In this document: positions 1 through 64,000 of the stretch, piece by piece
How positions within the stretch are numbered: the stretch's first letter is position 1
Layout of the letters: every line of letters starts with the position of its first letter
NCBI RefSeq assembly: GCF_014643835.1
Contig: NZ_BMKD01000006.1
Coordinates: 62,001 to 126,000 of the forward strand
Reading direction: 5' to 3'
Source: Mucilaginibacter rubeus
GTDB taxonomy: Bacteria > Bacteroidota > Bacteroidia > Sphingobacteriales > Sphingobacteriaceae
Length of the DNA: 64,000 nucleotides
Position numbers and translations under genes: made by a program
Notes under the pieces: generated by a model
The model's input: the letters and a program-made list of their open reading frames with translations, nothing else
Databases searched by the model: none
Told to the model about the DNA's origin: nothing

Positions 1-1076
1 CAAACGGAGGGTTTGGCCTTGGGCTTTATCTTGTTAAAAATTTTGTAGAGCGCCAGGCCGGAACTGTTGAATATCACAGCGATGCAGGAAAAGGGACAGC
101 TTTTACAATCACTTTAAAAAAAGGGAAAGCGCATTTAAAAGATCAGATCATCTCAGAACAGCCAACAGCTACTTCTGAGTTTTTAAAAGAGTTGATAGAT
201 TCTGAAACTACAGCCCATGATATAGTGCCCGCAGCAGAGCCGGGAGAGGAAGTAACAGCGTCTGACCTCAAAACACTGTTAATCATCGATGACCACGAGG
301 ATATGAGAGAGTATCTCCGTCAGATATTTAAAATTGAATATAATGTTCTTGTAGCGCCAAATGGTGAGGATGGAATCAAGATTATTAATGAGCAGTGGCC
401 GGATATAGTCATATGCGATGTGATGATGCAGGGCATGACCGGGATAGAAGTTTGCGCCGCTATTAAAGAGAATATAACAACATCTCATGTTCCCGTGATC
501 TTATTAACCGCCAGTGCATCAAATGAAATTAAATTAAAAGGTATTGAAGGGGGGGCCGACGATTATATTGGAAAACCTTTTGATAAAGATATCCTGAAAG
601 CACGGGTTAGCGGGCTGCTTAAAACCCGAAATACACTTCAGCAATACTTTTATAATGAAATTACGCTGAACAATAACCCGCACACTATCTCTATCGAGTA
701 CAAAAGATTCCTGGATTCCTGTATCCGAATTGTGGAAGATCATATAACTGATCCCGATTTTAATCTGCAATCCTTAGCCTCCGAATTAAATATGTCTTAT
801 TCGGGGATCTACAAAAAAATCAAAATGATTTCAGGCCAGCCAGCTAATAGCTTCATAAGAGCTATCAGGTTAAGAAAAGCCGCGCAGCTATTTGTTCACA
901 GCGATTTAAATATATTGGAAACCGCTTATGCTGTTGGAATAAAAGATATAAAATATTTTCGTGAGCAGTTTAAAAAGGTGTTTGATTTAAAACCATCTGA
1001 ATACATCAAAAAATTCAGGAAGAATTTTAAAAACGCCATGGTTAATCAGGGGGCCGAAAGAAAAATAAACCTGTAA
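1..1076 (+). CDS. Hybrid two-component sensor/regulator, C-terminal part (cut by window start)
   Basis: This is the 3' end of a hybrid two-component system protein. The open frame runs in from the window edge (first full codon at base 3). The first residues read GFGLGLYLVKNF, the G2 box of a histidine-kinase ATPase domain, so the kinase core lies to the left. A linker of about 45 residues follows, then a receiver domain (about nt 270-640) with the acidic pair IDD, the phospho-acceptor Asp in VICDVMM (codon 417-419) and the Lys of GKPFD. An AraC-type helix-turn-helix pair ends the protein (about nt 690-1050). Family members are inner-membrane sensors that detect oligosaccharides in the periplasm and activate neighbouring polysaccharide-utilisation genes. 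It converges on the SusC/SusD operon at 1531-6312, which is a plausible target. Confidence 0.93.
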   Translation, partial: NGGFGLGLYLVKNFVERQAGTVEYHSDAGKGTAFTITLKKGKAHLKDQIISEQPTATSEFLKELIDSETTAHDIVPAAEPGEEVTASDLKTLLIIDDHEDMREYLRQIFKIEYNVLVAPNGEDGIKIINEQWPDIVICDVMMQGMTGIEVCAAIKENITTSHVPVILLTASASNEIKLKGIEGGADDYIGKPFDKDILKARVSGLLKTRNTLQQYFYNEITLNNNPHTISIEYKRFLDSCIRIVEDHITDPDFNLQSLASELNMSYSGIYKKIKMISGQPANSFIRAIRLRKAAQLFVHSDLNILETAYAVGIKDIKYFREQFKKVFDLKPSEYIKKFRKNFKNAMVNQGAERKINL

Positions 1077-1401
1077 TACCTGCCTTGTTTACCCTTTTTA
1101 AAAAAGTTAAACTTAATCTTAGCCAGTAGTTTATTGGCTATTTTAAACCTATCCCGGCTCATATGCGTTTGATTATACTTTACTTTTTTTGAAGAAGTAT
1201 CGCGATAAAAGCCGCCCGGTAAACCGTTTCCCGACGGAAAAGCAAAACAATACTGCTTACTTAGTTCTATACGCTTTACAAGAAACGTGATGAATATTAT
1301 GTGGTAAGGTTAGTGACAGGATTAGTGATGTTTTTGGCCTGTATCATGGTATTTATAAAAAGAGAAAGAAAAATTAAAGAAATCTTTCGCCAGGATTATG
1401 A

Positions 1402-1433
1402 AATAAGAGCAAGCTACAAAGCCTGCTCTTATT
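1402..1433 (-). terminator. Hairpin terminator after the first SusC/SusD operon
   Basis: A perfect 10-bp inverted repeat (AATAAGAGCA at 1402-1411, TGCTCTTATT at 1424-1433) has a 12-nt loop. On the minus strand a T-rich stretch follows. It lies just past the outer-membrane-protein relic and would end the minus-strand SusC/SusD transcript. No strong hairpin belonging to the convergent sensor gene was seen apart from a weak AGCCA/TGGCT repeat near 1119-1140. Confidence 0.6.
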
Positions 1434-1443
1434 GGAATTTATG

Positions 1444-1518
1444 TTACTTAAAAGCTAAACCTATGGAAACGCCACCTATTAGTTCACGATCTGTATAGTT
1501 TAGTTGCAAACCAACTCC
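1444..1518 (-). pseudogene. Relic of an outer-membrane beta-barrel protein C-terminus
   Basis: Directly downstream of the SusD stop on the minus strand, 24 sense codons ending in TAA encode GLQLNYTDRELIGGVSIGL followed by AFK. The alternating hydrophobic pattern and aromatic near-terminal residue are typical of the last strand of an outer-membrane barrel. An in-frame stop at 1519-1521 precedes it and only 12 bp separate that from the SusD gene, so the rest of the gene is gone. I infer a deletion scar of a third operon gene. It is too short to identify a family. Confidence 0.4.
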
Positions 1519-1530
1519 TTAATAGGCTTC

Positions 1531-3129
1531 TTAATTCCAGTCGCCTGAAATATCTTTTGCTATTGCAGAGTTGGCATTCTTTTCTGCCAACGGTATCGGG
1601 AACAACACATTTTTATCCTGGAAAGGTTGTGTGCCATCTTCAATTTGCCTTTCGGCGTTGATAGTTTGCTTGGCAATACCCCAGCGAATCAGGTCGAAAT
1701 AACGAACTTGTTCTCCCGTTAGTTCCAATTGTCTTTCACGCATTAATATCCGCATTGCATCGGTTTGGCTGCCTAATGATGTATAAAGCGGCGCATTAAC
1801 ACTTGGCCTACTGCGTACCTGGTTAATTAAGGCCAAAGGTTTATCACCCGTATTGCCCTGCTGAATATAACTTTCGGCCAACATAAGCAATACATCAGCA
1901 TAGCGGATCACCTGGCCGTTGATACCGCTTTGCGGGCCACCAAAGGTAGCTACCTTGTTATAATATTCGTACTTAAGCCATTCGTAACCTTTTGTAGCGA
2001 AAGGATAAGCTATCGGACCGGTTGCACATTGTTGGCAATACTGTGTCTGTCCGCCGCTTGCGGCATCGCCGTAAAAAGTAAAAGCAGCACGTGGGTCAAC
2101 GTAATTAACCGATGGATTTTGCGGGTTAGGGTAAGTGAACGCTTTAACAGCTGTTGTAGTTACATAAACGTTGTTCCAATCATTAAAGCCATATGATTGA
2201 GCGCGAACGGTATGTGTTGCCTTACCGCCCCAGGTTTCCTGGCCCCCAAACATATAATACTGGTTACCAATCCCCCAATCTGTCCACTGCTGGTTCATCA
2301 CCTGGAAAATAGTTTCAGGGTTCAAGGCAGGATTATCCTGGTTAGGATCGTCAAACAGGTTATTATAAACTGGCGCCAGTGCATAGGTGTAAGGTTGCTG
2401 CGTTAGCTTGGTAAGCTCAGTCTGTGCCTGGCCCCATTTTTTTTCATAAAGGTATGATTTACCCAGCAACGCCACTGCAGCGCCCTGCGTAGCACGGCCA
2501 TAGCTGGTTGCAGGGTAAGATATTGGCAAACCCGCTTCGGCATCCTTCAAATCCTGTTCAATAAATGCCCATACATCTGCAACTGACGATCTCGGCATAT
2601 TGATATCGGCAGGTGTTGGCAGGGGTAAATATTTAGTACGTAAAGGTACCCGTCCAAAACAATTAACCAGGTTAAAATAAGCATAAGCACGCAAAAATTT
2701 GGCTTCGGCAACATATTGCGCCTGGTCGGTCGTTTCTGCAGCATTAGCTGGCTTCCACACCTGTGCCCTGTCAATAACAACATTGGCCCGTGCAATTAAC
2801 TGGTAAAATGCTGACCATGTGTTGTTCATTACGTCAAGGTCGGGGCCAAAATTATACTGGGCCACTTGCAAATAATCACCTAAAAGGGGTTGGTTGTTTT
2901 TAGCGTCATATCCAAGCAGGTCAAAAGTAGTATAATAATCACCAGACCAAAAACCTGTATGCAGCAAAGCGGCGTAAGTGGCTACAACAGCCTGGTTTAT
3001 CGCAACATCGCTATTAAAATAAGTATCATAAGTGTATGCACTTTTGTTTGTCAGATTCAGATCTTTTTTGCAACCTATTGAGAACGCAAGAAGTGCTGTC
3101 ATCAAAAGGAATTTTATATATTTTTTCAT
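1531..3129 (-). CDS. SusD-like surface glycan-binding lipoprotein (RagB/SusD family)
   Basis: The 532-residue product has a lipoprotein signal with the lipid-acceptor Cys at residue 20 (SIGCKKD), a normal SusD length, and TPR-rich features. These include the helical N-terminal segment with FLRAYAYFNLVNCFGRVPL (about 145-165) and the C-terminal ADVLLMLAES ... RERQLELTGEQ ... DLIRWG signature. SusD proteins sit on the outer leaflet and act as a lid that delivers oligosaccharides to the partner TonB-dependent transporter. The gene follows SusC by 24 bp in one operon. The ATG at 3129 starts a good signal peptide. The bound sugar cannot be read from sequence; the setting suggests a hemicellulose oligosaccharide. 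Confidence 0.95.
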   Translation of the reverse strand: MKKYIKFLLMTALLAFSIGCKKDLNLTNKSAYTYDTYFNSDVAINQAVVATYAALLHTGFWSGDYYTTFDLLGYDAKNNQPLLGDYLQVAQYNFGPDLDVMNNTWSAFYQLIARANVVIDRAQVWKPANAAETTDQAQYVAEAKFLRAYAYFNLVNCFGRVPLRTKYLPLPTPADINMPRSSVADVWAFIEQDLKDAEAGLPISYPATSYGRATQGAAVALLGKSYLYEKKWGQAQTELTKLTQQPYTYALAPVYNNLFDDPNQDNPALNPETIFQVMNQQWTDWGIGNQYYMFGGQETWGGKATHTVRAQSYGFNDWNNVYVTTTAVKAFTYPNPQNPSVNYVDPRAAFTFYGDAASGGQTQYCQQCATGPIAYPFATKGYEWLKYEYYNKVATFGGPQSGINGQVIRYADVLLMLAESYIQQGNTGDKPLALINQVRSRPSVNAPLYTSLGSQTDAMRILMRERQLELTGEQVRYFDLIRWGIAKQTINAERQIEDGTQPFQDKNVLFPIPLAEKNANSAIAKDISGDWN

Positions 3130-3153
3130 GTTTTTATTTTTAAAGAATGCCTT

Positions 3154-6100
3154 TTAAAATGCTACTTGTATCCCGAATAAAAATGTGCGCGGTTGCGGTA
3201 CCTGGCCGTTATCAATATTGCGGTTAAAAATAGTATCGTTTGAATTGTTATCGCCATAAACTGTACTTAACTCAGGATCATATCCTTTATAACCGGTGAT
3301 AGTAAAAAGATTTTCGGCGGCCACATATATACGCAGTTTGCTTAAAACAGAACCTGAAAACGATTGCAGTGCGGCTTTACTAAAGGAATAGCCAAGGGTT
3401 ATGTTACGCGCACGCAAATAGGAGCCGTTATCGATAAAAAAGTCTGATGGCCTTAAATTTCCGGATCCGGTTGCATTTTGCCCGGCTCTTGGCAGGAGAG
3501 CGTTATCGCCAGGTTTCTCCCATCTGTTTAATATAGCTGTTGAGGCATTATGTCCTGTTCCGGCAAACTCCAAACTTGATCTTAAATTGTTTCCAATCTG
3601 AACTCCCTGTACGCCTGATAATACCACATTAAGATCAAAATTACGATAAGTGGCCCCAAGGTTAATACCATATATGAACTTTGGAATAGCACTTCCCAAA
3701 ACTTGCTGGTCCTTGCTGTCAACAACTCCATCCCCATTCAAATCCTTGAATATAAAATCGCCCGGAAGCAACCCTGTTTGATAAACCGCGTTGGCATCGC
3801 CGGTTTTTTGCTGTGCCGTTTTATTCAGGGCGTCAATTTCGGCCTGGTTTTTAGCTACATGGCCAACCCTGTAACCATAAAATGAGCCGATAGGATAACC
3901 TGCCTGGGTTAGTGTGTAAATTGCTCCTGTTCCACCAACAATCGGTGTTGGCGATTGTGTACCTAATGATATTGTTTTGTTATTATTGTAAGCACCGTTT
4001 ACACTTACATTATAACTAAAACCGTTTTGGGGCTTTGAACGGTAACCTAATTGAAATTCGAAACCTTTATTTTGGGCATCCGCCGCATTAACAATCTCGT
4101 TACTGTTTGATGTGTTTATACCCACACCCAAACTTGGCGGCAAAGGTATCGCTACTATAAGGCCGCTGCTTTTACGATTATAGTAATCGGCCGAGAAAGT
4201 TAACTGGTTATTCAGGAACGTAAGGTCGATACCCGCGTCGGTTTGGTCGGTTGTTTCCCAATGTAATAAAGGGTTGGCGATAGTTATTACAGTTGTACCG
4301 TTAACAAACTGTTCGGTCTGGCCAAACGAATAAACGAGGTTTCCCGGCGGCCCGTTAAAGGTAAATACGCTGGTATTTGTAAGGCCAAATCTGTTATTAC
4401 CTGTGCGGCCCCATCCTACGCGCAGTTTACCATCATTGATAAATGGCAACGCCGACTTAACAAAATCCTCCTGGGCAAAACGCCACGCAAAACCGCCACC
4501 CGGAAAGTTACCATAACGGCTTAACGGGCCAAAGTTTGACGAACCATCGCGCCTGATACTACCCGAAAGAATGTACTTATCGTTAAACGAATAGATTAAA
4601 CGGGCATAATAGGAAATAACGTTGCCAAATTGAGTGTAATAGCCCGATGAATTACCCTGCACGGTAAGCGTAGGCGCTACACCAATATCCCTTACAGCAT
4701 CCGATAACATACCTGTGCCCAGCACGCTAAGGTATTTGGTACTCCCTGCATCAATATAACTGGTACCTGCAGTTAATGAAATATTATGTTTTCCGAAGCT
4801 GTGATTATATGACAAGTAATTTTCGATGGTATAATTAGAATAGTTATTTGACGCGCGACCTGCCTGCCTGGTGTATCCCAGGTTGTTGGAGGTAACATAT
4901 GGTATCTGGTACGAATCGTTCACGCTGTTGCCATATACACCTGATACCTGCGAACGAAGAGTTAACCCGTTGATAATTTTCACCTCGCCAAATACCTGCG
5001 GAAATAAAACGAGGTCGTGGCTGCTTAAGGTTTGTACACCTAAAATCTGCAATGGGTTTACAGCATTGCTGTTATCATCAACGTTGGTAAGGATAGAGTA
5101 ACCACCGGGGATAGACGCATCATAAACGGGCTGATACGGTGCATAACCAAGCGCGTTACCAATACTTGTTACCTGGCCTGCAGTTTTAGTATACCGTAAG
5201 TTCAAGGTTTGTCCAAAATGGAAACGACCCAGTTTTTCATCTAATACAAACCGGTTATTAAACCTTCTAAAATTATAATCTTTAACTACGGCTTGCTGCG
5301 TAACGTATCCTGCCGACATGTTATAAGTAACCTTGTCGCTCCCTCCGCTTACGCTCAGGTCGTTTTGAGTTGAAACGGATGTTTTAAAAATCTCTTTCTG
5401 CCAATTGGTCCTGTCAACTAATACATATGGCGTGTTTAGTTTTGCCGGCACCGGGTTGTTATTGGTCGCGTCTATATCTTTAAGGAGCTTCACGTAGTCG
5501 GCGGCACCCAGCAGATCAAGGTTTTTAGTGACGTTTGAAACACCCACCTGCGAATTAAATGTAATTTGAGTTGAACCCGCCTTACCTTTTTTGGTGGTGA
5601 TGATCACAACGCCGTTTGCTGCAGCAACACCATATATTGCTGTGGAGGCAGCGTCTTTTAGTATGGTTATATTTTCAATATCCTGGGGGCTGATGGCGTT
5701 GAACAAATTGGCATCGCCCTGGATACCATCAATTACGTAAAGCGGACTAACATCGGTAAACGAGCCTGTACCGCGTACGATAATTTGAGCGCCCGAACCA
5801 GGCACACCGTTAGCCTGCATTACCTGAACCCCAGGTGCCTTGCCTATTAATAATTGAGCCGGACTTGTAGATGTGTTAGCCCCTGCGTCTTTAGCAGCTA
5901 CCACATTTACCGAGCCTATCAGATCCTTTTTACGGGCGGTACCATAGCCAATTACTACTACTTCATTAAGGGCTTTACTATCACTTTGTAAATTTACATT
6001 CAGTACGGTTTTTCCATTTACTTTAATCTCTTGTTTTGTGTAACCAACAAAAGAAAATACAAGGGTAGCATCCCCTGTAACATTAAGCGAATAAGAGCCA

Positions 6101-6312
6101 TCCGTCCGGGTAATAACTCCGTTTTCCTTTCCTTTCTCTGCAACTGTAACCCCGGGTAGCGGACTGTTATCATCGGCCGATTTTACGACGCCTTTAATGG
6201 TGACTGTTTGTGCCATTACGGGCAATGTGCTCATAAACACCAGCAGTAGCAGCAAGTGCCGTAATTTAGCTGCGCTTAGCAGCCTCGTAAAATTTGTAAT
6301 TTTCATTTTCAT
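3154..6312 (-). CDS. SusC-like TonB-dependent outer-membrane oligosaccharide transporter
   Basis: The 1052-residue product has a signal peptide ending near PVMAQ. An N-terminal carboxypeptidase-regulatory-like domain follows (about 38-110; GVVKSADDNSPLPGVTV). Next come the SusC motif NEVVVIGYGTARKKDLIGSV, the plug domain (PLYVIDGI ... DIENITILKDAASTAIYG) and a long 22-strand barrel ending in IQVAF. It imports oligosaccharides across the outer membrane using TonB energy, with the following SusD as partner. Transcription probably starts near 6475, from a promoter at 6482-6535 that carries the operator shared by five promoters in this window. Confidence 0.96.
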   Translation of the reverse strand: MKMKITNFTRLLSAAKLRHLLLLLVFMSTLPVMAQTVTIKGVVKSADDNSPLPGVTVAEKGKENGVITRTDGSYSLNVTGDATLVFSFVGYTKQEIKVNGKTVLNVNLQSDSKALNEVVVIGYGTARKKDLIGSVNVVAAKDAGANTSTSPAQLLIGKAPGVQVMQANGVPGSGAQIIVRGTGSFTDVSPLYVIDGIQGDANLFNAISPQDIENITILKDAASTAIYGVAAANGVVIITTKKGKAGSTQITFNSQVGVSNVTKNLDLLGAADYVKLLKDIDATNNNPVPAKLNTPYVLVDRTNWQKEIFKTSVSTQNDLSVSGGSDKVTYNMSAGYVTQQAVVKDYNFRRFNNRFVLDEKLGRFHFGQTLNLRYTKTAGQVTSIGNALGYAPYQPVYDASIPGGYSILTNVDDNSNAVNPLQILGVQTLSSHDLVLFPQVFGEVKIINGLTLRSQVSGVYGNSVNDSYQIPYVTSNNLGYTRQAGRASNNYSNYTIENYLSYNHSFGKHNISLTAGTSYIDAGSTKYLSVLGTGMLSDAVRDIGVAPTLTVQGNSSGYYTQFGNVISYYARLIYSFNDKYILSGSIRRDGSSNFGPLSRYGNFPGGGFAWRFAQEDFVKSALPFINDGKLRVGWGRTGNNRFGLTNTSVFTFNGPPGNLVYSFGQTEQFVNGTTVITIANPLLHWETTDQTDAGIDLTFLNNQLTFSADYYNRKSSGLIVAIPLPPSLGVGINTSNSNEIVNAADAQNKGFEFQLGYRSKPQNGFSYNVSVNGAYNNNKTISLGTQSPTPIVGGTGAIYTLTQAGYPIGSFYGYRVGHVAKNQAEIDALNKTAQQKTGDANAVYQTGLLPGDFIFKDLNGDGVVDSKDQQVLGSAIPKFIYGINLGATYRNFDLNVVLSGVQGVQIGNNLRSSLEFAGTGHNASTAILNRWEKPGDNALLPRAGQNATGSGNLRPSDFFIDNGSYLRARNITLGYSFSKAALQSFSGSVLSKLRIYVAAENLFTITGYKGYDPELSTVYGDNNSNDTIFNRNIDNGQVPQPRTFLFGIQVAF

Positions 6313-6386
6313 AATTGGTTTTTGTTGTTAAGTAAAACTTTTATTTAACCACAATTAATTGTTAAATAAACACCAATATTAAAATA

Positions 6387-6396
6387 CAATCGATTG
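6387..6396. promoter_or_regulatory. Palindrome CAATCGATTG in the SusC leader
   Basis: A perfect 10-bp palindrome with a central CG, followed by CG, lies 75 bp before the SusC start codon and about 80-90 bp inside the predicted transcript. The same ten bases occur at 14138-14147 and 37282-37291 next to two other promoters of the regulon. Central-CG palindromes are typical of LacI-type operators, but no LacI gene is in the window. Confidence 0.4.
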
Positions 6397-6481
6397 CGAA
6401 AATATAGCAAGCATCTCCATCCTGATTGTAAGAAAATATTAAATGAGCTTTATGGTTTATATAATAAGTAATTCTGGCGTT

Positions 6482-6535
6482 CAAAAATACTTTGCGGAGT
6501 AGCGCCATTTGTTAAAAAATAGGTGTACAAATGTT
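6482..6535 (-). promoter_or_regulatory. Promoter with shared operator, SusC/SusD operon
   Basis: On the minus strand the sequence AACATTTGTACACCTATTT starts at 6535. Exactly 46 bp after its first base comes TATTTTTG (6489-6482), a full match to the Bacteroidota -7 element TAnnTTTG. The same operator and 46-bp offset occur at four other promoters in the window. The predicted start is near 6475, giving a leader of about 160 nt. Confidence 0.7.
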
Positions 6536-6540
6536 TCAAT

Positions 6541-7101
6541 TTGTATATTTTCATGTTCTTACCATGCATCGATAAGCGCATACCAATATTTGGTTGTTAC
6601 CGGCATTTTGAATTATTGGTGTTCAAAAAACAATTGTTTGTATTAAGCGCTACTGGTTCCCAAGCTATGACGTTCGCATTGGAATAGTTTTGTTATTCAA
6701 GTTGTCATCATCCGAGTATGTTTATGCGGTAGAAAGGCAGCGTTCTAAGAATCGACAAGGTTGTTAAGGATTTGCTTAATGATACCTTATATGGTTGATT
6801 TGAGGTTCAACATTAATGACTATCATTTATCATTCATTGAAAATGAAGCGCGGTATTTGTTATCCCAAACCGATTCCACGGTTGCCTGGTAAAAGATTAA
6901 AAATTTTCTAAAAGTTTTACCAGACAGCCTGGTTTTAGAGGCAGGAATAATTTTGCGGTTAAACAGCGGTTTACTTCTGGAAAGGGCACAAAAAAGGGTC
7001 TTTTTGAGGCCCTGAATAGTATTTATATGTATCGAAAACATTTTACCACACAATAGTGAACCGATCCTGTTATTGCAACGACTTGGAATGGCTTTAAGCC
7101 C
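6541..7101. other. Intergenic region, 561 bp, no supported gene
   Basis: This stretch lies between the SusC promoter and the end of the GH127 gene. Short frames on both strands (for example 6823-7053 minus, 76 codons) lack signal peptides, motifs or a plausible start context. It contains an imperfect repeat of AGTTTTACCAGACAGCCTGG near 6909-6930 against CCTGGTAAAAG near 6884, but no clear terminator. I see no gene. Confidence 0.5.
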
Positions 7102-9450
7102 TCAATTATTCAAAAGTCGTATTTCATAAACAGGCCCGGCCATTGCACCCTTATCCGCCTGGAATTTTATCCGGAGACTTTGGTCTGCGTTGTATTTCAA
7201 ATCTGCTGGCAAATCATATTCCACGGTATAGAAAGCGTCACGTTTACCATCCTTCAAGTCAACTCTGGCCAATTCCTGTTCATTGATAAGGATAGAAAAC
7301 TTATGGTTCCTTTCAATTCCAAAATATGTGATACTAATTTTCTTTGCAGCTTTATTTTTATCGGTGAGCTTATAGCCGAACGAACCCGTTGCAGCCCTGA
7401 AGTGCCTATTGAAATTAACGCCGGCAAAAGAATTCTCTTTTTCCATGAAATGATCTGACTCAGGCTGTTGCTCACCCGGAGTTACCAAATCGATAGTATT
7501 GGCAGCCAGTTTTGCTTCCTTCATGTCCTCCTCCGCTAACTTAGCCTGCAATTCGTCAAAGCCTTTGGCCGATTCTTTTCGCCAGTACACTACATAACGG
7601 GCATCCTGTATCTTATAAAACGGCACCAGCTTCAGGTTTCGGTATTTAATCGGGTATATTAGTCGCCCGGCAGTAAAGGACATCGGTTTATTTTTATCAC
7701 CAACTATCATGGGGGCATCATTAGCAGAATCGCTTACAAAAACCGGCATATCTGTAAGCTTATACAGGTTGCCCGCAGCAACATGGCCCATCCTGCTGTC
7801 ATCGGCCTCACGGCCTTTTTGGGCAATTGTATCAATCACTGAAGCAAGCACGATCGGGCCATGCAATACGGCTTCATAATTGGAGCTGTCGGGAAGTTTC
7901 TCCGTCGTCGTCTGCATCGGTAATTGGACGGTGATGATATCTCCTTTCCGCCATTTTCTTTTTAACTGCGCATATGATGACGGCTGCGCTGTAACCTGAA
8001 CAGGCCGGCCATTGATGTTAATTGAAAGTGCACCGGTTTTTACCCATGATGGATACCTGATGTTTATCCCGTATGCACTATTGCCAGTCTTCAAAATCTT
8101 CAGCGTAGTTGTTTCCTTGTCGGGGAACACGGTTTCCTGCTTAAGTTGCAAGCCCTTTTGCTTCCATATAAGCTGAGACGGAATAAACAGATTAACATAT
8201 AGCTCGTTATCTGAATGGCTGTAGATCATTTCACCATACTTTGAATGATTTTCCATACCGGAGCCAACGCAACACCACATGCTTGTTTGTGGCTGGGAGT
8301 ACACCCTGTAATGCCCGGGGCGCATCGGTGTAAAGTAAACAAAACCGCCCTTCTCCGGCCGCTGGGTTGTAAGGATATGATTATACAACGCCCGTTCGTA
8401 ATAATCGATATAGGCAATATCCGGATCTGACCTGTACAGATCTTCGGTAAGCTTAAGCATGTTATAGGTATTGCATGTTTCGGGTCCTTCTACACTGGAG
8501 ATCATGGTTGAGAAATCTGTAGCGGGGTTAAAATGTTCCCTTACGCTGTTACCACCTGTTGCTACCGACCGATGATGTACCACGGTTTGCCAAAAGAATA
8601 CCGCAGCACAATTGTAGGCGGTATCACCGTTGTAATCAGCAATCCGCTTAAAACCTATCACTTTGGGGATCTGCGTATTTGCATGTAAATTATCCAGTTT
8701 ATCCTGACCTTTTTCAAGCGGCTGAAGGAGAGCCTGGTGAGAGAAACTGTAGGCCGCGTCAAGGTATTTCTTTTCGCCGGTGATCCCGTATACATCTGCC
8801 AGTACCTCATTGACACCTCCGTGCTCATTCCCAAGCAGCTGCTGCATTTGTGACTGGCTAAGTGCAGTACTGATATTGTAAAACCAGTCTGCCAGTTTAA
8901 TCAGCATGACTTTTGCTGTTTGATTATTTTCATACAGCCATGCATCGCGCAGCCCGGCAAATACTTTATGAATATTATAAAAAGGCACCCATTTCTTATT
9001 GAAATCTGTAAAATCACCCTTCATTACCTGGGGCCAAAGTTCGCGGCTTCCAGGCACGCCACCCAAATATCCGTCACCGTTTTTGTCCTGGCACAATTTA
9101 AGCTCATTGATCATGTAATCAAGGCGCTGGCGCATACGGTTATCACCGGTAGAAGCATACATCATAGCCAGGGCAGAAAGATAGTGGCCACCGATATGTC
9201 CATCCAGGCCCGAATTTTCCCAATTTGTATAACTTTTAGCTTTTTGTGGCAGCCCCGCCTCCCTCCTAAAAGGTGCAAGCAGGCGGTCGGGCTGCAGGGC
9301 AAGCATATAGTTGAGGTCTGTCTGCTCCTGTTCTTTAAAAATCCCCGGTAATAGCCTGACATCCTGTAGAGGAAAGCTTTTGACAACCTGCTTTTGTTGC
9401 GCCCACAGCAAAAACGGACTAAAAATCAATAAAAAAGCGATGCGTTTCAT
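7102..9450 (-). CDS. GH127 family glycoside hydrolase (DUF1680), beta-L-arabinofuranosidase-like
   Basis: The 782-residue secreted enzyme starts best at the ATG at 9450 (MKRIAFLLIFSPFLLWAQ, a clean signal peptide). An in-frame ATG at 9480 would add ten residues before the signal and is less likely. Family signatures are LDGHIGGHYLSALAMMYAST, the EGPETCNTYNMLKL motif and SMWCCVGSGMENHSKYGE. In the characterised GH127 fold the Glu and Cys of ETC and the CC pair form the zinc site with the nucleophilic Cys, so this copy appears active. The known activity of founding members is removal of beta-L-arabinofuranose from plant glycans, but DUF1680 proteins have diverse activities. It is downstream of the GH5-lectin gene, separated by a strong hairpin, so it may have its own weak promoter or rely on read-through. 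Confidence 0.88.
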   Translation of the reverse strand: MKRIAFLLIFSPFLLWAQQKQVVKSFPLQDVRLLPGIFKEQEQTDLNYMLALQPDRLLAPFRREAGLPQKAKSYTNWENSGLDGHIGGHYLSALAMMYASTGDNRMRQRLDYMINELKLCQDKNGDGYLGGVPGSRELWPQVMKGDFTDFNKKWVPFYNIHKVFAGLRDAWLYENNQTAKVMLIKLADWFYNISTALSQSQMQQLLGNEHGGVNEVLADVYGITGEKKYLDAAYSFSHQALLQPLEKGQDKLDNLHANTQIPKVIGFKRIADYNGDTAYNCAAVFFWQTVVHHRSVATGGNSVREHFNPATDFSTMISSVEGPETCNTYNMLKLTEDLYRSDPDIAYIDYYERALYNHILTTQRPEKGGFVYFTPMRPGHYRVYSQPQTSMWCCVGSGMENHSKYGEMIYSHSDNELYVNLFIPSQLIWKQKGLQLKQETVFPDKETTTLKILKTGNSAYGINIRYPSWVKTGALSININGRPVQVTAQPSSYAQLKRKWRKGDIITVQLPMQTTTEKLPDSSNYEAVLHGPIVLASVIDTIAQKGREADDSRMGHVAAGNLYKLTDMPVFVSDSANDAPMIVGDKNKPMSFTAGRLIYPIKYRNLKLVPFYKIQDARYVVYWRKESAKGFDELQAKLAEEDMKEAKLAANTIDLVTPGEQQPESDHFMEKENSFAGVNFNRHFRAATGSFGYKLTDKNKAAKKISITYFGIERNHKFSILINEQELARVDLKDGKRDAFYTVEYDLPADLKYNADQSLRIKFQADKGAMAGPVYEIRLLNN

Positions 9451-9508
9451 AATTGGGTTTTCATCGGCAAGATACATCATTAAGTGTTAAAACAACAATA
9501 AAAAGATA

Positions 9509-9541
9509 AAAGGCCTTCAAATCGCTAATTTGAAGGCCTTT
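9509..9541. terminator. Bidirectional hairpin between GH5-lectin and GH127
   Basis: A perfect 14-bp stem (AAAGGCCTTCAAAT at 9509-9522 and its complement at 9528-9541) has a 5-nt loop and A/T flanks. It follows the GH5-lectin stop and precedes GH127 on the minus strand, so it probably ends or attenuates the GH5-lectin transcript. Confidence 0.75.
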
Positions 9542-9645
9542 ACATTATTGTTCATTTTTAAATATCAACTACCGCTTATATCGCGGCGCATCTTTCATGC
9601 TTTTTGTGAAGAAAGAAAAAGATATAAGTTTTCTTAAGGGTTACA

Positions 9646-11340
9646 TTATATTTTCACAAAGCCCCATTGCTGGTTACGCCCGCCAGAATAGGTCCATTGA
9701 ACAGCAGCTACACCGTTATTAAGCGAAGCCCCGTTAACATCCAAAGCTTTCCCACTATTGGCATTGATGATTTTATAATATCCATTGTCTGTTAGCTGAA
9801 TTGACCATTTTTGATTTGCGCCGCCATAGTAATCCCACAGGTCTACCTGTCCTCCGTCAGCTGTGTTCAAACCATAAACTTCGAGGCATTTTCCGGTTGC
9901 ATGCATTGGAGTAAGCCTGTAATAACCGCCTCCCGCGTCTTCTACTTTAAATTGCTGGTTTGCCCCTGCTAAATAGTCCCACTGATCGGCCTGTGTTTGA
10001 TTGGCAGTTCCCCAGCCCGCAAATTCCAGGGCTTTAAAACTGTTTCTGCTGTAAATCTGGTAAACCTGGCCAACCTGAATTATTGAAGAGGTATTATTTT
10101 GCGCTCCCTGCAAAATGGCGGCTAAACCTTGCTGATCGTAAACGCTGTTGTTCTGCCTGTTAAAAATCCGACCCGGATTGGTTGAGTCCGTACCACCTGA
10201 ATCAAAATAAAATGGTTTTAATCCATATTGTAATGCCTGGTGGACAAAATAATTGAGGTAATAACCTCTGCTTGCAAGTTGCAGGTTTAACGCATCGCCG
10301 GTAAGACCTAATCTGCGGTTTACTGCATATTCTCCCAACATAACAGGAATGCCCTTATCAACAAACTTTGTTTTCATCAACGAAAGTTCTGAAGTCATAT
10401 ACGACTCTTCACCCCAGGTAGCATTTCGTGAAGCATCGGTTGTAGAATGATACCCGCTGCCCCAATAATAGAACATATTACCCCAGCTTGCATCCGATGT
10501 CAAAAAACAAAACTGAGCCGGATCATAATAATGTACTTCAACCATTAAACGGTTGCTTGCCGGATCAGTTGGAAGCGTATTCATCAAAGTGTTGGTGCCA
10601 TCAATATTAGTACTTGGCCCTTGCACAAGCAGCACCCTGTAACTGTTATGCCCCCCGGTTGATCTGACCGCGTTAACAAATGTTTGATGATATGAAAGCA
10701 GCACACTCATCCCGGTAGCATCTGATACATTGGGTTCATTGGCGCTGGCAAAAATCACATGCTCGTCAAAACCACGCATTTGCGTGGCTATTTGCTCCCA
10801 AAAAGCTTTTTGTTTGGCGTTAACAGCGGCCTGTGCGGCGGTGGTACAATTGTTCTCCAGCCACCCGCCGTCCCAATGTATATTTAGTATCACATACAAA
10901 CCGTCATTAACGCAATATTGAACAACCTGTTGCACCCTGTTGAGCCATGATTGCTGAATTTGCCCCGTGGTTTGGTTAGAATACTGATCCCAATCGCAGG
11001 GGATACGAACTGCGGTAAAACCAGCTTGCTTAACTTTATCAATAAGTGCCTGGGTTACCAAAGGGTTACCCCAGGCTGTTTCGCCGCCTGATGCTTCGAG
11101 TGTATTACCAATATTCCACCCCAATTGGAACTTTGCTGCAAGCTGGGCGGCAGTACTGCTTACCCCTGTTTGATCAGGCGCAAGAGGCGACGTATTGTAA
11201 TTTGGATAACTGGTTATAGCCAATGTTTTAACTGCTTTGGAAACAGGCGGCTTAACAACCGGACTGGCAATTTGTTGCTTTTGGCAACGGGTAAGCAATA
11301 AAATCGCGGCTACCCCAAATAAATAGTTTAGTGTTCTCAT
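9646..11340 (-). CDS. GH5 endo-beta-glucanase/xyloglucanase with C-terminal ricin-type lectin domain, lipoprotein
   Basis: The 564-residue lipoprotein (Cys19 in LLTRCQK) carries a GH5 catalytic domain at about 60-410. Signatures are LGWNIGNTLEASGGE, VRIPCDWDQY, LNIHWDGGW, the acid/base Glu202 in ASANEP, VEVHYYDP and the nucleophile Glu337 in MLGEYA. The pattern resembles GH5 subfamily 4 endoglucanases and xyloglucanases. The last 140 residues form a beta-trefoil lectin with repeated QW motifs (ANQQFKVED, ANQKWSI, RNQQWGF), a carbohydrate-binding add-on absent from the other two GH5 enzymes here. It would cut backbone glycan at the cell surface. It is preceded by the shared operator-promoter at 11487-11540. 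Confidence 0.93.
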   Translation of the reverse strand: MRTLNYLFGVAAILLLTRCQKQQIASPVVKPPVSKAVKTLAITSYPNYNTSPLAPDQTGVSSTAAQLAAKFQLGWNIGNTLEASGGETAWGNPLVTQALIDKVKQAGFTAVRIPCDWDQYSNQTTGQIQQSWLNRVQQVVQYCVNDGLYVILNIHWDGGWLENNCTTAAQAAVNAKQKAFWEQIATQMRGFDEHVIFASANEPNVSDATGMSVLLSYHQTFVNAVRSTGGHNSYRVLLVQGPSTNIDGTNTLMNTLPTDPASNRLMVEVHYYDPAQFCFLTSDASWGNMFYYWGSGYHSTTDASRNATWGEESYMTSELSLMKTKFVDKGIPVMLGEYAVNRRLGLTGDALNLQLASRGYYLNYFVHQALQYGLKPFYFDSGGTDSTNPGRIFNRQNNSVYDQQGLAAILQGAQNNTSSIIQVGQVYQIYSRNSFKALEFAGWGTANQTQADQWDYLAGANQQFKVEDAGGGYYRLTPMHATGKCLEVYGLNTADGGQVDLWDYYGGANQKWSIQLTDNGYYKIINANSGKALDVNGASLNNGVAAVQWTYSGGRNQQWGFVKI

Positions 11341-11486
11341 ATTTAAATATTAATTGATTCATAGCAAAAAAGAACAATTAAACAGTGCGCATAAACAAAC
11401 GCTCTTTTAGCGATTGCGCTTCTGTTTTAAATCAGTTGCAGGTTATTTTTTGGTTAAAGCCACTCTTGGGCTATTGGTTTGGGAGC

Positions 11487-11540
11487 CAAATATATAGGCC
11501 GAAAAGGCCACAAAAGTGAATAAATAGGGTGCTAAATGTT
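11487..11540 (-). promoter_or_regulatory. Promoter with shared operator, GH5-lectin gene
   Basis: On the minus strand AACATTTAGCACCCTATTT begins at 11540. The -7 element TATATTTG (11494-11487, full consensus) follows at the same 46-bp offset found in the four sibling promoters. The second operator half is weaker than elsewhere. The predicted transcript start is near 11480, giving a leader of about 140 nt. Confidence 0.65.
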
Positions 11541-11740
11541 TAATTTAAAAGAAAATACAGTGCTGGTGACTATAATCTTGAATACTATAGGTATAATCCA
11601 AGATAAAATGTAACGAAAATTATTATCAACTAAGATTAATGCCTTACTGAAGTAATTTAAACAAAACCAATTCGTTTTACTCCTTTAAGTTGTAAATAAT
11701 ATTAATTTAGTAATATCATTAATACCTCAACCTTCTTTAA

Positions 11741-11884
11741 ATGATTAGCAAGATAGAAAGGACAGCCGCGACCATGTCTGTAGGCTCGCCGCTACAAAAT
11801 TTCGAGTTTTATACTTCCATTACTTTATTAACGGCAGTGGTAATTTTTCAAATCAGGTCGTCAACGAAAAAAAAGAAGCCCTGA
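11741..11884 (+). CDS. Possible small membrane protein, 47 residues
   Basis: An ATG frame of 47 codons encodes a short polar start, a hydrophobic run (FYTSITLLTAVVIFQI) and a basic tail ending SSTKKKKP, the layout of a single-span membrane peptide. TAATTTAG about 35 bp upstream is one base off a -7 element. I recognise no family, and coding potential at this length is weak, so it may be chance. It is antisense to nothing and sits alone between two minus-strand genes. Confidence 0.2.
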   Translation: MISKIERTAATMSVGSPLQNFEFYTSITLLTAVVIFQIRSSTKKKKP

Positions 11885-12046
11885 ATATTATTTGAAGTAC
11901 TCGTAAGATATTTATAACATATAGAGTAATAAATGTTGCTCACCAGCAGGCAAATAAATATGCGTGCAGCTTAATTGAACTGCCGAAAATGAAAAGAAGA
12001 CTGTAAGAGGCTTAGCTTTGCAAATTAAATAACAACCCATACCAGG

Positions 12047-12095
12047 AATACATCAGCAGGTATACTCATTTAAAAGTATCACCTGCTGATGTATT
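12047..12095. terminator. Very strong hairpin after GH39
   Basis: A perfect 15-bp stem (12047-12061 with 12081-12095; AATACATCAGCAGGT and complement) is extended by ATAC/GTAT across one bulged base. The loop is about 10 nt. It lies 24 bp past the GH39 stop on the minus strand. There is no clear U tract, so it may act as a terminator or an mRNA-stabilising 3' structure. Confidence 0.65.
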
Positions 12096-12118
12096 AAAAT
12101 GAGCTAACTGAAGGCTTA

Positions 12119-13702
12119 CTAAAGTTTAACGATATTGATGAAAGCAACATCGTTTTCCCTGACAGGAAGATGCTTTAACACCTTACCTGATGCATTTACT
12201 GTAATATCCTCATGCCAGATGGCTGCACCACTATTTTCCTTTTTTAGCTTGTCAACCTGTGCTTTTGTCAGTTGATCAGGTTTATTGAAAGACAGGTACG
12301 TGGTGTATGGATCATTTACCTTATATCCCGTTTTATAGATTTCCATCCGATATTTGCCGCTGGGCATACCGGATATTACCAACTCAACCTCTCCTTTTGA
12401 TTTAGCAGGTAGGTCGCGGACATAGTAAGCCTGGTTATTGACAGAATCAGGCAAAGTATAAGTGTAATCCCAAAGCAACACCTGAACATCCCCTTTTTTA
12501 TTTTTACAAGCCCAGGAGGAGCTATCCTGATCTGTTATTTCCGTTTCACCCAATTTGTTTAAAAAAGAATAGGCAAAAAAAGCCGGCTTCTTTATCCCCT
12601 GAGTATTGAGTAAACCGAAACCTCCGTGGAATGGCGTAAACCGTGGTCCGGCTTCTTCAAAGATGTCAGTGAACGTCCAGTAAGACATGGAATTGGCTGC
12701 AGATCCGGTTTGCTTCAATTTTTCAAGTATATATGCAGCTTCGTGATAGCTATCGTGTATGGGATCTGACGGAGTATAAGATGAGCTCCATTCAGTATAA
12801 TGTAACTCGAGGCCCGGAATTGTGGAGTTTTCTATTTGCTTGCGTGAATTCCGAACATCACCGCTAACGCTTCCTTTGTTTTTGTCAAGTACGGTACCGG
12901 TTGAACCGTATTCGTCCAAAAAGCCTTGTTTTACACCATAAGCATGGGTACTTATAAAATCAATAGGAACTGAATTTTTGCTGCAAAAATCTATCATGTC
13001 AGGTACCCATGCCGCACCGGCGGTAGCCGGCCCTCCTACTTTATAGGCTGGGTTTACACTTTTTATCGCTTTCGCACTGTATTGATACAATTTAAAATAG
13101 TCATCTTGCGAACCGGTCCAAAAACCATCTTTGAGGTTCGGCTCATTCCAAACTTCAAAATACCATTTTTTTACTTCGTCAATTCCATACCGCTCGGTAA
13201 AATGCCGGGTAAGGTTACGGATCAAACCTTCCCATTTACTATAGTCTTTCGGGGGTGTTACATTTCCTCTCCACCAAAAAATTGTTTTATTACCACTTGC
13301 CAGCGCTCCCGGCATAAACCCCAGTTCAACAAACGGTTTCATGCCTATACTTAAAATATAATCATATAAAGCGTCAACGTATTGGTAATTATATTCCGGC
13401 TTACCATTCCTGTCTTCCCGGTAAACAGCCATATCGTCTGTAAGCAGGCCATGCATCCTGATATATTTAAAACCACATTCCTTTTGTACAGTGGCCAATT
13501 GTTGCTGCCAGTCGGCCCGCAAGCCTTCATTTGCACGCCCTGCTCCTACACATAAATTAAATGACGTATTAAAACGTCCTTTTTCTTTTTTAAAATCGAT
13601 GTTAATAACCCTTTTAGCTTGATTTGCTTTTTCCGGGCTGTTACCCTGAGCAAAAACGTTACTAAAAAACAGGCTTCCTAAAATAATGGGTAAGATTTTC
13701 AT
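12119..13702 (-). CDS. GH39 family glycoside hydrolase, beta-xylosidase-like
   Basis: The 527-residue product has a signal peptide (ILGSLFFSNVFAQ) and is about the length of GH39 beta-xylosidases. The TIM barrel shows GFKYIRMHGLL and the acid/base Glu187 in WYFEVWNEPNL. It also shows STHAYG and the nucleophile Glu304 in LHYTEWSSSY, which are hallmark GH39 motifs. A beta-sandwich follows from about residue 400. It would hydrolyse non-reducing terminal beta-xylosides or related glycosides in the periplasm. It is transcribed alone, divergent from the second SusC gene, from the shared operator-promoter at 13811-13864. The exact substrate is uncertain because GH39 also contains other specificities. 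Confidence 0.9.
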   Translation of the reverse strand: MKILPIILGSLFFSNVFAQGNSPEKANQAKRVINIDFKKEKGRFNTSFNLCVGAGRANEGLRADWQQQLATVQKECGFKYIRMHGLLTDDMAVYREDRNGKPEYNYQYVDALYDYILSIGMKPFVELGFMPGALASGNKTIFWWRGNVTPPKDYSKWEGLIRNLTRHFTERYGIDEVKKWYFEVWNEPNLKDGFWTGSQDDYFKLYQYSAKAIKSVNPAYKVGGPATAGAAWVPDMIDFCSKNSVPIDFISTHAYGVKQGFLDEYGSTGTVLDKNKGSVSGDVRNSRKQIENSTIPGLELHYTEWSSSYTPSDPIHDSYHEAAYILEKLKQTGSAANSMSYWTFTDIFEEAGPRFTPFHGGFGLLNTQGIKKPAFFAYSFLNKLGETEITDQDSSSWACKNKKGDVQVLLWDYTYTLPDSVNNQAYYVRDLPAKSKGEVELVISGMPSGKYRMEIYKTGYKVNDPYTTYLSFNKPDQLTKAQVDKLKKENSGAAIWHEDITVNASGKVLKHLPVRENDVAFINIVKL

Positions 13703-13810
13703 ATTGATTTTTATATCTCTGTTTACAAGACTTGTCTGATAATTATTATATGGAATACAATATTGGTACGCAGCGATAAACGAAGCTAAGCAATATTATA
13801 TCAGAGGCGG

Positions 13811-13864
13811 CAAATGTATATTGTACCACGCTCCTTATTGTTGGTAAATAGGGATACAAATGTT
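13811..13864 (-). promoter_or_regulatory. Promoter with shared operator, GH39 gene
   Basis: On the minus strand AACATTTGTATCCCTATTT starts at 13864 and is followed by ACCAACAAT. TACATTTG (13818-13811), a full -7 consensus, comes 46 bp after the operator start. The predicted start is near 13804, about 100 nt before the GH39 ATG. Confidence 0.72.
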
Positions 13865-14113
13865 AATTTTCAAATGATTGAATCTGCAATAACCTGCGCC
13901 GGCTTTTTCAACAGGTTTTAAAGTTGGTATTATTCTCGCATTTGTTAGTACTTTCCGGCTATTTTACCTTCAAATTTAAATGCCGATAGCTGTTCTTAAA
14001 CGCTTCACTTTTACTTTTTTTTTGAATATTGTCGGCTCTGCAATGGCATTTCGCCTTCTATCACTGACGGAAATAAGTTTAATCAACTCATAATCAATTA
14101 GTTAATTTCAATT

Positions 14114-14167
14114 AACATTTGTACCCCCATTTGTAAACAATCGATTGCGATTTGTCATCTAATTTCA
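14114..14167 (+). promoter_or_regulatory. Promoter with shared operator, second SusC/SusD operon
   Basis: AACATTTGTACCCCCATTT at 14114 contains two ATTTGT repeats 12 bp apart (14117-14122, 14129-14134). A third ATTTGT lies at 14150-14155. TAATTTCA (14160-14167) sits at the common 46-bp offset and matches six of eight -7 consensus positions, the weakest of the five. The palindrome CAATCGATTG (14138-14147) lies between operator and -7 element. Confidence 0.65.
14138..14147. promoter_or_regulatory. Palindrome CAATCGATTG between operator and -7 element
   Basis: This perfect palindrome is centred 21 bp upstream of the -7 element, a position at which a bound protein would block RNA polymerase. The same palindrome with the same 21-bp offset is found at 37282-37291. 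Confidence 0.45.
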
Positions 14168-14372
14168 TCCTCCATAAAGCGGCATATCTTCTATACCGAT
14201 GCCGTAGTCTGATGCCTGAACAAAGGGACAGATGAGATAACCAATTTTATAATAACCTAATTTAAACTAAGCATTATGCCAAAACGCGTACTTATTAATG
14301 CCTGTGCCATTCACGAGGCAGCCCATTAAAAAAATCAATTCAGGATTTATTGTAAATATCCCGTCCGCATTA

Positions 14373-14404
14373 CATCGGTATACTTCTGTGTAAACATACC
14401 GATG
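14373..14404 (+). promoter_or_regulatory. Hairpin in the long SusC leader
   Basis: CATCGGTAT (14373-14381) pairs perfectly with ATACCGATG (14396-14404) across a 14-nt loop, 115 nt before the SusC start. The ATACCGATG arm recurs near 14196-14204, so two alternative pairings are possible in the leader RNA. No riboswitch class is recognised. Confidence 0.35.
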
Positions 14405-14519
14405 CTGTCCCCGACTCCAGTTCCACAGCGTCAAATGTGAATATGACAGGATAAATCAATGTCCGAAACCAATCAAATAAACAAACCAAATAACCAAACA
14501 ATTATGAACCCCAATTAAC

Positions 14520-17500
14520 ATGGAAAAAGATTTACGAAAAAGATTAAGACATGTAGTACTGCTGTTTACAACTTTGTTGTTGTTAAACCTTACAGGTTAC
14601 GCACAAAGTGTTAAAATTACAGGTAAAATTACCAGTGCAGACAATAATCAGCCGCTGCCCGGTGTAACCATTAAAGTAAAGGATTCGCCAACAGGCACAT
14701 TATCTGGTGCGGATGGCAGCTACAGTATCAATGCAAAAAATGGGGATGTGCTGATTTTTAGCTTTATAAGCTACAATTCCCAGCAAATATACGTAAGCTC
14801 ATCTACAGTTATAAACGTAGCTCTCAAACCAGCAACCAGCGACTTGAACGAAGTTGTTGTAATTGGTTATGGTACCAGGAAAAGACATGACCTTACCGGT
14901 GCTATATCATCAGTAACAGCGGCAGACCTATTAAAAGCACAACCTACCACATTTGACCAGGCCTTACAGGGAAGGGTAGCGGGTGTAGTTGTACAACAGG
15001 TATCAGGCCAGCCCGGTGGTGATGTTAACGTGCAGATCCGCGGTTTGGGTGGTTTTACAGGTGCTCCTCCGCTATATGTAATCGACGGCGTACAGATCCC
15101 GCCGAATGGGCAATCGGCCATTCCCGGTAATGGCACCAACCCCTTATCCAGCATCAACCCTTCAGATATAGCTTCGATAGATGTGTTAAAAGATGCTTCA
15201 GCTACCGCTATTTATGGTTCGCAGGCATCTAACGGTGTGATAATTATCACCACTAAAAGAGGTACCGCGGGCCCGCCGCTTATTAGTTATGATGGCTACC
15301 AGGGCTGGCAGAAATTGCCGAAATATTATGATGTAATGGATTTAAGGCAGTATGCTACTTTCATGAACGAAAAATCGGCAATTATCGGTTATGACATGCG
15401 GCCGCAATTTGCAAATCCGCAATACCTGGGTGCTGGTACTAACTGGCAAAAAGCGCTGTTCCGTACAGCACCTATGCAAAACCATAATTTAGCCATCAGC
15501 GGTGGTGATAACAGGACAAAATATTATATATCAGGCACCTATTTTTCACAAACAGGGATAGCGTTAGGCTCCGATTTTAAAAGGACTTCGGTAAAAGCAA
15601 ATATCGATAATAAAACCACCGATTGGTTAAAGGTTGGTATCAACTTGAATATGGCGCATGTGGCCGAAAATGTTACCACTTCCAATACAGGTGTGATCTT
15701 GCAGGCGCTTAATCAAACGCCCGACGTAGCTGTAAAAAATCCTGATGGCACATGGGGTGGTAATGATCCCAATATTTATGGTGCGGTGGGCACTAACCCG
15801 TTTGCGATAGCAACTATTGTAAAAGATTTTAAAAGCCGCTACCAGTTGTTTAGTAATGCCTATGCAGAAATCCAATTCACCAGGGATTTAACCTTGCGCA
15901 ATGAGGTTGCCGGAAATTTTGACTTTGCAACTGAAGATTATTTTAACCCAAGCTATGTTATGGGCGCTTACACCAAGAGCAATAACAGTGGTACTGCTTC
16001 AAGCGCGCAAAATTTCTATAACTCAATCTCGAATTATTTAACCTACCAGCACACATTTGCAAAAAAATATTGGGTAAACGTAGTGGCCGGCCATGAAGCC
16101 CAGTTGCTTAAAAATAGCGGCATATCGGCTACCCGAACCAATTTTGCAAGTAATAACGTACAAACAATCAGCAGCGGCGACGCCACAACTGCAACCAATA
16201 CCGGTGTTAAAGGACAAGGCGCTTTAGAGGCCTATTTTGGCAGGGCTAACTTTACTTATGACGACCGCTATTTGTTAACCGCAACCGTACGTCATGACGG
16301 TTCGTCGAAATTTGCTGAAGCCAACCGGTGGAATACCACATACTCAGGTGCCCTTGCCTGGAAGATTAACCACGAAAGCTTTCTTAAAAGTGTAAAAGCG
16401 ATTAATGATCTTAAGCTTAGGCTCGGTTACGGATTGGTAAACAATCAAAATATTGCTGAATATGCTTATGGTTCAACTCTAAGTACAATATCCACCGGTT
16501 TATCGGGTAATTCGCAAATAACTACTACAACTGGTAACCCGAACATCAAGTGGGAAACTACAAAATCATATAACCTTGGTTTGGATGCAACTGTGTTAAA
16601 CGGCAGGATCAGTTTAACGGCAGATGTTTATTACCGCAAAACCAACAACCTTTTGCTTAGCCTTACCTTACCGTATTATTCAGGCACATTTGCCGCCGGC
16701 GGATATTCACCCGGCGCAGTGCAGGCGCCATATGTAAACGTTGGCGCGGTGAGCAATAAGGGCTTCGAATTTTCACTTAATACACAAAATATCCGGTCAA
16801 AATATTTTAACTGGAGCACCAACATCAACTTTACCCGAAATATTAACAAAGTACTTGCATTGGTTGACGGCACCCCGGCAATCTACGGATCTGTTTCCAA
16901 AACTGTTGTTGGCCGTTCAATCGGCGAATTTTACGGATACCAGGTGCTGGGTATTTACAAAAACGCCGCCGACTTTGCAAAATACACCGCCTTGCCCCAA
17001 AATGGCAGCGGTCCTATACCTATAACGCCAGGCTCAGGTGGTGTTTGGGTAGGTGATGTTATTTTTAAAGACATTAACGGAGATGGTAAAATTGATGCAA
17101 ACGATCAAACCTTTCTGGGCTCGCCCATGCCTAAATTTCAATTTGGCATCAATAACAGCTTTAGCTATAAAAATTTCGACCTGAATATTTTTATGGCCGG
17201 CAATTATGGCAATAAAGTTTATAACCAGTTAAAAGTTAACGGCGATAATCCAAATCAAAACTTTGGTTATTTCCCATCTGTGTTTAACTATGCAAAAATC
17301 GGGTTGATTAAATCGACCGGTTCAAGTTCGGATATTAATAACGTATACATTACAAACCCATCTACAAACATTACCCGTATTAGCCAGGCAAGCGGTAATG
17401 ATAACCAGCGTTTCTCTGACAAATACATAGAAAACGGGTCGTTTTTAAAGTGCAAAAGCATCGCTTTAGGATATAGTTTTTCAAATAACCTTTTAAATAA

Positions 17501-17681
17501 GATTAAATTAAAATCATTGAGGGTATATGTCAACGTAACCAATGTGTTCACCATTACCAAATATACCGGCTACGATCCTGAGATTGGCTCATGGAACCCA
17601 TTAGCAGCCGGTATCGATAATGGATATTACGCTCAGCCGCGTGTTTACACATTTGGCCTCAATTTATCCCTAAACAATTAA
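14520..17681 (+). CDS. SusC-like TonB-dependent outer-membrane transporter, second copy
   Basis: The 1053-residue product has a signal peptide (TTLLLLNLTGYAQ) and an N-terminal carboxypeptidase-like domain (GKITSADNNQPLPGVTI). It then shows LNEVVVIGYGTRKRHDLTGAI, the plug (PPLYVIDGVQ, DIASIDVLKDASATAIYG) and a TonB-dependent barrel ending FGLNLSLNN. It pairs with the SusD 11 bp downstream to import oligosaccharides. It is clearly a paralogue, not a recent copy, of the transporter at 3154-6312. This locus therefore has two importers with presumably different size or side-chain preference. Confidence 0.96.
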   Translation: MEKDLRKRLRHVVLLFTTLLLLNLTGYAQSVKITGKITSADNNQPLPGVTIKVKDSPTGTLSGADGSYSINAKNGDVLIFSFISYNSQQIYVSSSTVINVALKPATSDLNEVVVIGYGTRKRHDLTGAISSVTAADLLKAQPTTFDQALQGRVAGVVVQQVSGQPGGDVNVQIRGLGGFTGAPPLYVIDGVQIPPNGQSAIPGNGTNPLSSINPSDIASIDVLKDASATAIYGSQASNGVIIITTKRGTAGPPLISYDGYQGWQKLPKYYDVMDLRQYATFMNEKSAIIGYDMRPQFANPQYLGAGTNWQKALFRTAPMQNHNLAISGGDNRTKYYISGTYFSQTGIALGSDFKRTSVKANIDNKTTDWLKVGINLNMAHVAENVTTSNTGVILQALNQTPDVAVKNPDGTWGGNDPNIYGAVGTNPFAIATIVKDFKSRYQLFSNAYAEIQFTRDLTLRNEVAGNFDFATEDYFNPSYVMGAYTKSNNSGTASSAQNFYNSISNYLTYQHTFAKKYWVNVVAGHEAQLLKNSGISATRTNFASNNVQTISSGDATTATNTGVKGQGALEAYFGRANFTYDDRYLLTATVRHDGSSKFAEANRWNTTYSGALAWKINHESFLKSVKAINDLKLRLGYGLVNNQNIAEYAYGSTLSTISTGLSGNSQITTTTGNPNIKWETTKSYNLGLDATVLNGRISLTADVYYRKTNNLLLSLTLPYYSGTFAAGGYSPGAVQAPYVNVGAVSNKGFEFSLNTQNIRSKYFNWSTNINFTRNINKVLALVDGTPAIYGSVSKTVVGRSIGEFYGYQVLGIYKNAADFAKYTALPQNGSGPIPITPGSGGVWVGDVIFKDINGDGKIDANDQTFLGSPMPKFQFGINNSFSYKNFDLNIFMAGNYGNKVYNQLKVNGDNPNQNFGYFPSVFNYAKIGLIKSTGSSSDINNVYITNPSTNITRISQASGNDNQRFSDKYIENGSFLKCKSIALGYSFSNNLLNKIKLKSLRVYVNVTNVFTITKYTGYDPEIGSWNPLAAGIDNGYYAQPRVYTFGLNLSLNN

Positions 17682-17692
17682 AATCAAGATTT

Positions 17693-19309
17693 ATGAAACG
17701 TATTAAAACAAATATAGTCTTGCTGGTTATCGGTATCATTATGATAAGCAGCTGCAAAAAAGATTACCTTACCCGTCCCCCTCTAACCGGTATCACTACT
17801 GATAATTTTTATAAAAGCGGTTCGGATTTAAGATTGGCCACAGCTACACTTTACGCGCAGCCCTGGGCTACCTGGAATAACTTTCCATTGCTCGGTATCG
17901 GAGATATCATGAGTGGCAACATGTTACAGCCGTATAATGGCGATCTTGTTCAGCTTACTACCTTTTCCATCACGCCGCAAAACGGAACGCTAACATCGGC
18001 ATGGCAAAGCTTTTTTAACGTTATAGCGCATTGCAATATCAATATTAAAGCCATTAATACCAAAATGCCCGATAGCGTAGCCGTAAAAAGTAAAACAGGC
18101 GCTCTTGGTGAAATCAGGTTTATACGTGCTACTTCTTATCTTTATCTTGCCCAGCTATGGGGCGCTGTGCCAATTATAGAAGATAACGACAAGTTGATAG
18201 CTAACCCATTGGTACCTCGCCATAAGCTTGAGGATGTATATAAGTTTATTATCAATGATTTAAGATATGCCGTTGCCAATTTACCGCGAACTGACCAGCC
18301 TGGCCGTGTTACTACGTGGTCGGCCCAGGGTATGCTGGCAAAAGTTTATTTAAGCAGAGCCGGTTTAAATCAAAAAGGCTCACGTAATCAGTCTGATCTG
18401 GACAGTGCTGCGTACTACGCCGGGAATGTTTGCAAAAGCAGCGGTTTAAGCCTTTTACCAAGCTACTACAATCTTTTCAGGACCCAGTATAATGACAATT
18501 CTGAATCACTATTTGCCTATCAGTGGGCGCCTGGCGTACCTTACGGGCAAGGTAATTCCATACAAGCCCAATTTGCACCAAGCGGCAGCATCGTTACAGG
18601 CGGGGGCGGCTGGGGCGGGGCGATTGGCCCAACAATAGATCTTGCAAACCAATATACTACTCAGGACTCGGTACGCCGTAAAGCCACATTTATGCTTACC
18701 GGCGACAAATACCGGGAGCTTAACGCGGCAGGCGGAGGTTACACGGCAACCGGCGTAAACGTCAAAAAACACATTGTTGGTACCGCCGCTGATAATAACT
18801 CACCAACTATGGACCTTTGGTCATCTATCGAGCATAATGCGGTATTACGCCTTGCCGATGTGTACTTAATTTATGCCGAAGCCCTATTAGGCAACAACGC
18901 ATCTACAACAAACGCCGATGCATTACTTTACTTTAACCAGGTACGCAGCAGGGCCGGTGTTGATATTGTCACCGTCCTAACTCCTGATATTATCAGGAAA
19001 GAAAGACGGATTGAACTTGCATTCGAAGGCCAGTACTGGTTTGATCTTGTTCGTCTTTCTTATTACGATCCACAGGAAGCGATTAAGATACTTCATTTGC
19101 AAACTACCCCTACTGATAATCCGGATCCTAACAAGAGATATATACCCCGGTCACAATTTAGCTATGATCCGGCCACCGGAATTAAAACAGCTTCAAATAA
19201 CAGCCTGATCATAACCCCGCCAAGCGCAAATACATTTACACTGCCTATACCGGCAAATGAGCAAACAGCAGATCCTAAGTTATTGGAGGCGCCTGTACCT
19301 TATTATTAG
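17693..19309 (+). CDS. SusD-like surface glycan-binding lipoprotein, second copy
   Basis: The 538-residue lipoprotein has its lipid-acceptor Cys at residue 21 (MISSCKKDYL). RagB/SusD features are GEIRFIRATSYLYLAQLWGAVPI, WSAQGMLAKVYLSRAG, the C-terminal LADVYLIYAEALLG and RKERRIELAFEGQYWFDLVR. It starts 11 bp after SusC in the same operon. It would form the lid of the second transporter and choose which oligosaccharides enter. Length is normal and nothing is missing. Confidence 0.95.
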   Translation: MKRIKTNIVLLVIGIIMISSCKKDYLTRPPLTGITTDNFYKSGSDLRLATATLYAQPWATWNNFPLLGIGDIMSGNMLQPYNGDLVQLTTFSITPQNGTLTSAWQSFFNVIAHCNINIKAINTKMPDSVAVKSKTGALGEIRFIRATSYLYLAQLWGAVPIIEDNDKLIANPLVPRHKLEDVYKFIINDLRYAVANLPRTDQPGRVTTWSAQGMLAKVYLSRAGLNQKGSRNQSDLDSAAYYAGNVCKSSGLSLLPSYYNLFRTQYNDNSESLFAYQWAPGVPYGQGNSIQAQFAPSGSIVTGGGGWGGAIGPTIDLANQYTTQDSVRRKATFMLTGDKYRELNAAGGGYTATGVNVKKHIVGTAADNNSPTMDLWSSIEHNAVLRLADVYLIYAEALLGNNASTTNADALLYFNQVRSRAGVDIVTVLTPDIIRKERRIELAFEGQYWFDLVRLSYYDPQEAIKILHLQTTPTDNPDPNKRYIPRSQFSYDPATGIKTASNNSLIITPPSANTFTLPIPANEQTADPKLLEAPVPYY

Positions 19310-19343
19310 TAGTATTCTGAATCATTTGATAATTCTTAAAATC

Positions 19344-20552
19344 ATGAAAAAATTAAATTATTATATCAAAAGCTGCCTGCTGGTTGCCCTGCTTGCTGCA
19401 GTGGTTTGTATGCAGTCTGGCTGCAAAAAGGATAATTCGTCATCATCAAAAGGGACCCCGGTAATTACCTCTATCCGTAATTATGTGGCCCATCCGGGCG
19501 ATTCGCTTTTAAGCAGCGTGGGTACAGGCCAATGGATAGTTATTTCAGGTAAAAATTTAAAAGGTGCACTTGCTATCAATTTCGATGGCGTAAAAGGCTC
19601 GTTCAATGATGCCTGGTTTTCTGATACCAGCGCTATTGCCCTGATCCCGGCAGTTATCGCGTTCCCAACAATACCTTCAGATAAACTGAATACCATACAA
19701 TACATAACCAATCACGGTCAAACCACGTTTTCGTTCCCTATTGTTCCCCCCGCCCCTACCATCTCGGGAATTTCTAATGAAGACGCTAATCCTGGTGATT
19801 CGGTTAAAATAAACGGCCTTAGCTTTTTCTTTGTTAAAAGTGTTAATTATGGCGGCATTGACATAACCAGCTATAAAGCATCAAATGACGGTACGTTCAT
19901 CAGCCTGGCAGTACCTGCCGGCTTAACCAAAGGGCCGGTAACAGTATCCACCAAATCGGGGAAAGTTACGACTACTTACAATGTGCACGATTTTGTAACC
20001 GGTGTATTAAACAATTATGATAATATAAATAATTTTTCGTGGGGATCTGGTACATCCGATAATTCTGCCGGCTACCCTGGCAACACTGGCTATTATGGGA
20101 TAATGAAAGCATCTAATGTTTCTGCGGGCGACGGAGCCTGGTGGACTGACGGTCATTCAATTAATATAAACCCGGCACAATGGGTGCCTAAAGCTAACTT
20201 AACAGATACCTTAAGCCATTATGCCGTAAAGTTTGAAATATCGGTGACTAAGCCATGGACAGACGGTTCAATCAAAATTCTAAAAGATTATGGAAGTTAC
20301 ACAGCGCTTTATCGCCCGTGGAATACAGCTTCCGGTTCAAAAGTCGCGTTTACTACAAAAGGCTGGCAAACAGTTACTATTCCGTTTTCAAGTTTTATAA
20401 ACGACAAAGGTTTCCCTGCCGCAACACTTACAGATTTTCTTGGTTCAACCGGTGCTGGCGGCATCGAATTCCAATTTATCAATGACAGTTCAAACACAAT
20501 CCAAACTTTTGAGGTGGCTATTGATAATATCAGGGTAGCAAGAATTAAATAA
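19344..20552 (+). CDS. Surface glycan-binding lipoprotein with IPT/TIG repeats (SGBP-B-like)
   Basis: The gene starts at the ATG at 19344, giving 402 residues with a lipoprotein signal (Cys27 in MQSGCKKDNS). A longer frame from 19257 would overlap SusD and lacks a signal. Two Ig-like IPT/TIG modules (about 37-125, TPVITSIRNYVAHPGDSL; about 128-215, PTISGISNEDANPGDSVKI) are followed by a C-terminal jelly-roll domain (about 220-400). That domain is rich in Trp and Tyr (FSWGSGT, GAWWTDGHS, YRPWNT). This layout matches SusE-position surface glycan-binding proteins of xyloglucan and other hemicellulose loci. It would hold polysaccharide at the surface for the GH5 enzyme encoded next. It is third in the SusC/SusD operon. 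Confidence 0.88.
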   Translation: MKKLNYYIKSCLLVALLAAVVCMQSGCKKDNSSSSKGTPVITSIRNYVAHPGDSLLSSVGTGQWIVISGKNLKGALAINFDGVKGSFNDAWFSDTSAIALIPAVIAFPTIPSDKLNTIQYITNHGQTTFSFPIVPPAPTISGISNEDANPGDSVKINGLSFFFVKSVNYGGIDITSYKASNDGTFISLAVPAGLTKGPVTVSTKSGKVTTTYNVHDFVTGVLNNYDNINNFSWGSGTSDNSAGYPGNTGYYGIMKASNVSAGDGAWWTDGHSININPAQWVPKANLTDTLSHYAVKFEISVTKPWTDGSIKILKDYGSYTALYRPWNTASGSKVAFTTKGWQTVTIPFSSFINDKGFPAATLTDFLGSTGAGGIEFQFINDSSNTIQTFEVAIDNIRVARIK

Positions 20553-20578
20553 ACGAGAGAGTTAGTTGATTATAAATG

Positions 20579-20614
20579 AATGCGCGGGGTCTTAACAGGC
20601 TCCGGCATTTTTTT
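20579..20614 (+). terminator. Terminator hairpin after the SGBP gene, copy 1
   Basis: AATGC followed by a G-rich arm pairs with CCGGCATT, then seven T bases follow. It lies 27 bp past the stop codon and is imperfect, with an internal bulge. Confidence 0.6.
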
Positions 20615-20740
20615 AGCTGATGCCTGGATATAAAACTCTGAAAGCTGAGATACGGAGAAAACTCCGGTAAAGAATTTAATATAACTGTTCATAACCTGAC
20701 AGCAGTTTAAATTAAAAAGTAAAAGTTAGTTGAATAAGTG

Positions 20741-20777
20741 AATGCCTGGGGTTGTAGCAGGGCCCCGGCATTTTTTA
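20741..20777 (+). terminator. Terminator hairpin after the SGBP gene, copy 2
   Basis: AATGCCTGGGG (20741-20751) pairs with CCCCGGCATT (20763-20772) and is followed by a T run. It is very similar in sequence and flanks to copy 1, suggesting local duplication. Confidence 0.65.
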
Positions 20778-20928
20778 ACGACATAAGCTAACAATGTTAT
20801 GTGCGGTATGAAATTTAAAAACTGTTCCGCATACATCAAATGACCATATCATAATTGTTCCAATACTTACCTAACCCAATAATCGCATGCAAAAACAAAC
20901 AAAGAATTTATTACCAACCAGTTAAAAA

Positions 20929-22395
20929 ATGAAAAAAACATTTTTCTTAAAACCAGTATTTTTAATAGCAATCGTATTGATTTCGTTTTTTTCGTGTAAA
21001 AAAACGAATAATGCACCGCCGGAACTTACCGTAAACCAAACAGCAATAACTTTTACGCCCGAAGGCGGTACGCAGGATTTTTCTATTTCGTGTAATGCAA
21101 CATGGAATATCGTTAATCCAGGCTCTACCTGGCTGCAGTTAAGCACTACCTCGGGCAACAGCGGCAGTATCGTCATTCATATCAAAACGTTATCAGAAAA
21201 CGGTACAGGATCAACACGTTCCAGTACCTTGACCATAAACTCCTCAAACGGACAGGCACGAACCTTAAAAGTATCTCAAACATCTAACCTTTTTCCTAAC
21301 TACAATACATCGCCAATAGCTCCTGATGCAACCGGGATGAGCAGTAACGCTGTTCAGCTTGCCGCGAAAATAAAATTGGGTTGGAATATCGGCAATACAC
21401 TGGAAGCTTCTGGCGGCGAAACAGGCTGGGGCAATCCGCTAATCACTGAAGATTATGTAAAATTTGTAAAACAGCAAGGCTTTAATGCTATACGCCTTCC
21501 CTGCGCCTGGAACATGGGCCATTTAAGTAACCCGGCAACTGCGCAAATAGATCCAAACTGGATAAAAAGGGTTAAAGAAGTTGTAGGGTATTGCGTAAAC
21601 AATGACATGTATGTGTTGCTTAACATCCATTGGGATGGTGGCTGGCTTGAAAATAACATTACCCAAGCCAAACAAGATTCAGTTAATGCTAAACAAAAGG
21701 CATTATGGGAACAAATTGCAACGGCCATGCGCGATTTTGACGAACATTTGATGTTTGCCAGCGCCAATGAGCCGGCAGCAGATGATGCCGCAGCAACAGC
21801 AATACTTTCTACCTATCATCAAACCTTTATTAATGCGGTTAGATCAACCGGTGGTAAAAACGCCTATCGTGTACTGGTGCTTCAGGGCCCTTCTACTAAT
21901 ATGGAGAAAACAAGTGCTTTTATGACCAATCTCCCGCAAGATCAGGTGACAAACAAACTGATGGTAGAGGTACATTACTACTCTCCATTTCAGTTCTGCT
22001 GCCTGTTGGACAATGATGCAAGCTGGGGTAAAATGTTTTATTATTGGGGCACAGGGCACCACTCGGCTATTGAACCTGAACGAAATGCCACCTGGGGCGA
22101 AGAAAGTGATGTCGATGCCTCATTCAACCTAATGAAAACAAACTTCGTTGATAAAGGGATTCCTGTTCTTTTAGGCGAATATGGTGCCTACAGGCGTGAC
22201 AATACTGCGCATGTCCCTTTAGATTTACCGACACACGAGGATGCGGTAGACTATTGGAATTTTTATGTTACAAAACAAGCGAAAACACGTGGCATGCTGC
22301 CATTTTACTGGGATACAGGCGGTGCCCTGGATAGAAGAAATTATACCGTAAAAGATCAGCGGACGATAACCGCTATTAAGCAAGGCGCAAATTAA
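20929..22395 (+). CDS. GH5 endo-glucanase/xyloglucanase with N-terminal BACON domain, lipoprotein
   Basis: The 488-residue surface lipoprotein has Cys23 in FFSCKKT. A BACON domain (about 30-118; PEGGTQDFSISCNATWNI) precedes a GH5 catalytic domain (about 135-485). Signatures are LGWNIGNTLEASGGE, IRLPCAWNMG, LNIHWDGGW, acid/base Glu281 in ASANEPA, and nucleophile Glu417 in LLGEYGAYR. BACON plus GH5 is the layout of the characterised Bacteroides ovatus xyloglucan endo-hydrolase BoGH5A, which supports a xyloglucan backbone role. Its catalytic region is nearly identical at DNA level to the GH5 at 35971-37176. It follows the SGBP gene but two terminator-like hairpins intervene. Confidence 0.93.
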   Translation: MKKTFFLKPVFLIAIVLISFFSCKKTNNAPPELTVNQTAITFTPEGGTQDFSISCNATWNIVNPGSTWLQLSTTSGNSGSIVIHIKTLSENGTGSTRSSTLTINSSNGQARTLKVSQTSNLFPNYNTSPIAPDATGMSSNAVQLAAKIKLGWNIGNTLEASGGETGWGNPLITEDYVKFVKQQGFNAIRLPCAWNMGHLSNPATAQIDPNWIKRVKEVVGYCVNNDMYVLLNIHWDGGWLENNITQAKQDSVNAKQKALWEQIATAMRDFDEHLMFASANEPAADDAAATAILSTYHQTFINAVRSTGGKNAYRVLVLQGPSTNMEKTSAFMTNLPQDQVTNKLMVEVHYYSPFQFCCLLDNDASWGKMFYYWGTGHHSAIEPERNATWGEESDVDASFNLMKTNFVDKGIPVLLGEYGAYRRDNTAHVPLDLPTHEDAVDYWNFYVTKQAKTRGMLPFYWDTGGALDRRNYTVKDQRTITAIKQGAN

Positions 22396-22403
22396 AAAAA
22401 ACG

Positions 22404-22436
22404 CCCGGGGCTTCCACTGACCCCGGGTATTTTTTT
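22404..22436 (+). terminator. Rho-independent terminator after GH5-BACON
   Basis: A perfect 7-bp GC stem (CCCGGGG at 22404-22410, CCCCGGG at 22421-22427) has a 10-nt loop. It is followed by TATTTTTTT, 9 bp past the stop codon. Confidence 0.85.
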
Positions 22437-22484
22437 GTCGCCATCTAATCAATAATGAACTCAACTGAGCTCATTATTGATTAT

Positions 22485-22874
22485 TCATTTTGTTGCGTCA
22501 TTAACCGTTTTACTATCTACAAATTGTTCAAAAGATATTATGCTGTCGTTTTCCAATTGCCATAGATGCGCCACGCGCGCTTTAAAAAATTTGTTTGTTT
22601 CTTTATAGGTGCCGCTATAGGTACCAAAGGCAACTACTTTATCGCCGTCAGCAACATAATCCTCCGGCGTAAACTTATAATCGATCCACTCGGTAGCCAG
22701 GCGGTAAAATACATTTTGGGCAATCGCTTCAAAACCTATATAAGTGCCGGCGAGAGGAAATCCCTCGGCCTCTGTCCAAACAGCATCAGATGCGAGAAAT
22801 TTTTGAAGGTTTTTACCATTCTCTTCCGAAGATTTGCCTTCGTAAGTGCTCTTTACAATTTCAAGATTTGTCAT
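22485..22874 (-). CDS. SnoaL-like / NTF2-superfamily small protein
   Basis: The 129-residue soluble protein has the cone-shaped NTF2-like pattern. An N-terminal helix (TNLEIVKSTYEG) is followed by a strand with an acidic or aromatic pocket (SDAVWTEAEGFPLAGTY). The curved sheet VVAFGTYSGTYKETNKFFKARVAHLWQL comes next, then FEQFVDS. Such proteins bind or isomerise small hydrophobic molecules, or act only as binding domains. The function here is unknown. It is 12 bp downstream of the metallo-beta-lactamase-like gene, forming a two-gene operon that has no obvious link to glycan use. Confidence 0.8.
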   Translation of the reverse strand: MTNLEIVKSTYEGKSSEENGKNLQKFLASDAVWTEAEGFPLAGTYIGFEAIAQNVFYRLATEWIDYKFTPEDYVADGDKVVAFGTYSGTYKETNKFFKARVAHLWQLENDSIISFEQFVDSKTVNDATK

Positions 22875-22886
22875 TGCTTTTAATGT

Positions 22887-23726
22887 TTACCATTTCATTT
22901 CGCCTGTATTTACTTTAGCTCCAATCTGAAGTGCTATATCAAACTTAAGATCGGGATAATGGCTCTTTACAGCATCAACCAACTCCCCTGATGTTTTATT
23001 TGCTTTCAGGGCTTCTTCGTAAAATAAAAGGTAGTTTTTAGTGTGGGACACTGACGTAGTATCGAAAGCGGAATACTGATCAGTATGGGCAGGAATTACA
23101 ATAGATGGTGCCAGAGCAGTAATCTTATCCAGGATAGCAATCCATTTACCTCGGGCATCGGGCGTTTGTGCGTCGGCTGTCCATAGGTTGAAATTGCTGC
23201 CAAAAATATTAATGCCCCCTATTACAGCTTTTATAGAAGGGATCCATACAAAAGATCTTGAAGAGAATTCCTCAAGTCCGTATATTTCAATTTTTTCGTC
23301 CTCCAGTTCAAATGAACTGTCCTTTAGCAATTGCGGCAATACCACATTTTTGGTAAGGGCATTGCCAAGGCGGCCTCCCCAAACGTCAAGCTTTTTTTGC
23401 GAGGTTGCTTTAATATGTTCAATAGTTGTATCATTTGCATAAACTGTGACTTCAGGAAAGTACCGTTTGAAGACCTCTAATCCAAAATAAAAGTCGGGAT
23501 CGGCATAACTGATATAAATTAAAGATAATTTCTTACCCGAGCTTTTGATATGCTCCGCAACAACTTCCGCCTCGGCCAGGGTAAACTGGGCATCGATGAG
23601 TATTGCTTCCGTCTTCCCCGAAATAATTGTTGATGTTACGCCAAAACTGGTTTCTGCTGCAATAAATACATCAAGTGTAAGATTGCCTGATTGAAATTGT
23701 TTAAATTGCTGTGCCTGCGTTTCCAT
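22887..23726 (-). CDS. Metallo-beta-lactamase-fold protein with degraded metal motif
   Basis: The 279-residue protein has no signal peptide. It follows the metallo-beta-lactamase fold (TSTIISGKTEAILIDAQFT, then a beta-alpha-beta unit ending in YISYADPDFYFGL at about 71-83). Active members carry THxHxDH at that place. Here the three His positions are Tyr74, Asp76 and Phe79, while the Asp (Asp78) remains. A later His is present in IPAHTDQY. It may bind metal differently, use another ligand set, or be inactive. It is led by a TACCTTTG promoter with an adjacent palindrome and is next to a Crp-type regulator. Confidence 0.8.
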   Translation of the reverse strand: METQAQQFKQFQSGNLTLDVFIAAETSFGVTSTIISGKTEAILIDAQFTLAEAEVVAEHIKSSGKKLSLIYISYADPDFYFGLEVFKRYFPEVTVYANDTTIEHIKATSQKKLDVWGGRLGNALTKNVVLPQLLKDSSFELEDEKIEIYGLEEFSSRSFVWIPSIKAVIGGINIFGSNFNLWTADAQTPDARGKWIAILDKITALAPSIVIPAHTDQYSAFDTTSVSHTKNYLLFYEEALKANKTSGELVDAVKSHYPDLKFDIALQIGAKVNTGEMKW

Positions 23727-23769
23727 AGTTAAAAACCTTTTGTTAAACCTTATTGATTAATAGATTAAA

Positions 23770-23813
23770 CAAAGGTACCCATGGTCAAAACGAAAAACAT
23801 TGAACAAGTTCAA
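23770..23813 (-). promoter_or_regulatory. Promoter and palindromic operator of the MBL-like/SnoaL-like operon
   Basis: TACCTTTG (23777-23770 on the minus strand) matches the -7 consensus. TTGAAC-AA-GTTCAA (23800-23813) is a perfect palindrome centred 33 bp upstream of the -7 centre, so near -40, the class II position for Crp/Fnr activators. The Crp-type gene lies immediately beyond it. Confidence 0.6.
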
Positions 23814-23830
23814 CAAACGCAAAAAGACAG

Positions 23831-24412
23831 CTACTTCTCCTTTGCCAGTTTATTACGGATTTTGCTCAAAAACTCATGACTAATCCCCAGGTAGGCCGCT
23901 ATTTGCCTGTTGGATAACCTATTGTATAAATCCGGATACTTTGCTAAAAAGTCCTGGTATCGTTTATCGGCCGTTTTACTCAAATTATCGATCATCCTGC
24001 GCTGCAAGGCTACATGCGTTTTCTGCGTCATGATACGGAACAGCTTCTCAATGGCAGGGAAATGCTCATAAGCGAGGTCCTTGTTTTTCCGGGAAATGAC
24101 CAGGACTTCACTATCTTCCAAAGCTTCAATAAATAAATTTGACGGTTTTTGGTTAGAAAAACTGTCTATATCGGCAATCCACCAATCTTCGGGCGCAAAA
24201 TAAAGAACTTGCTCAACACCTTTTGCGTCCACATGGTAAACACGGAAAAGTCCTTTCAGCACAAAACCTTCATGAGCACAAATTTGTCCTTCTGATAGAA
24301 AATAGCTTTTTTTCTTAAACAACCGGGGTTCAAAAAGATCATGAAACTGTTGCAGTTGATCTTCGCTGAGCGAAACGTGCCTGGCGATGTTATTACGCAG
24401 TAGTTGATTCAT
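23831..24412 (-). CDS. Crp/Fnr-family transcription regulator
   Basis: The 193-residue protein has an N-terminal cyclic-nucleotide-binding-type beta-roll (about 25-115; FLSEGQICAHEGFVLKGLFR, FAPEDWWIADIDSF). A dimer helix follows, then a C-terminal helix-turn-helix (RLSNRQIAAYLGISHEFLSKIR, about 165-188). The size is typical of the short Crp-like regulators of Bacteroidota. No cysteine cluster is seen, so it is unlikely to be an Fnr-type oxygen sensor. It sits directly upstream of the MBL-like/SnoaL-like pair in the same direction, with a palindrome in the gap, so those genes are its likely target. Confidence 0.88.
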   Translation of the reverse strand: MNQLLRNNIARHVSLSEDQLQQFHDLFEPRLFKKKSYFLSEGQICAHEGFVLKGLFRVYHVDAKGVEQVLYFAPEDWWIADIDSFSNQKPSNLFIEALEDSEVLVISRKNKDLAYEHFPAIEKLFRIMTQKTHVALQRRMIDNLSKTADKRYQDFLAKYPDLYNRLSNRQIAAYLGISHEFLSKIRNKLAKEK

Positions 24413-24746
24413 AGAATATAATTAATAACACAACACAGGAGAAAGCCAAGTCAAGCATATCATATAACAACCTTTATACACCTGATATTCACTTTTCTAT
24501 CTTCAAATACGTTTCTTAAATTAACAAATCTTCTATTAATTTACAGATAACGCGGTTTGATTTTTATAAAATAAATATGGTAAAGAGCTGCTTATCGACT
24601 GCTTTTAATGTAGCGAAAATAGTAGATCGAAGTTTATCATTGCAGGAATTGCACGCAGCTTCCTTTTAGTCTCCAGAAAAAGACAGGCCCTTCTGTTGAA
24701 GCAGAAGGGCCTGTCTTTTAATTTATTTATCTTAAGCCGATTTCCC
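24413..24746. other. Intergenic region, 334 bp
   Basis: This is the promoter region of the Crp-type gene and the 3' end of the GH29-ended operon. Apart from the hairpin at 24678-24719, no gene or clear -7 element was found. Confidence 0.55.
24678..24719. terminator. Bidirectional terminator of the six-gene hydrolase operon
   Basis: A perfect 18-bp stem (AAAAGACAGGCCCTTCTG and complement) has a 6-nt loop at 24696-24701 and flanking A and T runs. It lies 27 bp past the GH29 stop on the minus strand. Confidence 0.9.
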
Positions 24747-26258
24747 TTAATCAGCAAGCTCAATCCTAAAACCTGATACCTTCCAGGCGGGCAAGTTTAC
24801 GGGCTTTTTGATAACAAGTGCATCCGCTACCTGCTGCCATTGTATTTTTTCTTTGCTGCCTAAAAGTTTCACGGAGCGTATTTTTTTGATGTTTATTACC
24901 GACGATTTACCAAGCGATTTGATTCGAATATCCGCGGTGGGGGTGTCAAGCAGAAATGCATATAACTTATTGCCATTGCTGGTGAAACGGATATCTTCAG
25001 CAGTGTATTTCATCCGGTCTTCATTAAAGTTATCGGATTTAACTTTCACTGCGTTTTCCGGGCGTTCTCCAAATTTTTTCCATGGTCGTGATCCGTAGAT
25101 CCCTTCGCCATTAGCAGCCGTCCATTTGCCTATCTCATCAAGTGTATTCAACATATCGGGCTCTAAATCCCCCTCGGGTGTTTGCACAATGTTTATCAGC
25201 AGGTTACCATTTTTACTTACTATGTCTACCAGCATTCTTATAATATCAGTTCCGCTTTTGTAGGTTTGGCCGGTACGATAAAACCAATCACCTATAGAAG
25301 TATCCGTTTGCCATGGATACGGGCTGATTGAATCCTGAACGCCCCGTTCAAGATCCTGTACCCACATACCCTGCGAAGGTTGCTTGCAATTATACACAGC
25401 GGTGAGCTGCCCATTGTTGTAGGCGACATTTCCGTTGTAAAAATTAGCTAGCATGTCACGGCCAATATCCCCAAACGGGAAGCCGCCATCTGAATAAAGC
25501 AGGTCGGGGTGATAAGTATCTACCAGTTCTTTAATAGATTTATACCAGGTACGCTGCCATTCAGGATCTGTAGTATACCAGCCGCGATCATCGGCTTTCG
25601 CTTTCGGGTGATATAAGTCAGCATAAGCTGGATCATTCGCATCGTATGGAACACCCTTGTAAGCGCCGGAGGTATCGGCATTATGTGAAGGCTGGTACCA
25701 GGTATAGCTTGCGCCCAAATGCTCCGACACGCCAAATTTAAGACCGTTCTTCTTAGCCTCCTTCTGCCAAATGCCAACCACATCTTTATGGGGGCCTATT
25801 TGTACGGCATTCCACCGGTGCAGTGAAGAGTTCCATAAAAAGAAATTATCATGATGAGTGCCCATGCTAACAAAATATTTTGCCCCGGCTTTTTTATATA
25901 GCGCCATCAATTTCGCCGGATCCCATTTTTCAGCCTTCCATAATGGTATGATGTCTTTATAACCAAACTTTGACGGATGCCCGTAATGTGCAACGTGATA
26001 TTTATTTTGTTCGCTGCCCTGAATATACATGTTACGGGCATACCAATCACCCTGGCGGGGCACGGCTTGCGGCCCCCAATGCGCCCAGATACCAAACTTG
26101 GCATCTCTGAACCACGCAGGATACTGGTATTGTTTAAAAGAAGTATCCGAAGGCTTGAACGGGCCATTGTTAACGGACAGCTCTTGTCCGCGCAGCATCA
26201 ACGACATCCCGGACAGGACGAAGCTAAGCGCGAAAATCTTTTTAAGGTTAGTTATCAT
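24747..26258 (-). CDS. GH29 alpha-L-fucosidase
   Basis: The 503-residue product has a signal peptide (LSFVLSGMSLMLRGQ). GH29 signatures are YPAWFRDAKFGIWAHWGPQAV, GAKYFVSMGTHHDNFFLW, FGVSEHLGASYTW and PDLLYSDGGFPF. Asp257 in that last motif is at the position of the family nucleophile. LVDIVSKNGNLLINI and a C-terminal beta-sandwich complete it. It would remove terminal alpha-L-fucose, for example from fucogalactosyl side chains of xyloglucan, in the periplasm. It is last in the operon led by GH5 at 37176, 32 bp after GH42. A second, distinct GH29 lies at 43406-45052. Confidence 0.94.
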   Translation of the reverse strand: MITNLKKIFALSFVLSGMSLMLRGQELSVNNGPFKPSDTSFKQYQYPAWFRDAKFGIWAHWGPQAVPRQGDWYARNMYIQGSEQNKYHVAHYGHPSKFGYKDIIPLWKAEKWDPAKLMALYKKAGAKYFVSMGTHHDNFFLWNSSLHRWNAVQIGPHKDVVGIWQKEAKKNGLKFGVSEHLGASYTWYQPSHNADTSGAYKGVPYDANDPAYADLYHPKAKADDRGWYTTDPEWQRTWYKSIKELVDTYHPDLLYSDGGFPFGDIGRDMLANFYNGNVAYNNGQLTAVYNCKQPSQGMWVQDLERGVQDSISPYPWQTDTSIGDWFYRTGQTYKSGTDIIRMLVDIVSKNGNLLINIVQTPEGDLEPDMLNTLDEIGKWTAANGEGIYGSRPWKKFGERPENAVKVKSDNFNEDRMKYTAEDIRFTSNGNKLYAFLLDTPTADIRIKSLGKSSVINIKKIRSVKLLGSKEKIQWQQVADALVIKKPVNLPAWKVSGFRIELAD

Positions 26259-26290
26259 TTTTTCAGGTATTTATATGTAAACAGAAAAAT

Positions 26291-28327
26291 CTATCGCAGT
26301 TCGATAAATTCGGGCTCATACGGCGCAAGCGAAAAACTTCCGGCATAGTCTTTATCAAACAATATACTTTTAGATGCGTGTTTGGGGTCGATAGTCTGCG
26401 GCTTACCGGTTAAATTTAAATAAAGTATATGCTTACTGTCAATAAATCTCGCCATAACCCCTTCCGGTACTTCAGGGCCTTGCTTCAATGAAAACGAATC
26501 AGTAAGGCTATCAATTAAAGGATCTATTAATGCGGATTTAGCCGGGAGCCCAAGGTATATAGCAGTGCCCTTGCCATATTTGTTTGTAGTTATAACCGGG
26601 TAGCTTTTATCTAAACTGGTTATGCTGCCAAGCACTTTTGCACCCTGCGGATGAATGACATCAAAACGGGCTGATTCAGTTTTAATGTTCTTAGAACCGA
26701 AACCAACCTCTATATCCTTGTTTTTAAAATTTTTTGGCGAGATCTCGTTAAAATTTTCGGTTTCTTCATACCCGGAAACACGGATACCGAAAACATCGCT
26801 TAACAAACCCGGATGAGTTGCAGAAAAAACCTTTCCTGTTTCATTTGTAACCGCGGAGTTGGCCGTCATGATGACAGTGCTGCCGTTATAAATAAACTCC
26901 CTGATCTTTCTTGCGGTTACTGTGTCCATAACCGTAACACCCGGGATTACCAATAATTTATAGTTTAGCGGGCTTTTGGTAATTTCAACCACCCGCGTAT
27001 CTATGTTCTTTCTAAAAAAAACATTAAAGCATTCGGCTAACTGTGCATCGTGCCTTTCGGGAAAGGCGCTGCTTGCTATTTGGCTTGGGAAAGAAAATGC
27101 CAAACCCACATCTGCCTTAACTTTATAAGGAAAAAACCTTTCAATTTTCTTAAACTCGGAAGCTATCTGTTTGTATTCGTCATATTTCCGGTTTACTCCG
27201 CCGTCCCAGTCCATCATGCCTTCCAGGTATTGCTCTTCACCGCCATGCATACTTTGCCAGGTCCAGCCGCAAACCATCTGGTTGCCGTACATCAAAGTGG
27301 CATAAGCTGATTTTCTGATGGAATTTGGAACCGCGGTCATTGTTGTAAATTCCGTACACCAAAATGGATTTGTACTCTCAAACTGAATCCTGGCGATTCC
27401 AAATGAGGCATCCATCAATCCGTAATTATTCACCAACGAGTTTCCAGGGTAAAAACCGCAGCCTTCTCGTGTCATTTTTCCTGAATAAGCAATTTGTGAA
27501 TAATCAAAATAACGCTTATCGCTGTAATACCACGCGTTTGTATTAACGAATGCTTTGGGGGCATTAGTGTTCACTTTATCAATCACCTTCAGCAGAAATT
27601 CATTGATCTCATCTGATTCAAACCGGCGAAAATCCAACACTCTTTCCGGCGGCCCGCTGACATTGCCCGATGCCGGTAAGCCAACCTCATCAAACTCATT
27701 AATTTTTCGCGACCAACGCTGACCTGCCCATGCAATATTCAATTGCGCTATGGTTTTATATTTCTGTTTCAACCATTCAATAAACCGTAACCGGGCCTGT
27801 TCCGAATAAGATATCGGCCCGTCTCCCGACTCGTTATCAATGCCAAAAGCAAGCAAGGCAGGGTGATGACCATACCTCTTTGAAAGCACATCGGTATATC
27901 TTACAGCATACTTTTGATATTCAGGGTCGCCAATATCCTCCATATACCGGTGGTTAGGATATAACCTGTTGCCCGAGGCATCGGTGACATTTATGGAAGG
28001 AATTTTATGCTGCAACCAGATGGGGGCCGGACGTATGGCGATATCCAAAATTACCTTGATACTGGCTTTATCCATCAAATCCATTACGGTATCGAACCAT
28101 TTGAAATCAAAGTTCCCTTCAGAAGGTTCGTAGCTATCCCAAGCCAAATGCCCCATTCTTACAACCCTGAAACCGGCGTTCTTCATCAGTTGAATATCAC
28201 TTTTCCATTTTTCTATATTCTTATCATCATGCGGGTGATAGTTGGTTCCAACAAACAGTTGCTGAGCGTTTAACCGTAAGGTAAATAGCAGCAAAAGCAG
28301 AATTGGAATGTATTTCATTCTTCTCAT
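26291..28327 (-). CDS. GH42 family beta-galactosidase
   Basis: The 678-residue product has a signal peptide (YIPILLLLLFTLRLNAQ). GH42 features are QLFVGTNYHPHDD, WKSDIQLMKNAGFRVVRMGH, the acid/base Glu in LLAFGIDNESGD (about 165-178) and the nucleophile Glu in NPFWCTEFTT. A trimerisation-type domain (about 390-600, LLVIPGVTVMD) and a C-terminal beta domain follow. It would release terminal beta-galactose after fucose removal. Most GH42 enzymes are cytoplasmic; the signal here implies a periplasmic role. It is fifth in the operon, 85 bp after the GH2 gene. Confidence 0.9.
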   Translation of the reverse strand: MRRMKYIPILLLLLFTLRLNAQQLFVGTNYHPHDDKNIEKWKSDIQLMKNAGFRVVRMGHLAWDSYEPSEGNFDFKWFDTVMDLMDKASIKVILDIAIRPAPIWLQHKIPSINVTDASGNRLYPNHRYMEDIGDPEYQKYAVRYTDVLSKRYGHHPALLAFGIDNESGDGPISYSEQARLRFIEWLKQKYKTIAQLNIAWAGQRWSRKINEFDEVGLPASGNVSGPPERVLDFRRFESDEINEFLLKVIDKVNTNAPKAFVNTNAWYYSDKRYFDYSQIAYSGKMTREGCGFYPGNSLVNNYGLMDASFGIARIQFESTNPFWCTEFTTMTAVPNSIRKSAYATLMYGNQMVCGWTWQSMHGGEEQYLEGMMDWDGGVNRKYDEYKQIASEFKKIERFFPYKVKADVGLAFSFPSQIASSAFPERHDAQLAECFNVFFRKNIDTRVVEITKSPLNYKLLVIPGVTVMDTVTARKIREFIYNGSTVIMTANSAVTNETGKVFSATHPGLLSDVFGIRVSGYEETENFNEISPKNFKNKDIEVGFGSKNIKTESARFDVIHPQGAKVLGSITSLDKSYPVITTNKYGKGTAIYLGLPAKSALIDPLIDSLTDSFSLKQGPEVPEGVMARFIDSKHILYLNLTGKPQTIDPKHASKSILFDKDYAGSFSLAPYEPEFIELR

Positions 28328-28412
28328 ATTATATTAATTTTAGCCACAATATAGCCGGGCATTCATGTTAACTCTTTTTATAACCTCCTATTTGTTGCAC
28401 ATTTCCACCGGG

Positions 28413-30821
28413 TCAATGTGTGAGTGCTTTAACAGTTATGGTTGCTTCGGATAAACTTGCCGAACTAACGGTAAGCTTAATATCGCCGGCATTATGAGTG
28501 CTCCTGATTACCACCATGGCCCGGCCATGCCAGGCTTTGCGCGAATTGCCTATATATGGGTCAGTGTCCTTGACATTCGCATTATCCACTCCGGTTATTA
28601 CACCAGGCCCTTCAATTTTAAATTGAAGTCGATCTGATGCGTTTGGTTGTAGTACGCCATCCTTATCAGTGATTTCAATTGAAACATAGGATAGGTCCTG
28701 CCCATTCGGCAATAGCTGCTTACGGTCGGCAATGAGCCTGACCTTAGCAGCGGAGCCTGAAGTTTGCAGCGTAGTTGATTCAATTTCTTTATCATTTTCA
28801 ACGCCCACTGCTTTGAGGGTCCCTGGCGTATAGGGTACTGAGAAAGTAGCTTTAAATTCCTGATTTACTGTTGTAGGCTTCTCCTCAAGAAGTTTGTCAT
28901 TGAAGTAAAGCCTTACTTTGGGATATTTTGAATATACGTCTACGTCTAATTTTCTGCCCTCAAAGCCTGGCCATGTCCAGCTTTCCCAGGTAGGCCATAC
29001 AGACCACCAGGTTTCTTTGATTTCCAGCGGTTCGGGCTTTGGCTCGCGGACAGCCATGTACAGCTTTTCCTTATCGTTGTACAACATGCTGCGGTAGTGC
29101 GAAATCGGTTTTCTCCATCCGGTTAAATCTATATCTCCGCAATACGCACCATGCCATGGAAAAAAATCATTTTCCCAATGTTCTCCTGGCACATCGCCCG
29201 AATAATACCATCGGCCAATTCCCGATTCGCCTAAATAATCTATCGCTGTCCATACAAAATCGCCAATAATATAATTGTTGTTTTGTACCAGCTTCCAATT
29301 GGCAAAAGCATCTCGCGGGTATGATTCGGTCTGAAAAATAACACGGGAGGGCACCCTTTTATGATCTGCGGGAGCACCTTGAAGTTGGTAATTATAGCCG
29401 CAAACATCATGAGCTGCCATAAGCGGATCTAAAGATTCCCAGTCATTGCCCCACTTTACAATTGCCGATGTTACCGGTCGTGTGCTATCTATACCTTTAA
29501 CAATACCTGCAAGCATTTTAGCGGTCACAACAGCCTCTGGCTTGTTTCTCTCAACCACTTCATTACCTATACTCCACATAAAAATTGAAGGATGGTTCCT
29601 ATCGCGCAGCACCATTGTTTCCAGGTCGCGTTTCGACCATTTATCAAAATATACAGAATAGTCGTGTTTGTTTTTACCAACTCTCCAGCCATCGAAAGCC
29701 TCATCAATAACTAATAAACCTAACCTGTCGCAAGCTTCTAAAAAAGCTTCGGACGGTGGATTATGAGATGTACGCACAGCGTTGAAACCGGCAGCTTTCA
29801 TTAACTCAACTTTACGTTCCTCGGCCCGGTCAAAAGCAGCGGCACCAAGGCACCCGTTGTCATGATGGACACATCCGCCGCTAATCTTCACAGTTTTACC
29901 ATTAAGCTGGAAACCTTTTTCCGGCGTAAACTTTATTGAGCGGATGCCCAAAGTGGTCTTTGTCTCATCTATTTTTTTATCACCTTTTAATACCTGGATT
30001 TGAGCCTGATATAAATAAGGGGTTTCCGGTGTCCATAATAATGGCTTCGATACTTTTATAATTTGAGTAACCTCTTTTTCGCCGTGTGCCGGTAACTCTA
30101 CCTTTGTTGTATTATTTCCCGCATCTTTAAAGCTTACGGATAGCAGCCGGGTGTTAACAGCGATGCGCTGCGGAAAGCCGGTTTCGTTTTTTATCGTAGC
30201 CTTAACCTGTACCGAAGCCTGCTTTGAAGAGACTTCGGGTGTTGTAATGGCTACTCCCCAATCGGCTAAGTGTAAGGGATTGGTAACGTCAAGCCACACA
30301 TGGCGGTAGATTCCTGAACCACTATACCATCTGCTGTTTACTTGCTGTGAATTATCCACACGTACGGCTATCACATTCTCTTTGTTAAAATCCAGGTAAG
30401 GCGAAAGATCATACCTAAATGACGAATAACCATAAGGCCGGATACCAAGGGATTTACCATTGATAAACACCTCCGAATTCATGTAAACGCCCTCAAAATA
30501 AACGAAAATGCTTTTTCCTTTCCATTCAGGAGCTACCTTGAACGTTTTTCTGTACCAGCCAATGCCCGTCGGGAAATAACCGCCCGCACCTCCCGTTGGA
30601 TTTTTGGGGCTTACGCTCCCTTCAATGCTCCAATCATGCGGCAAGTCAAGGTTACGCCAGGCATTATCATTAAAATCCCGTAACCGTGCCAATGAATCGT
30701 CACCCAGGTTAAATTTCCAATTGTAATCAAACAATTGTTTTCGCCCGGAGCCAACCGAAGATTGGGCAAAACTTAGAACACTATAAGCCAAAAGCAAGGT
30801 GGCTATTGTTATTCTTTTCAT
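28413..30821 (-). CDS. GH2 family beta-galactosidase-type hydrolase (copy 1)
   Basis: The ATG at 30821 gives 802 residues with a clean signal peptide (MKRITIATLLLAYSVLSFAQ). An upstream in-frame ATG at 30857 would overlap GH3 and bury the signal. Domains are the GH2 sugar-binding jelly roll (about 35-180, DLPHDWSIEG, GWYRKTF), an Ig-like domain (about 190-295) and a TIM barrel (about 300-590). The barrel has SHNPPSEAFLEACDRLG, acid/base Glu in FMWSIGNEV and nucleophile Glu in IFQTESYP. DUF4982-like and Ig-like C-terminal domains follow. It is a likely beta-galactosidase on side chains; beta-mannosidase or beta-glucuronidase activity cannot be excluded. Confidence 0.92.
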   Translation of the reverse strand: MKRITIATLLLAYSVLSFAQSSVGSGRKQLFDYNWKFNLGDDSLARLRDFNDNAWRNLDLPHDWSIEGSVSPKNPTGGAGGYFPTGIGWYRKTFKVAPEWKGKSIFVYFEGVYMNSEVFINGKSLGIRPYGYSSFRYDLSPYLDFNKENVIAVRVDNSQQVNSRWYSGSGIYRHVWLDVTNPLHLADWGVAITTPEVSSKQASVQVKATIKNETGFPQRIAVNTRLLSVSFKDAGNNTTKVELPAHGEKEVTQIIKVSKPLLWTPETPYLYQAQIQVLKGDKKIDETKTTLGIRSIKFTPEKGFQLNGKTVKISGGCVHHDNGCLGAAAFDRAEERKVELMKAAGFNAVRTSHNPPSEAFLEACDRLGLLVIDEAFDGWRVGKNKHDYSVYFDKWSKRDLETMVLRDRNHPSIFMWSIGNEVVERNKPEAVVTAKMLAGIVKGIDSTRPVTSAIVKWGNDWESLDPLMAAHDVCGYNYQLQGAPADHKRVPSRVIFQTESYPRDAFANWKLVQNNNYIIGDFVWTAIDYLGESGIGRWYYSGDVPGEHWENDFFPWHGAYCGDIDLTGWRKPISHYRSMLYNDKEKLYMAVREPKPEPLEIKETWWSVWPTWESWTWPGFEGRKLDVDVYSKYPKVRLYFNDKLLEEKPTTVNQEFKATFSVPYTPGTLKAVGVENDKEIESTTLQTSGSAAKVRLIADRKQLLPNGQDLSYVSIEITDKDGVLQPNASDRLQFKIEGPGVITGVDNANVKDTDPYIGNSRKAWHGRAMVVIRSTHNAGDIKLTVSSASLSEATITVKALTH

Positions 30822-30843
30822 AAAAGTGGTATGCTTAACACAG

Positions 30844-33000
30844 TTATTTAACTGCAATTTTTGTTTTAAGAATGATATTACGGGATGAATTACCTAACTC
30901 AAGAACGTATTCGCCGGCTTCTGTGTTCCAGCCTTTTTTTGCTTCATCATAAAATGCCAGATCTCCAGTTTTAACCTGCATTTCTATCGTCTTTGTTTCG
31001 CCGGCCTTTAAAAATATCTTTTTAAATGCTTTGAGCTCTTTTTCAGGGCGCTGTACCGAACAAACCGGGTCATTCACATACAGCTGCACAACTTCGGCAC
31101 CATTTCTTCCTCCTGTATTTTTGATCGTAAACTTCGCATGGATCGTTTCGTCTTTTTTATAAATTGATTTATCTGTGGAAAGTTTGCTGACAGAAAAATC
31201 GGTATAAGAAAGGCCATAACCAAATGGGAACAGCGGCACTATATTTTTTGTATCATACCAACGATAACCAACCAATATTCCCTCCTTATATTCGGCTGTG
31301 AGATTATTGCCCGGATAGGTATTTAAATTAAACGCCGGCGAATCATTTAACGAAGCCGGGAAGGTAAATGGAAGCTTACCCGATGGGTTTATAGTCCCTT
31401 TTAACACATCGGCGAGCGCATTGCCGGCTTCTGAGCCATTAAACCATGACCAAACAATGGTGTGATTTGATTTTTTGATTTCGTTCAGGTCAAATGGCGC
31501 ACCAGCCATTACTACAATAATGGTATTGGGATTAACGGCACTTACGGCGTTAACCAAAGCCTGCTCGCCAAAAGGCAGTTCCAGGCTTTTGCGATCATGG
31601 GCTTCACTTTCGTATTCACGGTTTGAACCAATACACAAAATGACAACATCACTGCTTTTAGCAAGTGCTATGGCTTCATTAATCAGGTCCTGATCGGGTT
31701 TATTATAGTCACCATTTTGTTCAGCAGTTTTACTCGCCTGGTACTTTGCCCTGTAACCCTGTGCAAACCCGATATCGGCGGTTTTACCGAACCTTGACTT
31801 TATACCTTCTAATGCGGTAACCTCATGTTTTGCTTTTACACCCGCACCATATCCCCCCAAAGCGAAAGTACGTACGGCATTATCCCCTATAACTGCTATG
31901 CGTTTGATCTCACTTGTTTTTAACGGCAATAATTGTTTATCGTTTTTCAACAGAACTATGGATTCTGAGGCGATCTCATACGCCGCCTTAGCGTGCTCCG
32001 GGGTTGAGATAGATCCTTTTGGATGGTTGGTACTCATAGATGTATGGTACATGAGCCATAAAATCCTGCCCACTTTATCGTCAATAGTTTTTACTGAAAC
32101 CTGCCCGGCTTTAACAGCGGCAAGCAATGGTTTAGCCAGATACCATTGATCATAAGGTCCGCTCGAACCCATTTCAATATCAAGGCCATTGTTTGCTGCC
32201 GCCACAGTATGATGCGTGCCTGCCCAGTCAGACATAACTACGCCTTTAAAGCCCCAGTCTCCTTTTAAAACTTTGTTTAATAAATACCCATTTTCAGAAC
32301 ACCAATAACCATTTAACTTATTATAAGCCGACATAACGGTATAAGCATTGCCCTGCTGAACGGCAGCTTTAAAAGCAGGGAAATAGATTTCCTGCAAAGC
32401 CCTTTCATCAACCATTGTATTTACACTATCGCGGTTAAGCTCCTGATTATTGGCGGCAAAATGTTTAATACAGGCCGCCACATGCTGACTTTGAATCCCT
32501 TTTACCGATTGAATGGCCAATTGGCTATTTAAATAGGGGTCTTCTGAGTAATATTCATAAGTACGGCCGCAAATGGGCATCCTACAGATGTTAAACGCAG
32601 GCGCAAGCATCACATTTTTTTTACGGGCATTCGCTTCCTCTCCTATTACCACGCCATATTTATTGGCCATTACAGGGTTCCAGGTAGCTGCTATTGCCGA
32701 GCCATTGGGTAAAAACGTAGCAGAATCGGTTGTCCAATTGGCCGAAGCCCAGTCAAAGCGTTTTATTTCCTCGCGCACACCTAATGGCCCGTCGTCACAG
32801 GTCAATTCAGGGATACCTAAACGCGGCACACCTGCCGAAGAAAATAAAGCGTTGCCGTGCAACATTTCTATTTTCTCTTCAAGTGTCATCTTTTTGATGA
32901 TACTATTGATCTTTAATTTAAGGGCTGCATCGTTTTTGTTTTGTGCAGATACACTACCAAACAAAAAAAGCGCGATAATACAGGTAATTATATATTTCAT
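30844..33000 (-). CDS. GH3 family beta-glucosidase / beta-xylosidase
   Basis: The ATG at 33000 gives 718 residues with signal MKYIITCIIALFLFGSVSAQ. An alternative ATG at 33033 shares its A with the stop of the upstream GH2 gene (TAATG), so coupled translation from there is possible. GH3 features are LTCDDGPLGVR, AACIKHFAANNQELNRD and nucleophile Asp in FKGVVMSDWAGTH. The alpha/beta sandwich has VILCIGSNREYESEAHDRKS, and a C-terminal fibronectin-III-like domain carries GAEVVQLYVND. It would split cello-oligosaccharides or xylosides to monomers in the periplasm. It is third in the operon. Confidence 0.93.
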   Translation of the reverse strand: MKYIITCIIALFLFGSVSAQNKNDAALKLKINSIIKKMTLEEKIEMLHGNALFSSAGVPRLGIPELTCDDGPLGVREEIKRFDWASANWTTDSATFLPNGSAIAATWNPVMANKYGVVIGEEANARKKNVMLAPAFNICRMPICGRTYEYYSEDPYLNSQLAIQSVKGIQSQHVAACIKHFAANNQELNRDSVNTMVDERALQEIYFPAFKAAVQQGNAYTVMSAYNKLNGYWCSENGYLLNKVLKGDWGFKGVVMSDWAGTHHTVAAANNGLDIEMGSSGPYDQWYLAKPLLAAVKAGQVSVKTIDDKVGRILWLMYHTSMSTNHPKGSISTPEHAKAAYEIASESIVLLKNDKQLLPLKTSEIKRIAVIGDNAVRTFALGGYGAGVKAKHEVTALEGIKSRFGKTADIGFAQGYRAKYQASKTAEQNGDYNKPDQDLINEAIALAKSSDVVILCIGSNREYESEAHDRKSLELPFGEQALVNAVSAVNPNTIIVVMAGAPFDLNEIKKSNHTIVWSWFNGSEAGNALADVLKGTINPSGKLPFTFPASLNDSPAFNLNTYPGNNLTAEYKEGILVGYRWYDTKNIVPLFPFGYGLSYTDFSVSKLSTDKSIYKKDETIHAKFTIKNTGGRNGAEVVQLYVNDPVCSVQRPEKELKAFKKIFLKAGETKTIEMQVKTGDLAFYDEAKKGWNTEAGEYVLELGNSSRNIILKTKIAVK

Positions 33001-33032
33001 AAGCATTATTTCTTTAAATTCTTTGTTTAACA

Positions 33033-35900
33033 TTATTTATCAGCAGCTGTAATTTCAATAGCCGACTGCTTTAACCCCGGCGAAGTTGCCTTTAAAACTA
33101 TAGTGCCCGGCTGCCCGGTTGACTGGACAATAACCTGGGCATAACCGCTAAAAAGTTTTCGCTTATATTGCTCTGCAGGGTAAACCAATTGGATAAGGCC
33201 GGGATCGGTATTAACGCTCGCCCAGATGTTTGCTTTAAGCAAGGGGGTAGCTACAATTGCGATGGTATTGTTGCCGGGGTGCAGTAATGAAGCATCCAGT
33301 TTAAATTCGGTGTTCCCATCGCCTGCTTTGATTCCGTGCCCTATTTCCTTACCATTGATGTAGATGTTTTGAACTTTGCCGACATTTTTGCTAAATAAGG
33401 TAGCGGTAGCGGTTGCCGTATCAGCAGGCATGGTAAAACCAGCCCGGTAAACTATGGCTTTCACTCTTCGGCCAAATTCATCGTCCCGGGTATCTTTAAA
33501 AGCATTTTGCCAGCTGCTATCGTTATAATCCGCTGCAACCTCGGCCTTCGCGTTTAAATCGTCGACAAATTTCTCTTTGAAAGCGCCTATATTAATAAGG
33601 TCTATCCGTTCTAAATATTGATCCGCCTCCAGCGATGTTGGATCGCCGTTGCCCACCCCTATGATTTTGCCGGGGCCTGTAATTGAAAAGCTCAGCTCAT
33701 TTTGGGCGGTTGGCACCCGCAGGTTGTTTTTGTCATCGGCCTGCACTGTAATTATGGCAATATCTTTTTTATCGGCCTTAATCGCTTTGCGGTCCACTGT
33801 TAACTTAACCTGATTTGGCATAAGGGTAGTTTTAACAATATCGTTATCGACTTTAATGCCTTTTTTGTAACCTACAGCTTCCAGCGTTCCGGGCTCATAT
33901 TTTACCTGCCATTCCAGGTGCCCGTTTAGCTCCATAGTTTTTTTACCGAGGCTTTTTTTGTTTAAAAAAAGCTCCACCTCGTCACAATTGCTGTACGCGC
34001 ACACCCGTATTTCCTGGCCTTCTTTACCTTGCCAGTTCCAGTGCGGCAATAGGTGCACCACTGTCTCGTTCGTCCACCATGATTTTAAATAATAGTAATC
34101 GTCCTTTGGAAAACCGCAGGCATCAACCATTCCAAAATATGATCCTACTGAGGGCCATCCAAACGGTGTTGGCTCACCCCTGTAATCAAAACCGGTCCAG
34201 ATGAACATGCCGGCCAGATATGGGCGCGAGGCATAATGTTTCCAGCCTTGTTCCAGGCTATAAAAAAAGTCGTTTTGTTTTCTGTCATATGCCGCAAGCT
34301 GGTGCTTGTCCATATCATCCTCGTAAATCCCCCTCGAGGCAACTGTCGAGCCCTCTTCGGTACCCCAGCTAAATTGATTCGGATATTTTTTATGTTGCTC
34401 ATCGGTATTTTTGGTAGCAACGTAGTTATAGCCGAGCACATCTATTACCGTTGAGATCCCGGAGCCGATGCCGCCGCTTATAGCCGCGGTGATGTAACGT
34501 GTTGAATCAACCGATTTGGCAAAAGCCTGCATAGTGGCTGCTATCCGCGCCCCGGTAATGTTACCTTCAATACCCCATTCTTCATTCCCTATCGACCAAC
34601 TGATGATGCTGGGATGGTTACGGTCGCGCAGGATCATCCTTTTCAGGTCATTTAGTTGAGTGGATGCCACACCCATTAAGCGGTTTTCATCGATAACCAG
34701 CATCCCTAACCTGTCGCACGCGTCAAGTAATTCGGGCGTTGGCGGGTTATGCGAACAGCGATAGGCATTACAGCCCATGCCTTTTAAAGTCCTGATTCTG
34801 AAATCCTGTAAAGCATCGGGCATTGCTGCACCAACGCCGGCATGGTCCTGATGATTGTTTGTTCCCTGTATTTTTACGTGTTTGCCATTTAGAAAAAAAC
34901 CCTCGTTAGCGTCAAACCTTATGGTTCGGATCCCGAAAGTTGTTACGTAACTGTCTATGATACTTCCATTCTCTTCAACTGTAGTAATCAGCTTATGCAA
35001 ATAGGGTGTTTCTAATGACCAGAGTTTTGGATTGTTAACCGTCAAAATATTTTTAATATCCTGCGATGCGAAAGGCTTCAACGTAAGCCCGGTAGTCGTT
35101 TTCGTCGCAAGGGCTTTGCCACTATCATCAATAATTGTTTGAGTTATATTAAAACTTCTTGTTTTTTTGTCGTCATTGTTGATGGTAGCCGTTGCCGTAA
35201 CATCGGCCACATTGCTTTTTACCGCTGTAGTAACGAACGTTCCATCGGGCACGATGTGAACCTGGTTTGTTTTGTTAAGCCACACATGGCGATAGATGCC
35301 CGCGCCTTCATAAAACCAACCTTCTTCCATAGTTACATCCGCACGTACGGCTATAACGTTGTTGCCGCCATAGTTTAAATATTCTGAAATATTATATTCA
35401 AAGCGATTATAGCCGCTGGGTTCGGTGCCTAAGTAATGTCCGTTTACCCAAACTATACTATTTCGGAAAACGCCATCAAACGCTATGGATATACGCTTAC
35501 CAAGGTCGGAAGCCGGTATAGCAAAGGTTTTGCGGTACCAGCCCACGCTTGCCTCGGGGAAGTTACGGCCAATAGCTTTCGATCCGTGACTGAAACTGCC
35601 TTTCGGGCTAAATGGCTGTTCAACTGCCCAATCATGCGGAAGGTCGATCTTACGCCAGCCCCTGTCGTCAAATTCTGCCGATGCGGCGCCATCGCCATAA
35701 CCAGTTTTGGCCAAATAGGAGAACCCGCCGGTCCCGTTATAAAAATCTTTAGAAACATCGTATGCATGCCCCAAAGCAAAGCGCCAGTCATTATCAATAG
35801 ATAAATGTTCGCGTTTTGAAGCTATTTCAGGGGATTGGGCTATAGTTTTCCCTGTAGCGAACACTAAAATCAAAAAATACAAAAAGTAGGTTGGTTTCAT
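33033..35900 (-). CDS. GH2 family beta-galactosidase-type hydrolase, long form (copy 2)
   Basis: The ATG at 35900 gives 955 residues (MKPTYFLYFLILVFATGKTIAQ signal). The ATG at 35912 only adds four residues. It carries a GH2 sugar-binding domain (about 35-215) and an Ig-like domain, then the catalytic barrel from about 340. The barrel has SHNPPTPELLDACDRLG, acid/base Glu in SWSIGNEEWG and nucleophile Glu within SWGTEEGSTVASRG. A DUF4982-like domain and a C-terminal extension with a further beta domain (about 740-900, NIYINGKEIGHG) follow, making it about 150 residues longer than copy 1. It is second in the operon, 70 bp after GH5. A specificity different from copy 1 is likely. Confidence 0.92.
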   Translation of the reverse strand: MKPTYFLYFLILVFATGKTIAQSPEIASKREHLSIDNDWRFALGHAYDVSKDFYNGTGGFSYLAKTGYGDGAASAEFDDRGWRKIDLPHDWAVEQPFSPKGSFSHGSKAIGRNFPEASVGWYRKTFAIPASDLGKRISIAFDGVFRNSIVWVNGHYLGTEPSGYNRFEYNISEYLNYGGNNVIAVRADVTMEEGWFYEGAGIYRHVWLNKTNQVHIVPDGTFVTTAVKSNVADVTATATINNDDKKTRSFNITQTIIDDSGKALATKTTTGLTLKPFASQDIKNILTVNNPKLWSLETPYLHKLITTVEENGSIIDSYVTTFGIRTIRFDANEGFFLNGKHVKIQGTNNHQDHAGVGAAMPDALQDFRIRTLKGMGCNAYRCSHNPPTPELLDACDRLGMLVIDENRLMGVASTQLNDLKRMILRDRNHPSIISWSIGNEEWGIEGNITGARIAATMQAFAKSVDSTRYITAAISGGIGSGISTVIDVLGYNYVATKNTDEQHKKYPNQFSWGTEEGSTVASRGIYEDDMDKHQLAAYDRKQNDFFYSLEQGWKHYASRPYLAGMFIWTGFDYRGEPTPFGWPSVGSYFGMVDACGFPKDDYYYLKSWWTNETVVHLLPHWNWQGKEGQEIRVCAYSNCDEVELFLNKKSLGKKTMELNGHLEWQVKYEPGTLEAVGYKKGIKVDNDIVKTTLMPNQVKLTVDRKAIKADKKDIAIITVQADDKNNLRVPTAQNELSFSITGPGKIIGVGNGDPTSLEADQYLERIDLINIGAFKEKFVDDLNAKAEVAADYNDSSWQNAFKDTRDDEFGRRVKAIVYRAGFTMPADTATATATLFSKNVGKVQNIYINGKEIGHGIKAGDGNTEFKLDASLLHPGNNTIAIVATPLLKANIWASVNTDPGLIQLVYPAEQYKRKLFSGYAQVIVQSTGQPGTIVLKATSPGLKQSAIEITAADK

Positions 35901-35970
35901 TTTTTTAAACAAGGTTTGGTATAAGACGCTTGCATGGCAATCAGCGGATTTATTATCATTGCAAAAATTG

Positions 35971-37176
35971 TTACTTGGCCCCTGCTATAAGGGCATTAAT
36001 TGTGCGTTGATCAAGTACTTTATTATTTCGTCTGTCCAGGGCAATACCTATATCCCAAAAAAATGGCTTAAGGCCGTTGGCTATAGCTTGTTGTGTTGTA
36101 AACTTTATCCAATAATCTACAGCATCATTGTGTACCGCCAAATCTTTAGGGGCAGTTCGTCTGTAAGCGCCATATTCTCCCATCACAACAGGGATTCCTT
36201 TATCAACGAATTTTGTTTTCATGAGTTGGAATGTGCTCTTAACCTCAGCCTCTTCTCCATAAGTTGGGTTTCTCGCAGAATCCGATAATGAGTGGTGCCC
36301 GTTCCCCCAATAATAAAACATGCGGCCCCATGGTTCATCTTTTTCCATAAGGCAAAAATTAAAGGGAGAATAATAATGTACCTCAACCATTAACCGGCCT
36401 TTTACCTGATCGGTTGGCAGAGATGTCATAAAATGACTTGTTTTTTCCATGTTAGTAGATGGGCCCTGCAGTATCAATACACGGTAGGCGTTTTTACCAC
36501 CGGTTGACCTAACCGCGTTAATAAAAGTTTGATGATAGGTAGCAAGTATTGCTGTTGCCGCGGCATCATCTGCAGCCGGCTCATTAGCGCTGGCAAACAT
36601 CAAATGTTCGTCAAAATCGCGCATTGCTGTTGCAATTTGTTCCCAAAACGCTTTTTGTTTAGCGTTAACAGAATCCTGTTTTGCCGGGGTAATATTATTT
36701 TCAAGCCAACCGCCATCCCAGTGAATATTGAGCAACACATACATATCGTTTTTTACACAATATTGTACTACCTGTTTTACGCGGTTTAACCAGGCGTCCT
36801 GTATTTTGGCAGTTTTTTTATCTGAATATTGATCCCAGGCGCAAGGGATACGAATAGCATTAAACCCGCTCCGCTTAACCAGTTTGATATAATCTTCTGT
36901 AATTAAAGGATTGCCCCAGCCGGTTTCGCCGCCGGGCGCTTCCATTGTGTTGCCGATGTTCCAGCCTAATTTGATGTTTGCTGCCTGTTGCACGGCAGTG
37001 TTATCCATTCCCGTTTTATCGGGAGCCTTGGGCGAAATATTGTATGAGGGATAAATTGTTTTGACAACGGCTGTGTCATTTATTATTTTTTTAGGAACAT
37101 AACAAAAAGCGGCCTTGAGCGGCGAAGCAATCGAAAAAATAGCAGCAGTACACCAAAGTATACGTTTTAACATCAT
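35971..37176 (-). CDS. GH5 endo-glucanase/xyloglucanase, single domain, first gene of hydrolase operon
   Basis: The 401-residue product has a signal peptide (TAAIFSIASPLKAAF) and no lipoprotein Cys or accessory domain. GH5 motifs are LGWNIGNTMEAPGGE, IRIPCAWDQYS, LNIHWDGGW, acid/base Glu199 in ASANEPA and nucleophile Glu334 in VMGEYGAYR. It is a close paralogue of the BACON-GH5 at 20929-22395. In a 114-base segment around the acid/base I counted only eight differences, so one arose by recent duplication or conversion. Lacking a lipid anchor, it probably works in the periplasm on imported oligosaccharides or is released. It opens the six-gene operon under the promoter at 37262-37315. Confidence 0.94.
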   Translation of the reverse strand: MMLKRILWCTAAIFSIASPLKAAFCYVPKKIINDTAVVKTIYPSYNISPKAPDKTGMDNTAVQQAANIKLGWNIGNTMEAPGGETGWGNPLITEDYIKLVKRSGFNAIRIPCAWDQYSDKKTAKIQDAWLNRVKQVVQYCVKNDMYVLLNIHWDGGWLENNITPAKQDSVNAKQKAFWEQIATAMRDFDEHLMFASANEPAADDAAATAILATYHQTFINAVRSTGGKNAYRVLILQGPSTNMEKTSHFMTSLPTDQVKGRLMVEVHYYSPFNFCLMEKDEPWGRMFYYWGNGHHSLSDSARNPTYGEEAEVKSTFQLMKTKFVDKGIPVVMGEYGAYRRTAPKDLAVHNDAVDYWIKFTTQQAIANGLKPFFWDIGIALDRRNNKVLDQRTINALIAGAK

Positions 37177-37261
37177 AGTAAATTAAGCAGGTTTGAAAAT
37201 TGGCTTAAGCAATGCCAAACTTTAATTGCGTTTTACAATAAAGAAACATTGAATTACGCTG

Positions 37262-37315
37262 CTAATCTAAATGCCGGGGTGCAATCGATTGTTCACAAAT
37301 GGGGACACAAATGTT
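37262..37315 (-). promoter_or_regulatory. Promoter with shared operator, six-gene hydrolase operon
   Basis: On the minus strand AACATTTGTGTCCCCATTT starts at 37315, with ATTTGT twice 12 bp apart, then TGAACAATCGATTGC. TAGATTAG (37269-37262) lies at the common 46-bp offset and matches seven of eight -7 positions. The operator block is the closest relative of that at 14114, matching over about 35 bp. Confidence 0.7.
37282..37291. promoter_or_regulatory. Palindrome CAATCGATTG in the hydrolase-operon promoter
   Basis: The third copy of this palindrome is centred 21 bp upstream of the -7 element, as at 14138-14147. Confidence 0.45.
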
Positions 37316-37603
37316 AAAACCACATACTGTACTTATTTACAGCATGTTAAAGTAGATTCACACCCAATAATCGGTCATAACTGAAACAGATGTTGTACTA
37401 AATTTAACAAAAAGACCCCAAAAGCATCAAGTTAAACCAATAGCAAAATCAGGTAAATCGTTTTAAAAAATAATAAATGCGATTTCGCACACAACTAAAG
37501 CTAAACCAGCCCTCTTCTTTGGAAAGGGTTTAGGTGAGGCCATAAGCGGCAAATTTTAAAAGCGATTTCCTTACGGTAAAACCGGCTGAAGGCTTATAAA
37601 ACG

Positions 37604-40600
37604 CTATTTGTTCTTGTTGCTGACATACGCAGATGGAAGGCAATTAAATTCGGCCTTAAAGCATCGTACGAAGTACTTTTGGCTTTTAAAGCCTACTTTG
37701 TAAGAGATCTGTGATATAGTTAATTGTGAATTCTCAAGCAACTGTGCGGCACGTTTGAGGCGGATGGTACGGATCAGATCTACGGGAGATTTTCCTGTTA
37801 AAGCCAACGCTCTTTTGTACAGGGTTACGCGGCTCACAAATAATTCGCTGCTCAATTCCTCTACCGAGAATTCGGCATTGTCAATGTTTTTTTCGATTAT
37901 TTGTACCGCTTTTTTTATAAACGCTTCATCAAGTGATTCGGTTTCTACTTCAGTTGGGGTAACGTCAAGCTGCTTTTGATAAGTTTTACGCATATCTTGC
38001 TGCATGGCCAATATGTTCTTTAATTTAGAAGTCAGAATCTCGAAATTAAAAGGCTTGGTCAGGTAATCATTGGCGCCGGTTTCAAGCCCTTCCAATTGCT
38101 GTTCTTCATCTGTAACAGCCGTAAGCAACACAACCGGTATATGTGATGTACGTTTATCGTTTCGTATTTTCCGGCATAAATCAATGCCATTCATTTCCGG
38201 CATGCTGATATCGCTGACTACCAGGTTAGGGTGAAGGGCCAGGGTTTTTTGCCATCCTTCCTTTCCATTGGCAGCCTCGATAATGTTGAAAGTATCATTT
38301 AAATTGTCTTTCAAATAAAAACGGAAATCCTCATTATCTTCAACCAGTAAAACAGAAAGCTTCTTAATTGAATTGCTGCCTCCCGCCTGCACCCAATCGG
38401 GGTTTTCGGATACTGCTGTCCGGGGGAAATCAGGTTCATTTATCGATACTTCTTCCTCTGTCACTAAATCAACAGGTAAAAGTATAGTAAAATAACTGCC
38501 CTGGCCGGGTTCACTTTGCACTGATATTTCACCGTTGTGCAGCTTTACAAATTCTTTGGTTATTGACAGCCCTATACCACTACCCTGGTTAACCATAGAG
38601 CCCGGCACCTCGTTTTGAAAAAAGCGCTCAAAAATTCTGTCCTGCTTATCTAACGGAATTCCAATACCCGTATCAATAACCTTTATCTCAAGCTGTCGCT
38701 CTTCAGGCGCTTTTTCAACCATCGCCAGTAAAACACTTATATGCCCGCCATCAGGTGTAAACTTAAAAGCATTGGAAAGCAGGTTGAAAATGATGCGTTC
38801 GATTTTATCGTGGTCAAAGTTGATAATCAGGTTTTGAATTTCCGAATCGAATACCAGCCTGATATGTTTTTTCTCAGCAACATCCGAGAACGAATAAACC
38901 ATTTCCTTAATAAAATTGATAATATCACCACTCCGTGCATGCAGCCTAAGTTCCTGCACCTCCATTTTCCTGAAATCAAGCAACTGATTTACCATATTTA
39001 GTAACCGTTTGGCATTGCGGTTAATTAATTGCAACTGATTTCTCTGCTCTTCGGCCTCGGTTTGCTTTAAAATCTTATCAACAGGCGCCATTATCAATGA
39101 TAAAGGGGTCCGGAATTCATGGCTTACATTGGTGAAGAACTTAATTTTCATCATATCAAGTTCATGCATACGCCTGGCCTCCTGCCGCTCATTTTCAATT
39201 AACAATTTAGCCTCGCGTTTCTCCTTTTCGATTTCAAACTGCCTTCTTATTTTTTGAATTCCGCGCCGGCGCATAAAAAATAGGATCCCAAATAAAAGTA
39301 ATATATAAATAAAATAAGCTATTGTCGATTTCCAGAACGGGGGCAATACCTTAATTTTTAATGTGATATAATCAGGGTCCCACCGCCCTTCCTGGCTAAT
39401 CGCCCTTACTTTAAAAGTATAATCGCCCCCATCAAGGTTGGTGTAGGTGGCTTTTCTCGTAGCATTATCGGCATCAATCCAATCCTTATCAAAGCCTTCC
39501 AACATATACTGATGTTTTACTTTGTTGGGATTAAAGAAATTAAGTGCGGCAAACTCAATGGTAAACACATTTTCATTGTGTGTCAGCGTCAGCTCGCGGG
39601 TAGCCGAAATAGCTTTTGACAATACCACATGTCCGTTAACTTCCTCATTGGCTTTGATACTTTTATTATACAGAAAGAAATCAGTAAAAGTTAGTTTAGG
39701 CTTGTTAATATTGGCATGTATGGCTAACGGGTCGAAAATATTGAAACCATGCCCGCCGCCAAATATGAGTTCGCCCTTGCGGGTTTTGAGCCCTGCCTGG
39801 TCATTAAATTCCCGGCCCTGCAAACCATCCGTTTCATCAAAATTCTCAAACCTGAAAGCGTAAGCAGCCTTTTGGGCAATAAGCGTTACTCTGCTTAAAC
39901 CATTAGCAGTGCTCAACCACATCCTTCCTTTATTATCCTCCAATATTTGTAATATGGCATTATCTGGTAACCCGTTTTGCTTCGTTAACGATGTGAACTT
40001 ATTGGTTTCGGGGTTAAGAATGCTTAATCCGTAGCGTGTAGCTATCCAGATCAAGCCGCGCCCGTCCTGGTTAATGCAGTTGATAGTATTACTAATCAAA
40101 CTATTTGCATCATCTTTATTTATGCTGTAATGGATAAACCTGCCTGTATTTTTTAAAATCACATCGATACCAAAGTATCCTCCAACCCAAATATTGCCTT
40201 TGCGGTCTTCAAACAGAGCAGAAACGTAAAGACACCTGATATCTGTTTGTTTAAAGGGACGGGAAAATTTCTTTTTTTCTCTGTCAAATATCTGGAGCCC
40301 GGCTGCAAATGTCCCTATCCATAACGTATGTGATGAATCTTCGAAAATACTCATCACCCGGTTATCGGCAAGGCTCCCGGCTATCTTATCGTCATGTTTA
40401 TAGTGGGTAAACGTTTGTCCGTCAAAGCAATCCAGGCCGCCAAAATATGTCCCTATCCACAATTTTTGATCATGGTCGACACATAAACTGACAATAATAT
40501 CATTGCTGAGACTGTTTGCATTTCCTGGTTCATACTTATATTGTTTAAAGCTGCCGGTTTCACGGTTAAAATAAATCAATCCTCCTCCATTTGTACCAAT

Positions 40601-41758
40601 CCAAATGTTCCCATTTTTATCTTCAACAAACTTGTTAGCATCTTCGAAACCCAAACTTTTATGGTCTGAGGCGAAGTGCCTGTACAATGGGAACCGGATA
40701 ATATTTTTGTGATAATAACTTACTCCTTCTTTAAAGGTGCCTGCCCACATAATACCCGAATCGTCTTTATAAAGGTTGATAACGCTGTTTTGACTTAATG
40801 ATTTGGCATCATCTTCCCTGTTCAATAAATAGGTAAATGTGAAAGTTTTTTTATCTAACAAATTTATACCGCCATGGTCGGTCGCTATCCATATTAACCC
40901 GTCATCAGCCTGGATAATGTTGCTGATGATATAAGATTTTAATTTGAGCCCCGAAGGTTCGTTAGCGATAGGCCTGAACGCCCTGCTTGAGGGACTGTAA
41001 TAATACGCGTTGGCGTAAAAACCAGGTGTGTAAAACCATAAATCGTTATCCTTATCAACAGTAATGGCGTAATATGCATCTTTACTATTAACAGCTTTAT
41101 TAAAAATATCTGTGCGGTAGGAAATTTTATTTTGACTGATATCAAACTTTTCAACCATTCCGTTACGGTATACCAACCAAAGGTTGCCGGCAGCATCCTG
41201 AGTTATGTCTGAAATGAGATTTGAATATAATGATACGCTTGAACGGTCGTGATAATACCGACGGGTTGTTTTGTTGACTCCATTATACCTGTAAAGACCG
41301 GAATCCGGGCACAAAAGCCAAAACTCGCCCTTACCACCGTGAATTATTTTAGATACGTTAGGATATCCAGGAACCTTTAACGAGCTCGTCATTACCGACA
41401 TATCACTGTCAAACTGCTCCGTTTCCGGATTATAAAAACAATATCCTCCGCGGGTTGACACCCATAATTTTTTGCCGGGTCCTTCAAAAATACCGCTTAC
41501 AAAATCATCGTTAAGTGACTTTTTATTATTAGCGTCGTGCTTGAATATTTTAAAACTATAGCCGTCATAACGGTTAAGGCCTGACGCGGTCCCAAACCAC
41601 ATAAAACCTTCAGAATCTTTAAAAATGCAGTTAACCTGGTTGTGAGACAAGCCATTGCTTCTGTTGAGCTGCGAAAACTGGTATTTGCCATTTTGCGCAA
41701 AAGCAACACGAAACGTCAACAACAATATAAGCACGCTTAGTGATAATTTATATCTCAT
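37604..41758 (-). CDS. Hybrid two-component sensor/regulator (HTCS) of the polysaccharide locus
   Basis: The 1384-residue protein unites all parts of a two-component system. A signal peptide (LLLTFRVAFAQ) precedes about 14 periplasmic Reg_prop propeller repeats (for example GFMWFGTASGLNRYDGYSF) and a Y_Y_Y domain (about 720-785). One membrane span (about 800-820) is followed by HisKA with phospho-acceptor His880 in NVSHEFRTPL and an ATPase domain (NLLSNAFKF, DTGIGI, GSGIGLS). A receiver with Asp1183 in VVSDISMPE and a C-terminal AraC helix-turn-helix (about 1280-1384) end it. Such sensors bind a signature oligosaccharide and activate their locus. It sits between the GH5-led operon and the AraC gene, and is the best candidate to bind the operator shared by five promoters. 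A TAGGTTTG -7 element lies at 41896-41903. Confidence 0.95.
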   Translation of the reverse strand: MRYKLSLSVLILLLTFRVAFAQNGKYQFSQLNRSNGLSHNQVNCIFKDSEGFMWFGTASGLNRYDGYSFKIFKHDANNKKSLNDDFVSGIFEGPGKKLWVSTRGGYCFYNPETEQFDSDMSVMTSSLKVPGYPNVSKIIHGGKGEFWLLCPDSGLYRYNGVNKTTRRYYHDRSSVSLYSNLISDITQDAAGNLWLVYRNGMVEKFDISQNKISYRTDIFNKAVNSKDAYYAITVDKDNDLWFYTPGFYANAYYYSPSSRAFRPIANEPSGLKLKSYIISNIIQADDGLIWIATDHGGINLLDKKTFTFTYLLNREDDAKSLSQNSVINLYKDDSGIMWAGTFKEGVSYYHKNIIRFPLYRHFASDHKSLGFEDANKFVEDKNGNIWIGTNGGGLIYFNRETGSFKQYKYEPGNANSLSNDIIVSLCVDHDQKLWIGTYFGGLDCFDGQTFTHYKHDDKIAGSLADNRVMSIFEDSSHTLWIGTFAAGLQIFDREKKKFSRPFKQTDIRCLYVSALFEDRKGNIWVGGYFGIDVILKNTGRFIHYSINKDDANSLISNTINCINQDGRGLIWIATRYGLSILNPETNKFTSLTKQNGLPDNAILQILEDNKGRMWLSTANGLSRVTLIAQKAAYAFRFENFDETDGLQGREFNDQAGLKTRKGELIFGGGHGFNIFDPLAIHANINKPKLTFTDFFLYNKSIKANEEVNGHVVLSKAISATRELTLTHNENVFTIEFAALNFFNPNKVKHQYMLEGFDKDWIDADNATRKATYTNLDGGDYTFKVRAISQEGRWDPDYITLKIKVLPPFWKSTIAYFIYILLLFGILFFMRRRGIQKIRRQFEIEKEKREAKLLIENERQEARRMHELDMMKIKFFTNVSHEFRTPLSLIMAPVDKILKQTEAEEQRNQLQLINRNAKRLLNMVNQLLDFRKMEVQELRLHARSGDIINFIKEMVYSFSDVAEKKHIRLVFDSEIQNLIINFDHDKIERIIFNLLSNAFKFTPDGGHISVLLAMVEKAPEERQLEIKVIDTGIGIPLDKQDRIFERFFQNEVPGSMVNQGSGIGLSITKEFVKLHNGEISVQSEPGQGSYFTILLPVDLVTEEEVSINEPDFPRTAVSENPDWVQAGGSNSIKKLSVLLVEDNEDFRFYLKDNLNDTFNIIEAANGKEGWQKTLALHPNLVVSDISMPEMNGIDLCRKIRNDKRTSHIPVVLLTAVTDEEQQLEGLETGANDYLTKPFNFEILTSKLKNILAMQQDMRKTYQKQLDVTPTEVETESLDEAFIKKAVQIIEKNIDNAEFSVEELSSELFVSRVTLYKRALALTGKSPVDLIRTIRLKRAAQLLENSQLTISQISYKVGFKSQKYFVRCFKAEFNCLPSAYVSNKNK

Positions 41759-41895
41759 AGCTTAGGAGTATTCATAAAAATAATCAATAAAAGACAGTGT
41801 TTGGTAAATATCGAATTTTAATATGCAAAGCAAGCCTGTTAATGCCTGGTATTAATGCAAAGTTTTGAGATATTCCTTCTTTATATTGGTTGATT

Positions 41896-41903
41896 CAAAC
41901 CTA
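41896..41903 (-). promoter_or_regulatory. Predicted -7 element of the hybrid-sensor gene
   Basis: TAGGTTTG on the minus strand fully matches TAnnTTTG and lies 138 bp upstream of the start codon. No good TTTG -33 element is seen at 19-21 bp. The shared operator is absent here, so the sensor does not appear to control its own gene through it. Confidence 0.5.
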
Positions 41904-41942
41904 CAGTAAGCCGCCATCTAAAAACTTAATTAAAATGGACTT

Positions 41943-41974
41943 TTTGTTGTAAAAATCCGACTTTACTATATTTG
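41943..41974 (+). promoter_or_regulatory. Predicted promoter of the AraC-type regulator gene
   Basis: TTTG at 41943-41946, a 20-bp spacer and TATATTTG at 41967-41974 form a full Bacteroidota -33/-7 promoter. It overlaps the TTG codon at 41972, which argues for the downstream ATG at 42029 as the start. Confidence 0.65.
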
Positions 41975-42028
41975 AGATATTCATATGCATTTAGGGATAT
42001 CAATGCAATTTGCATATTTGTGATTCAG

Positions 42029-42916
42029 ATGATCAAAAGAAATTTAAAACATACTTTCTCGCTCCTCAACGTTGACTATGTGAAGCTCAACTCCAAATGG
42101 AATTACAGGAATGTGATCAGTCCTTACTACCGTATTTATTATATAGATGATGGAGAAGGTGAAGTATCAGATGCCGCCAGTTCGTTAAAGCTTGAACCAG
42201 GCTATCTATACATCATTCCAAGTTTCACGCTATGTAACTTAGGGTGCAGTGATTATCTGGGCCAGTATTTTGTTCAGTTTTTTGAGGATTCGATAGATGG
42301 AAGTTCGCTTTTCGCTAACCACAGGGTTATATTGAGAACAAGGGCCACCGAAATGGATATCAACCTTTTTAACAGACTGCTTGAAATTAACCCGGGTAGA
42401 GGAATTAACCGGTCAGACAATCCCAAGGTATATGAAAAAGATATCTACTATAAGGAATATCAGGAACTTAATAATCAACAAAACACTTCCGTGTACCTGG
42501 AAACCCAAGGTATCCTGATGATGTTAACCGCAAAATTCCTTAACCCACAATTATTTAAGCATCCAGAACATAAATCTATACCCGTTAAAATTGCAGAAAC
42601 CTTAAATTATATCCTTGTTAATTTACACATGGATCTAACTGTGAACCTGCTGGCTTCCCGGGCAAATCAAAATGTCGATTATTTTTCAAGGCAGTTTAAG
42701 CAGCACACAGGAACCAGGCCGTTGAATTATATAAATGAAAAACGAATTGAACGTGCACAATATTTGATGGCAACAAGCAGAATGGCTTACTCAGAGATTT
42801 GCACACAAACCGGGTTTGATAACCTTTCTTATTTTTCCAAAACTTTCAAAAAGCTAACCGGTATGTCGCCCAGCGAATATAAAAAACAGATGTACCAGGT
42901 TGGCTTCAATCATTAG
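42029..42916 (+). CDS. AraC-family transcription regulator
   Basis: The gene starts at the ATG at 42029, giving 295 residues. A TTG-started longer form from 41972 lies inside the promoter. The N-terminal half has a cupin-like sensing fold (YYRIYYIDDGEGEVSDA, KLEPGYLYIIPSFTLCNLG). The C-terminal 100 residues hold two helix-turn-helix motifs (LTVNLLASRANQNVDYFSRQF and YSEICTQTGFDNLSYFSKTF, ending MSPSEYKK), the AraC signature. It is divergent from the hybrid sensor and 489 bp before the fucosidase-fucose operon on the same strand, which is a plausible target with a sugar such as L-fucose as ligand. That link is inferred from position only. Confidence 0.9.
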   Translation: MIKRNLKHTFSLLNVDYVKLNSKWNYRNVISPYYRIYYIDDGEGEVSDAASSLKLEPGYLYIIPSFTLCNLGCSDYLGQYFVQFFEDSIDGSSLFANHRVILRTRATEMDINLFNRLLEINPGRGINRSDNPKVYEKDIYYKEYQELNNQQNTSVYLETQGILMMLTAKFLNPQLFKHPEHKSIPVKIAETLNYILVNLHMDLTVNLLASRANQNVDYFSRQFKQHTGTRPLNYINEKRIERAQYLMATSRMAYSEICTQTGFDNLSYFSKTFKKLTGMSPSEYKKQMYQVGFNH

Positions 42917-43405
42917 TATCCTTATGCTTATCATTGTCGCTTTTTTCACCAATAATGCTGCAAATTGAGAATAGCATGGTCTGAAACAGCCAATGCTTCC
43001 ATTTTTACAATCCTGTTCCCAAGCTTTCTTTCACTACGCATCCTGACATGGCGTAAACAAACGCTTAATTTCCATTATTTGATAATCCTCAATAAATAAG
43101 CTATTTATAGTCAAACCTGAAAGATAATTTGATTTAAGTAGCATCCGATCCTTTTATCAATCTTAACTTCAATTGTAATATTAACCGCTCAAAAGTCGGT
43201 TTTGTATAAAAAAAAGTCCCATTAGGTCAACTATTTAAATATTATTTCAAAGAAATTTGATTGATGATCAATTACTGACCGACGTAAACTGAATTGCTCA
43301 TCAACCAATTATAAATAACGATATATAGAAATTTACTTAAAGGCCTGGCTACTCGTTGCACAGCTGATCCAGACAGGTACTTTTTCAAAACTTCCAAACT
43401 CAATT
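42917..43405. other. Intergenic region before the fucose operon, 489 bp
   Basis: No gene is supported. The odd-centred palindrome ATTGAT-G-ATCAAT (43260-43272) lies 134 bp before the GH29 start, and AACCG/CGGTT arms sit at 43183-43201. The shared operator and a clear -7 element were not found, suggesting control different from that of the five-promoter regulon. Confidence 0.5.
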
Positions 43406-45052
43406 ATGAAAAGAAGAACATTAATAAAAGGCATGGCCACGGGGCTCTCGTCTTTGTATTTGTCAAAGGCTTTTGGCAGCAGTTTGCTGCAAACTAATTC
43501 AAACGCCGCAATTGCTTCGGGGCCTTTTAAACCCAGTTGGGATTCATTGACTCAGTACCAGGTGCCGGACTGGTTTCGCGACGCAAAGTTTGGGATGTGG
43601 GCGCATTGGGGCCCACAATGCCAGCCGGAACGTGGCGACTGGTATGCACGCGGCATGTACCAGGAAGGCAGCGACCAGTATAAATATCATGTTCAAAAAT
43701 ATGGGCATCCTTCCAAATTTGGTTTTAAAGACGTTATTAACGAATGGAAAGCCGAAAATTGGAACCCTGATGAATTGGTTGGCCTATATAAAAAAGCCGG
43801 CGCCAAATATTTTATGGCACTGGCCAATCACCATGATAATTTTGACCTTTATGACAGCAAATACCAAAGCTGGAACTCTACTAAACTTGGCCCTAAAAAA
43901 GACCTGATAGGCGGCTGGGCCAAAGCAGCTAAAGAGCATGGTTTGCCTTTTGGCGTAACCGTACACGCTTCCCACCCCTGGACCTGGTATGAGGTTGCCC
44001 AACGTGCGGATAAAACCGGCCCGTTGGCAGGCGTACCTTATGACGGCAAACTTACCAAAGCTGATGGCGCAGGTAAATGGTGGAACGGCTATGACCCACA
44101 GGAATTATATGCACAAAACCATCCTTTAAGTAAGGATAGCTTTGATAACAACAGTATGGGCAGCCATTGGGACTGGGGCAACGGCGCAAGCGTGCCCAGC
44201 AAGGCTTATTGTGATAAGTTTCTGAACCGCACCATTGAACTGATAGACAAATACGGCCCAGAACTGATTTATTTTGATGACACAGCCCTGCCCCTTTGGC
44301 CGGTAAGCGACGCCGGTTTAAAAATAGCGGCGCATATGTACAATACCAGCATTAAAAAGCATGGAAAACTGCAGGCCGCACTATTTGCTAAAGTATTGAA
44401 TGAGCAGCAGCGTAAATGCATGATATGGGATATAGAACGTGGCCAAAGTAACCAGATAGAACCTTTACCATGGCAAACCGATACCTGTATTGGCGGCTGG
44501 CATTATGACCGGCGGATATTTGATAATAAGGGCTACAAAAGTGCCAAAACAGTGGTACATACCCTGGTTGATATTGTAAGTAAAAACGGTAACCTGCTTT
44601 TAAACGTTCCATTACGGGGAGACGGAAGTATCGATAGTGAAGAACGTGCAGTTGTTGAGGGCATAGGTGCCTGGATGCAGGTTAACAGCGAGGCTATTTA
44701 TGGTACCCGCCCCTGGACTGTATTTGGAGAAGGCCCGGCGACAGATTCGGCTGCCCCCATCAACGCGCAGGGCTTTAATGAAGGCAAAGGCAAACCATTC
44801 GGAGCCGAAGATATCAGGTTTACTGTAAAAGGCAAAACCCTTTATGCTGCCATGCTGGGTTGGCCAACCGGGAATGAAGCCATTGTTAAAAAGTTAGCAA
44901 AAGGCAATGAAGCAGGCAATGTAAGCAGTGTAAGCTTGCTCGGAAACGGCAAGTTGAGTTTTGAGCAGACTGAGGCCGGTCTTAAAGTAAAATTACCTGA
45001 GCAGGCGCCCGGTAAAGATGCGTTTGTTTTAAAAATAGAAGGAGCTGTTTAA
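43406..45052 (+). CDS. GH29 alpha-L-fucosidase with Tat-like signal
   Basis: The 548-residue product begins MKRRTLIKGMATGLSSLYLS, a twin-arginine-like leader unlike the Sec signals of its neighbours. GH29 motifs are VPDWFRDAKFGMWAHWGPQCQ, GAKYFMALANHHDNFDLY, HASHPWTWYE and ELIYFDDTALPLW. The Asp pair at about residues 291-292 stands at the nucleophile position. LVDIVSKNGNLLLNVPL follows. It has about 45 more residues than the other GH29, mostly an insert near 205-250. It is first in an operon with GH97, a FucP-type transporter and fucose-converting enzymes, so released L-fucose is probably taken up directly. Confidence 0.94.
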   Translation: MKRRTLIKGMATGLSSLYLSKAFGSSLLQTNSNAAIASGPFKPSWDSLTQYQVPDWFRDAKFGMWAHWGPQCQPERGDWYARGMYQEGSDQYKYHVQKYGHPSKFGFKDVINEWKAENWNPDELVGLYKKAGAKYFMALANHHDNFDLYDSKYQSWNSTKLGPKKDLIGGWAKAAKEHGLPFGVTVHASHPWTWYEVAQRADKTGPLAGVPYDGKLTKADGAGKWWNGYDPQELYAQNHPLSKDSFDNNSMGSHWDWGNGASVPSKAYCDKFLNRTIELIDKYGPELIYFDDTALPLWPVSDAGLKIAAHMYNTSIKKHGKLQAALFAKVLNEQQRKCMIWDIERGQSNQIEPLPWQTDTCIGGWHYDRRIFDNKGYKSAKTVVHTLVDIVSKNGNLLLNVPLRGDGSIDSEERAVVEGIGAWMQVNSEAIYGTRPWTVFGEGPATDSAAPINAQGFNEGKGKPFGAEDIRFTVKGKTLYAAMLGWPTGNEAIVKKLAKGNEAGNVSSVSLLGNGKLSFEQTEAGLKVKLPEQAPGKDAFVLKIEGAV

Positions 45053-45057
45053 TTTAT

Positions 45058-47010
45058 ATGATGAACCTGAAAACTTGTTACGCCCTGATCACTGCCGTTT
45101 CACTGGCAGTTCCCTCTTTGGCGCAAACTTTTAAGCTGGTATCGCCGGATAAAAAAACCGTTGTGGAAATAAACAACACCAGCAACCTGCAATATGCTGT
45201 TTCCAGCAATAGTTTAACAATCGTCCACCCGTCATCACTCGGTTTCGAGTTTAAAGATGAACCGGCTCTCGGAACCGGCATGGACGTAACCAGCCATGTG
45301 GAGCATTCTGTTAATCAAACGTGGGCGCCAATAGTAAAAGCTAAACACAGCATTGTAACCGACCATTACAATGAATTGGAATTATCACTGGTAGAAAAAT
45401 CGGCACCAATGCGCCGCATGAACATATGGTTCAGGGCTTATAACGATGGTGTTGCATTTCGCTACCAGTTGTTCGGGGCTGATAAAATCGGCGACCGGCA
45501 AATAGTAAAGGAGCTAACCACTTTTAACTTACCGGCAAAAGCAAAAACCTGGGTTGCAGACTATGGCAGTTATACATCTTCACAGGAAACTGAATTTCAA
45601 CCGAAAAACCTAAACCATATCACAGAAAAAACAATTGCGGGCTTACCTTTGCTGGTAGAATTAGATCAGCATCATTATGCGGCTTTTACTGAAGCCAATA
45701 TTGATAACTATCCGGGATTTTATATAGGATCCTCAAAAACTGACACTGGTGCTACCGACAAAATCAGCCTGATCACCAAGCTATCGCCCTTGCCCGGTGA
45801 AAATGAGAATGGTGTTAAAGTACGCTTCACTAATAATTTGTTTACACCCTGGCGTGTAGTGATGCTGGCAGGTTCGCCTGGTAAATTAATTGAATCAGAA
45901 CTGATACAAAACCTGAACCCGCCTAACGTATTAAAAGATCCCAGCTGGATCAAACCAGGCATGAGCGCCTGGGATAACTGGTGGAGCGAAGACGTAAAAG
46001 TAGACATGCTGACCATTAAAAAGTATATAGACCTGGCCTCGAAAGAGCGTTGGCCTTACATGCTTATTGACTGGCAATGGTATGGGCCATTTAACAAGCC
46101 GGAAGCAGATATTACCAAAGTGGCCCCGCAATTAAATATGCCCGAGATTTTAGCCTATGCTAAAGCCAAAAAGGTTAAATGCTGGCTTTGGTTATATAGC
46201 TCGGATGTTAACCGGAATGACAATTTTGAAAAAGCGTTTCCGATTTACGAAAAATGGGGCATTGCAGGTATAAAAATTGACTTCATGGACCGCGATGACC
46301 AGCAAATGGTGAACTGGTACCGTCGTATCATCCAAACGGCTGCAAAATATCATTTGATGGTTGATTTTCATGGTGCATTTAAACCCGACGGCATCGAGCG
46401 GACCTATCCCAACATGGTAACCAGGGAAGGAGTTTTGGGAGAAGAATATTCAAAATTTTCGACCAGGATAACAGCCGGGCATAATACCACACTCCCATTC
46501 ACACGTATGCTGGCCGGGCCAATGGATTATACTCCCGGCGGATTCCTGAATGTAAAGAAAAGCGATTTCAGAAAGGGAAGCCCTACCCAGGTAATGAACA
46601 GCCGATGTGCCGAGCTGGCAAAATTCGTGATCTACGAAAGTCCGTTTATGGTTTATTGCGATGCGCCTGAAAACATTTTGGGCAAGCCCGGAGCCGATTT
46701 TTTAACCAATATACCAACCGTTTGGGATGATACGAAGGTGCTTGGCGGTTACCCGGGCCAATATGTCATTATTGCCAAAAGAAGCGGGAAAGACTGGTAT
46801 ATCGGCGCGATGACAAACGATTCTGAAAGAACTGTACAATTGAAAATGGATTTTTTACCGGCGGGTAACTACACGTTATCATCATGGGGCGATGTGTTAT
46901 CATCTCCTCAAGAACTAACCCGGTCTGAAAAAAAGATATCGGCTAATTCCGTGATCAACGTCCATATGGATACAGCAGGAGGATGGGCAGCTAAAATAAC
47001 TGCCCAGTAA
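45058..47010 (+). CDS. GH97 family alpha-glycosidase, probably retaining alpha-galactosidase type
   Basis: The 650-residue product has a signal peptide (LITAVSLAVPSLAQ). It follows the GH97 order: an N-terminal beta-sandwich (about 25-285, FKLVSPDKKTVVEIN), a TIM barrel (about 290-560) with MLIDWQWYG and GIAGIKIDFMDRDDQQMV, then VDFHGAFKPDGIERTYPN, and a C-terminal sheet. The Asp near residue 408 in KIDFMD stands where retaining GH97 enzymes carry their nucleophile, in contrast to the Glu bases of SusB-type inverting enzymes. I therefore favour alpha-galactosidase or a related retaining activity. It starts 5 bp after GH29 and is surely co-transcribed. Confidence 0.88.
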   Translation: MMNLKTCYALITAVSLAVPSLAQTFKLVSPDKKTVVEINNTSNLQYAVSSNSLTIVHPSSLGFEFKDEPALGTGMDVTSHVEHSVNQTWAPIVKAKHSIVTDHYNELELSLVEKSAPMRRMNIWFRAYNDGVAFRYQLFGADKIGDRQIVKELTTFNLPAKAKTWVADYGSYTSSQETEFQPKNLNHITEKTIAGLPLLVELDQHHYAAFTEANIDNYPGFYIGSSKTDTGATDKISLITKLSPLPGENENGVKVRFTNNLFTPWRVVMLAGSPGKLIESELIQNLNPPNVLKDPSWIKPGMSAWDNWWSEDVKVDMLTIKKYIDLASKERWPYMLIDWQWYGPFNKPEADITKVAPQLNMPEILAYAKAKKVKCWLWLYSSDVNRNDNFEKAFPIYEKWGIAGIKIDFMDRDDQQMVNWYRRIIQTAAKYHLMVDFHGAFKPDGIERTYPNMVTREGVLGEEYSKFSTRITAGHNTTLPFTRMLAGPMDYTPGGFLNVKKSDFRKGSPTQVMNSRCAELAKFVIYESPFMVYCDAPENILGKPGADFLTNIPTVWDDTKVLGGYPGQYVIIAKRSGKDWYIGAMTNDSERTVQLKMDFLPAGNYTLSSWGDVLSSPQELTRSEKKISANSVINVHMDTAGGWAAKITAQ

Positions 47011-47063
47011 TTAATTGAGAACCTTTAATCCGGCATACAAAAGTTTAATACAATGATCAGATC

Positions 47064-48332
47064 ATGACCAAGAATAAAACTCTTTTCCCATTTATATTAA
47101 TAACCAGCTTATTCTTTTTATGGGGCTTCGCGCATAACCTCGACCCGATATTGATACCGCACTTAAAGAAGTCGTTTACGCTTACCACAGTGCAGGCTAC
47201 GCTTGTAGATTCTGCGGTATTTATTGCCTATTTTTTGATGGCTTTACCGGCAGGTTTCATCATGAAAAAATACGGCTACAAAACAGGTATTATCACAGGG
47301 CTGCTAATTTTCGCGTTTGGTTCCTATTTATTTATACCGGCGGCTAATACACAGCAGTACACATTTTTCCTTGTAGCTTTGTTTATCATTGCCTGCGGGT
47401 TAACCATCTTAGAAACTGCCGCCAATCCATATGCTTCTTCATTAGGAGATCCCGCAACTTCTACACAAAGGCTTAACTTTGCGCAATCATTTAACGGGCT
47501 GGCTGCCACCCTCGCACCTATAATTGGCGGACATATTATACTGACAAAAGGTTATACTCCGGCACAATTAAGCGCAATGACAGACCAGGGCCGTAAACTG
47601 GCGCTGGCCGCCGAAGCTTCATCAGTAAAAACACCCTATTTTATATTAGGCAGTGTATTGGTGTTTATTGCCATACTTTTTGCGTTTACACGGCTGCCAA
47701 GGATCCAACAGCATGAAGGATATACAGCCAGCAAAAACATTTTCCATGCCTTGAAGCACCGTCATTTGGCCTGGGGTGTGGCTGCCCAATTCTTCTATGT
47801 TGGCGCGCAAGTTTGTGTATTTAGTTTGTTTATTCTTTATGCGACAAAATCTGCCAGACTTACGGAGGTGCAAACGACCTACTATCTCAGTTTGTGCGGC
47901 GCTGCATTTCTAATAGGCAGGTTTATTGGTACTTTCCTGATGAGGTATTATAGCTCGGCTGTTTTACTTGCAGTTTATGCGGGTATCAACATTTTGCTAT
48001 CCGCAATCGCCATTTTTGGTCACGGCATGATCACGGTTTACACAGTAATTGGGATCTGTTTCTTCATGTCCATTATGTTTCCAACCATTTTCGCGTTGGG
48101 TATAAAAGATCTGAAGGCAGATACGGAATTTGGCAGCAGCCTGATCATTATGTCTATCGTTGGTGGTGCTGTATTGCCAAGGATATTCGGTTATATCAGC
48201 GATGTAACCGGCAATATTCAAAATGGTTATGTGGTACCGTTGGTATGCTTTGCGGTAGTGGCCCTTTTTGGATTAAAAGGACATCGTGTAAAAGTGGGGC
48301 CGGAAAATGTACCGGTTTCAACTATCCTTTAA
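47064..48332 (+). CDS. fucP: L-fucose:proton symporter, FucP-type MFS transporter
   Basis: The 422-residue inner-membrane protein has about twelve hydrophobic spans and belongs to the FHS branch of the major facilitator superfamily. FLWGFAHNLDPILIPHLKK carries the Asp equivalent to FucP Asp46. CGLTILETAANPYASSLG carries the Glu equivalent to FucP Glu135, and LNFAQSFNGLAA follows, as in fucose, galactose and glucose symporters. Position after a fucosidase and before a fucose-type dehydrogenase and mutarotase supports L-fucose as substrate. GlcP-like substrates are possible in this family. Confidence 0.85.
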   Translation: MTKNKTLFPFILITSLFFLWGFAHNLDPILIPHLKKSFTLTTVQATLVDSAVFIAYFLMALPAGFIMKKYGYKTGIITGLLIFAFGSYLFIPAANTQQYTFFLVALFIIACGLTILETAANPYASSLGDPATSTQRLNFAQSFNGLAATLAPIIGGHIILTKGYTPAQLSAMTDQGRKLALAAEASSVKTPYFILGSVLVFIAILFAFTRLPRIQQHEGYTASKNIFHALKHRHLAWGVAAQFFYVGAQVCVFSLFILYATKSARLTEVQTTYYLSLCGAAFLIGRFIGTFLMRYYSSAVLLAVYAGINILLSAIAIFGHGMITVYTVIGICFFMSIMFPTIFALGIKDLKADTEFGSSLIIMSIVGGAVLPRIFGYISDVTGNIQNGYVVPLVCFAVVALFGLKGHRVKVGPENVPVSTIL

Positions 48333-48350
48333 CAATTCTCCATTTTCAAT

Positions 48351-49367
48351 ATGCAGGAAATTAATTTACCTAAAGTAATTTTTGGAACCAGTGGATTAGG
48401 AAATTTATATGTAGCACTTCCAGATGATGTTAAATGTGCTATTGTTGCCGAAAGTATCAGGCATTCTCCTAAACCGGCTGTATTTGACTCGGCAGGGAAA
48501 TACGGCGCGGGGCTCGCGCTCGAATCGTTGGGAAAGGCTTTGGCAATACTAAATGTCTCCCCATCGGAGGTACTGATCAGTAATAAATTGGGCTGGCTGC
48601 GTACAGCGTTAAAAAGCCGCGAACCTACTTTTGAACCAGGTGTTTGGCGCGACCTGAAATATGACGCCGTTCAGCGAATAAGTTATGAAGGCATCCTGGA
48701 ATGTTATGAACAGGGAAATGAGTTGCTGGGCAATTATCGTGCAGAACTGGTTTCTGTACATGACCCCGATGAGTACCTAAATGCAGCAAAAGATAAACAG
48801 GAACAAGCACAACGCTATCGGGACATATTGGAAGCCTACCGTGCGCTGAATGAATTGAAACTGAATGGCAAAGTAAAAGGTATTGGTGTAGGTTCGAAAG
48901 ACTGGCGGATCATCAAAAAGATAACGCAGGATGTAAAATTGGATTGGGTAATGATTGCCAATAGCATGACAATTCATAGCCATCCGCCAGAATTAATTGA
49001 ATTTATGCAGGAGCTTGAAAAGCAAGGAACTTTGATCATTAATTCCGCCGTTTTTAACGGCGGCTTTTTAACCGGGTCTGATTATTATAACTATCGGTTA
49101 ACTGATCCGGTAAAAGACAAACATTTACATCGTTGGCGAGAGTTGTTTTATGGCTTATGTGCAAATTATAAAATAAAACCGGCGGATGCCTGCGTGGCTT
49201 TTGGGTTAAATGCTCCAGGCGTTAAAAGTATCGCCCTGAATACCACAAATCCCGACAGGGTTGCACAAAATGTTTCGCTGGCTTCATTAAAGATCCCAAC
49301 ACAATTTTGGAAAGAAATGAAAGAATATGGCTTAGTTGACGAATCATACGCTTCCGCTTATCTGTAA
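48351..49367 (+). CDS. Aldo/keto reductase, probable L-fucose (D-threo-aldose) dehydrogenase
   Basis: The 338-residue cytoplasmic enzyme is 18 bp after the transporter. The AKR fold shows VIFGTSGLGN and the catalytic tetrad candidates: Asp and Tyr in FDSAGKYGAG, Lys in ISNKLGW and His in VSVHDPDE. Members of this branch (D-threo-aldose 1-dehydrogenase) oxidise L-fucose to L-fuconolactone with NAD(P). This would open a non-phosphorylative fucose route. The later steps (lactonase, dehydratase, aldolase) are not in this window. Confidence 0.82.
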   Translation: MQEINLPKVIFGTSGLGNLYVALPDDVKCAIVAESIRHSPKPAVFDSAGKYGAGLALESLGKALAILNVSPSEVLISNKLGWLRTALKSREPTFEPGVWRDLKYDAVQRISYEGILECYEQGNELLGNYRAELVSVHDPDEYLNAAKDKQEQAQRYRDILEAYRALNELKLNGKVKGIGVGSKDWRIIKKITQDVKLDWVMIANSMTIHSHPPELIEFMQELEKQGTLIINSAVFNGGFLTGSDYYNYRLTDPVKDKHLHRWRELFYGLCANYKIKPADACVAFGLNAPGVKSIALNTTNPDRVAQNVSLASLKIPTQFWKEMKEYGLVDESYASAYL

Positions 49368-49382
49368 AAATTAAATATCACT

Positions 49383-49718
49383 ATGAAAAGATACTGTTTG
49401 GCCCTCGATTTAAAGGACGATCCGCAACTGATAGCGGAATATGAACATTGGCATAAGGCTGAAAATAGCTGGCCGGAAATACGCAAAAGCATACTGGACG
49501 CGGAAATTCTTGATATGCAGATCTATCGCACGGGAAACCGGTTGTTTATGATCATGGAAACGAGCGACCATTTTGAGTCGAAGAAAAAAGAAGAAATGGA
49601 CGCGCTAAATCCTAAAGTACAGGAATGGGAGCAACTCATGTGGCTATTTCAACAACCACTACCCTGGGCAAAAGAAGGAGAAAAATGGGTGATCATGAAA
49701 CAGATTTTTCAACTTTAA
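49383..49718 (+). CDS. L-rhamnose/L-fucose mutarotase (RhaM family)
   Basis: The 111-residue protein of the RhaM family (ferredoxin-like dimer) has KRYCLALDLKDDPQLIAEYE, the His of EHWHKAENSWPEI, DMQIYRTGNRLFMIMETSD and a C-terminal WEQLMWLFQQPLP. These enzymes equilibrate sugar anomers. In this operon L-fucose is the obvious substrate, supplying the anomer needed by the dehydrogenase 15 bp upstream. It is the last gene of the operon, with a terminator at 49852-49890. Confidence 0.88.
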   Translation: MKRYCLALDLKDDPQLIAEYEHWHKAENSWPEIRKSILDAEILDMQIYRTGNRLFMIMETSDHFESKKKEEMDALNPKVQEWEQLMWLFQQPLPWAKEGEKWVIMKQIFQL

Positions 49719-49851
49719 GAACGGATGATATACGGATAATATTGCGAAGAAACAGGGCTGAACGATTCATTGCGCAACGCTCAACCGTCAACATAAGATA
49801 CTGATTTTAAATAAATTAAAAAAATAACACAACTTCAAATTTCGGGCATAC

Positions 49852-49890
49852 AACGGGAAAGACACAAATCATAGCGGTCTTTCCCGTTTT
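49852..49890 (+). terminator. Terminator of the fucose operon
   Basis: AACGGGAAAGAC (49852-49863) pairs with GTCTTTCCCGTT (49877-49888), a perfect 12-bp stem, followed by TT. It lies 133 bp past the mutarotase stop and could also serve the convergent GH43-like gene. Confidence 0.8.
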
Positions 49891-49961
49891 CAGCTATCGG
49901 GTTACTTAGTATTTATGATTTTCGGCTAAGGACTAAACACCAATTTATCGTCAGCACCACA

Positions 49962-50939
49962 TCAGTTAATTATTTTCACTTCGCCGTTAATTACCTCGAA
50001 TGGTATCCATAAATAACCGGATTTCTCCAGGTCAAGTTTGTTCCACAAATCTCCCATGAAGATAAAATTTGAAGGTTTTCCGTTTATCGGCAAAACATAA
50101 TTTCCCTGTGCAAAGAATGTTTGTTCTGCATTAGCACCGCTGCAGGGGTTGCCTATCTCAGTCCACGGCCCCATTATACTATCAGCAGTTGCGTAAGATG
50201 CCGCATTGGGGCTCCAACCTGAGCATCCCGAAGTGATCAGGAAATATTTGCCGTTATTTTTGAAAAGTGCCGGGCTTTCGCGGTTTCTGTCGATCAGAAT
50301 CCGGGTGTAATGTTCCGTTGGCTTCAAATAATCATCTTTCAGCTGGCAAACATGCATAGTGTTGTTACCTTCGGACGAATAAACAACGTAGGCTTTCCCA
50401 TCGGTATCCTTAAAAAGTGTCATGTCACGCAGCATTTGGTTGTTTGGTTTGATACTGCCCAGGTATGTGTATGGCCCCCCGGGCGAATCGCTTATGGCAA
50501 TACCGGCCTTTGAATCCTGGTAATCATTTCTGTCATTATGGAACCACATCACAAATTTTTTGGTTTTCTCATTGTAAAGCACCTTGGGCCGTTCAATTAC
50601 CCTGCCAGTATCCAGATCATTTGACGGGTCACCTGTCACAGATCTTAATGCAGTTCCCAGATTTTTCCAATGTTTCAGATCCGTCGACGAATAACATGAC
50701 ACCCCGCCTGCAGGAACCCGGTAATCTTCCCAGCTTTGCCCGGGGACCAGCCAGGTTTTGCCTTTTTTAATTTCGCCAAACAGGTAATATACCTCATTAT
50801 AATAAAGTACCCCTGCCCCATGAGCATTAATCTGATTTCCATCAGTGTCCTTAAAGTCTCCGCCCGAAATCATATTTTGCGACCGTGCCTGGTTATTGAA
50901 AAATATTGATAAGATCAGGATCAGTACTGTATACTTCAT
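49962..50939 (-). CDS. GH43-like five-bladed beta-propeller glycosidase
   Basis: The 325-residue product has a signal peptide (YTVLILILSIFFNNQARSQ). GH43-type propeller motifs are INAHGAGVLYYNEVYYLFGE (blade 1), RVIERPKVLYNEKTKKFVMW, MLRDMTLFKDTDGKAYVVYS and NRESPALFKNNGKYFLITSG. The Glu in ESPALF fits the general acid and the Asp in MTLFKDTDG the pKa modulator. The opening resembles GH43 subfamilies 24 and 34 (exo-beta-1,3-galactanase-like), so it may act on galactan rather than arabinan. It is transcribed alone toward the fucose operon. The substrate is uncertain. Confidence 0.82.
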   Translation of the reverse strand: MKYTVLILILSIFFNNQARSQNMISGGDFKDTDGNQINAHGAGVLYYNEVYYLFGEIKKGKTWLVPGQSWEDYRVPAGGVSCYSSTDLKHWKNLGTALRSVTGDPSNDLDTGRVIERPKVLYNEKTKKFVMWFHNDRNDYQDSKAGIAISDSPGGPYTYLGSIKPNNQMLRDMTLFKDTDGKAYVVYSSEGNNTMHVCQLKDDYLKPTEHYTRILIDRNRESPALFKNNGKYFLITSGCSGWSPNAASYATADSIMGPWTEIGNPCSGANAEQTFFAQGNYVLPINGKPSNFIFMGDLWNKLDLEKSGYLWIPFEVINGEVKIIN

Positions 50940-50991
50940 ATATTTTGTTTTCTATTTAACAGATCGAATAGCGTTTAAAAATAGGTAAAAA

Positions 50992-51026
50992 AAAAGGATG
51001 GTTACTCTACACTCAACCGTCCTTTT
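50992..51026. terminator. Hairpin in the divergent region before the FixL-like gene
   Basis: AAAAGGATGGTT (50992-51003) pairs with AACCGTCCTTTT (51015-51026), with one G-U pair and an 11-nt loop, preceded by an A run. It looks like a terminator, yet sits between two divergent genes. It may insulate them. Confidence 0.5.
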
Positions 51027-51030
51027 ACTT

Positions 51031-51080
51031 TGCGCCTCACTATAAAAAGTGATTGTGATCACTTTTTATAGTGAGGCGCA
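51031..51080. repeat. Perfect 23-bp inverted repeat with 4-nt loop
   Basis: The left arm 51031-51053 (TGCGCCTCACTATAAAAAGT then GAT) is exactly complementary to 51058-51080, with loop TGTG. Its centre forms AGTGAT-TGTG-ATCACT, an Fnr/Crp-type palindrome. It lies 56 bp before the FixL-like ATG. As RNA or cruciform it would be very stable, so it may be both an operator and a structure. Confidence 0.85.
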
Positions 51081-51114
51081 TCATATTGAAGACTAAATTC
51101 ATTCGTGATCTTTG
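51050..51114 (+). promoter_or_regulatory. Predicted Fnr-type promoter of the FixL-like/receiver-Fnr operon
   Basis: TGAT-TGTG-ATCA (51050-51061) is centred at 51055.5. GATCTTTG (51107-51114), one base off TAnnTTTG, is centred at 51110.5, exactly 55 bp downstream. The same 55-bp distance occurs at the ldhA and cco promoters. Transcription would begin near 51121, favouring the ATG at 51136. Confidence 0.65.
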
Positions 51115-51135
51115 TCATTAAACAAGGAAACGCTG

Positions 51136-52323
51136 ATGGAGAATGCCGCGCTGCTAAAAGCAATTATTGAAAATGCCATAGACGGCATTATTACCATAAA
51201 CAGCCACGGAATTATCGAATCTATTAATCCGGCAGCATGTAATCTGTTTCAATACAGCCCCGGCGAAGTAATTGGTAAAAATGTATCTGTTTTAATGCCC
51301 CCGCCCGATAAAGATCTGCACGATGGTTATATAAACCGTTATCAAAACACGGGCAAGGCGCACATTATAGGTTTTGGCCGCGAAGTTAAGGGTTTAAAAA
51401 AAAATGGCTCCGTATTCCCTTTCCGCCTGGGAGTAAGTGAAGTGCAGCTTTCAGGCCGAAAAGTCTATACCGGTTTTATCCATGACCTCACACGCGAAAA
51501 GGAAGCAGAAGAAAGATTAAAGGAGTACGCCGTCCATTTAGAAGAGCTGGTGGAGGAGCGTACAATTTCTTTAAAGCACTCGGTAACCGAACTGCTGCAG
51601 GCTAAAGAAGAGGTTAGCCTGTCATTAGAGAAAGAAAAAGAACTTGGACAGATGAAAAGCCGTTTTGTATCAATGGCCTCGCATGAATTCAGGACCCCGT
51701 TGAGCAGTATCCAGTTATCGGCCATCCTTGTTGAAAAATATGCGCAGGAGTTTAGCAATCCTAACATCAGCAAACACATCGCCAAAATAAAAACATCAGT
51801 AGGTAACCTTACGGGTATCCTGAATGATTTCCTGTCGCTCGAAAAACTTGAAGCCGGTAAGGTCGAGCCTGTATTTACCGAATTTAACCTGGTAAAATTT
51901 GGTGAGGAAATAACAGAAGAAATGCAACTGGTAGCCAAACAAAACCAAAATATCATTTATCAGCATACAGGTACTACCAGTGTTTTTAGATTGGATCCGG
52001 CACTATTAAAAAACTGCATCATTAACCTGATCAGCAACGCCATCAAATACTCGGGCGAAAATACCTTTATTGAATTTAACACGGAGGTAGCCAGCGATCA
52101 GTTGGTTGTTGTGGTTAAGGATAATGGTATAGGCATCCCTGAAAGTGACCAGAAGCACTTGTTTGAAGCTTTTTTCAGGGCGCATAATACAGGCAATATA
52201 TCAGGTACAGGTCTCGGCCTTAATATAGTGGCGCGCTACGTTGGCCTGATCAACGGCACGGTGCAATTTGAAAGCAAAGTTAATTACGGAACATCATTCA
52301 CGCTCACATTTTCGCAATCATGA
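51136..52323 (+). CDS. FixL-like PAS heme oxygen-sensing histidine kinase
   Basis: The ATG at 51136 (after AAGGAA) gives 395 residues; a TTG at 51112 lies in the promoter. The protein is soluble with no membrane span. The PAS domain (about 5-125) matches the FixL heme pocket. His62 (HDGYINRYQNTG) and Arg82 (HIIGFGR) are 20 apart, as are the proximal His200 and distal Arg220 of Bradyrhizobium FixL. His76 and Ile77 match FixL His214 and Ile215. A coiled-coil linker (about 128-180) leads to HisKA (ASHEFRTPLSS) and an ATPase domain (NLISNAIKYS, DNGIGI, GTGLGLN). I infer oxygen-controlled kinase activity. It overlaps the next gene by 4 bp (ATGA). Confidence 0.88.
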   Translation: MENAALLKAIIENAIDGIITINSHGIIESINPAACNLFQYSPGEVIGKNVSVLMPPPDKDLHDGYINRYQNTGKAHIIGFGREVKGLKKNGSVFPFRLGVSEVQLSGRKVYTGFIHDLTREKEAEERLKEYAVHLEELVEERTISLKHSVTELLQAKEEVSLSLEKEKELGQMKSRFVSMASHEFRTPLSSIQLSAILVEKYAQEFSNPNISKHIAKIKTSVGNLTGILNDFLSLEKLEAGKVEPVFTEFNLVKFGEEITEEMQLVAKQNQNIIYQHTGTTSVFRLDPALLKNCIINLISNAIKYSGENTFIEFNTEVASDQLVVVVKDNGIGIPESDQKHLFEAFFRAHNTGNISGTGLGLNIVARYVGLINGTVQFESKVNYGTSFTLTFSQS

Positions 52324-53372
52324 AAAAAAGTATCCTCATTATTGAAGACAATACCGATATAAGAGAAAGCACCGCCGAAATACTGGAGCTTTCCGGCTAC
52401 CTGGTATTACAGGCCGGTAACGGTAAAATTGGTGTGGACTTAGCTATAAAGCATAAACCCGACCTTATTTTGTGCGATATCATGATGCCCGAACTTGACG
52501 GGTATGGCGTATTATTCATGCTCAGCAAATCGCCCGAAACGGATAATATACCCTTTATATTTTTAACCGCAAAAGCCGAAAGGGTTGACTTTAGAAAAGG
52601 CATGGAAATGGGTGCCGATGATTATCTTACCAAACCTTTTGACGATATAGAATTGCTTAATGCCATTGATAGCAGGTTGAGCAAAAAAGAAAAACAACAG
52701 GCATTTTTTAGCAGGTCGCTGCAAAAAATAGAGCACCTGGCCATCAATTCGCGCAACGGTGCTGCCGAGTTAACCGCACTGATAGCCAGTCGAAAAATAA
52801 GGCAGATAAGAAAAAAACAAGTATTATTTTACGACGGCGATAGCCCGCAGGGAATTTACCTGGTAATGGAAGGCAGCATAAAAACGTTTAAACTGGCCGA
52901 AGACGGCAGGGAACTGATGACCGGCTTATACAAAGCCGACGACTACCTTGGCGTACATGCCCTGCTGCTTGATGATGCTTATGGCGAAACTGCCGAAGCA
53001 ACCGAAGACGCGGCAATATGCCTGCTGCCGAAAGATACCGTTTTAACCATGCTTGACCGATATCCCGATGTTGGCCGGCAATTTTTGAAAATACTGTCAA
53101 ACAATATCAAAGAAAAGGAAGAACAGCTAATCGAGCTGGCCTACCATTCAGTAAGGAAACGGCTGGCGCAGGTATTGGTAAGGCTGAACAAGCAAAACGG
53201 TGAAAAACATGAATTTAAAATATCAAGGGAAGAAATGGCATCAATGGCCGGTATGGCTACCGAAACGGTAAGCCGTACGCTTTCCGATTTTAAAGAGGAA
53301 GGCCTGATAGAAAAGAAAGGTGCAACCATCAATATAACAGACCTCAACAAGCTCGTAAAAATGAGAAACTGA
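52320..53372 (+). CDS. Receiver domain fused to Crp/Fnr-type transcription regulator
   Basis: The 350-residue regulator joins three domains. A receiver (1-125) has IIEDN, Asp53 in LILCDIMMPELDG and the Lys of YLTKPFDD. A Crp-type effector beta-roll (about 145-260; VLFYDGDSPQGIYLVMEGSI) comes next. A Crp-type helix-turn-helix (about 295-345) has recognition helix ETVSRTL, in which Glu315, Ser318 and Arg319 match the E--SR set of Fnr that reads TTGAT half-sites. No Fnr cysteine cluster is present, so oxygen input must come by phosphorylation from the overlapping FixL-like kinase. It replaces the separate FixJ and FixK of rhizobia by one protein. Likely targets are the three promoters with TGAY-N4-RTCA boxes. 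Confidence 0.9.
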   Translation: MKKSILIIEDNTDIRESTAEILELSGYLVLQAGNGKIGVDLAIKHKPDLILCDIMMPELDGYGVLFMLSKSPETDNIPFIFLTAKAERVDFRKGMEMGADDYLTKPFDDIELLNAIDSRLSKKEKQQAFFSRSLQKIEHLAINSRNGAAELTALIASRKIRQIRKKQVLFYDGDSPQGIYLVMEGSIKTFKLAEDGRELMTGLYKADDYLGVHALLLDDAYGETAEATEDAAICLLPKDTVLTMLDRYPDVGRQFLKILSNNIKEKEEQLIELAYHSVRKRLAQVLVRLNKQNGEKHEFKISREEMASMAGMATETVSRTLSDFKEEGLIEKKGATINITDLNKLVKMRN

Positions 53373-53434
53373 CAAAGGTCATTTTTTTCACTGACCGCAC
53401 TCATGGTTTTGCCGGTGCCATCCGGGTAGTTTTG
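53370..53434 (+). promoter_or_regulatory. Predicted Fnr-type promoter of ldhA-hemN
   Basis: TGAC-AAAG-GTCA (53370-53381), overlapping the stop of the regulator gene, is centred 55 bp upstream of TAGTTTTG (53427-53434), a full -7 consensus. TTTG at 53408-53411 may serve as the -33 element. The box would sit near -62. Confidence 0.72.
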
Positions 53435-53454
53435 TTTAATATAAATGTGCACAG

Positions 53455-54492
53455 ATGAAAGTTGTAGCTTACAGTATCAAGGCGTTCGAAAAGGAATTTT
53501 TGGCCAGAGCGAACCAAAAAAAACATGATATTACCCTTATCTCTAACCCGCTAAATTCTGAAACCGCGGTTTATGCCGAAGGTAAGGAAGCGGTGGTTGT
53601 TTTTACCAATGACGATGTATCTGCCTATGTTATCAACCAACTGGCCGATCTTGGCGTTAAATATATTGCTACCCGTTCGGTTGGTACAGATCATATAGAT
53701 AAAGAAACAGCAGCTTTGCGCAACATAAAACTGGCCAATGTACCTGAATACTCGCCGCAGGCTATTGCCGAACATACCGTTGCCATGGCACTTGCCCTGA
53801 ACAGGCATTTAACCGAATCAAATGCCCATAGCCACCTGTTTGATTTCAGGCTGAATGGCCTCATGGGGTTTAATTTATCAGGCAAAACAGTTGGCATTAT
53901 TGGCCTGGGACATACCGGGCAGGCGGTTGCTGCTATCTTTAATGGCTTTGGCTGTCGTGTTATTGGCTATGATCCGATCGTCAAATCAAACTTGCCAGGA
54001 GTTGAACAAGTGTCTATGAATGACCTGCTTGCTACCGCCGATATCATTTCATTACATGCCCCCCTCAGCCCTGAAAACTACCATATGATCAATAATGACA
54101 CCCTTGCTTTGATGAAAGATGGAGTCATGCTCCTGAATACTTCGCGGGGAGGGTTAATTGATACTGAAGCGGCATTACAGGCCCTTGAAATCGGCAAAAT
54201 AGGCTATTTAGGACTCGACGTTTATGAAAAAGAAAAAGGCCTCTTTTTTGAGCAGCATCAACATGATACCGATAAGGACCCATTGCTTGAAAAACTGATG
54301 ACCTTTAAAAATGTCCTCATCACCCCCCATCAGGCTTTTTTAACCAGTGAGGCATTACAGCAAATTGCTAATCAAACCATAAAAAATCTTGATCAGTGGC
54401 AGGCTAAAAAGTGCGTTGGAAATGCGTGTGTGTGTGCAAAAAACTGCAAAGCGACCGGTGAGCTATCAACGGTTGATACTACCAAAGCTTAA
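53455..54492 (+). CDS. ldhA: D-lactate dehydrogenase (2-hydroxyacid dehydrogenase) with Cys-rich tail
   Basis: The 345-residue cytoplasmic enzyme reduces pyruvate to D-lactate with NADH. Features are the catalytic-domain core with YIATRSVGTDHID, the NAD-binding Rossmann motif GIIGLGHTGQA (about 147-158) and the substrate Arg in LLNTSRGGLID. The Glu of LGLDVYEKE and the His in ITPHQAFLT complete the active site. An unusual C-terminal tail (about 316-345) holds CVGNACVCAKNC (Cys320, 325, 327, 331), absent from ordinary LdhA, which could bind a metal or sense redox. Its promoter carries the Fnr-type box, and hemN follows by 5 bp, fitting a low-oxygen regulon. Confidence 0.9.
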   Translation: MKVVAYSIKAFEKEFLARANQKKHDITLISNPLNSETAVYAEGKEAVVVFTNDDVSAYVINQLADLGVKYIATRSVGTDHIDKETAALRNIKLANVPEYSPQAIAEHTVAMALALNRHLTESNAHSHLFDFRLNGLMGFNLSGKTVGIIGLGHTGQAVAAIFNGFGCRVIGYDPIVKSNLPGVEQVSMNDLLATADIISLHAPLSPENYHMINNDTLALMKDGVMLLNTSRGGLIDTEAALQALEIGKIGYLGLDVYEKEKGLFFEQHQHDTDKDPLLEKLMTFKNVLITPHQAFLTSEALQQIANQTIKNLDQWQAKKCVGNACVCAKNCKATGELSTVDTTKA

Positions 54493-54497
54493 TATTT

Positions 54498-55865
54498 ATG
54501 AAAATCCCTCAGCACCTTATTGATAAATACAACGTTGCTGCTCCCCGTTATACCAGTTACCCTACGGTACCTTATTGGAACACTGAAAACTTCGACGAAG
54601 AGGAATGGCGAAAGTCAGTATCGCTTTCTTTTAAGGAAAGTAACGATCGTGACGGGATCAGCCTGTATATTCACCTTCCATTTTGCGAAAGCCTGTGTAC
54701 CTATTGCGGTTGTAACACCCGCATCACCAAAAACCACCGGGTAGAAGAGCCATACATTAAAGCTGTTTTGATGGAATGGGCTATGTACCTCAATACCTTT
54801 GAAAGCAAACCCGTCATCAGGGAAATACACCTTGGGGGCGGCACACCTACATTTTTTAAACCCGAACACCTGGCCATACTGATCAATGGTATATTAAATT
54901 CATCAACTATCCACCCCCGGGCCGAGTTTAGCTTTGAGGCGCACCCCGCTAACACAACTGTTGATCATTTACAGGTTTTATACAATCTTGGTTTCAGGAG
55001 GATAAGCCTCGGCATTCAGGATTTTGATCCCAGGGTTCAGTTTATCATTAACCGGATCCAGAGTTTTGAACTGGTAAAACTGGTTACCCAGCAGGCACGA
55101 CGGATCGGGTACACATCCGTTAACTTCGATCTGATATATGGCCTCCCGCTTCAAACCATCAACGGGCTAAAGGATACCATTGCCCAGGTGGCGAAATTAA
55201 TGCCCGATAGGATCGCTTTTTACAGTTATGCCCATGTACCCTGGATAAAACCCGGCCAGCGCCGTTTTACCGAAAATGACCTGCCCGATGCCAATGAAAA
55301 AAGGGCTTTGTATGAATGCGGACGCGAATTATTTACAGCATTGGGTTATCATGAAATTGGTATGGACCATTTCGCCTTGCCAACGGATAGCCTTTACTTA
55401 GCTGAACAAAATGGTACGCTGCACCGTAATTTCATGGGTTACACCCATCAATATACCCAATTAATGATTGGTTTGGGCGTATCCTCCATAAGCGATAGCT
55501 GGTATGCCTTTGCCCAAAATGTAAAAAAAGTAGAGGAATACCTGCAATTAGTAAATGCCGGCCAGCTACCGGTATTTAAAGGACATATGCTTACGGCCGA
55601 TGATCTGAGCATTCGCAGGCATATTTTGAATATCATGTGTAACGGCAAAACCTGCTGGAACCTGCACACTGAAGCAAGTGAAGCTTTTTTAGAAGGACTG
55701 GAGCGCATGCGCCAATTTGAACAGGACGGACTGGCTGAGCTAAATTCATGGTGTATTACTGTTACCCCCATGGGTAAACGCTTTTTACGCAACATATGTA
55801 TGGCGCTTGATGCCCGCCTATGGGCCGACAAGCCCGCCACGCAGTTATTCAGCATGACGGGATAA
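54498..55865 (+). CDS. hemN: Oxygen-independent coproporphyrinogen III oxidase (radical SAM)
   Basis: The 455-residue enzyme converts coproporphyrinogen III to protoporphyrinogen IX without oxygen. The radical-SAM motif is HLPFCESLCTYCGCN with Cys63, Cys67 and Cys70, plus Cys72 as in HemN proper. The N-terminal YTSYPTVPYW, IHLGGGTPTFF and the C-terminal HemN domain (about 370-450, IRRHILNIMCNGKT) are all present, giving full HemN length rather than the shorter HemW type. It supplies heme for the cbb3 oxidase encoded convergently and is co-transcribed with ldhA. Confidence 0.95.
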   Translation: MKIPQHLIDKYNVAAPRYTSYPTVPYWNTENFDEEEWRKSVSLSFKESNDRDGISLYIHLPFCESLCTYCGCNTRITKNHRVEEPYIKAVLMEWAMYLNTFESKPVIREIHLGGGTPTFFKPEHLAILINGILNSSTIHPRAEFSFEAHPANTTVDHLQVLYNLGFRRISLGIQDFDPRVQFIINRIQSFELVKLVTQQARRIGYTSVNFDLIYGLPLQTINGLKDTIAQVAKLMPDRIAFYSYAHVPWIKPGQRRFTENDLPDANEKRALYECGRELFTALGYHEIGMDHFALPTDSLYLAEQNGTLHRNFMGYTHQYTQLMIGLGVSSISDSWYAFAQNVKKVEEYLQLVNAGQLPVFKGHMLTADDLSIRRHILNIMCNGKTCWNLHTEASEAFLEGLERMRQFEQDGLAELNSWCITVTPMGKRFLRNICMALDARLWADKPATQLFSMTG

Positions 55866-55892
55866 GGCTTTGACCAACACCAATTATCAGTT

Positions 55893-55931
55893 AAACAAAG
55901 AAACCGGGAATCGATCCCGGTTTCTTTGTTT
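55893..55931. terminator. Bidirectional terminator between hemN and the cco-linked unknown gene
   Basis: A 17-bp perfect stem (AAACAAAGAAACCGGGA at 55893-55909 with its complement at 55915-55931) has a 5-nt loop and A/T tails on both sides. It serves both converging operons. Confidence 0.92.
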
Positions 55932-57706
55932 TAGATATTTAGCAATTGCAGTTTCTCTTCTGATGAGAGCAGATCCTTCAGCATCCGCTCCAGGTAATCC
56001 TGGGTTTGGTTGCTTATTTGTGGGATCAATTCTTTATAGTATGTGATACCCTGCTGTAATTGGTCTTTAAATTTGATCAGGTATTTTCCTTTCTTTTCGT
56101 TGAGGTTTGCTACATAGCCCGAAATGTCCTTTTTCAGGTAATCGATATAAAGGTTTAACTCATTGATAAACATGTTAGGGCGGGTTGCTGCCTCAAGCAG
56201 GTTGAAGCGCCCATAAATGTGGCCAACCATATCATCAAGCGTATACACTCCCGAAAAGAAGGCGATATTCGGTCCAGGACAAATGGTTACCGCCTTGTTT
56301 TCCCGGGCTTTCAGGATATCGTTTTTGATATAAGCGGATGCACAGAGCCCTTCGCATAAGCAAACCTTTTCGGTAACAGCATCTATTTGCTTTTGAATTT
56401 CAGCTGCCGGAAGCTCACTGTGTTTTAGCTGCTTTATTTTCAAATGCTGGTACTCACGTGATGCTGTGCAAATGGGATGTTCGGTAAACTCGGTATTTGA
56501 TACTAAATATTTTTTATTGCAGGGACTGCCCGGCCTGCCATTTGCTATCCTGCTAAGTCTTTGCTCTTCGCCCGAGCTTTTGCTGAAGTTATTGAACAGG
56601 ATACCCAGCGGCGATGACGAGCTTACATAAAAATCATCATGGCCGGCGCCTGCCAATTGTTGTAGCGTATGTTCATCAACGTTGGTGGCTTCGGGTACCA
56701 GCAGGAACGGACTGCCCCAACCGGTAGCATCCATCTGATAATGCTCCCGCAAAAAAACATCTTCCTGCATAGTGCCTATCCCACCTTGTACGCTGATCTT
56801 TTGCGCCGGGTTGGTCTCTGTAAAACCCCTTTCGGCAAGTGCCGGTTGATAAAGGGCAAGCAGTTCGTGCATCATGTGTTCCCGTTTCAGTTTAAACTCT
56901 TCCAGGATCGGCCCGAGCAGCAGGCCATCAGTAGCAAAAGCATGCCCGCCGCAATTCAGGCCCGATTCAATTCTGAATTCTGATACCCACAGCCCCTTCT
57001 TTGCTAAAAACTTTGCCTGGATCAGCGCCGAACGAAAATCGCTCACCTTTAAAACGATCCGTTTACGGAGCTCGTTATTGCCGTCAGGATAAAAACACTT
57101 AAAAGTTTCCAGGTAACTGTACAGCCTCGGGTTCATTCCCGCCGAAAGTACTACTGATGAATTCAGCTCGCTCTCAGCAAAGCCTTTTAAAGCAGCAAGG
57201 GCGTCGGTATGGGTATCGCCGGTATAATTGCCGTCCGCATCAAAGTTCATTTTATCAACTTTGGCCATGATATTTACATCAATAGCGCCTTTGTTCATTC
57301 TGGCGCGCAAAAGATCTTGAAAGATCTGTTTACGTTCCCCCTCAGGATACTCGTTCATCAGTTCGTAACCCTGCTTTAAAGGCGAAGCCTCCGGTAGCAG
57401 GTTAAAGTAACGGTCGATGTCCATTCCCTGGTTAAATGGCATTTGTTTAAGTTCTTCAAACTGCTTATTTACCAGCTCGTTTAATAAATTAAGATAGGCC
57501 ATAATCCGTTTTGAACGGCTGTCGGGCCCATTTTTTAAAATAGGCGTAAATGGCAAACCATTTTGAGTTGAGTGATACTGCCGCATACGCTCAACGAGTT
57601 CATCATCAACAATTGAAACAACGGACGAGATACCGTACCGGGCCACTTTTAGCGGTGTATCAACAGAGTATCCCAAACCTAAAACAGGTATATGAAAGCT
57701 GTGCAT
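55931..57706 (-). CDS. Conserved-looking 591-residue protein of unknown function, possible TIM-barrel flavoprotein
   Basis: I do not recognise a named family. The protein has no signal peptide or membrane span. The N-terminus FHIPVLGLGYSVDTPLKVA, then GLNCGGHAFATDG (about 265) and VQGGIGTMQED (about 320) recall the glycine-rich loops of nitronate-monooxygenase or IMP-dehydrogenase-like TIM barrels. Later come Cys residues in GSPCNKKY, HPICTAS, VCLCEGLCAS and ITICPGP, which could bind a metal cluster. The end is helical. It is the last gene of the cco operon, 62 bp after the TauE/SafE-like gene and convergent with hemN, so a job in low-oxygen metabolism, heme or oxidase assembly, or detoxification is possible. 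Confidence 0.75.
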   Translation of the reverse strand: MHSFHIPVLGLGYSVDTPLKVARYGISSVVSIVDDELVERMRQYHSTQNGLPFTPILKNGPDSRSKRIMAYLNLLNELVNKQFEELKQMPFNQGMDIDRYFNLLPEASPLKQGYELMNEYPEGERKQIFQDLLRARMNKGAIDVNIMAKVDKMNFDADGNYTGDTHTDALAALKGFAESELNSSVVLSAGMNPRLYSYLETFKCFYPDGNNELRKRIVLKVSDFRSALIQAKFLAKKGLWVSEFRIESGLNCGGHAFATDGLLLGPILEEFKLKREHMMHELLALYQPALAERGFTETNPAQKISVQGGIGTMQEDVFLREHYQMDATGWGSPFLLVPEATNVDEHTLQQLAGAGHDDFYVSSSSPLGILFNNFSKSSGEEQRLSRIANGRPGSPCNKKYLVSNTEFTEHPICTASREYQHLKIKQLKHSELPAAEIQKQIDAVTEKVCLCEGLCASAYIKNDILKARENKAVTICPGPNIAFFSGVYTLDDMVGHIYGRFNLLEAATRPNMFINELNLYIDYLKKDISGYVANLNEKKGKYLIKFKDQLQQGITYYKELIPQISNQTQDYLERMLKDLLSSEEKLQLLNI

Positions 57707-57768
57707 ATAATTAATTTAATATTATGTATTTAGAATAAACCAGGAGGCTCATCAATGTACCTCCGGTG

Positions 57769-58455
57769 TTACTTACAAATAACAGTTCCGCTGGCCGATG
57801 GCGGACTCAGATAAGGAATATCAAGCGCGAGCCCACGTAATAAAAACCAGGCGCCAAGGCATAGCATAAAATAGGGAACCACCCTGTTCATCTTTCTTCG
57901 GACGCCCTGGTTAACAAATCCACTGCCAACAGTGACCGCCAGCATTAAAGGCAGGGTACCTAAACCAAACCAAACCATATATTGCACGGAAGCACCCACT
58001 GATGAAGTGTTTACCGCACCGATGAGCGCCAGGTAAACAAAACCGCAGGGTAAAAAGCCATTCAGCAAGCCTATGGCTAAATGGCCGGCCCGATGCTGTA
58101 ACGCATAAGTAAGCAACGCATTAAAAGGCTTCAGCAGCCAGTTACCAGTACTTTTGTTACTAATTTTCAACTTCCACAATCTTGAACCGGCCGCCAGCAG
58201 GATCAGTATCCCGCTAATGATGCTTACCCCCTGCTGCAAACCTGAAAGCCATAATTGCTTACCGATGAGCCCGGTTATTAACCCGAGGGTTGCGTAACTT
58301 ATAGTACGCCCAAGGTTATATACCAACTTATCCCACAAGAGCAGCCAAAAGCTACTGTGGTTAATGGGGATAGCGAAGGCGAGCGGGCCGCACATTCCTA
58401 TACAGTGAACACTACCGAATAAGCCTATAAAAAAAGCGATTTGACTGGGGCTCAT
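57769..58455 (-). CDS. TauE/SafE-like (CcdA/DsbD-related) membrane protein of the cbb3 operon
   Basis: The ATG at 58455 overlaps the ccoH stop as ATGA and gives 228 residues; a longer form from 58506 would run into ccoH. About six membrane spans are visible. The first carries GLFGSVHCIGMCGPLAFA with two Cys separated by three residues, and LLNGFLPCGFVYLAL carries another, a pattern typical of the UreH/DsbD-like membrane family in Bacteroidota cco operons. It is thought to carry metal or reductant for oxidase maturation; the precise role is not established. The position after ccoH supports an assembly function. Confidence 0.82.
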   Translation of the reverse strand: MSPSQIAFFIGLFGSVHCIGMCGPLAFAIPINHSSFWLLLWDKLVYNLGRTISYATLGLITGLIGKQLWLSGLQQGVSIISGILILLAAGSRLWKLKISNKSTGNWLLKPFNALLTYALQHRAGHLAIGLLNGFLPCGFVYLALIGAVNTSSVGASVQYMVWFGLGTLPLMLAVTVGSGFVNQGVRRKMNRVVPYFMLCLGAWFLLRGLALDIPYLSPPSASGTVICK

Positions 58456-58883
58456 GGTATAAATATTTCTTTGGTATACAGGTATTTTTTGCCGTTGTTT
58501 TCCCAATTAAAAACCAGTTGCCACCTACCTGGCTTTACATCAGTCAGAGGGATATTCACATTCCCCGCCAGGTTGCTCTGCAGATTGATATGTTTGTCCA
58601 TTTTGCCGTCGTCCGGGCGCTTTAAATCTACTGCTCCCTTTACCGGGCCTGCAAACTTTACTAAAAGGATATTGTTATTAATGCTGATTGATGGCTGTGC
58701 TTTATCGTTAAGCACTTGCTTCTCTTTATCATAATCGGCATTAAACGCAAGCCCTTTTTCGTAATAATGCGAATCGACATCGTCGGGCTGCCTGAACATG
58801 GCAACGCCCATGGCTACAATGTAACTCATAAAAGCCAGCATGCCTATTACTATTCCTTTTCCCCAGTTCATATGCTTAATCAT
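58452..58883 (-). CDS. ccoH: CcoH/FixH cbb3 oxidase assembly protein
   Basis: The 143-residue protein has one N-terminal membrane span (GIVIGMLAFMSYIVAMGVAMF) followed by the FixH hallmark DSHYYEKGLAFNADYDKE and a periplasmic beta-domain (LVKFAGPVKGAVDL, RWQLVFNWENNGKKY). CcoH stays bound to the cbb3 oxidase and is needed for its stability. The ATG at 58883 overlaps the ccoG end by 8 bp; an ATG at 58871 is the alternative start. Confidence 0.88.
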   Translation of the reverse strand: MIKHMNWGKGIVIGMLAFMSYIVAMGVAMFRQPDDVDSHYYEKGLAFNADYDKEKQVLNDKAQPSISINNNILLVKFAGPVKGAVDLKRPDDGKMDKHINLQSNLAGNVNIPLTDVKPGRWQLVFNWENNGKKYLYTKEIFIP

Positions 58884-60249
58884 TTGTGGGTGCTATAAAA
58901 TTTGTTTTAACAGATTGAACCACCTTGCCGCCAAGCAACAGGTTCAGTTTAATGGTAGTTTTGGCGGCATGTATTTTTGATGCAGGGAGCATGACAAAAA
59001 ACACCGTTTTAGCCGATCCGCCCTTTGCAACCGGTCCGGGCGCCTGGATATAACTGATCTTAACAGCCGGATCATCCGCCCCTATCCTGATCGCTCTATC
59101 CTGATTGGTTTTATTAATGATTTCGGCATTATAAATATTACTGATGTAGCCGCCTGGCTGTTGCTGATAAAGCATTCCCGCACTGCGCATAACGGTGATA
59201 TCCATATCGCTCCGGCTGAAAATAAAATAACCAAGTACAGCTACCAGCACGGTTATTACCGCGGTATATCCCATCATGCGCCCGGTAAACGAGGGCTTTT
59301 CTTTCAGCCTGATCATATTTTCGGAGAAGTAACCAATCAGGTTGCGGGGCTTTCCTATCTTGTCCATTACCTGGTCGCAGGCATCTATGCAGGCGGTACA
59401 GTTGATACATTCAATTTGAGTTCCTTTACGAATATCAATACCTGTAGGACAAACAGCAACGCACAGGCTGCAATCAACGCAATCGCCTTTCAGGTTAAAG
59501 GGGTCCGCGTTACGGCTTAACTTGCCCCGTGGTTCGCCACGCACATCGTCATAAGCTACTACTAAAGTGTGCTCATCAATCAATACACTTTGTAAACGCC
59601 CGTAAGGGCATATCAATGTGCAAACCAACTCACGTACCTGACTGTAAATCAAATAAAATACAATGGTGAATACCCATATACTGATAAAACCAACCCAGTG
59701 GGCTGTAACAGGCTCAACAATAATTTTAACAAGGCTTTCGCTGCCGATGATATAAGCAAGGAAAGTGTTGGCGATCAGAAAGGAGACCAATACAAACAAA
59801 GCATGCTTGGCTGTTTTTTTGATAATTTTTTCCCGTGTCCAGGCACCGGCGTCAAGCTTTTTACGCTTATTGGCATCCCCTTCTATCCAAATCTCTATCT
59901 TTCTGAAAACCATTTCCATAAATATGGTTTGAGGGCAAATCCAACCGCAGAAAATACGACCGAAAGCAATAGTAAATATTACCACGCAAACCAAAAAAAC
60001 AAGTGAAGCCAGCATAAACAGAAAAATATCCTGCGGCCAAAACACCTGCCCCAGCAGTACAAATTGCCGGTCTATCACATTGAGCAGCAACAATGGCTGG
60101 CCATTGATTCGTAAAAACGGCCCTAAAAAAAAGAAAACGAGATAAAAATAACTTAACCAGCTTCTCCATTTATAAAACCTGCCTTTACGTACAAGCGGAT
60201 ACATCCACTGCCTTTTCCCGTTTTCTTTTGCCGCCAGTAAACCGTCCAT
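58876..60249 (-). CDS. ccoG: CcoG/FixG, cbb3 oxidase accessory iron-sulfur membrane protein
   Basis: The 457-residue inner-membrane protein has about five spans (WLSYFYLVFFFLGPFLRI and others). Cys-bearing segments are CGWICPQTIFMEMVF and CTLICPYGRLQSVL, and a double ferredoxin motif follows (CVDCSLCVAVCPTGIDI and CINCTACIDACDQVM). A C-terminal Ig-like domain (IgFixG) follows the last span. It is thought to reduce copper for delivery to the CcoN active site. It begins 5 bp after ccoP. Confidence 0.94.
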   Translation of the reverse strand: MDGLLAAKENGKRQWMYPLVRKGRFYKWRSWLSYFYLVFFFLGPFLRINGQPLLLLNVIDRQFVLLGQVFWPQDIFLFMLASLVFLVCVVIFTIAFGRIFCGWICPQTIFMEMVFRKIEIWIEGDANKRKKLDAGAWTREKIIKKTAKHALFVLVSFLIANTFLAYIIGSESLVKIIVEPVTAHWVGFISIWVFTIVFYLIYSQVRELVCTLICPYGRLQSVLIDEHTLVVAYDDVRGEPRGKLSRNADPFNLKGDCVDCSLCVAVCPTGIDIRKGTQIECINCTACIDACDQVMDKIGKPRNLIGYFSENMIRLKEKPSFTGRMMGYTAVITVLVAVLGYFIFSRSDMDITVMRSAGMLYQQQPGGYISNIYNAEIINKTNQDRAIRIGADDPAVKISYIQAPGPVAKGGSAKTVFFVMLPASKIHAAKTTIKLNLLLGGKVVQSVKTNFIAPTND

Positions 60250-60254
60250 AATCG

Positions 60255-61163
60255 TTATATTTTTGCTATCGTTTTGCCTTTTGCCGCAACGTCATCTGCA
60301 TCTTTTTCGCCCTGCGGTTCTTTAGGATTGGCCGGATTGCTGCCATGCAATGATTTTATATAGTTTGCCACATCCGAGATTTGCTTGGGCGATAACTGTT
60401 TCTCCCAATTGGGCATCCCTTTGGCCTGTACGCCGTATTTTATGGTTTTAAATACATCATTGATCTTACCGCCGTGCAGCCAGTAATCATCGGTAAGGTT
60501 AGGGCCAACTACCCCTTGCGCGTGATCGCCATGACAAGGAACGCAGCTTTGTTTAAAAACCGCCTGCCCTGAGGCCAGTACAGCCTGATCGGTAACGAGT
60601 TTAACTGTGGTTTCGTCAACCCGGTTAGCGGCCTTGCTCAGGTATTCTTTTTTGGCAATGTCTGCCTGGGCCATCTCCGTTTTATATTCATCATATTGCA
60701 ACTGCCCAACACCAAATACATGATAAATGAGTATGTAACCAATTGCAAAAATAATGGTGATATAAAACAGGTAGCTGAACCAGCCTGGAATAGGATTATT
60801 AAGCTCCTGAATACCGTCATAATCATGTGCTATGATCAGCTCCTTTTCTTCAGACATCGGTCTTAGCGACAGTAATTTGTTCCAAACCTCCGTTTTAGGC
60901 TTTTTAACTTTTTTGGCGGGTTTCATCTCCGCTATGATCTGCTCTTCTGTATACCCCTGCGCCCGGAGCGTTATTTTTGTCAATACCCTAAGCGCCCTGA
61001 GCAACACCAGCATTGCTACAATAAACAATGCCAGCATGGCTATAATTGCTCCATACCCTATCTCGTTCATCAAATCGCCCGGTATCAGGCTGTCATCGGC
61101 GGCCATTGCCGGATGTAACGGTATCATCAATACAAGTAAAATTAACAGGCGGCGGTATTTCAT
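60255..61163 (-). CDS. ccoP: CcoP, cytochrome c subunit of cbb3 oxidase (single heme motif)
   Basis: The 302-residue protein has an N-terminal hydrophobic signal-like segment and a span at about 35-58. A CcoP N-terminal span region (NPIPGWFSYLFYITIIFAIGYI, about 125-145) follows, then one cytochrome c domain with Cys207, Cys210 and His211 in SCVPCHG and a candidate Met ligand in AKGMPNW. Proteobacterial CcoP has two hemes; only one CxxCH is seen here, and the N-terminal part is extended instead. It transfers electrons to CcoNO. It overlaps ccoQ by 4 bp. Confidence 0.92.
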   Translation of the reverse strand: MKYRRLLILLVLMIPLHPAMAADDSLIPGDLMNEIGYGAIIAMLALFIVAMLVLLRALRVLTKITLRAQGYTEEQIIAEMKPAKKVKKPKTEVWNKLLSLRPMSEEKELIIAHDYDGIQELNNPIPGWFSYLFYITIIFAIGYILIYHVFGVGQLQYDEYKTEMAQADIAKKEYLSKAANRVDETTVKLVTDQAVLASGQAVFKQSCVPCHGDHAQGVVGPNLTDDYWLHGGKINDVFKTIKYGVQAKGMPNWEKQLSPKQISDVANYIKSLHGSNPANPKEPQGEKDADDVAAKGKTIAKI

Positions 61164-61351
61164 AAGTTGTAAGAATTAAGGGATTCACCATGACTATCCT
61201 TCAAAGGCAGATTACGCATATGGTCTACATGCTGTTTCCTGAGCCTGAAAAGCAGGATAGCTACTACAATAAAAAATACGAGGAAGATCCCCAGAGAAAA
61301 TAACAGGTAACCCTGGGCACCCGAAATGTGTTCTGTAAATTGCTTAAACAT
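61160..61351 (-). CDS. ccoQ: CcoQ-like small subunit of cbb3 oxidase
   Basis: The 63-residue protein has one membrane span (YLLFSLGIFLVFFIVVAILLF) followed by a basic segment (RLRKQH), matching CcoQ in size and place between ccoNO and ccoP. It starts 8 bp after ccoNO and its stop overlaps the ccoP start as ATGA. CcoQ proteins stabilise the oxidase. Identification rests mainly on position and topology. Confidence 0.8.
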   Translation of the reverse strand: MFKQFTEHISGAQGYLLFSLGIFLVFFIVVAILLFRLRKQHVDHMRNLPLKDSHGESLNSYNL

Positions 61352-61359
61352 TGCTTTTG

Positions 61360-63486
61360 TTATTTAGCGGCGGTTTTGCTTGCTTTGATATCGGTACCCA
61401 AACGTTGCAGGTAAGCTATCAAGGCTACTATTTCTTTATTGTTTTTAACCTTTATATGATCGTTATACAGGTTATCGGCAATTTCTTTTTCCTGTTTACT
61501 AAGATCGTTGTTGGCTATTTTTTCATATCCTTCGGGATATGGGACGCCCAGTGTGCGCATGGCCTTTATTTTGGCGGCTGTGGTAGCCGTATCAAGATTT
61601 TGGGTTAACAGCCAATCATAATTTGGCATAATACTCCCCGGCGACATGAGGCGCGGGTCCATCAGGTGGTTATAGTGCCAGGCATTACCATATTTGCCGC
61701 CCTCGCGTGCCAGGTCGGGCCCGGTACGTTTTGATCCCCATAAAAACGGGTGATCATAAACAAATTCACCAGCCTTGCTGTATTCGCCATAGCGCTCGGT
61801 TTCTGAGCGGAAAGGCCTTACCGTTTGTGAGTGGCAGTTTGAGCAGCCCTCTCTGATATAAAGGTCACGTCCCTGCAACTCAAGTGGAGTATAAGGTTTT
61901 ACCGCTGCTATAGTTGGGATATTTGATGATATAGTTAGCGTTGGCATCAACTCAATAAAAGTACCTACCAGTATAACCAGCAATGCGGCTATCATCATTT
62001 GTATTGGGCGGCGTTCCAATACCCGGTGCCATGTTTCTTCATGCCCGGTTGTGCTTAAAGCGGGCAACGGCATAGCCTGGGCAGGCTCATTTGCAACGAG
62101 TTTGCCCTGCAGCGCGGTGCGGCAAAGGTTATAAGCCATTACAATAACACCCAGCAGGTATAATCCACCGCCTACAGAACGCATAACGTGCATAGGCAAT
62201 ATGCGCATGGTGGTTTCCAAAAATGCCGGATATTTCAGAATTCCTTCGGGTGTAAACTCTTTAAGCATTAAACCCTGGGTAAAACCGGCCCAATACATTG
62301 GCACGGCGTAAAACAGGATCCCGAGCGTGCCTATCCAAAAATGGAACGAGGCCATCTTCTTTGAATATAACTGCGTTTTATAAATACGCGGAATAAGCCA
62401 GTAAAGGATGGCAAAGGTTAAAAAGCCGTTCCAGCCCAAAGCGCCAACGTGTACGTGAGCAATTATCCAATCGGTAAAGTGGCCTATGGCGTTCACCTGT
62501 TTCAATGAAAGCATAGGACCTTCAAACGTGGCCATACCGTAAGCAGTTAAGCCAACTACCATAAACTTCAGGATCACATCATCGCGAACTTTATCCCAGG
62601 CCCCTCGCAAGGTGAGCAAGCCATTGATCATGCCGCCCCAGCTTGGTGCTAACAGCATAATAGAAAAGGCCACACCTAATGACTGCGCCCAACCGGGTAG
62701 CGTAGTGTATAGTAAATGGTGCGGGCCGGCCCAGATATATATAAAAATGAGCGCCCAAAAGTGCAGAATACTTAATTTATAGGAATAGATAGGCCTGTTG
62801 GCCATTTTGGGCAAAAAGTAATACATCATGCCCAGGTATGGGGTGGTCAGGAAAAATGCCACCGCATTGTGGCCATACCACCATTGTACCAATGCATCCT
62901 GTACGCCGGCATATACCATGTAGCTTTTAAAGGCTGATACCGGCAGTTCAAATGAATTTACAATGTGCAATACGGCTATGGTGACAAAGGTGGCTATGTA
63001 AAACCATATGGCCACATATAAATGCCGTTCGCGGCGTTTAAATATGGTACCAAACATATTAATGCCGAACACAACCCAGATAAGGGTAATGGCAATATCT
63101 ATTGGCCATTCAAGTTCGGCATATTCATGCGAGGTGGTTAAACCTAAGGGCAACGTAATAACAGCCGAAACAATGATGAGCTGCCAGCCCCAAAAGTGAA
63201 TTTGACTAAGAGCATCGCTAAACATCCGCGCTTTTAACAGCCGCTGTAATGAATAGTAAACACCCATAAAAATAGCGTTACCCACAAAAGCGAAGATCAC
63301 CGCATTGGTGTGTAAGGGCCTGATGCGGCCAAATGTAGTGTATTGGTTGCCCATGTTCATCCCCGGGCTATACAATTGTATGGCTACGATGAGGCCTACG
63401 GTCATCCCAATTATACCCCAGATCACCGTGGCGATACCAAAATTCCGGACGATCTTGTTGTCATAGTAAAAATTTTCGGGCTGCAT
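61360..63486 (-). CDS. ccoNO: CcoNO, fused catalytic and cytochrome c subunits of cbb3 oxidase
   Basis: The 708-residue fusion joins CcoN and CcoO, the usual form in Bacteroidota. CcoN (about 1-480) has twelve or so spans with the metal-ligand regions TFGRIRPLHTNAVIF, VQWWYGHNAVAFFLT, WAGPHHLLYT and HVHVGALGWNG. CcoO (about 500-708) has one span (MMIAALLVILVGTFIEL) and a heme-c motif with Cys548, Cys551 and His552 (GCSNCHSQTVRPF), followed by RTGPDLAREGGKYGNAWH. The enzyme reduces oxygen at very low concentration and pumps protons. An Fnr-type promoter lies just upstream at 63511-63575. Confidence 0.96.
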   Translation of the reverse strand: MQPENFYYDNKIVRNFGIATVIWGIIGMTVGLIVAIQLYSPGMNMGNQYTTFGRIRPLHTNAVIFAFVGNAIFMGVYYSLQRLLKARMFSDALSQIHFWGWQLIIVSAVITLPLGLTTSHEYAELEWPIDIAITLIWVVFGINMFGTIFKRRERHLYVAIWFYIATFVTIAVLHIVNSFELPVSAFKSYMVYAGVQDALVQWWYGHNAVAFFLTTPYLGMMYYFLPKMANRPIYSYKLSILHFWALIFIYIWAGPHHLLYTTLPGWAQSLGVAFSIMLLAPSWGGMINGLLTLRGAWDKVRDDVILKFMVVGLTAYGMATFEGPMLSLKQVNAIGHFTDWIIAHVHVGALGWNGFLTFAILYWLIPRIYKTQLYSKKMASFHFWIGTLGILFYAVPMYWAGFTQGLMLKEFTPEGILKYPAFLETTMRILPMHVMRSVGGGLYLLGVIVMAYNLCRTALQGKLVANEPAQAMPLPALSTTGHEETWHRVLERRPIQMMIAALLVILVGTFIELMPTLTISSNIPTIAAVKPYTPLELQGRDLYIREGCSNCHSQTVRPFRSETERYGEYSKAGEFVYDHPFLWGSKRTGPDLAREGGKYGNAWHYNHLMDPRLMSPGSIMPNYDWLLTQNLDTATTAAKIKAMRTLGVPYPEGYEKIANNDLSKQEKEIADNLYNDHIKVKNNKEIVALIAYLQRLGTDIKASKTAAK

Positions 63487-63510
63487 ATGATATTAAATAA
63501 TTTAATGGTG

Positions 63511-63575
63511 TAAAAGTATTGAGAGGCTGCCGCCGACAGAATGATGACGGTTTGCCTGAATAATGACATTGGTCA
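63511..63575 (-). promoter_or_regulatory. Predicted Fnr-type promoter of ccoNO
   Basis: On the minus strand TGAC-CAAT-GTCA (63575-63564; flanks extend it to ATGAC/GTCAT) is centred at 63569.5 and overlaps the ccoS stop. TACTTTTA (63518-63511), seven of eight -7 positions, is centred at 63514.5, again 55 bp away. It allows ccoNOQPGH expression separate from ccoIS. Confidence 0.65.
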
Positions 63576-63734
63576 TTTTTTATCTTTATCGGCCGGTTCA
63601 TCATCCAGCAGGATCCTTACCGATGGGGTATACAGATCATCATGCTGGCCGTTACGCTGCGCCCAAAAAAAAGCGCCTAAAAACACGAGTGCAAGCAGCA
63701 CGCTGCACCCGATCAGGAAATAAATAATGTTCAT
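63573..63734 (-). CDS. ccoS: CcoS cbb3 oxidase maturation protein
   Basis: The 53-residue protein has an N-terminal membrane span (NIIYFLIGCSVLLALVFLGA) and the CcoS hallmark AFFWAQRNGQHDDLYTPSVR with an acidic tail (LLDDEPADKDKK). CcoS is needed to insert heme and copper into the oxidase. Its ATG overlaps the ccoI stop (ATGA). The gap to ccoNO holds the predicted oxidase promoter. Confidence 0.9.
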   Translation of the reverse strand: MNIIYFLIGCSVLLALVFLGAFFWAQRNGQHDDLYTPSVRILLDDEPADKDKK

Positions 63735-64000
63735 GATAATTTTCTTTTTTTAGCGGCGAGGTGTGTTGCTATGCTTGTGAACGAAATGATGGTTGCAGTA
63801 CTTAAAGGCATCAATATGGCCGCTATAAGCGGTGAAAGCCTGCCGCTTACAGCATAGCTTAATCCTAATAGGTTATAGCAAAGCGATATAAAAAACGAGA
63901 TGTGGATAATGGTGATACTATCCTTTGATAATTTAAGAAATGCGGGCAGCAACCTGAGCGAACGCCCATCTAAAATAGCATCGCTGCCGGGCGAAAAATT
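63731..64000 (-). CDS. ccoI: CcoI/FixI copper-type P-type ATPase, C-terminal end (cut by window end)
   Basis: An open frame enters from the right edge and encodes the last 89 residues of a heavy-metal P-type ATPase. These include SDAILDGRSLRLLPAFLKLS and the two final spans (IHISFFISLCYNLLGLSYAV, then LSPLIAAILMPLSTATII) with Ser/Thr-rich ends typical of CcoI. CcoI exports copper toward the periplasm for cbb3 oxidase assembly. The internal TTG at 63952 is not a start. ccoS overlaps its stop. Confidence 0.88.
   Translation of the reverse strand, partial: NFSPGSDAILDGRSLRLLPAFLKLSKDSITIIHISFFISLCYNLLGLSYAVSGRLSPLIAAILMPLSTATIISFTSIATHLAAKKRKLS

Follow-up and report, generated by a model that had tools for sequence, protein, structure and literature searches.

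Promoters and genes of the locus

The window, that is, the whole 64-kb stretch of DNA that was analysed, contains the genes of a FixL-like sensor kinase and a receiver-Fnr response regulator, an ldhA-like gene with hemN, and a ccoNO fusion with ccoG and a ccoP-like gene downstream (Table 1). In all three promoters a TGAY-N4-RTCA palindrome (box 1) and a -7 or -7-like element are separated by 55 bp between centres (57 bp from start to start), and a weaker second box (box 2) follows 22 bp downstream of box 1. The palindromes and the 55-bp spacing had been described in a sequence-only reading of the window, and a direct check found the coordinates exact at all three promoters. Start positions were estimated with the -7 register of F. 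psychrophilum, not this organism's own, in which the -7 element occupies -12 to -5 (PMC9723704, in part). By this register the box centres lie at -63.5 and -41.5, and box 2, 33 bp from the -7 element between centres, occupies a class II position relative to the putative start.

Table 1. Promoter elements and genes of the region, with positions in the window
Feature	Position	Strand	Remark
Kinase-regulator operon promoter, box 1 TGATTGTGATCA	51050-51061	+	centre 51055.5; centre -63.5 relative to putative start
Kinase-regulator operon promoter, box 2 TGAGGCGCATCA	51072-51083	+	22 bp 3' of box 1; centre -41.5
Kinase-regulator operon promoter, -7-like element GATCTTTG	51107-51114	+	putative start ~51119
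Kinase-regulator operon promoter, third TGAY-N4-RTCA	51106-51117	+	overlaps the -7 element, which lies inside the palindrome
Perfect 23-bp inverted repeat, 4-nt loop	51031-51080		surrounds box 1 of the kinase promoter, which is at the repeat's tip
FixL-like PAS-HisKA-HATPase sensor kinase	51136-52323	+	PAS begins at residue 6
Receiver-Fnr response regulator	52320-53372	+	receiver + cNMP-binding-like + HTH_Crp_2
ldhA-hemN promoter, box 1 TGACAAAGGTCA	53370-53381	+	
ldhA-hemN promoter, box 2 TGACCGCACTCA	53392-53403	+	centre -41.5
ldhA-hemN promoter, -7 element TAGTTTTG	53427-53434	+	putative start ~53439
D-2-hydroxyacid (lactate) dehydrogenase, ldhA-like	53455-54492	+	
hemN, oxygen-independent coproporphyrinogen III oxidase	54498-55865	+	434.6 bits, cut-off 324.95
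Conserved 591-aa protein	55931-57706	-	no assigned family
ccoG	58876-60249		downstream of ccoNO; identified by model
ccoP-like	60255-61163		downstream of ccoNO; named from position and reading only
ccoNO fusion, cbb3 oxidase subunits I/II	61360-63486	-	
ccoNO promoter, -7 element TACTTTTA	63511-63518	-	putative start ~63506
ccoNO promoter, box 2 AAACCGTCATCA	63542-63553	-	left half is degenerate and reads NAAY across the ccoN promoters
ccoNO promoter, box 1 TGACCAATGTCA	63564-63575	-	

At the kinase promoter the -7-like element reads GATATTTG in many relatives. The sequence-only reading was silent on the inverted repeat around box 1, whose outer arms are imperfect in the near relative G001 (96% identity to the window over this region), and on the palindrome over the -7 element. 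The first TGA of ldhA-hemN box 1 serves as the regulator's stop codon, and the last codons of the regulator gene also make up the first half-site and the A-tract. The 591-aa protein matched nothing in Pfam or NCBIfam; apolipoprotein A-I was matched, but only weakly. Of 38 loci of its gene, 10 show a separate promoter in which one box sits near -41.5; a further 14 contain a box but lack a -7 element at the offsets tried, and 13 are boxless.

Conservation of box and spacing among relatives

With the window itself counted among the loci, a box was present within 300 bp upstream of ldhA in 80/80, of ccoN in 37/38 and of the kinase gene in 69/89. The 20 boxless kinase loci include all four from Dyadobacter and five of the six from Chryseobacterium, Epilithonimonas and Flavobacterium. 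Offsets were measured from the box start to a -7 motif within the final 160 bp upstream, defined strictly as TAnnTTTR or, for the kinase set, more loosely as NAnnTTTG. An offset of 57 was found at 57 of 80 ldhA loci (56 in 5, 58 in 7) and 35 of 38 ccoN loci (58 in 2), every other offset occurring at three loci at most, and at 32 of 89 kinase loci (58 in 12, 56 in 6, next best 4). The orthologous comparison proposed in the sequence-only reading thus found box and spacing kept at ldhA and ccoN, with a poorer fit at the kinase promoters.

Promoter rows were dereplicated and selected on box 1 and the -7 element only, leaving box 2 unselected. The half-sites of box 2 were identical at 0.92, 0.89 and 0.70 for ldhA, ccoN and kinase promoters respectively, while spacer identity was 0.28, 0.31 and 0.30, and the N4 within box 2 at ldhA and ccoN reached 0.27-0.28. 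Since the spacing recurs at ldhA and ccoN while the intervening DNA is randomised, the layout is not due to chance, as had been supposed from the three window promoters. The -33 TTG element, which is part of Bacteroidota sigma-A promoters, is nearly missing here: of 129 promoters, 5 have a TTG at about that position.

Within a single genome the signal was smaller. A scan of G001 for a box and TAnnTTTR at any gap of 35-55 gave 31 matches against 20 in the reversed control; the exact gap noted earlier was the commonest (6 matches, next commonest 4), the excess was modest, and it is therefore not counted as proof. Across 60 relatives, box 1 combined with the TCA of box 2 and TAnnTTTR gave 148 matches (table sum) in 47 genomes and none in the reversed control. 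Forty matches fell outside the genus (none dropped), and 30 of these carry a TGA at +22, which the pattern did not ask for. A strict box 2 with only the TGA of box 1 was found in 30 of 60 genomes, with one reversed-control match; this pattern also revealed single-box promoters with the site at -41.5. Divergent promoters in G042, G020 and G120 have both boxes in common to two flanking -7 elements. Further candidate targets in G001 are ccoI, OmpW, Usp and alcohol dehydrogenases.

Of 31 ccoNO loci from 25 families, 27 showed the two-box layout, and 21 of the families were positive; shuffles averaged 0.035 of the 31 loci. When the four negatives were looked at again afterwards, G224 had the layout further upstream, at -462, G237 and G102 had a single box at about -41.5, and G234 had neither on the further upstream look. 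No box was present in the 400 bp before the ccoN matches of G058, which begin only at residue 51. In family f26 the -41.5 box is the sole one at ccoN (13/13 promoters; shuffle mean 0.005), at an offset to the -7 element of 35 in 12 promoters and 36 in one, and the -63.5 box is missing from all 13 with or without a receiver-Fnr gene in the genome; two boxes are therefore not always needed. The two-box layout, or its downstream half, precedes ccoN in nearly all sampled relatives.

Kinase, regulator and the reader of the sites

The best matches of the kinase PAS domain were FixL structures, and on alignment to the FixL chains 8js5 and 1dp6 the HD, R, HIIG and GR motifs match up, so that the haem-ligand His and distal Arg of FixL have counterparts in the kinase by sequence alignment. 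The strict pattern H-x5-R-x7-H-x5-R occurs in 59 of 90 kinases and the proximal His, read by eye, in 87 of 90; the corresponding residues of FixL are H200, R206, H214 and R220. Against the NCBIfam equivalog for rhizobial FixL the kinase scored 161.8 bits, below the cut-off of 850. Judged by these scores, it resembles FixL and is not assignable as rhizobial FixL. Because its PAS domain starts at residue 6, it is probably cytosolic.

PF00027 and PF13545 were found in the regulator, which places it in the Crp/Fnr superfamily, while 96.3 bits against the Fnr model (cut-off 228) leave it outside Fnr proper. The receiver has the residues of a response regulator, namely the acid pair E9 and D10, the phospho-Asp D53, T83 and K105, all invariant in 19 aligned regulators. 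The FixL-like kinase and receiver-Fnr protein of the sequence-only reading were borne out, and E315, S318 and R319 of its E--SR recognition helix are invariant in 19/19. A [4Fe-4S] cysteine cluster was not found in the 19 regulators, C52 and C234 being the only invariant cysteines. The output of FixJ is LuxR-type; such an HTH is missing here from the Pfam matches of the regulator, whose output is HTH_Crp_2.

The sequence-only reading took the receiver-Fnr protein as the reader of the boxes. In its favour, each of 24 genus genomes with receiver-Fnr and without a close plain Fnr has at least one promoter match (two of them, G019 at 61% and G013 at 83%, are incomplete), and the regulator's own operon and the gene next to it bear the sites. 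The idea is only partly supported, since G006, with only a plain Fnr, also has three matches and the ccoN layout persists in four of the five genomes sampled that lack receiver-Fnr; there, plain Fnr proteins seem to work through these sites. A main reader of the plain Fnr/Crp type, with receiver-Fnr a mere neighbour or limited to few targets, is unlikely but has to be weighed. It would account for G006 and for G216, G039, G207 and G041, where the ccoN layout is kept and plain Fnr-like proteins are listed without receiver-Fnr. Receiver-Fnr is also missing from 6 of the 13 f26 genomes with the -41.5 box, several f26 genomes have plain Fnr-like genes listed within a few kb of ccoN, and in G001 several sites are grouped around a plain Fnr gene located at 403 kb. 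Against it stand the 24 genus genomes and the regulator's own sites, and G022, G029 and G036, with neither regulator type, have zero matches. These three also lack the cco cluster, and co-inheritance of that cluster explains part of the pattern. Among genomes of the same class the strict pattern occurred in 13/23 with receiver-Fnr and 4/14 without, no clear difference, and co-occurrence was rejected as proof of one reader, being confounded by the cco cluster.

Proposed activation from paired sites

Repression, either by the boxes as repressor sites or by a regulator acting in air and relieved at low oxygen, is very improbable as the general explanation. A box covers the -7 element of the kinase promoter in the window, and in 14 of the 47 kinase promoters that fit the layout a box instead starts 8 bp after the -7 start, possibly for self-repression; yet a site at -41.5 without a -33 element is an activator position, and the targets are low-oxygen genes.

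The sequence-only reading had placed box 1 near -62 as a class I site, which requires box 1 alone and overlooked the box 22 bp downstream. That only the -63.5 box functions, box 2 being a chance or decayed copy, is scarcely credible: the degeneracy of box 2 is gene-specific (CTCA, AAAC, ATTA), but its halves are far more identical than its N4, TGA recurs at +22 outside the genus, and the -41.5 site stands alone at f26 ccoN and at some loci of the 591-aa gene. With estimated centres of -63.5 and -41.5, in place of a single activator site at -61.5, the promoters are therefore read as class II, with a partner site upstream, and not as carrying a lone class I site. The class I reading was dropped once a sequence logo showed box 2; -63.5 sits 2 bp from the usual class I register. 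Least tenable of all is chance or sequence relatedness alone, for although boxes are frequent in the window (8 TGAY-N4-RTCA, where shuffled sequence averaged 2.83 and attained 8 once in 100 shuffles) and two of its three -7 elements deviate from TAnnTTTG, it was refuted by spacer identity, family counts and the reversed control.

We consider it probable that receiver-Fnr, phosphorylated by the FixL-type kinase, activates transcription through the paired -63.5 and -41.5 sites. The strong palindrome (A-tract, TGAY-N4-RTCA, T-tract) at -63.5 and its weaker copy at -41.5 would lie about two helical turns apart on the same face of the DNA, followed by the -7 without a -33 element. At low oxygen the haem-PAS kinase would phosphorylate the receiver-Fnr encoded beside it, and two dimers would bind side by side on both boxes, that at -63.5 as an anchor and that at -41.5, in the class II position, recruiting RNA polymerase as a substitute for the -33 contact. 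The cbb3 oxidase, ccoI, ldhA-hemN and the regulator's own operon would be switched on, and the start-site box may limit the regulator operon in some relatives. The FixL-FixJ-FixK cascade would be collapsed into a single step.

Cur/BT4338 is a Crp-family member. It is a global regulator of Bacteroides, in the same class, with a consensus, wwwTATGTTnTAnAACATAwww, that bears no relation to TGAY-N4-RTCA (PMC11501099, in part). In Alphaproteobacteria FixL-FixJ controls fixK, FixK belonging to the Crp/Fnr proteins and lacking an iron-sulfur cluster; the targets likewise include cco and hem genes, whereas FixJ activates fixK there as a second step and the receiver is fused to an Fnr-like protein here, so that the cascade would be one step (PMC4999443, in part). 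E. coli FNR has a similar core of the TTGAT-N4-ATCAA type, class II sites at -41.5 and class I sites at -61.5, and ompW as a target, with OmpW also a candidate in G001; it differs from the present promoters, which have two sites 22 bp apart, the upstream one at -63.5 (PMC4886647, in part). Further differences are that T is not the prevailing outer base of the boxes here, that the regulator is without the conserved Fe-S cysteine cluster, and that the -7 element is of the Bacteroidota type. This TAnnTTTG box is shared with Bacteroidota sigma-A promoters, and F. psychrophilum at oxygen limitation strongly induces cbb3 and raises haem enzymes (PMC9723704, in part). The words Crp and Fnr are absent from the main text of PMC9723704, and in the part of the open-access literature covered no account of a two-box low-oxygen promoter design was found.

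How Bacteroidia sense a fall in oxygen and switch on cbb3 seems little described. We tentatively propose, as a possibility of somewhat less than even weight, that their low-oxygen promoters have a core Fnr-type class II site at -41.5 replacing the -33 contact, and that in the majority of ccoN promoters sampled outside f26 this core is joined by a stronger dimer site lying exactly 22 bp farther upstream. The fixed two-dimer complex might accept different Fnr-type proteins; in most sampled ccoNO genomes a FixL-like haem kinase would act on receiver-Fnr in a one-step cascade, with its own start-site brake in some species. The ccoNO layout, found over 21 of 25 sampled families, provides a rule to predict low-oxygen regulons, the one-site ccoN promoters of f26 and the two-site ones elsewhere form a clean natural comparison, and the receiver-Fnr system is a direct test case for a one-step route from FixL to FixK.

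Tandem boxes and their conservation

Upstream of the kinase-regulator operon, ldhA-hemN and ccoNO, the sequence-only reading had placed three palindromes (box 1, TGAY-N4-RTCA) 55 bp from -7-like elements; direct checking of the window found every coordinate and distance correct. The gene names were also confirmed (a PAS-HisKA-HATPase kinase, a receiver-cNMP-HTH_Crp regulator, here receiver-Fnr, a D-2-hydroxyacid dehydrogenase, hemN and a ccoNO fusion). Relatives were represented by 80 + 20 loci around regulator orthologues, where the gene cluster was largely syntenic. The closest named loci were from Mucilaginibacter, with regulators 81% and 78% identical to that of the window, and the regulator of the near relative G001 was 99% identical. 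With the window counted and loci with too little upstream sequence excluded, a box was present within 300 bp upstream of ldhA at 80/80 loci, of ccoN at 37/38 and of the kinase at 69/89. The distance from box 1 to a strict TAnnTTTR was 57 bp start to start in 57 of the 80 ldhA sequences (56 in 5, 58 in 7) and in 35 of the 38 ccoN sequences (58 in 2).

In each of the three promoter families, the logo contained a further palindrome (box 2) exactly 22 bp downstream of box 1. For column statistics, rows fitting box 1 and the -7 element (ldhA 62, ccoN 35, kinase 32) were dereplicated to 44, 24 and 19, respectively. The box 2 halves, on which no selection was made, were 92, 89 and 70% identical, and the spacer between box 2 and the -7 element was 28–31% identical in the three families, which is random. 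Since the spacing is kept upstream of ldhA and ccoN orthologues across a random spacer, it is beyond chance, as first claimed.

An independent genome pattern, made up of box 1, the TCA alone of box 2 and TAnnTTTR, was present in 47 of the 60 relatives searched; the table rows add up to 148 matches, and the reversed control had 0 in the same 60. The unasked TGA stood at +22 in 30 of the 40 matches from outside the genus and in 53 of 101 examined strings, every other offset from 12 to 30 having at most 4 strings. At divergent promoters in three genomes (G042, G020 and G120), the same two boxes serve both directions.

Class-wide, ccoNO upstream regions of about 420 bp were scanned with more variation allowed in the -7 element than TAnnTTTR, using 31 of the 34 matches listed (G079 was scanned separately and two G058 matches were incomplete). 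Box and -7 element were 56–58 bp apart in 27/31 loci (57 in 24 of these) from 21/25 families; shuffled sequences reached 0.035 on average and at most 2 of the 31. Among the 27 positive loci, counted from rows, box 2 at +22 was TGA-N6-TCA in 18, and 23 had the right half TCA, with or without the left half. On re-examination of the four negative loci, one had the layout further upstream and two had a single box at -41.5. The strict pattern occurred in 17/37 genomes of the same class and 2/111 of other classes (148 phylum genomes).

Coordinates of the features, with box 2 consensus taken from the logos
Feature	Position	Strand	Consensus
Box 2, ldhA promoter	window 53392-53403		TGAC-N4-CTCA
Box 2, ccoNO (ccoN) promoter	window 63542-63553	minus	NAAY-N4-RTCA
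Box 2, kinase promoter	window 51072-51083		TGAA-N4-ATTA
Inverted repeat around box 1	window 51031-51080		
Terminator-like inverted repeat	window 50990-51030		
Regulator stop codon	window 53370-53372		
591-aa protein	window 55931-57706	minus	
Variant tandem boxes, G001	C1:2197340, C1:3605670		
Variant tandem boxes, G051	C3:386584, 389122, 389884		
Second kinase/receiver-Fnr pair, G001	C1:2243269-2245496		
231-aa Crp/Fnr protein, G001	C1:2233050-2233745		

Promoter position and one-box promoters

In F. psychrophilum, mapped transcription starts place the TAnnTTTG box at -12 to -5 (PMC9723704); with this register, the centre of box 1 falls at -63.5 and that of box 2 at -41.5, which is the class II position (PMC4886647). 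A TTG near -33 was seen in only 5/129 promoters. Because one family of the class, f26, had the strict two-box pattern in just 1/14 genomes, its ccoN genes were retrieved (found in 13/14). All 13 promoters (L273-L285) had a single strict box at -41.5, 35 bp (12) or 36 bp (1) start to start before the -7 element, against a shuffle expectation of 0.005; the upstream box was missing (0/13 with a box at 56–58). The ccoN promoter of f26 is a naturally occurring one-site counterpart of the two-site promoter in the window.

At 38 loci of the gene for the 591-aa protein, a single box lay 34–35 bp before the -7 element in 10 and the two-box layout was found in 1 more, while 14 had a box but no -7 element at the tested offsets and 13 had no box. 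From the two gene sets, the position kept more widely is -41.5, so the proposed class I label applies to no more than the upstream box in each of the three window promoters; class I action alone is made less likely by the f26 promoters. Among 25 relatives the 591-aa protein itself shows 57–70% identity; it contains a CLCEGLC stretch and many invariant residues, and matched no Pfam or NCBIfam family.

Candidate regulon and neighbouring features

Allowing up to 2 mismatches, the regulon scan of G001 gave 32 matches versus 12 for the reversed control, and several 2-mismatch sites are probably false. The candidates were ccoI, ccoNO, ldhA-hemN and the kinase-regulator operon, together with a PTPS-type protein, universal stress proteins, alcohol dehydrogenases, OmpW, an AI-2E transporter, a region with a P-type ATPase and a pyridoxamine oxidase-like protein. 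A variant tandem box (..ATCAA-TTTC-TTCTTATC-N4-ATCAATG or close) had the same 22/57 geometry; both G001 sites adjoin small Crp paralogues and may belong to other regulators. G001 also encodes a second kinase/receiver-Fnr pair (regulator 61% identical), two such regulators being listed in several relatives, and a 231-aa Crp/Fnr protein whose cysteine-rich N-terminus (CDNQTCLLCKGC) would possibly make it an Fe-S type Fnr.

With the -7 pattern widened to suit the kinase family, 14 of 47 fitting kinase promoters had a further box starting 8 bp after the start of the -7 element, centred just after the inferred start, for which self-repression would be a natural guess; in the window and G001 the further box overlaps the -7 element instead. 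The repeat around box 1 is a perfect 23-bp inverted repeat of which G001 shares the inner arms only. From this and the loss of similarity to G001 at 51026, the outer arms seem to have become symmetric recently. By eye, a terminator-like inverted repeat (AAGGATGGTT..AACCGTCCTT) lies between the divergent genes and may be what is left of an operon that once stood upstream. In 77/80 loci the regulator's stop codon doubles as the first half-site of the operator that serves the following gene; the protein mostly ends in ..MKN*.

Candidate reader of the boxes

In the aligned regulators the E--SR helix and the receiver residues were invariant and no Fe-S cysteine cluster was conserved; the kinase PAS aligned best to FixL. 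Two Dyadobacter kinases (L037 and L039) have QD in the PAS where FixL has the haem-ligand HD, and may sense oxygen differently or no longer.

With a close plain Fnr (a Fnr-type protein without receiver) defined, by our own cut, as one at least 50% identical to that of G001, all 24 of the 37 genus genomes with receiver-Fnr and without a close plain Fnr had pattern matches, and three with neither (G022, G029 and G036) had 0. This agrees with the proposal of receiver-Fnr as the reader, but G006, with only plain Fnr, also had 3. Among the 31 genomes scanned across the class, 26 had receiver-Fnr, with the ccoN layout in 23 and the layout or a single -41.5 box in the other three on re-examination; of the 5 without it, 4 had the layout, all four listing plain Fnr-like proteins. 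Strict matches in the same class of the phylum sample (13/23 with receiver-Fnr versus 4/14 without) showed no clear difference. The f26 ccoN promoters had an identical single-box layout in genomes with (7/13) and without (6/13) receiver-Fnr, which strengthens the -41.5 site and weakens a one-to-one link to this regulator, leaving overall confidence in the main reading as it was. We infer that receiver-Fnr looks sufficient in the genus, and the same sites are very likely used by plain Fnr proteins too; receiver-Fnr is a good but unproven candidate for the reader.

In conclusion, the tandem-box promoter is real, old and wider than first claimed. The mechanism label first given to it needs correcting: it represents FNR/FixK-type control with a tandem geometry, in which a FixL-type kinase probably acts by way of a receiver fusion.
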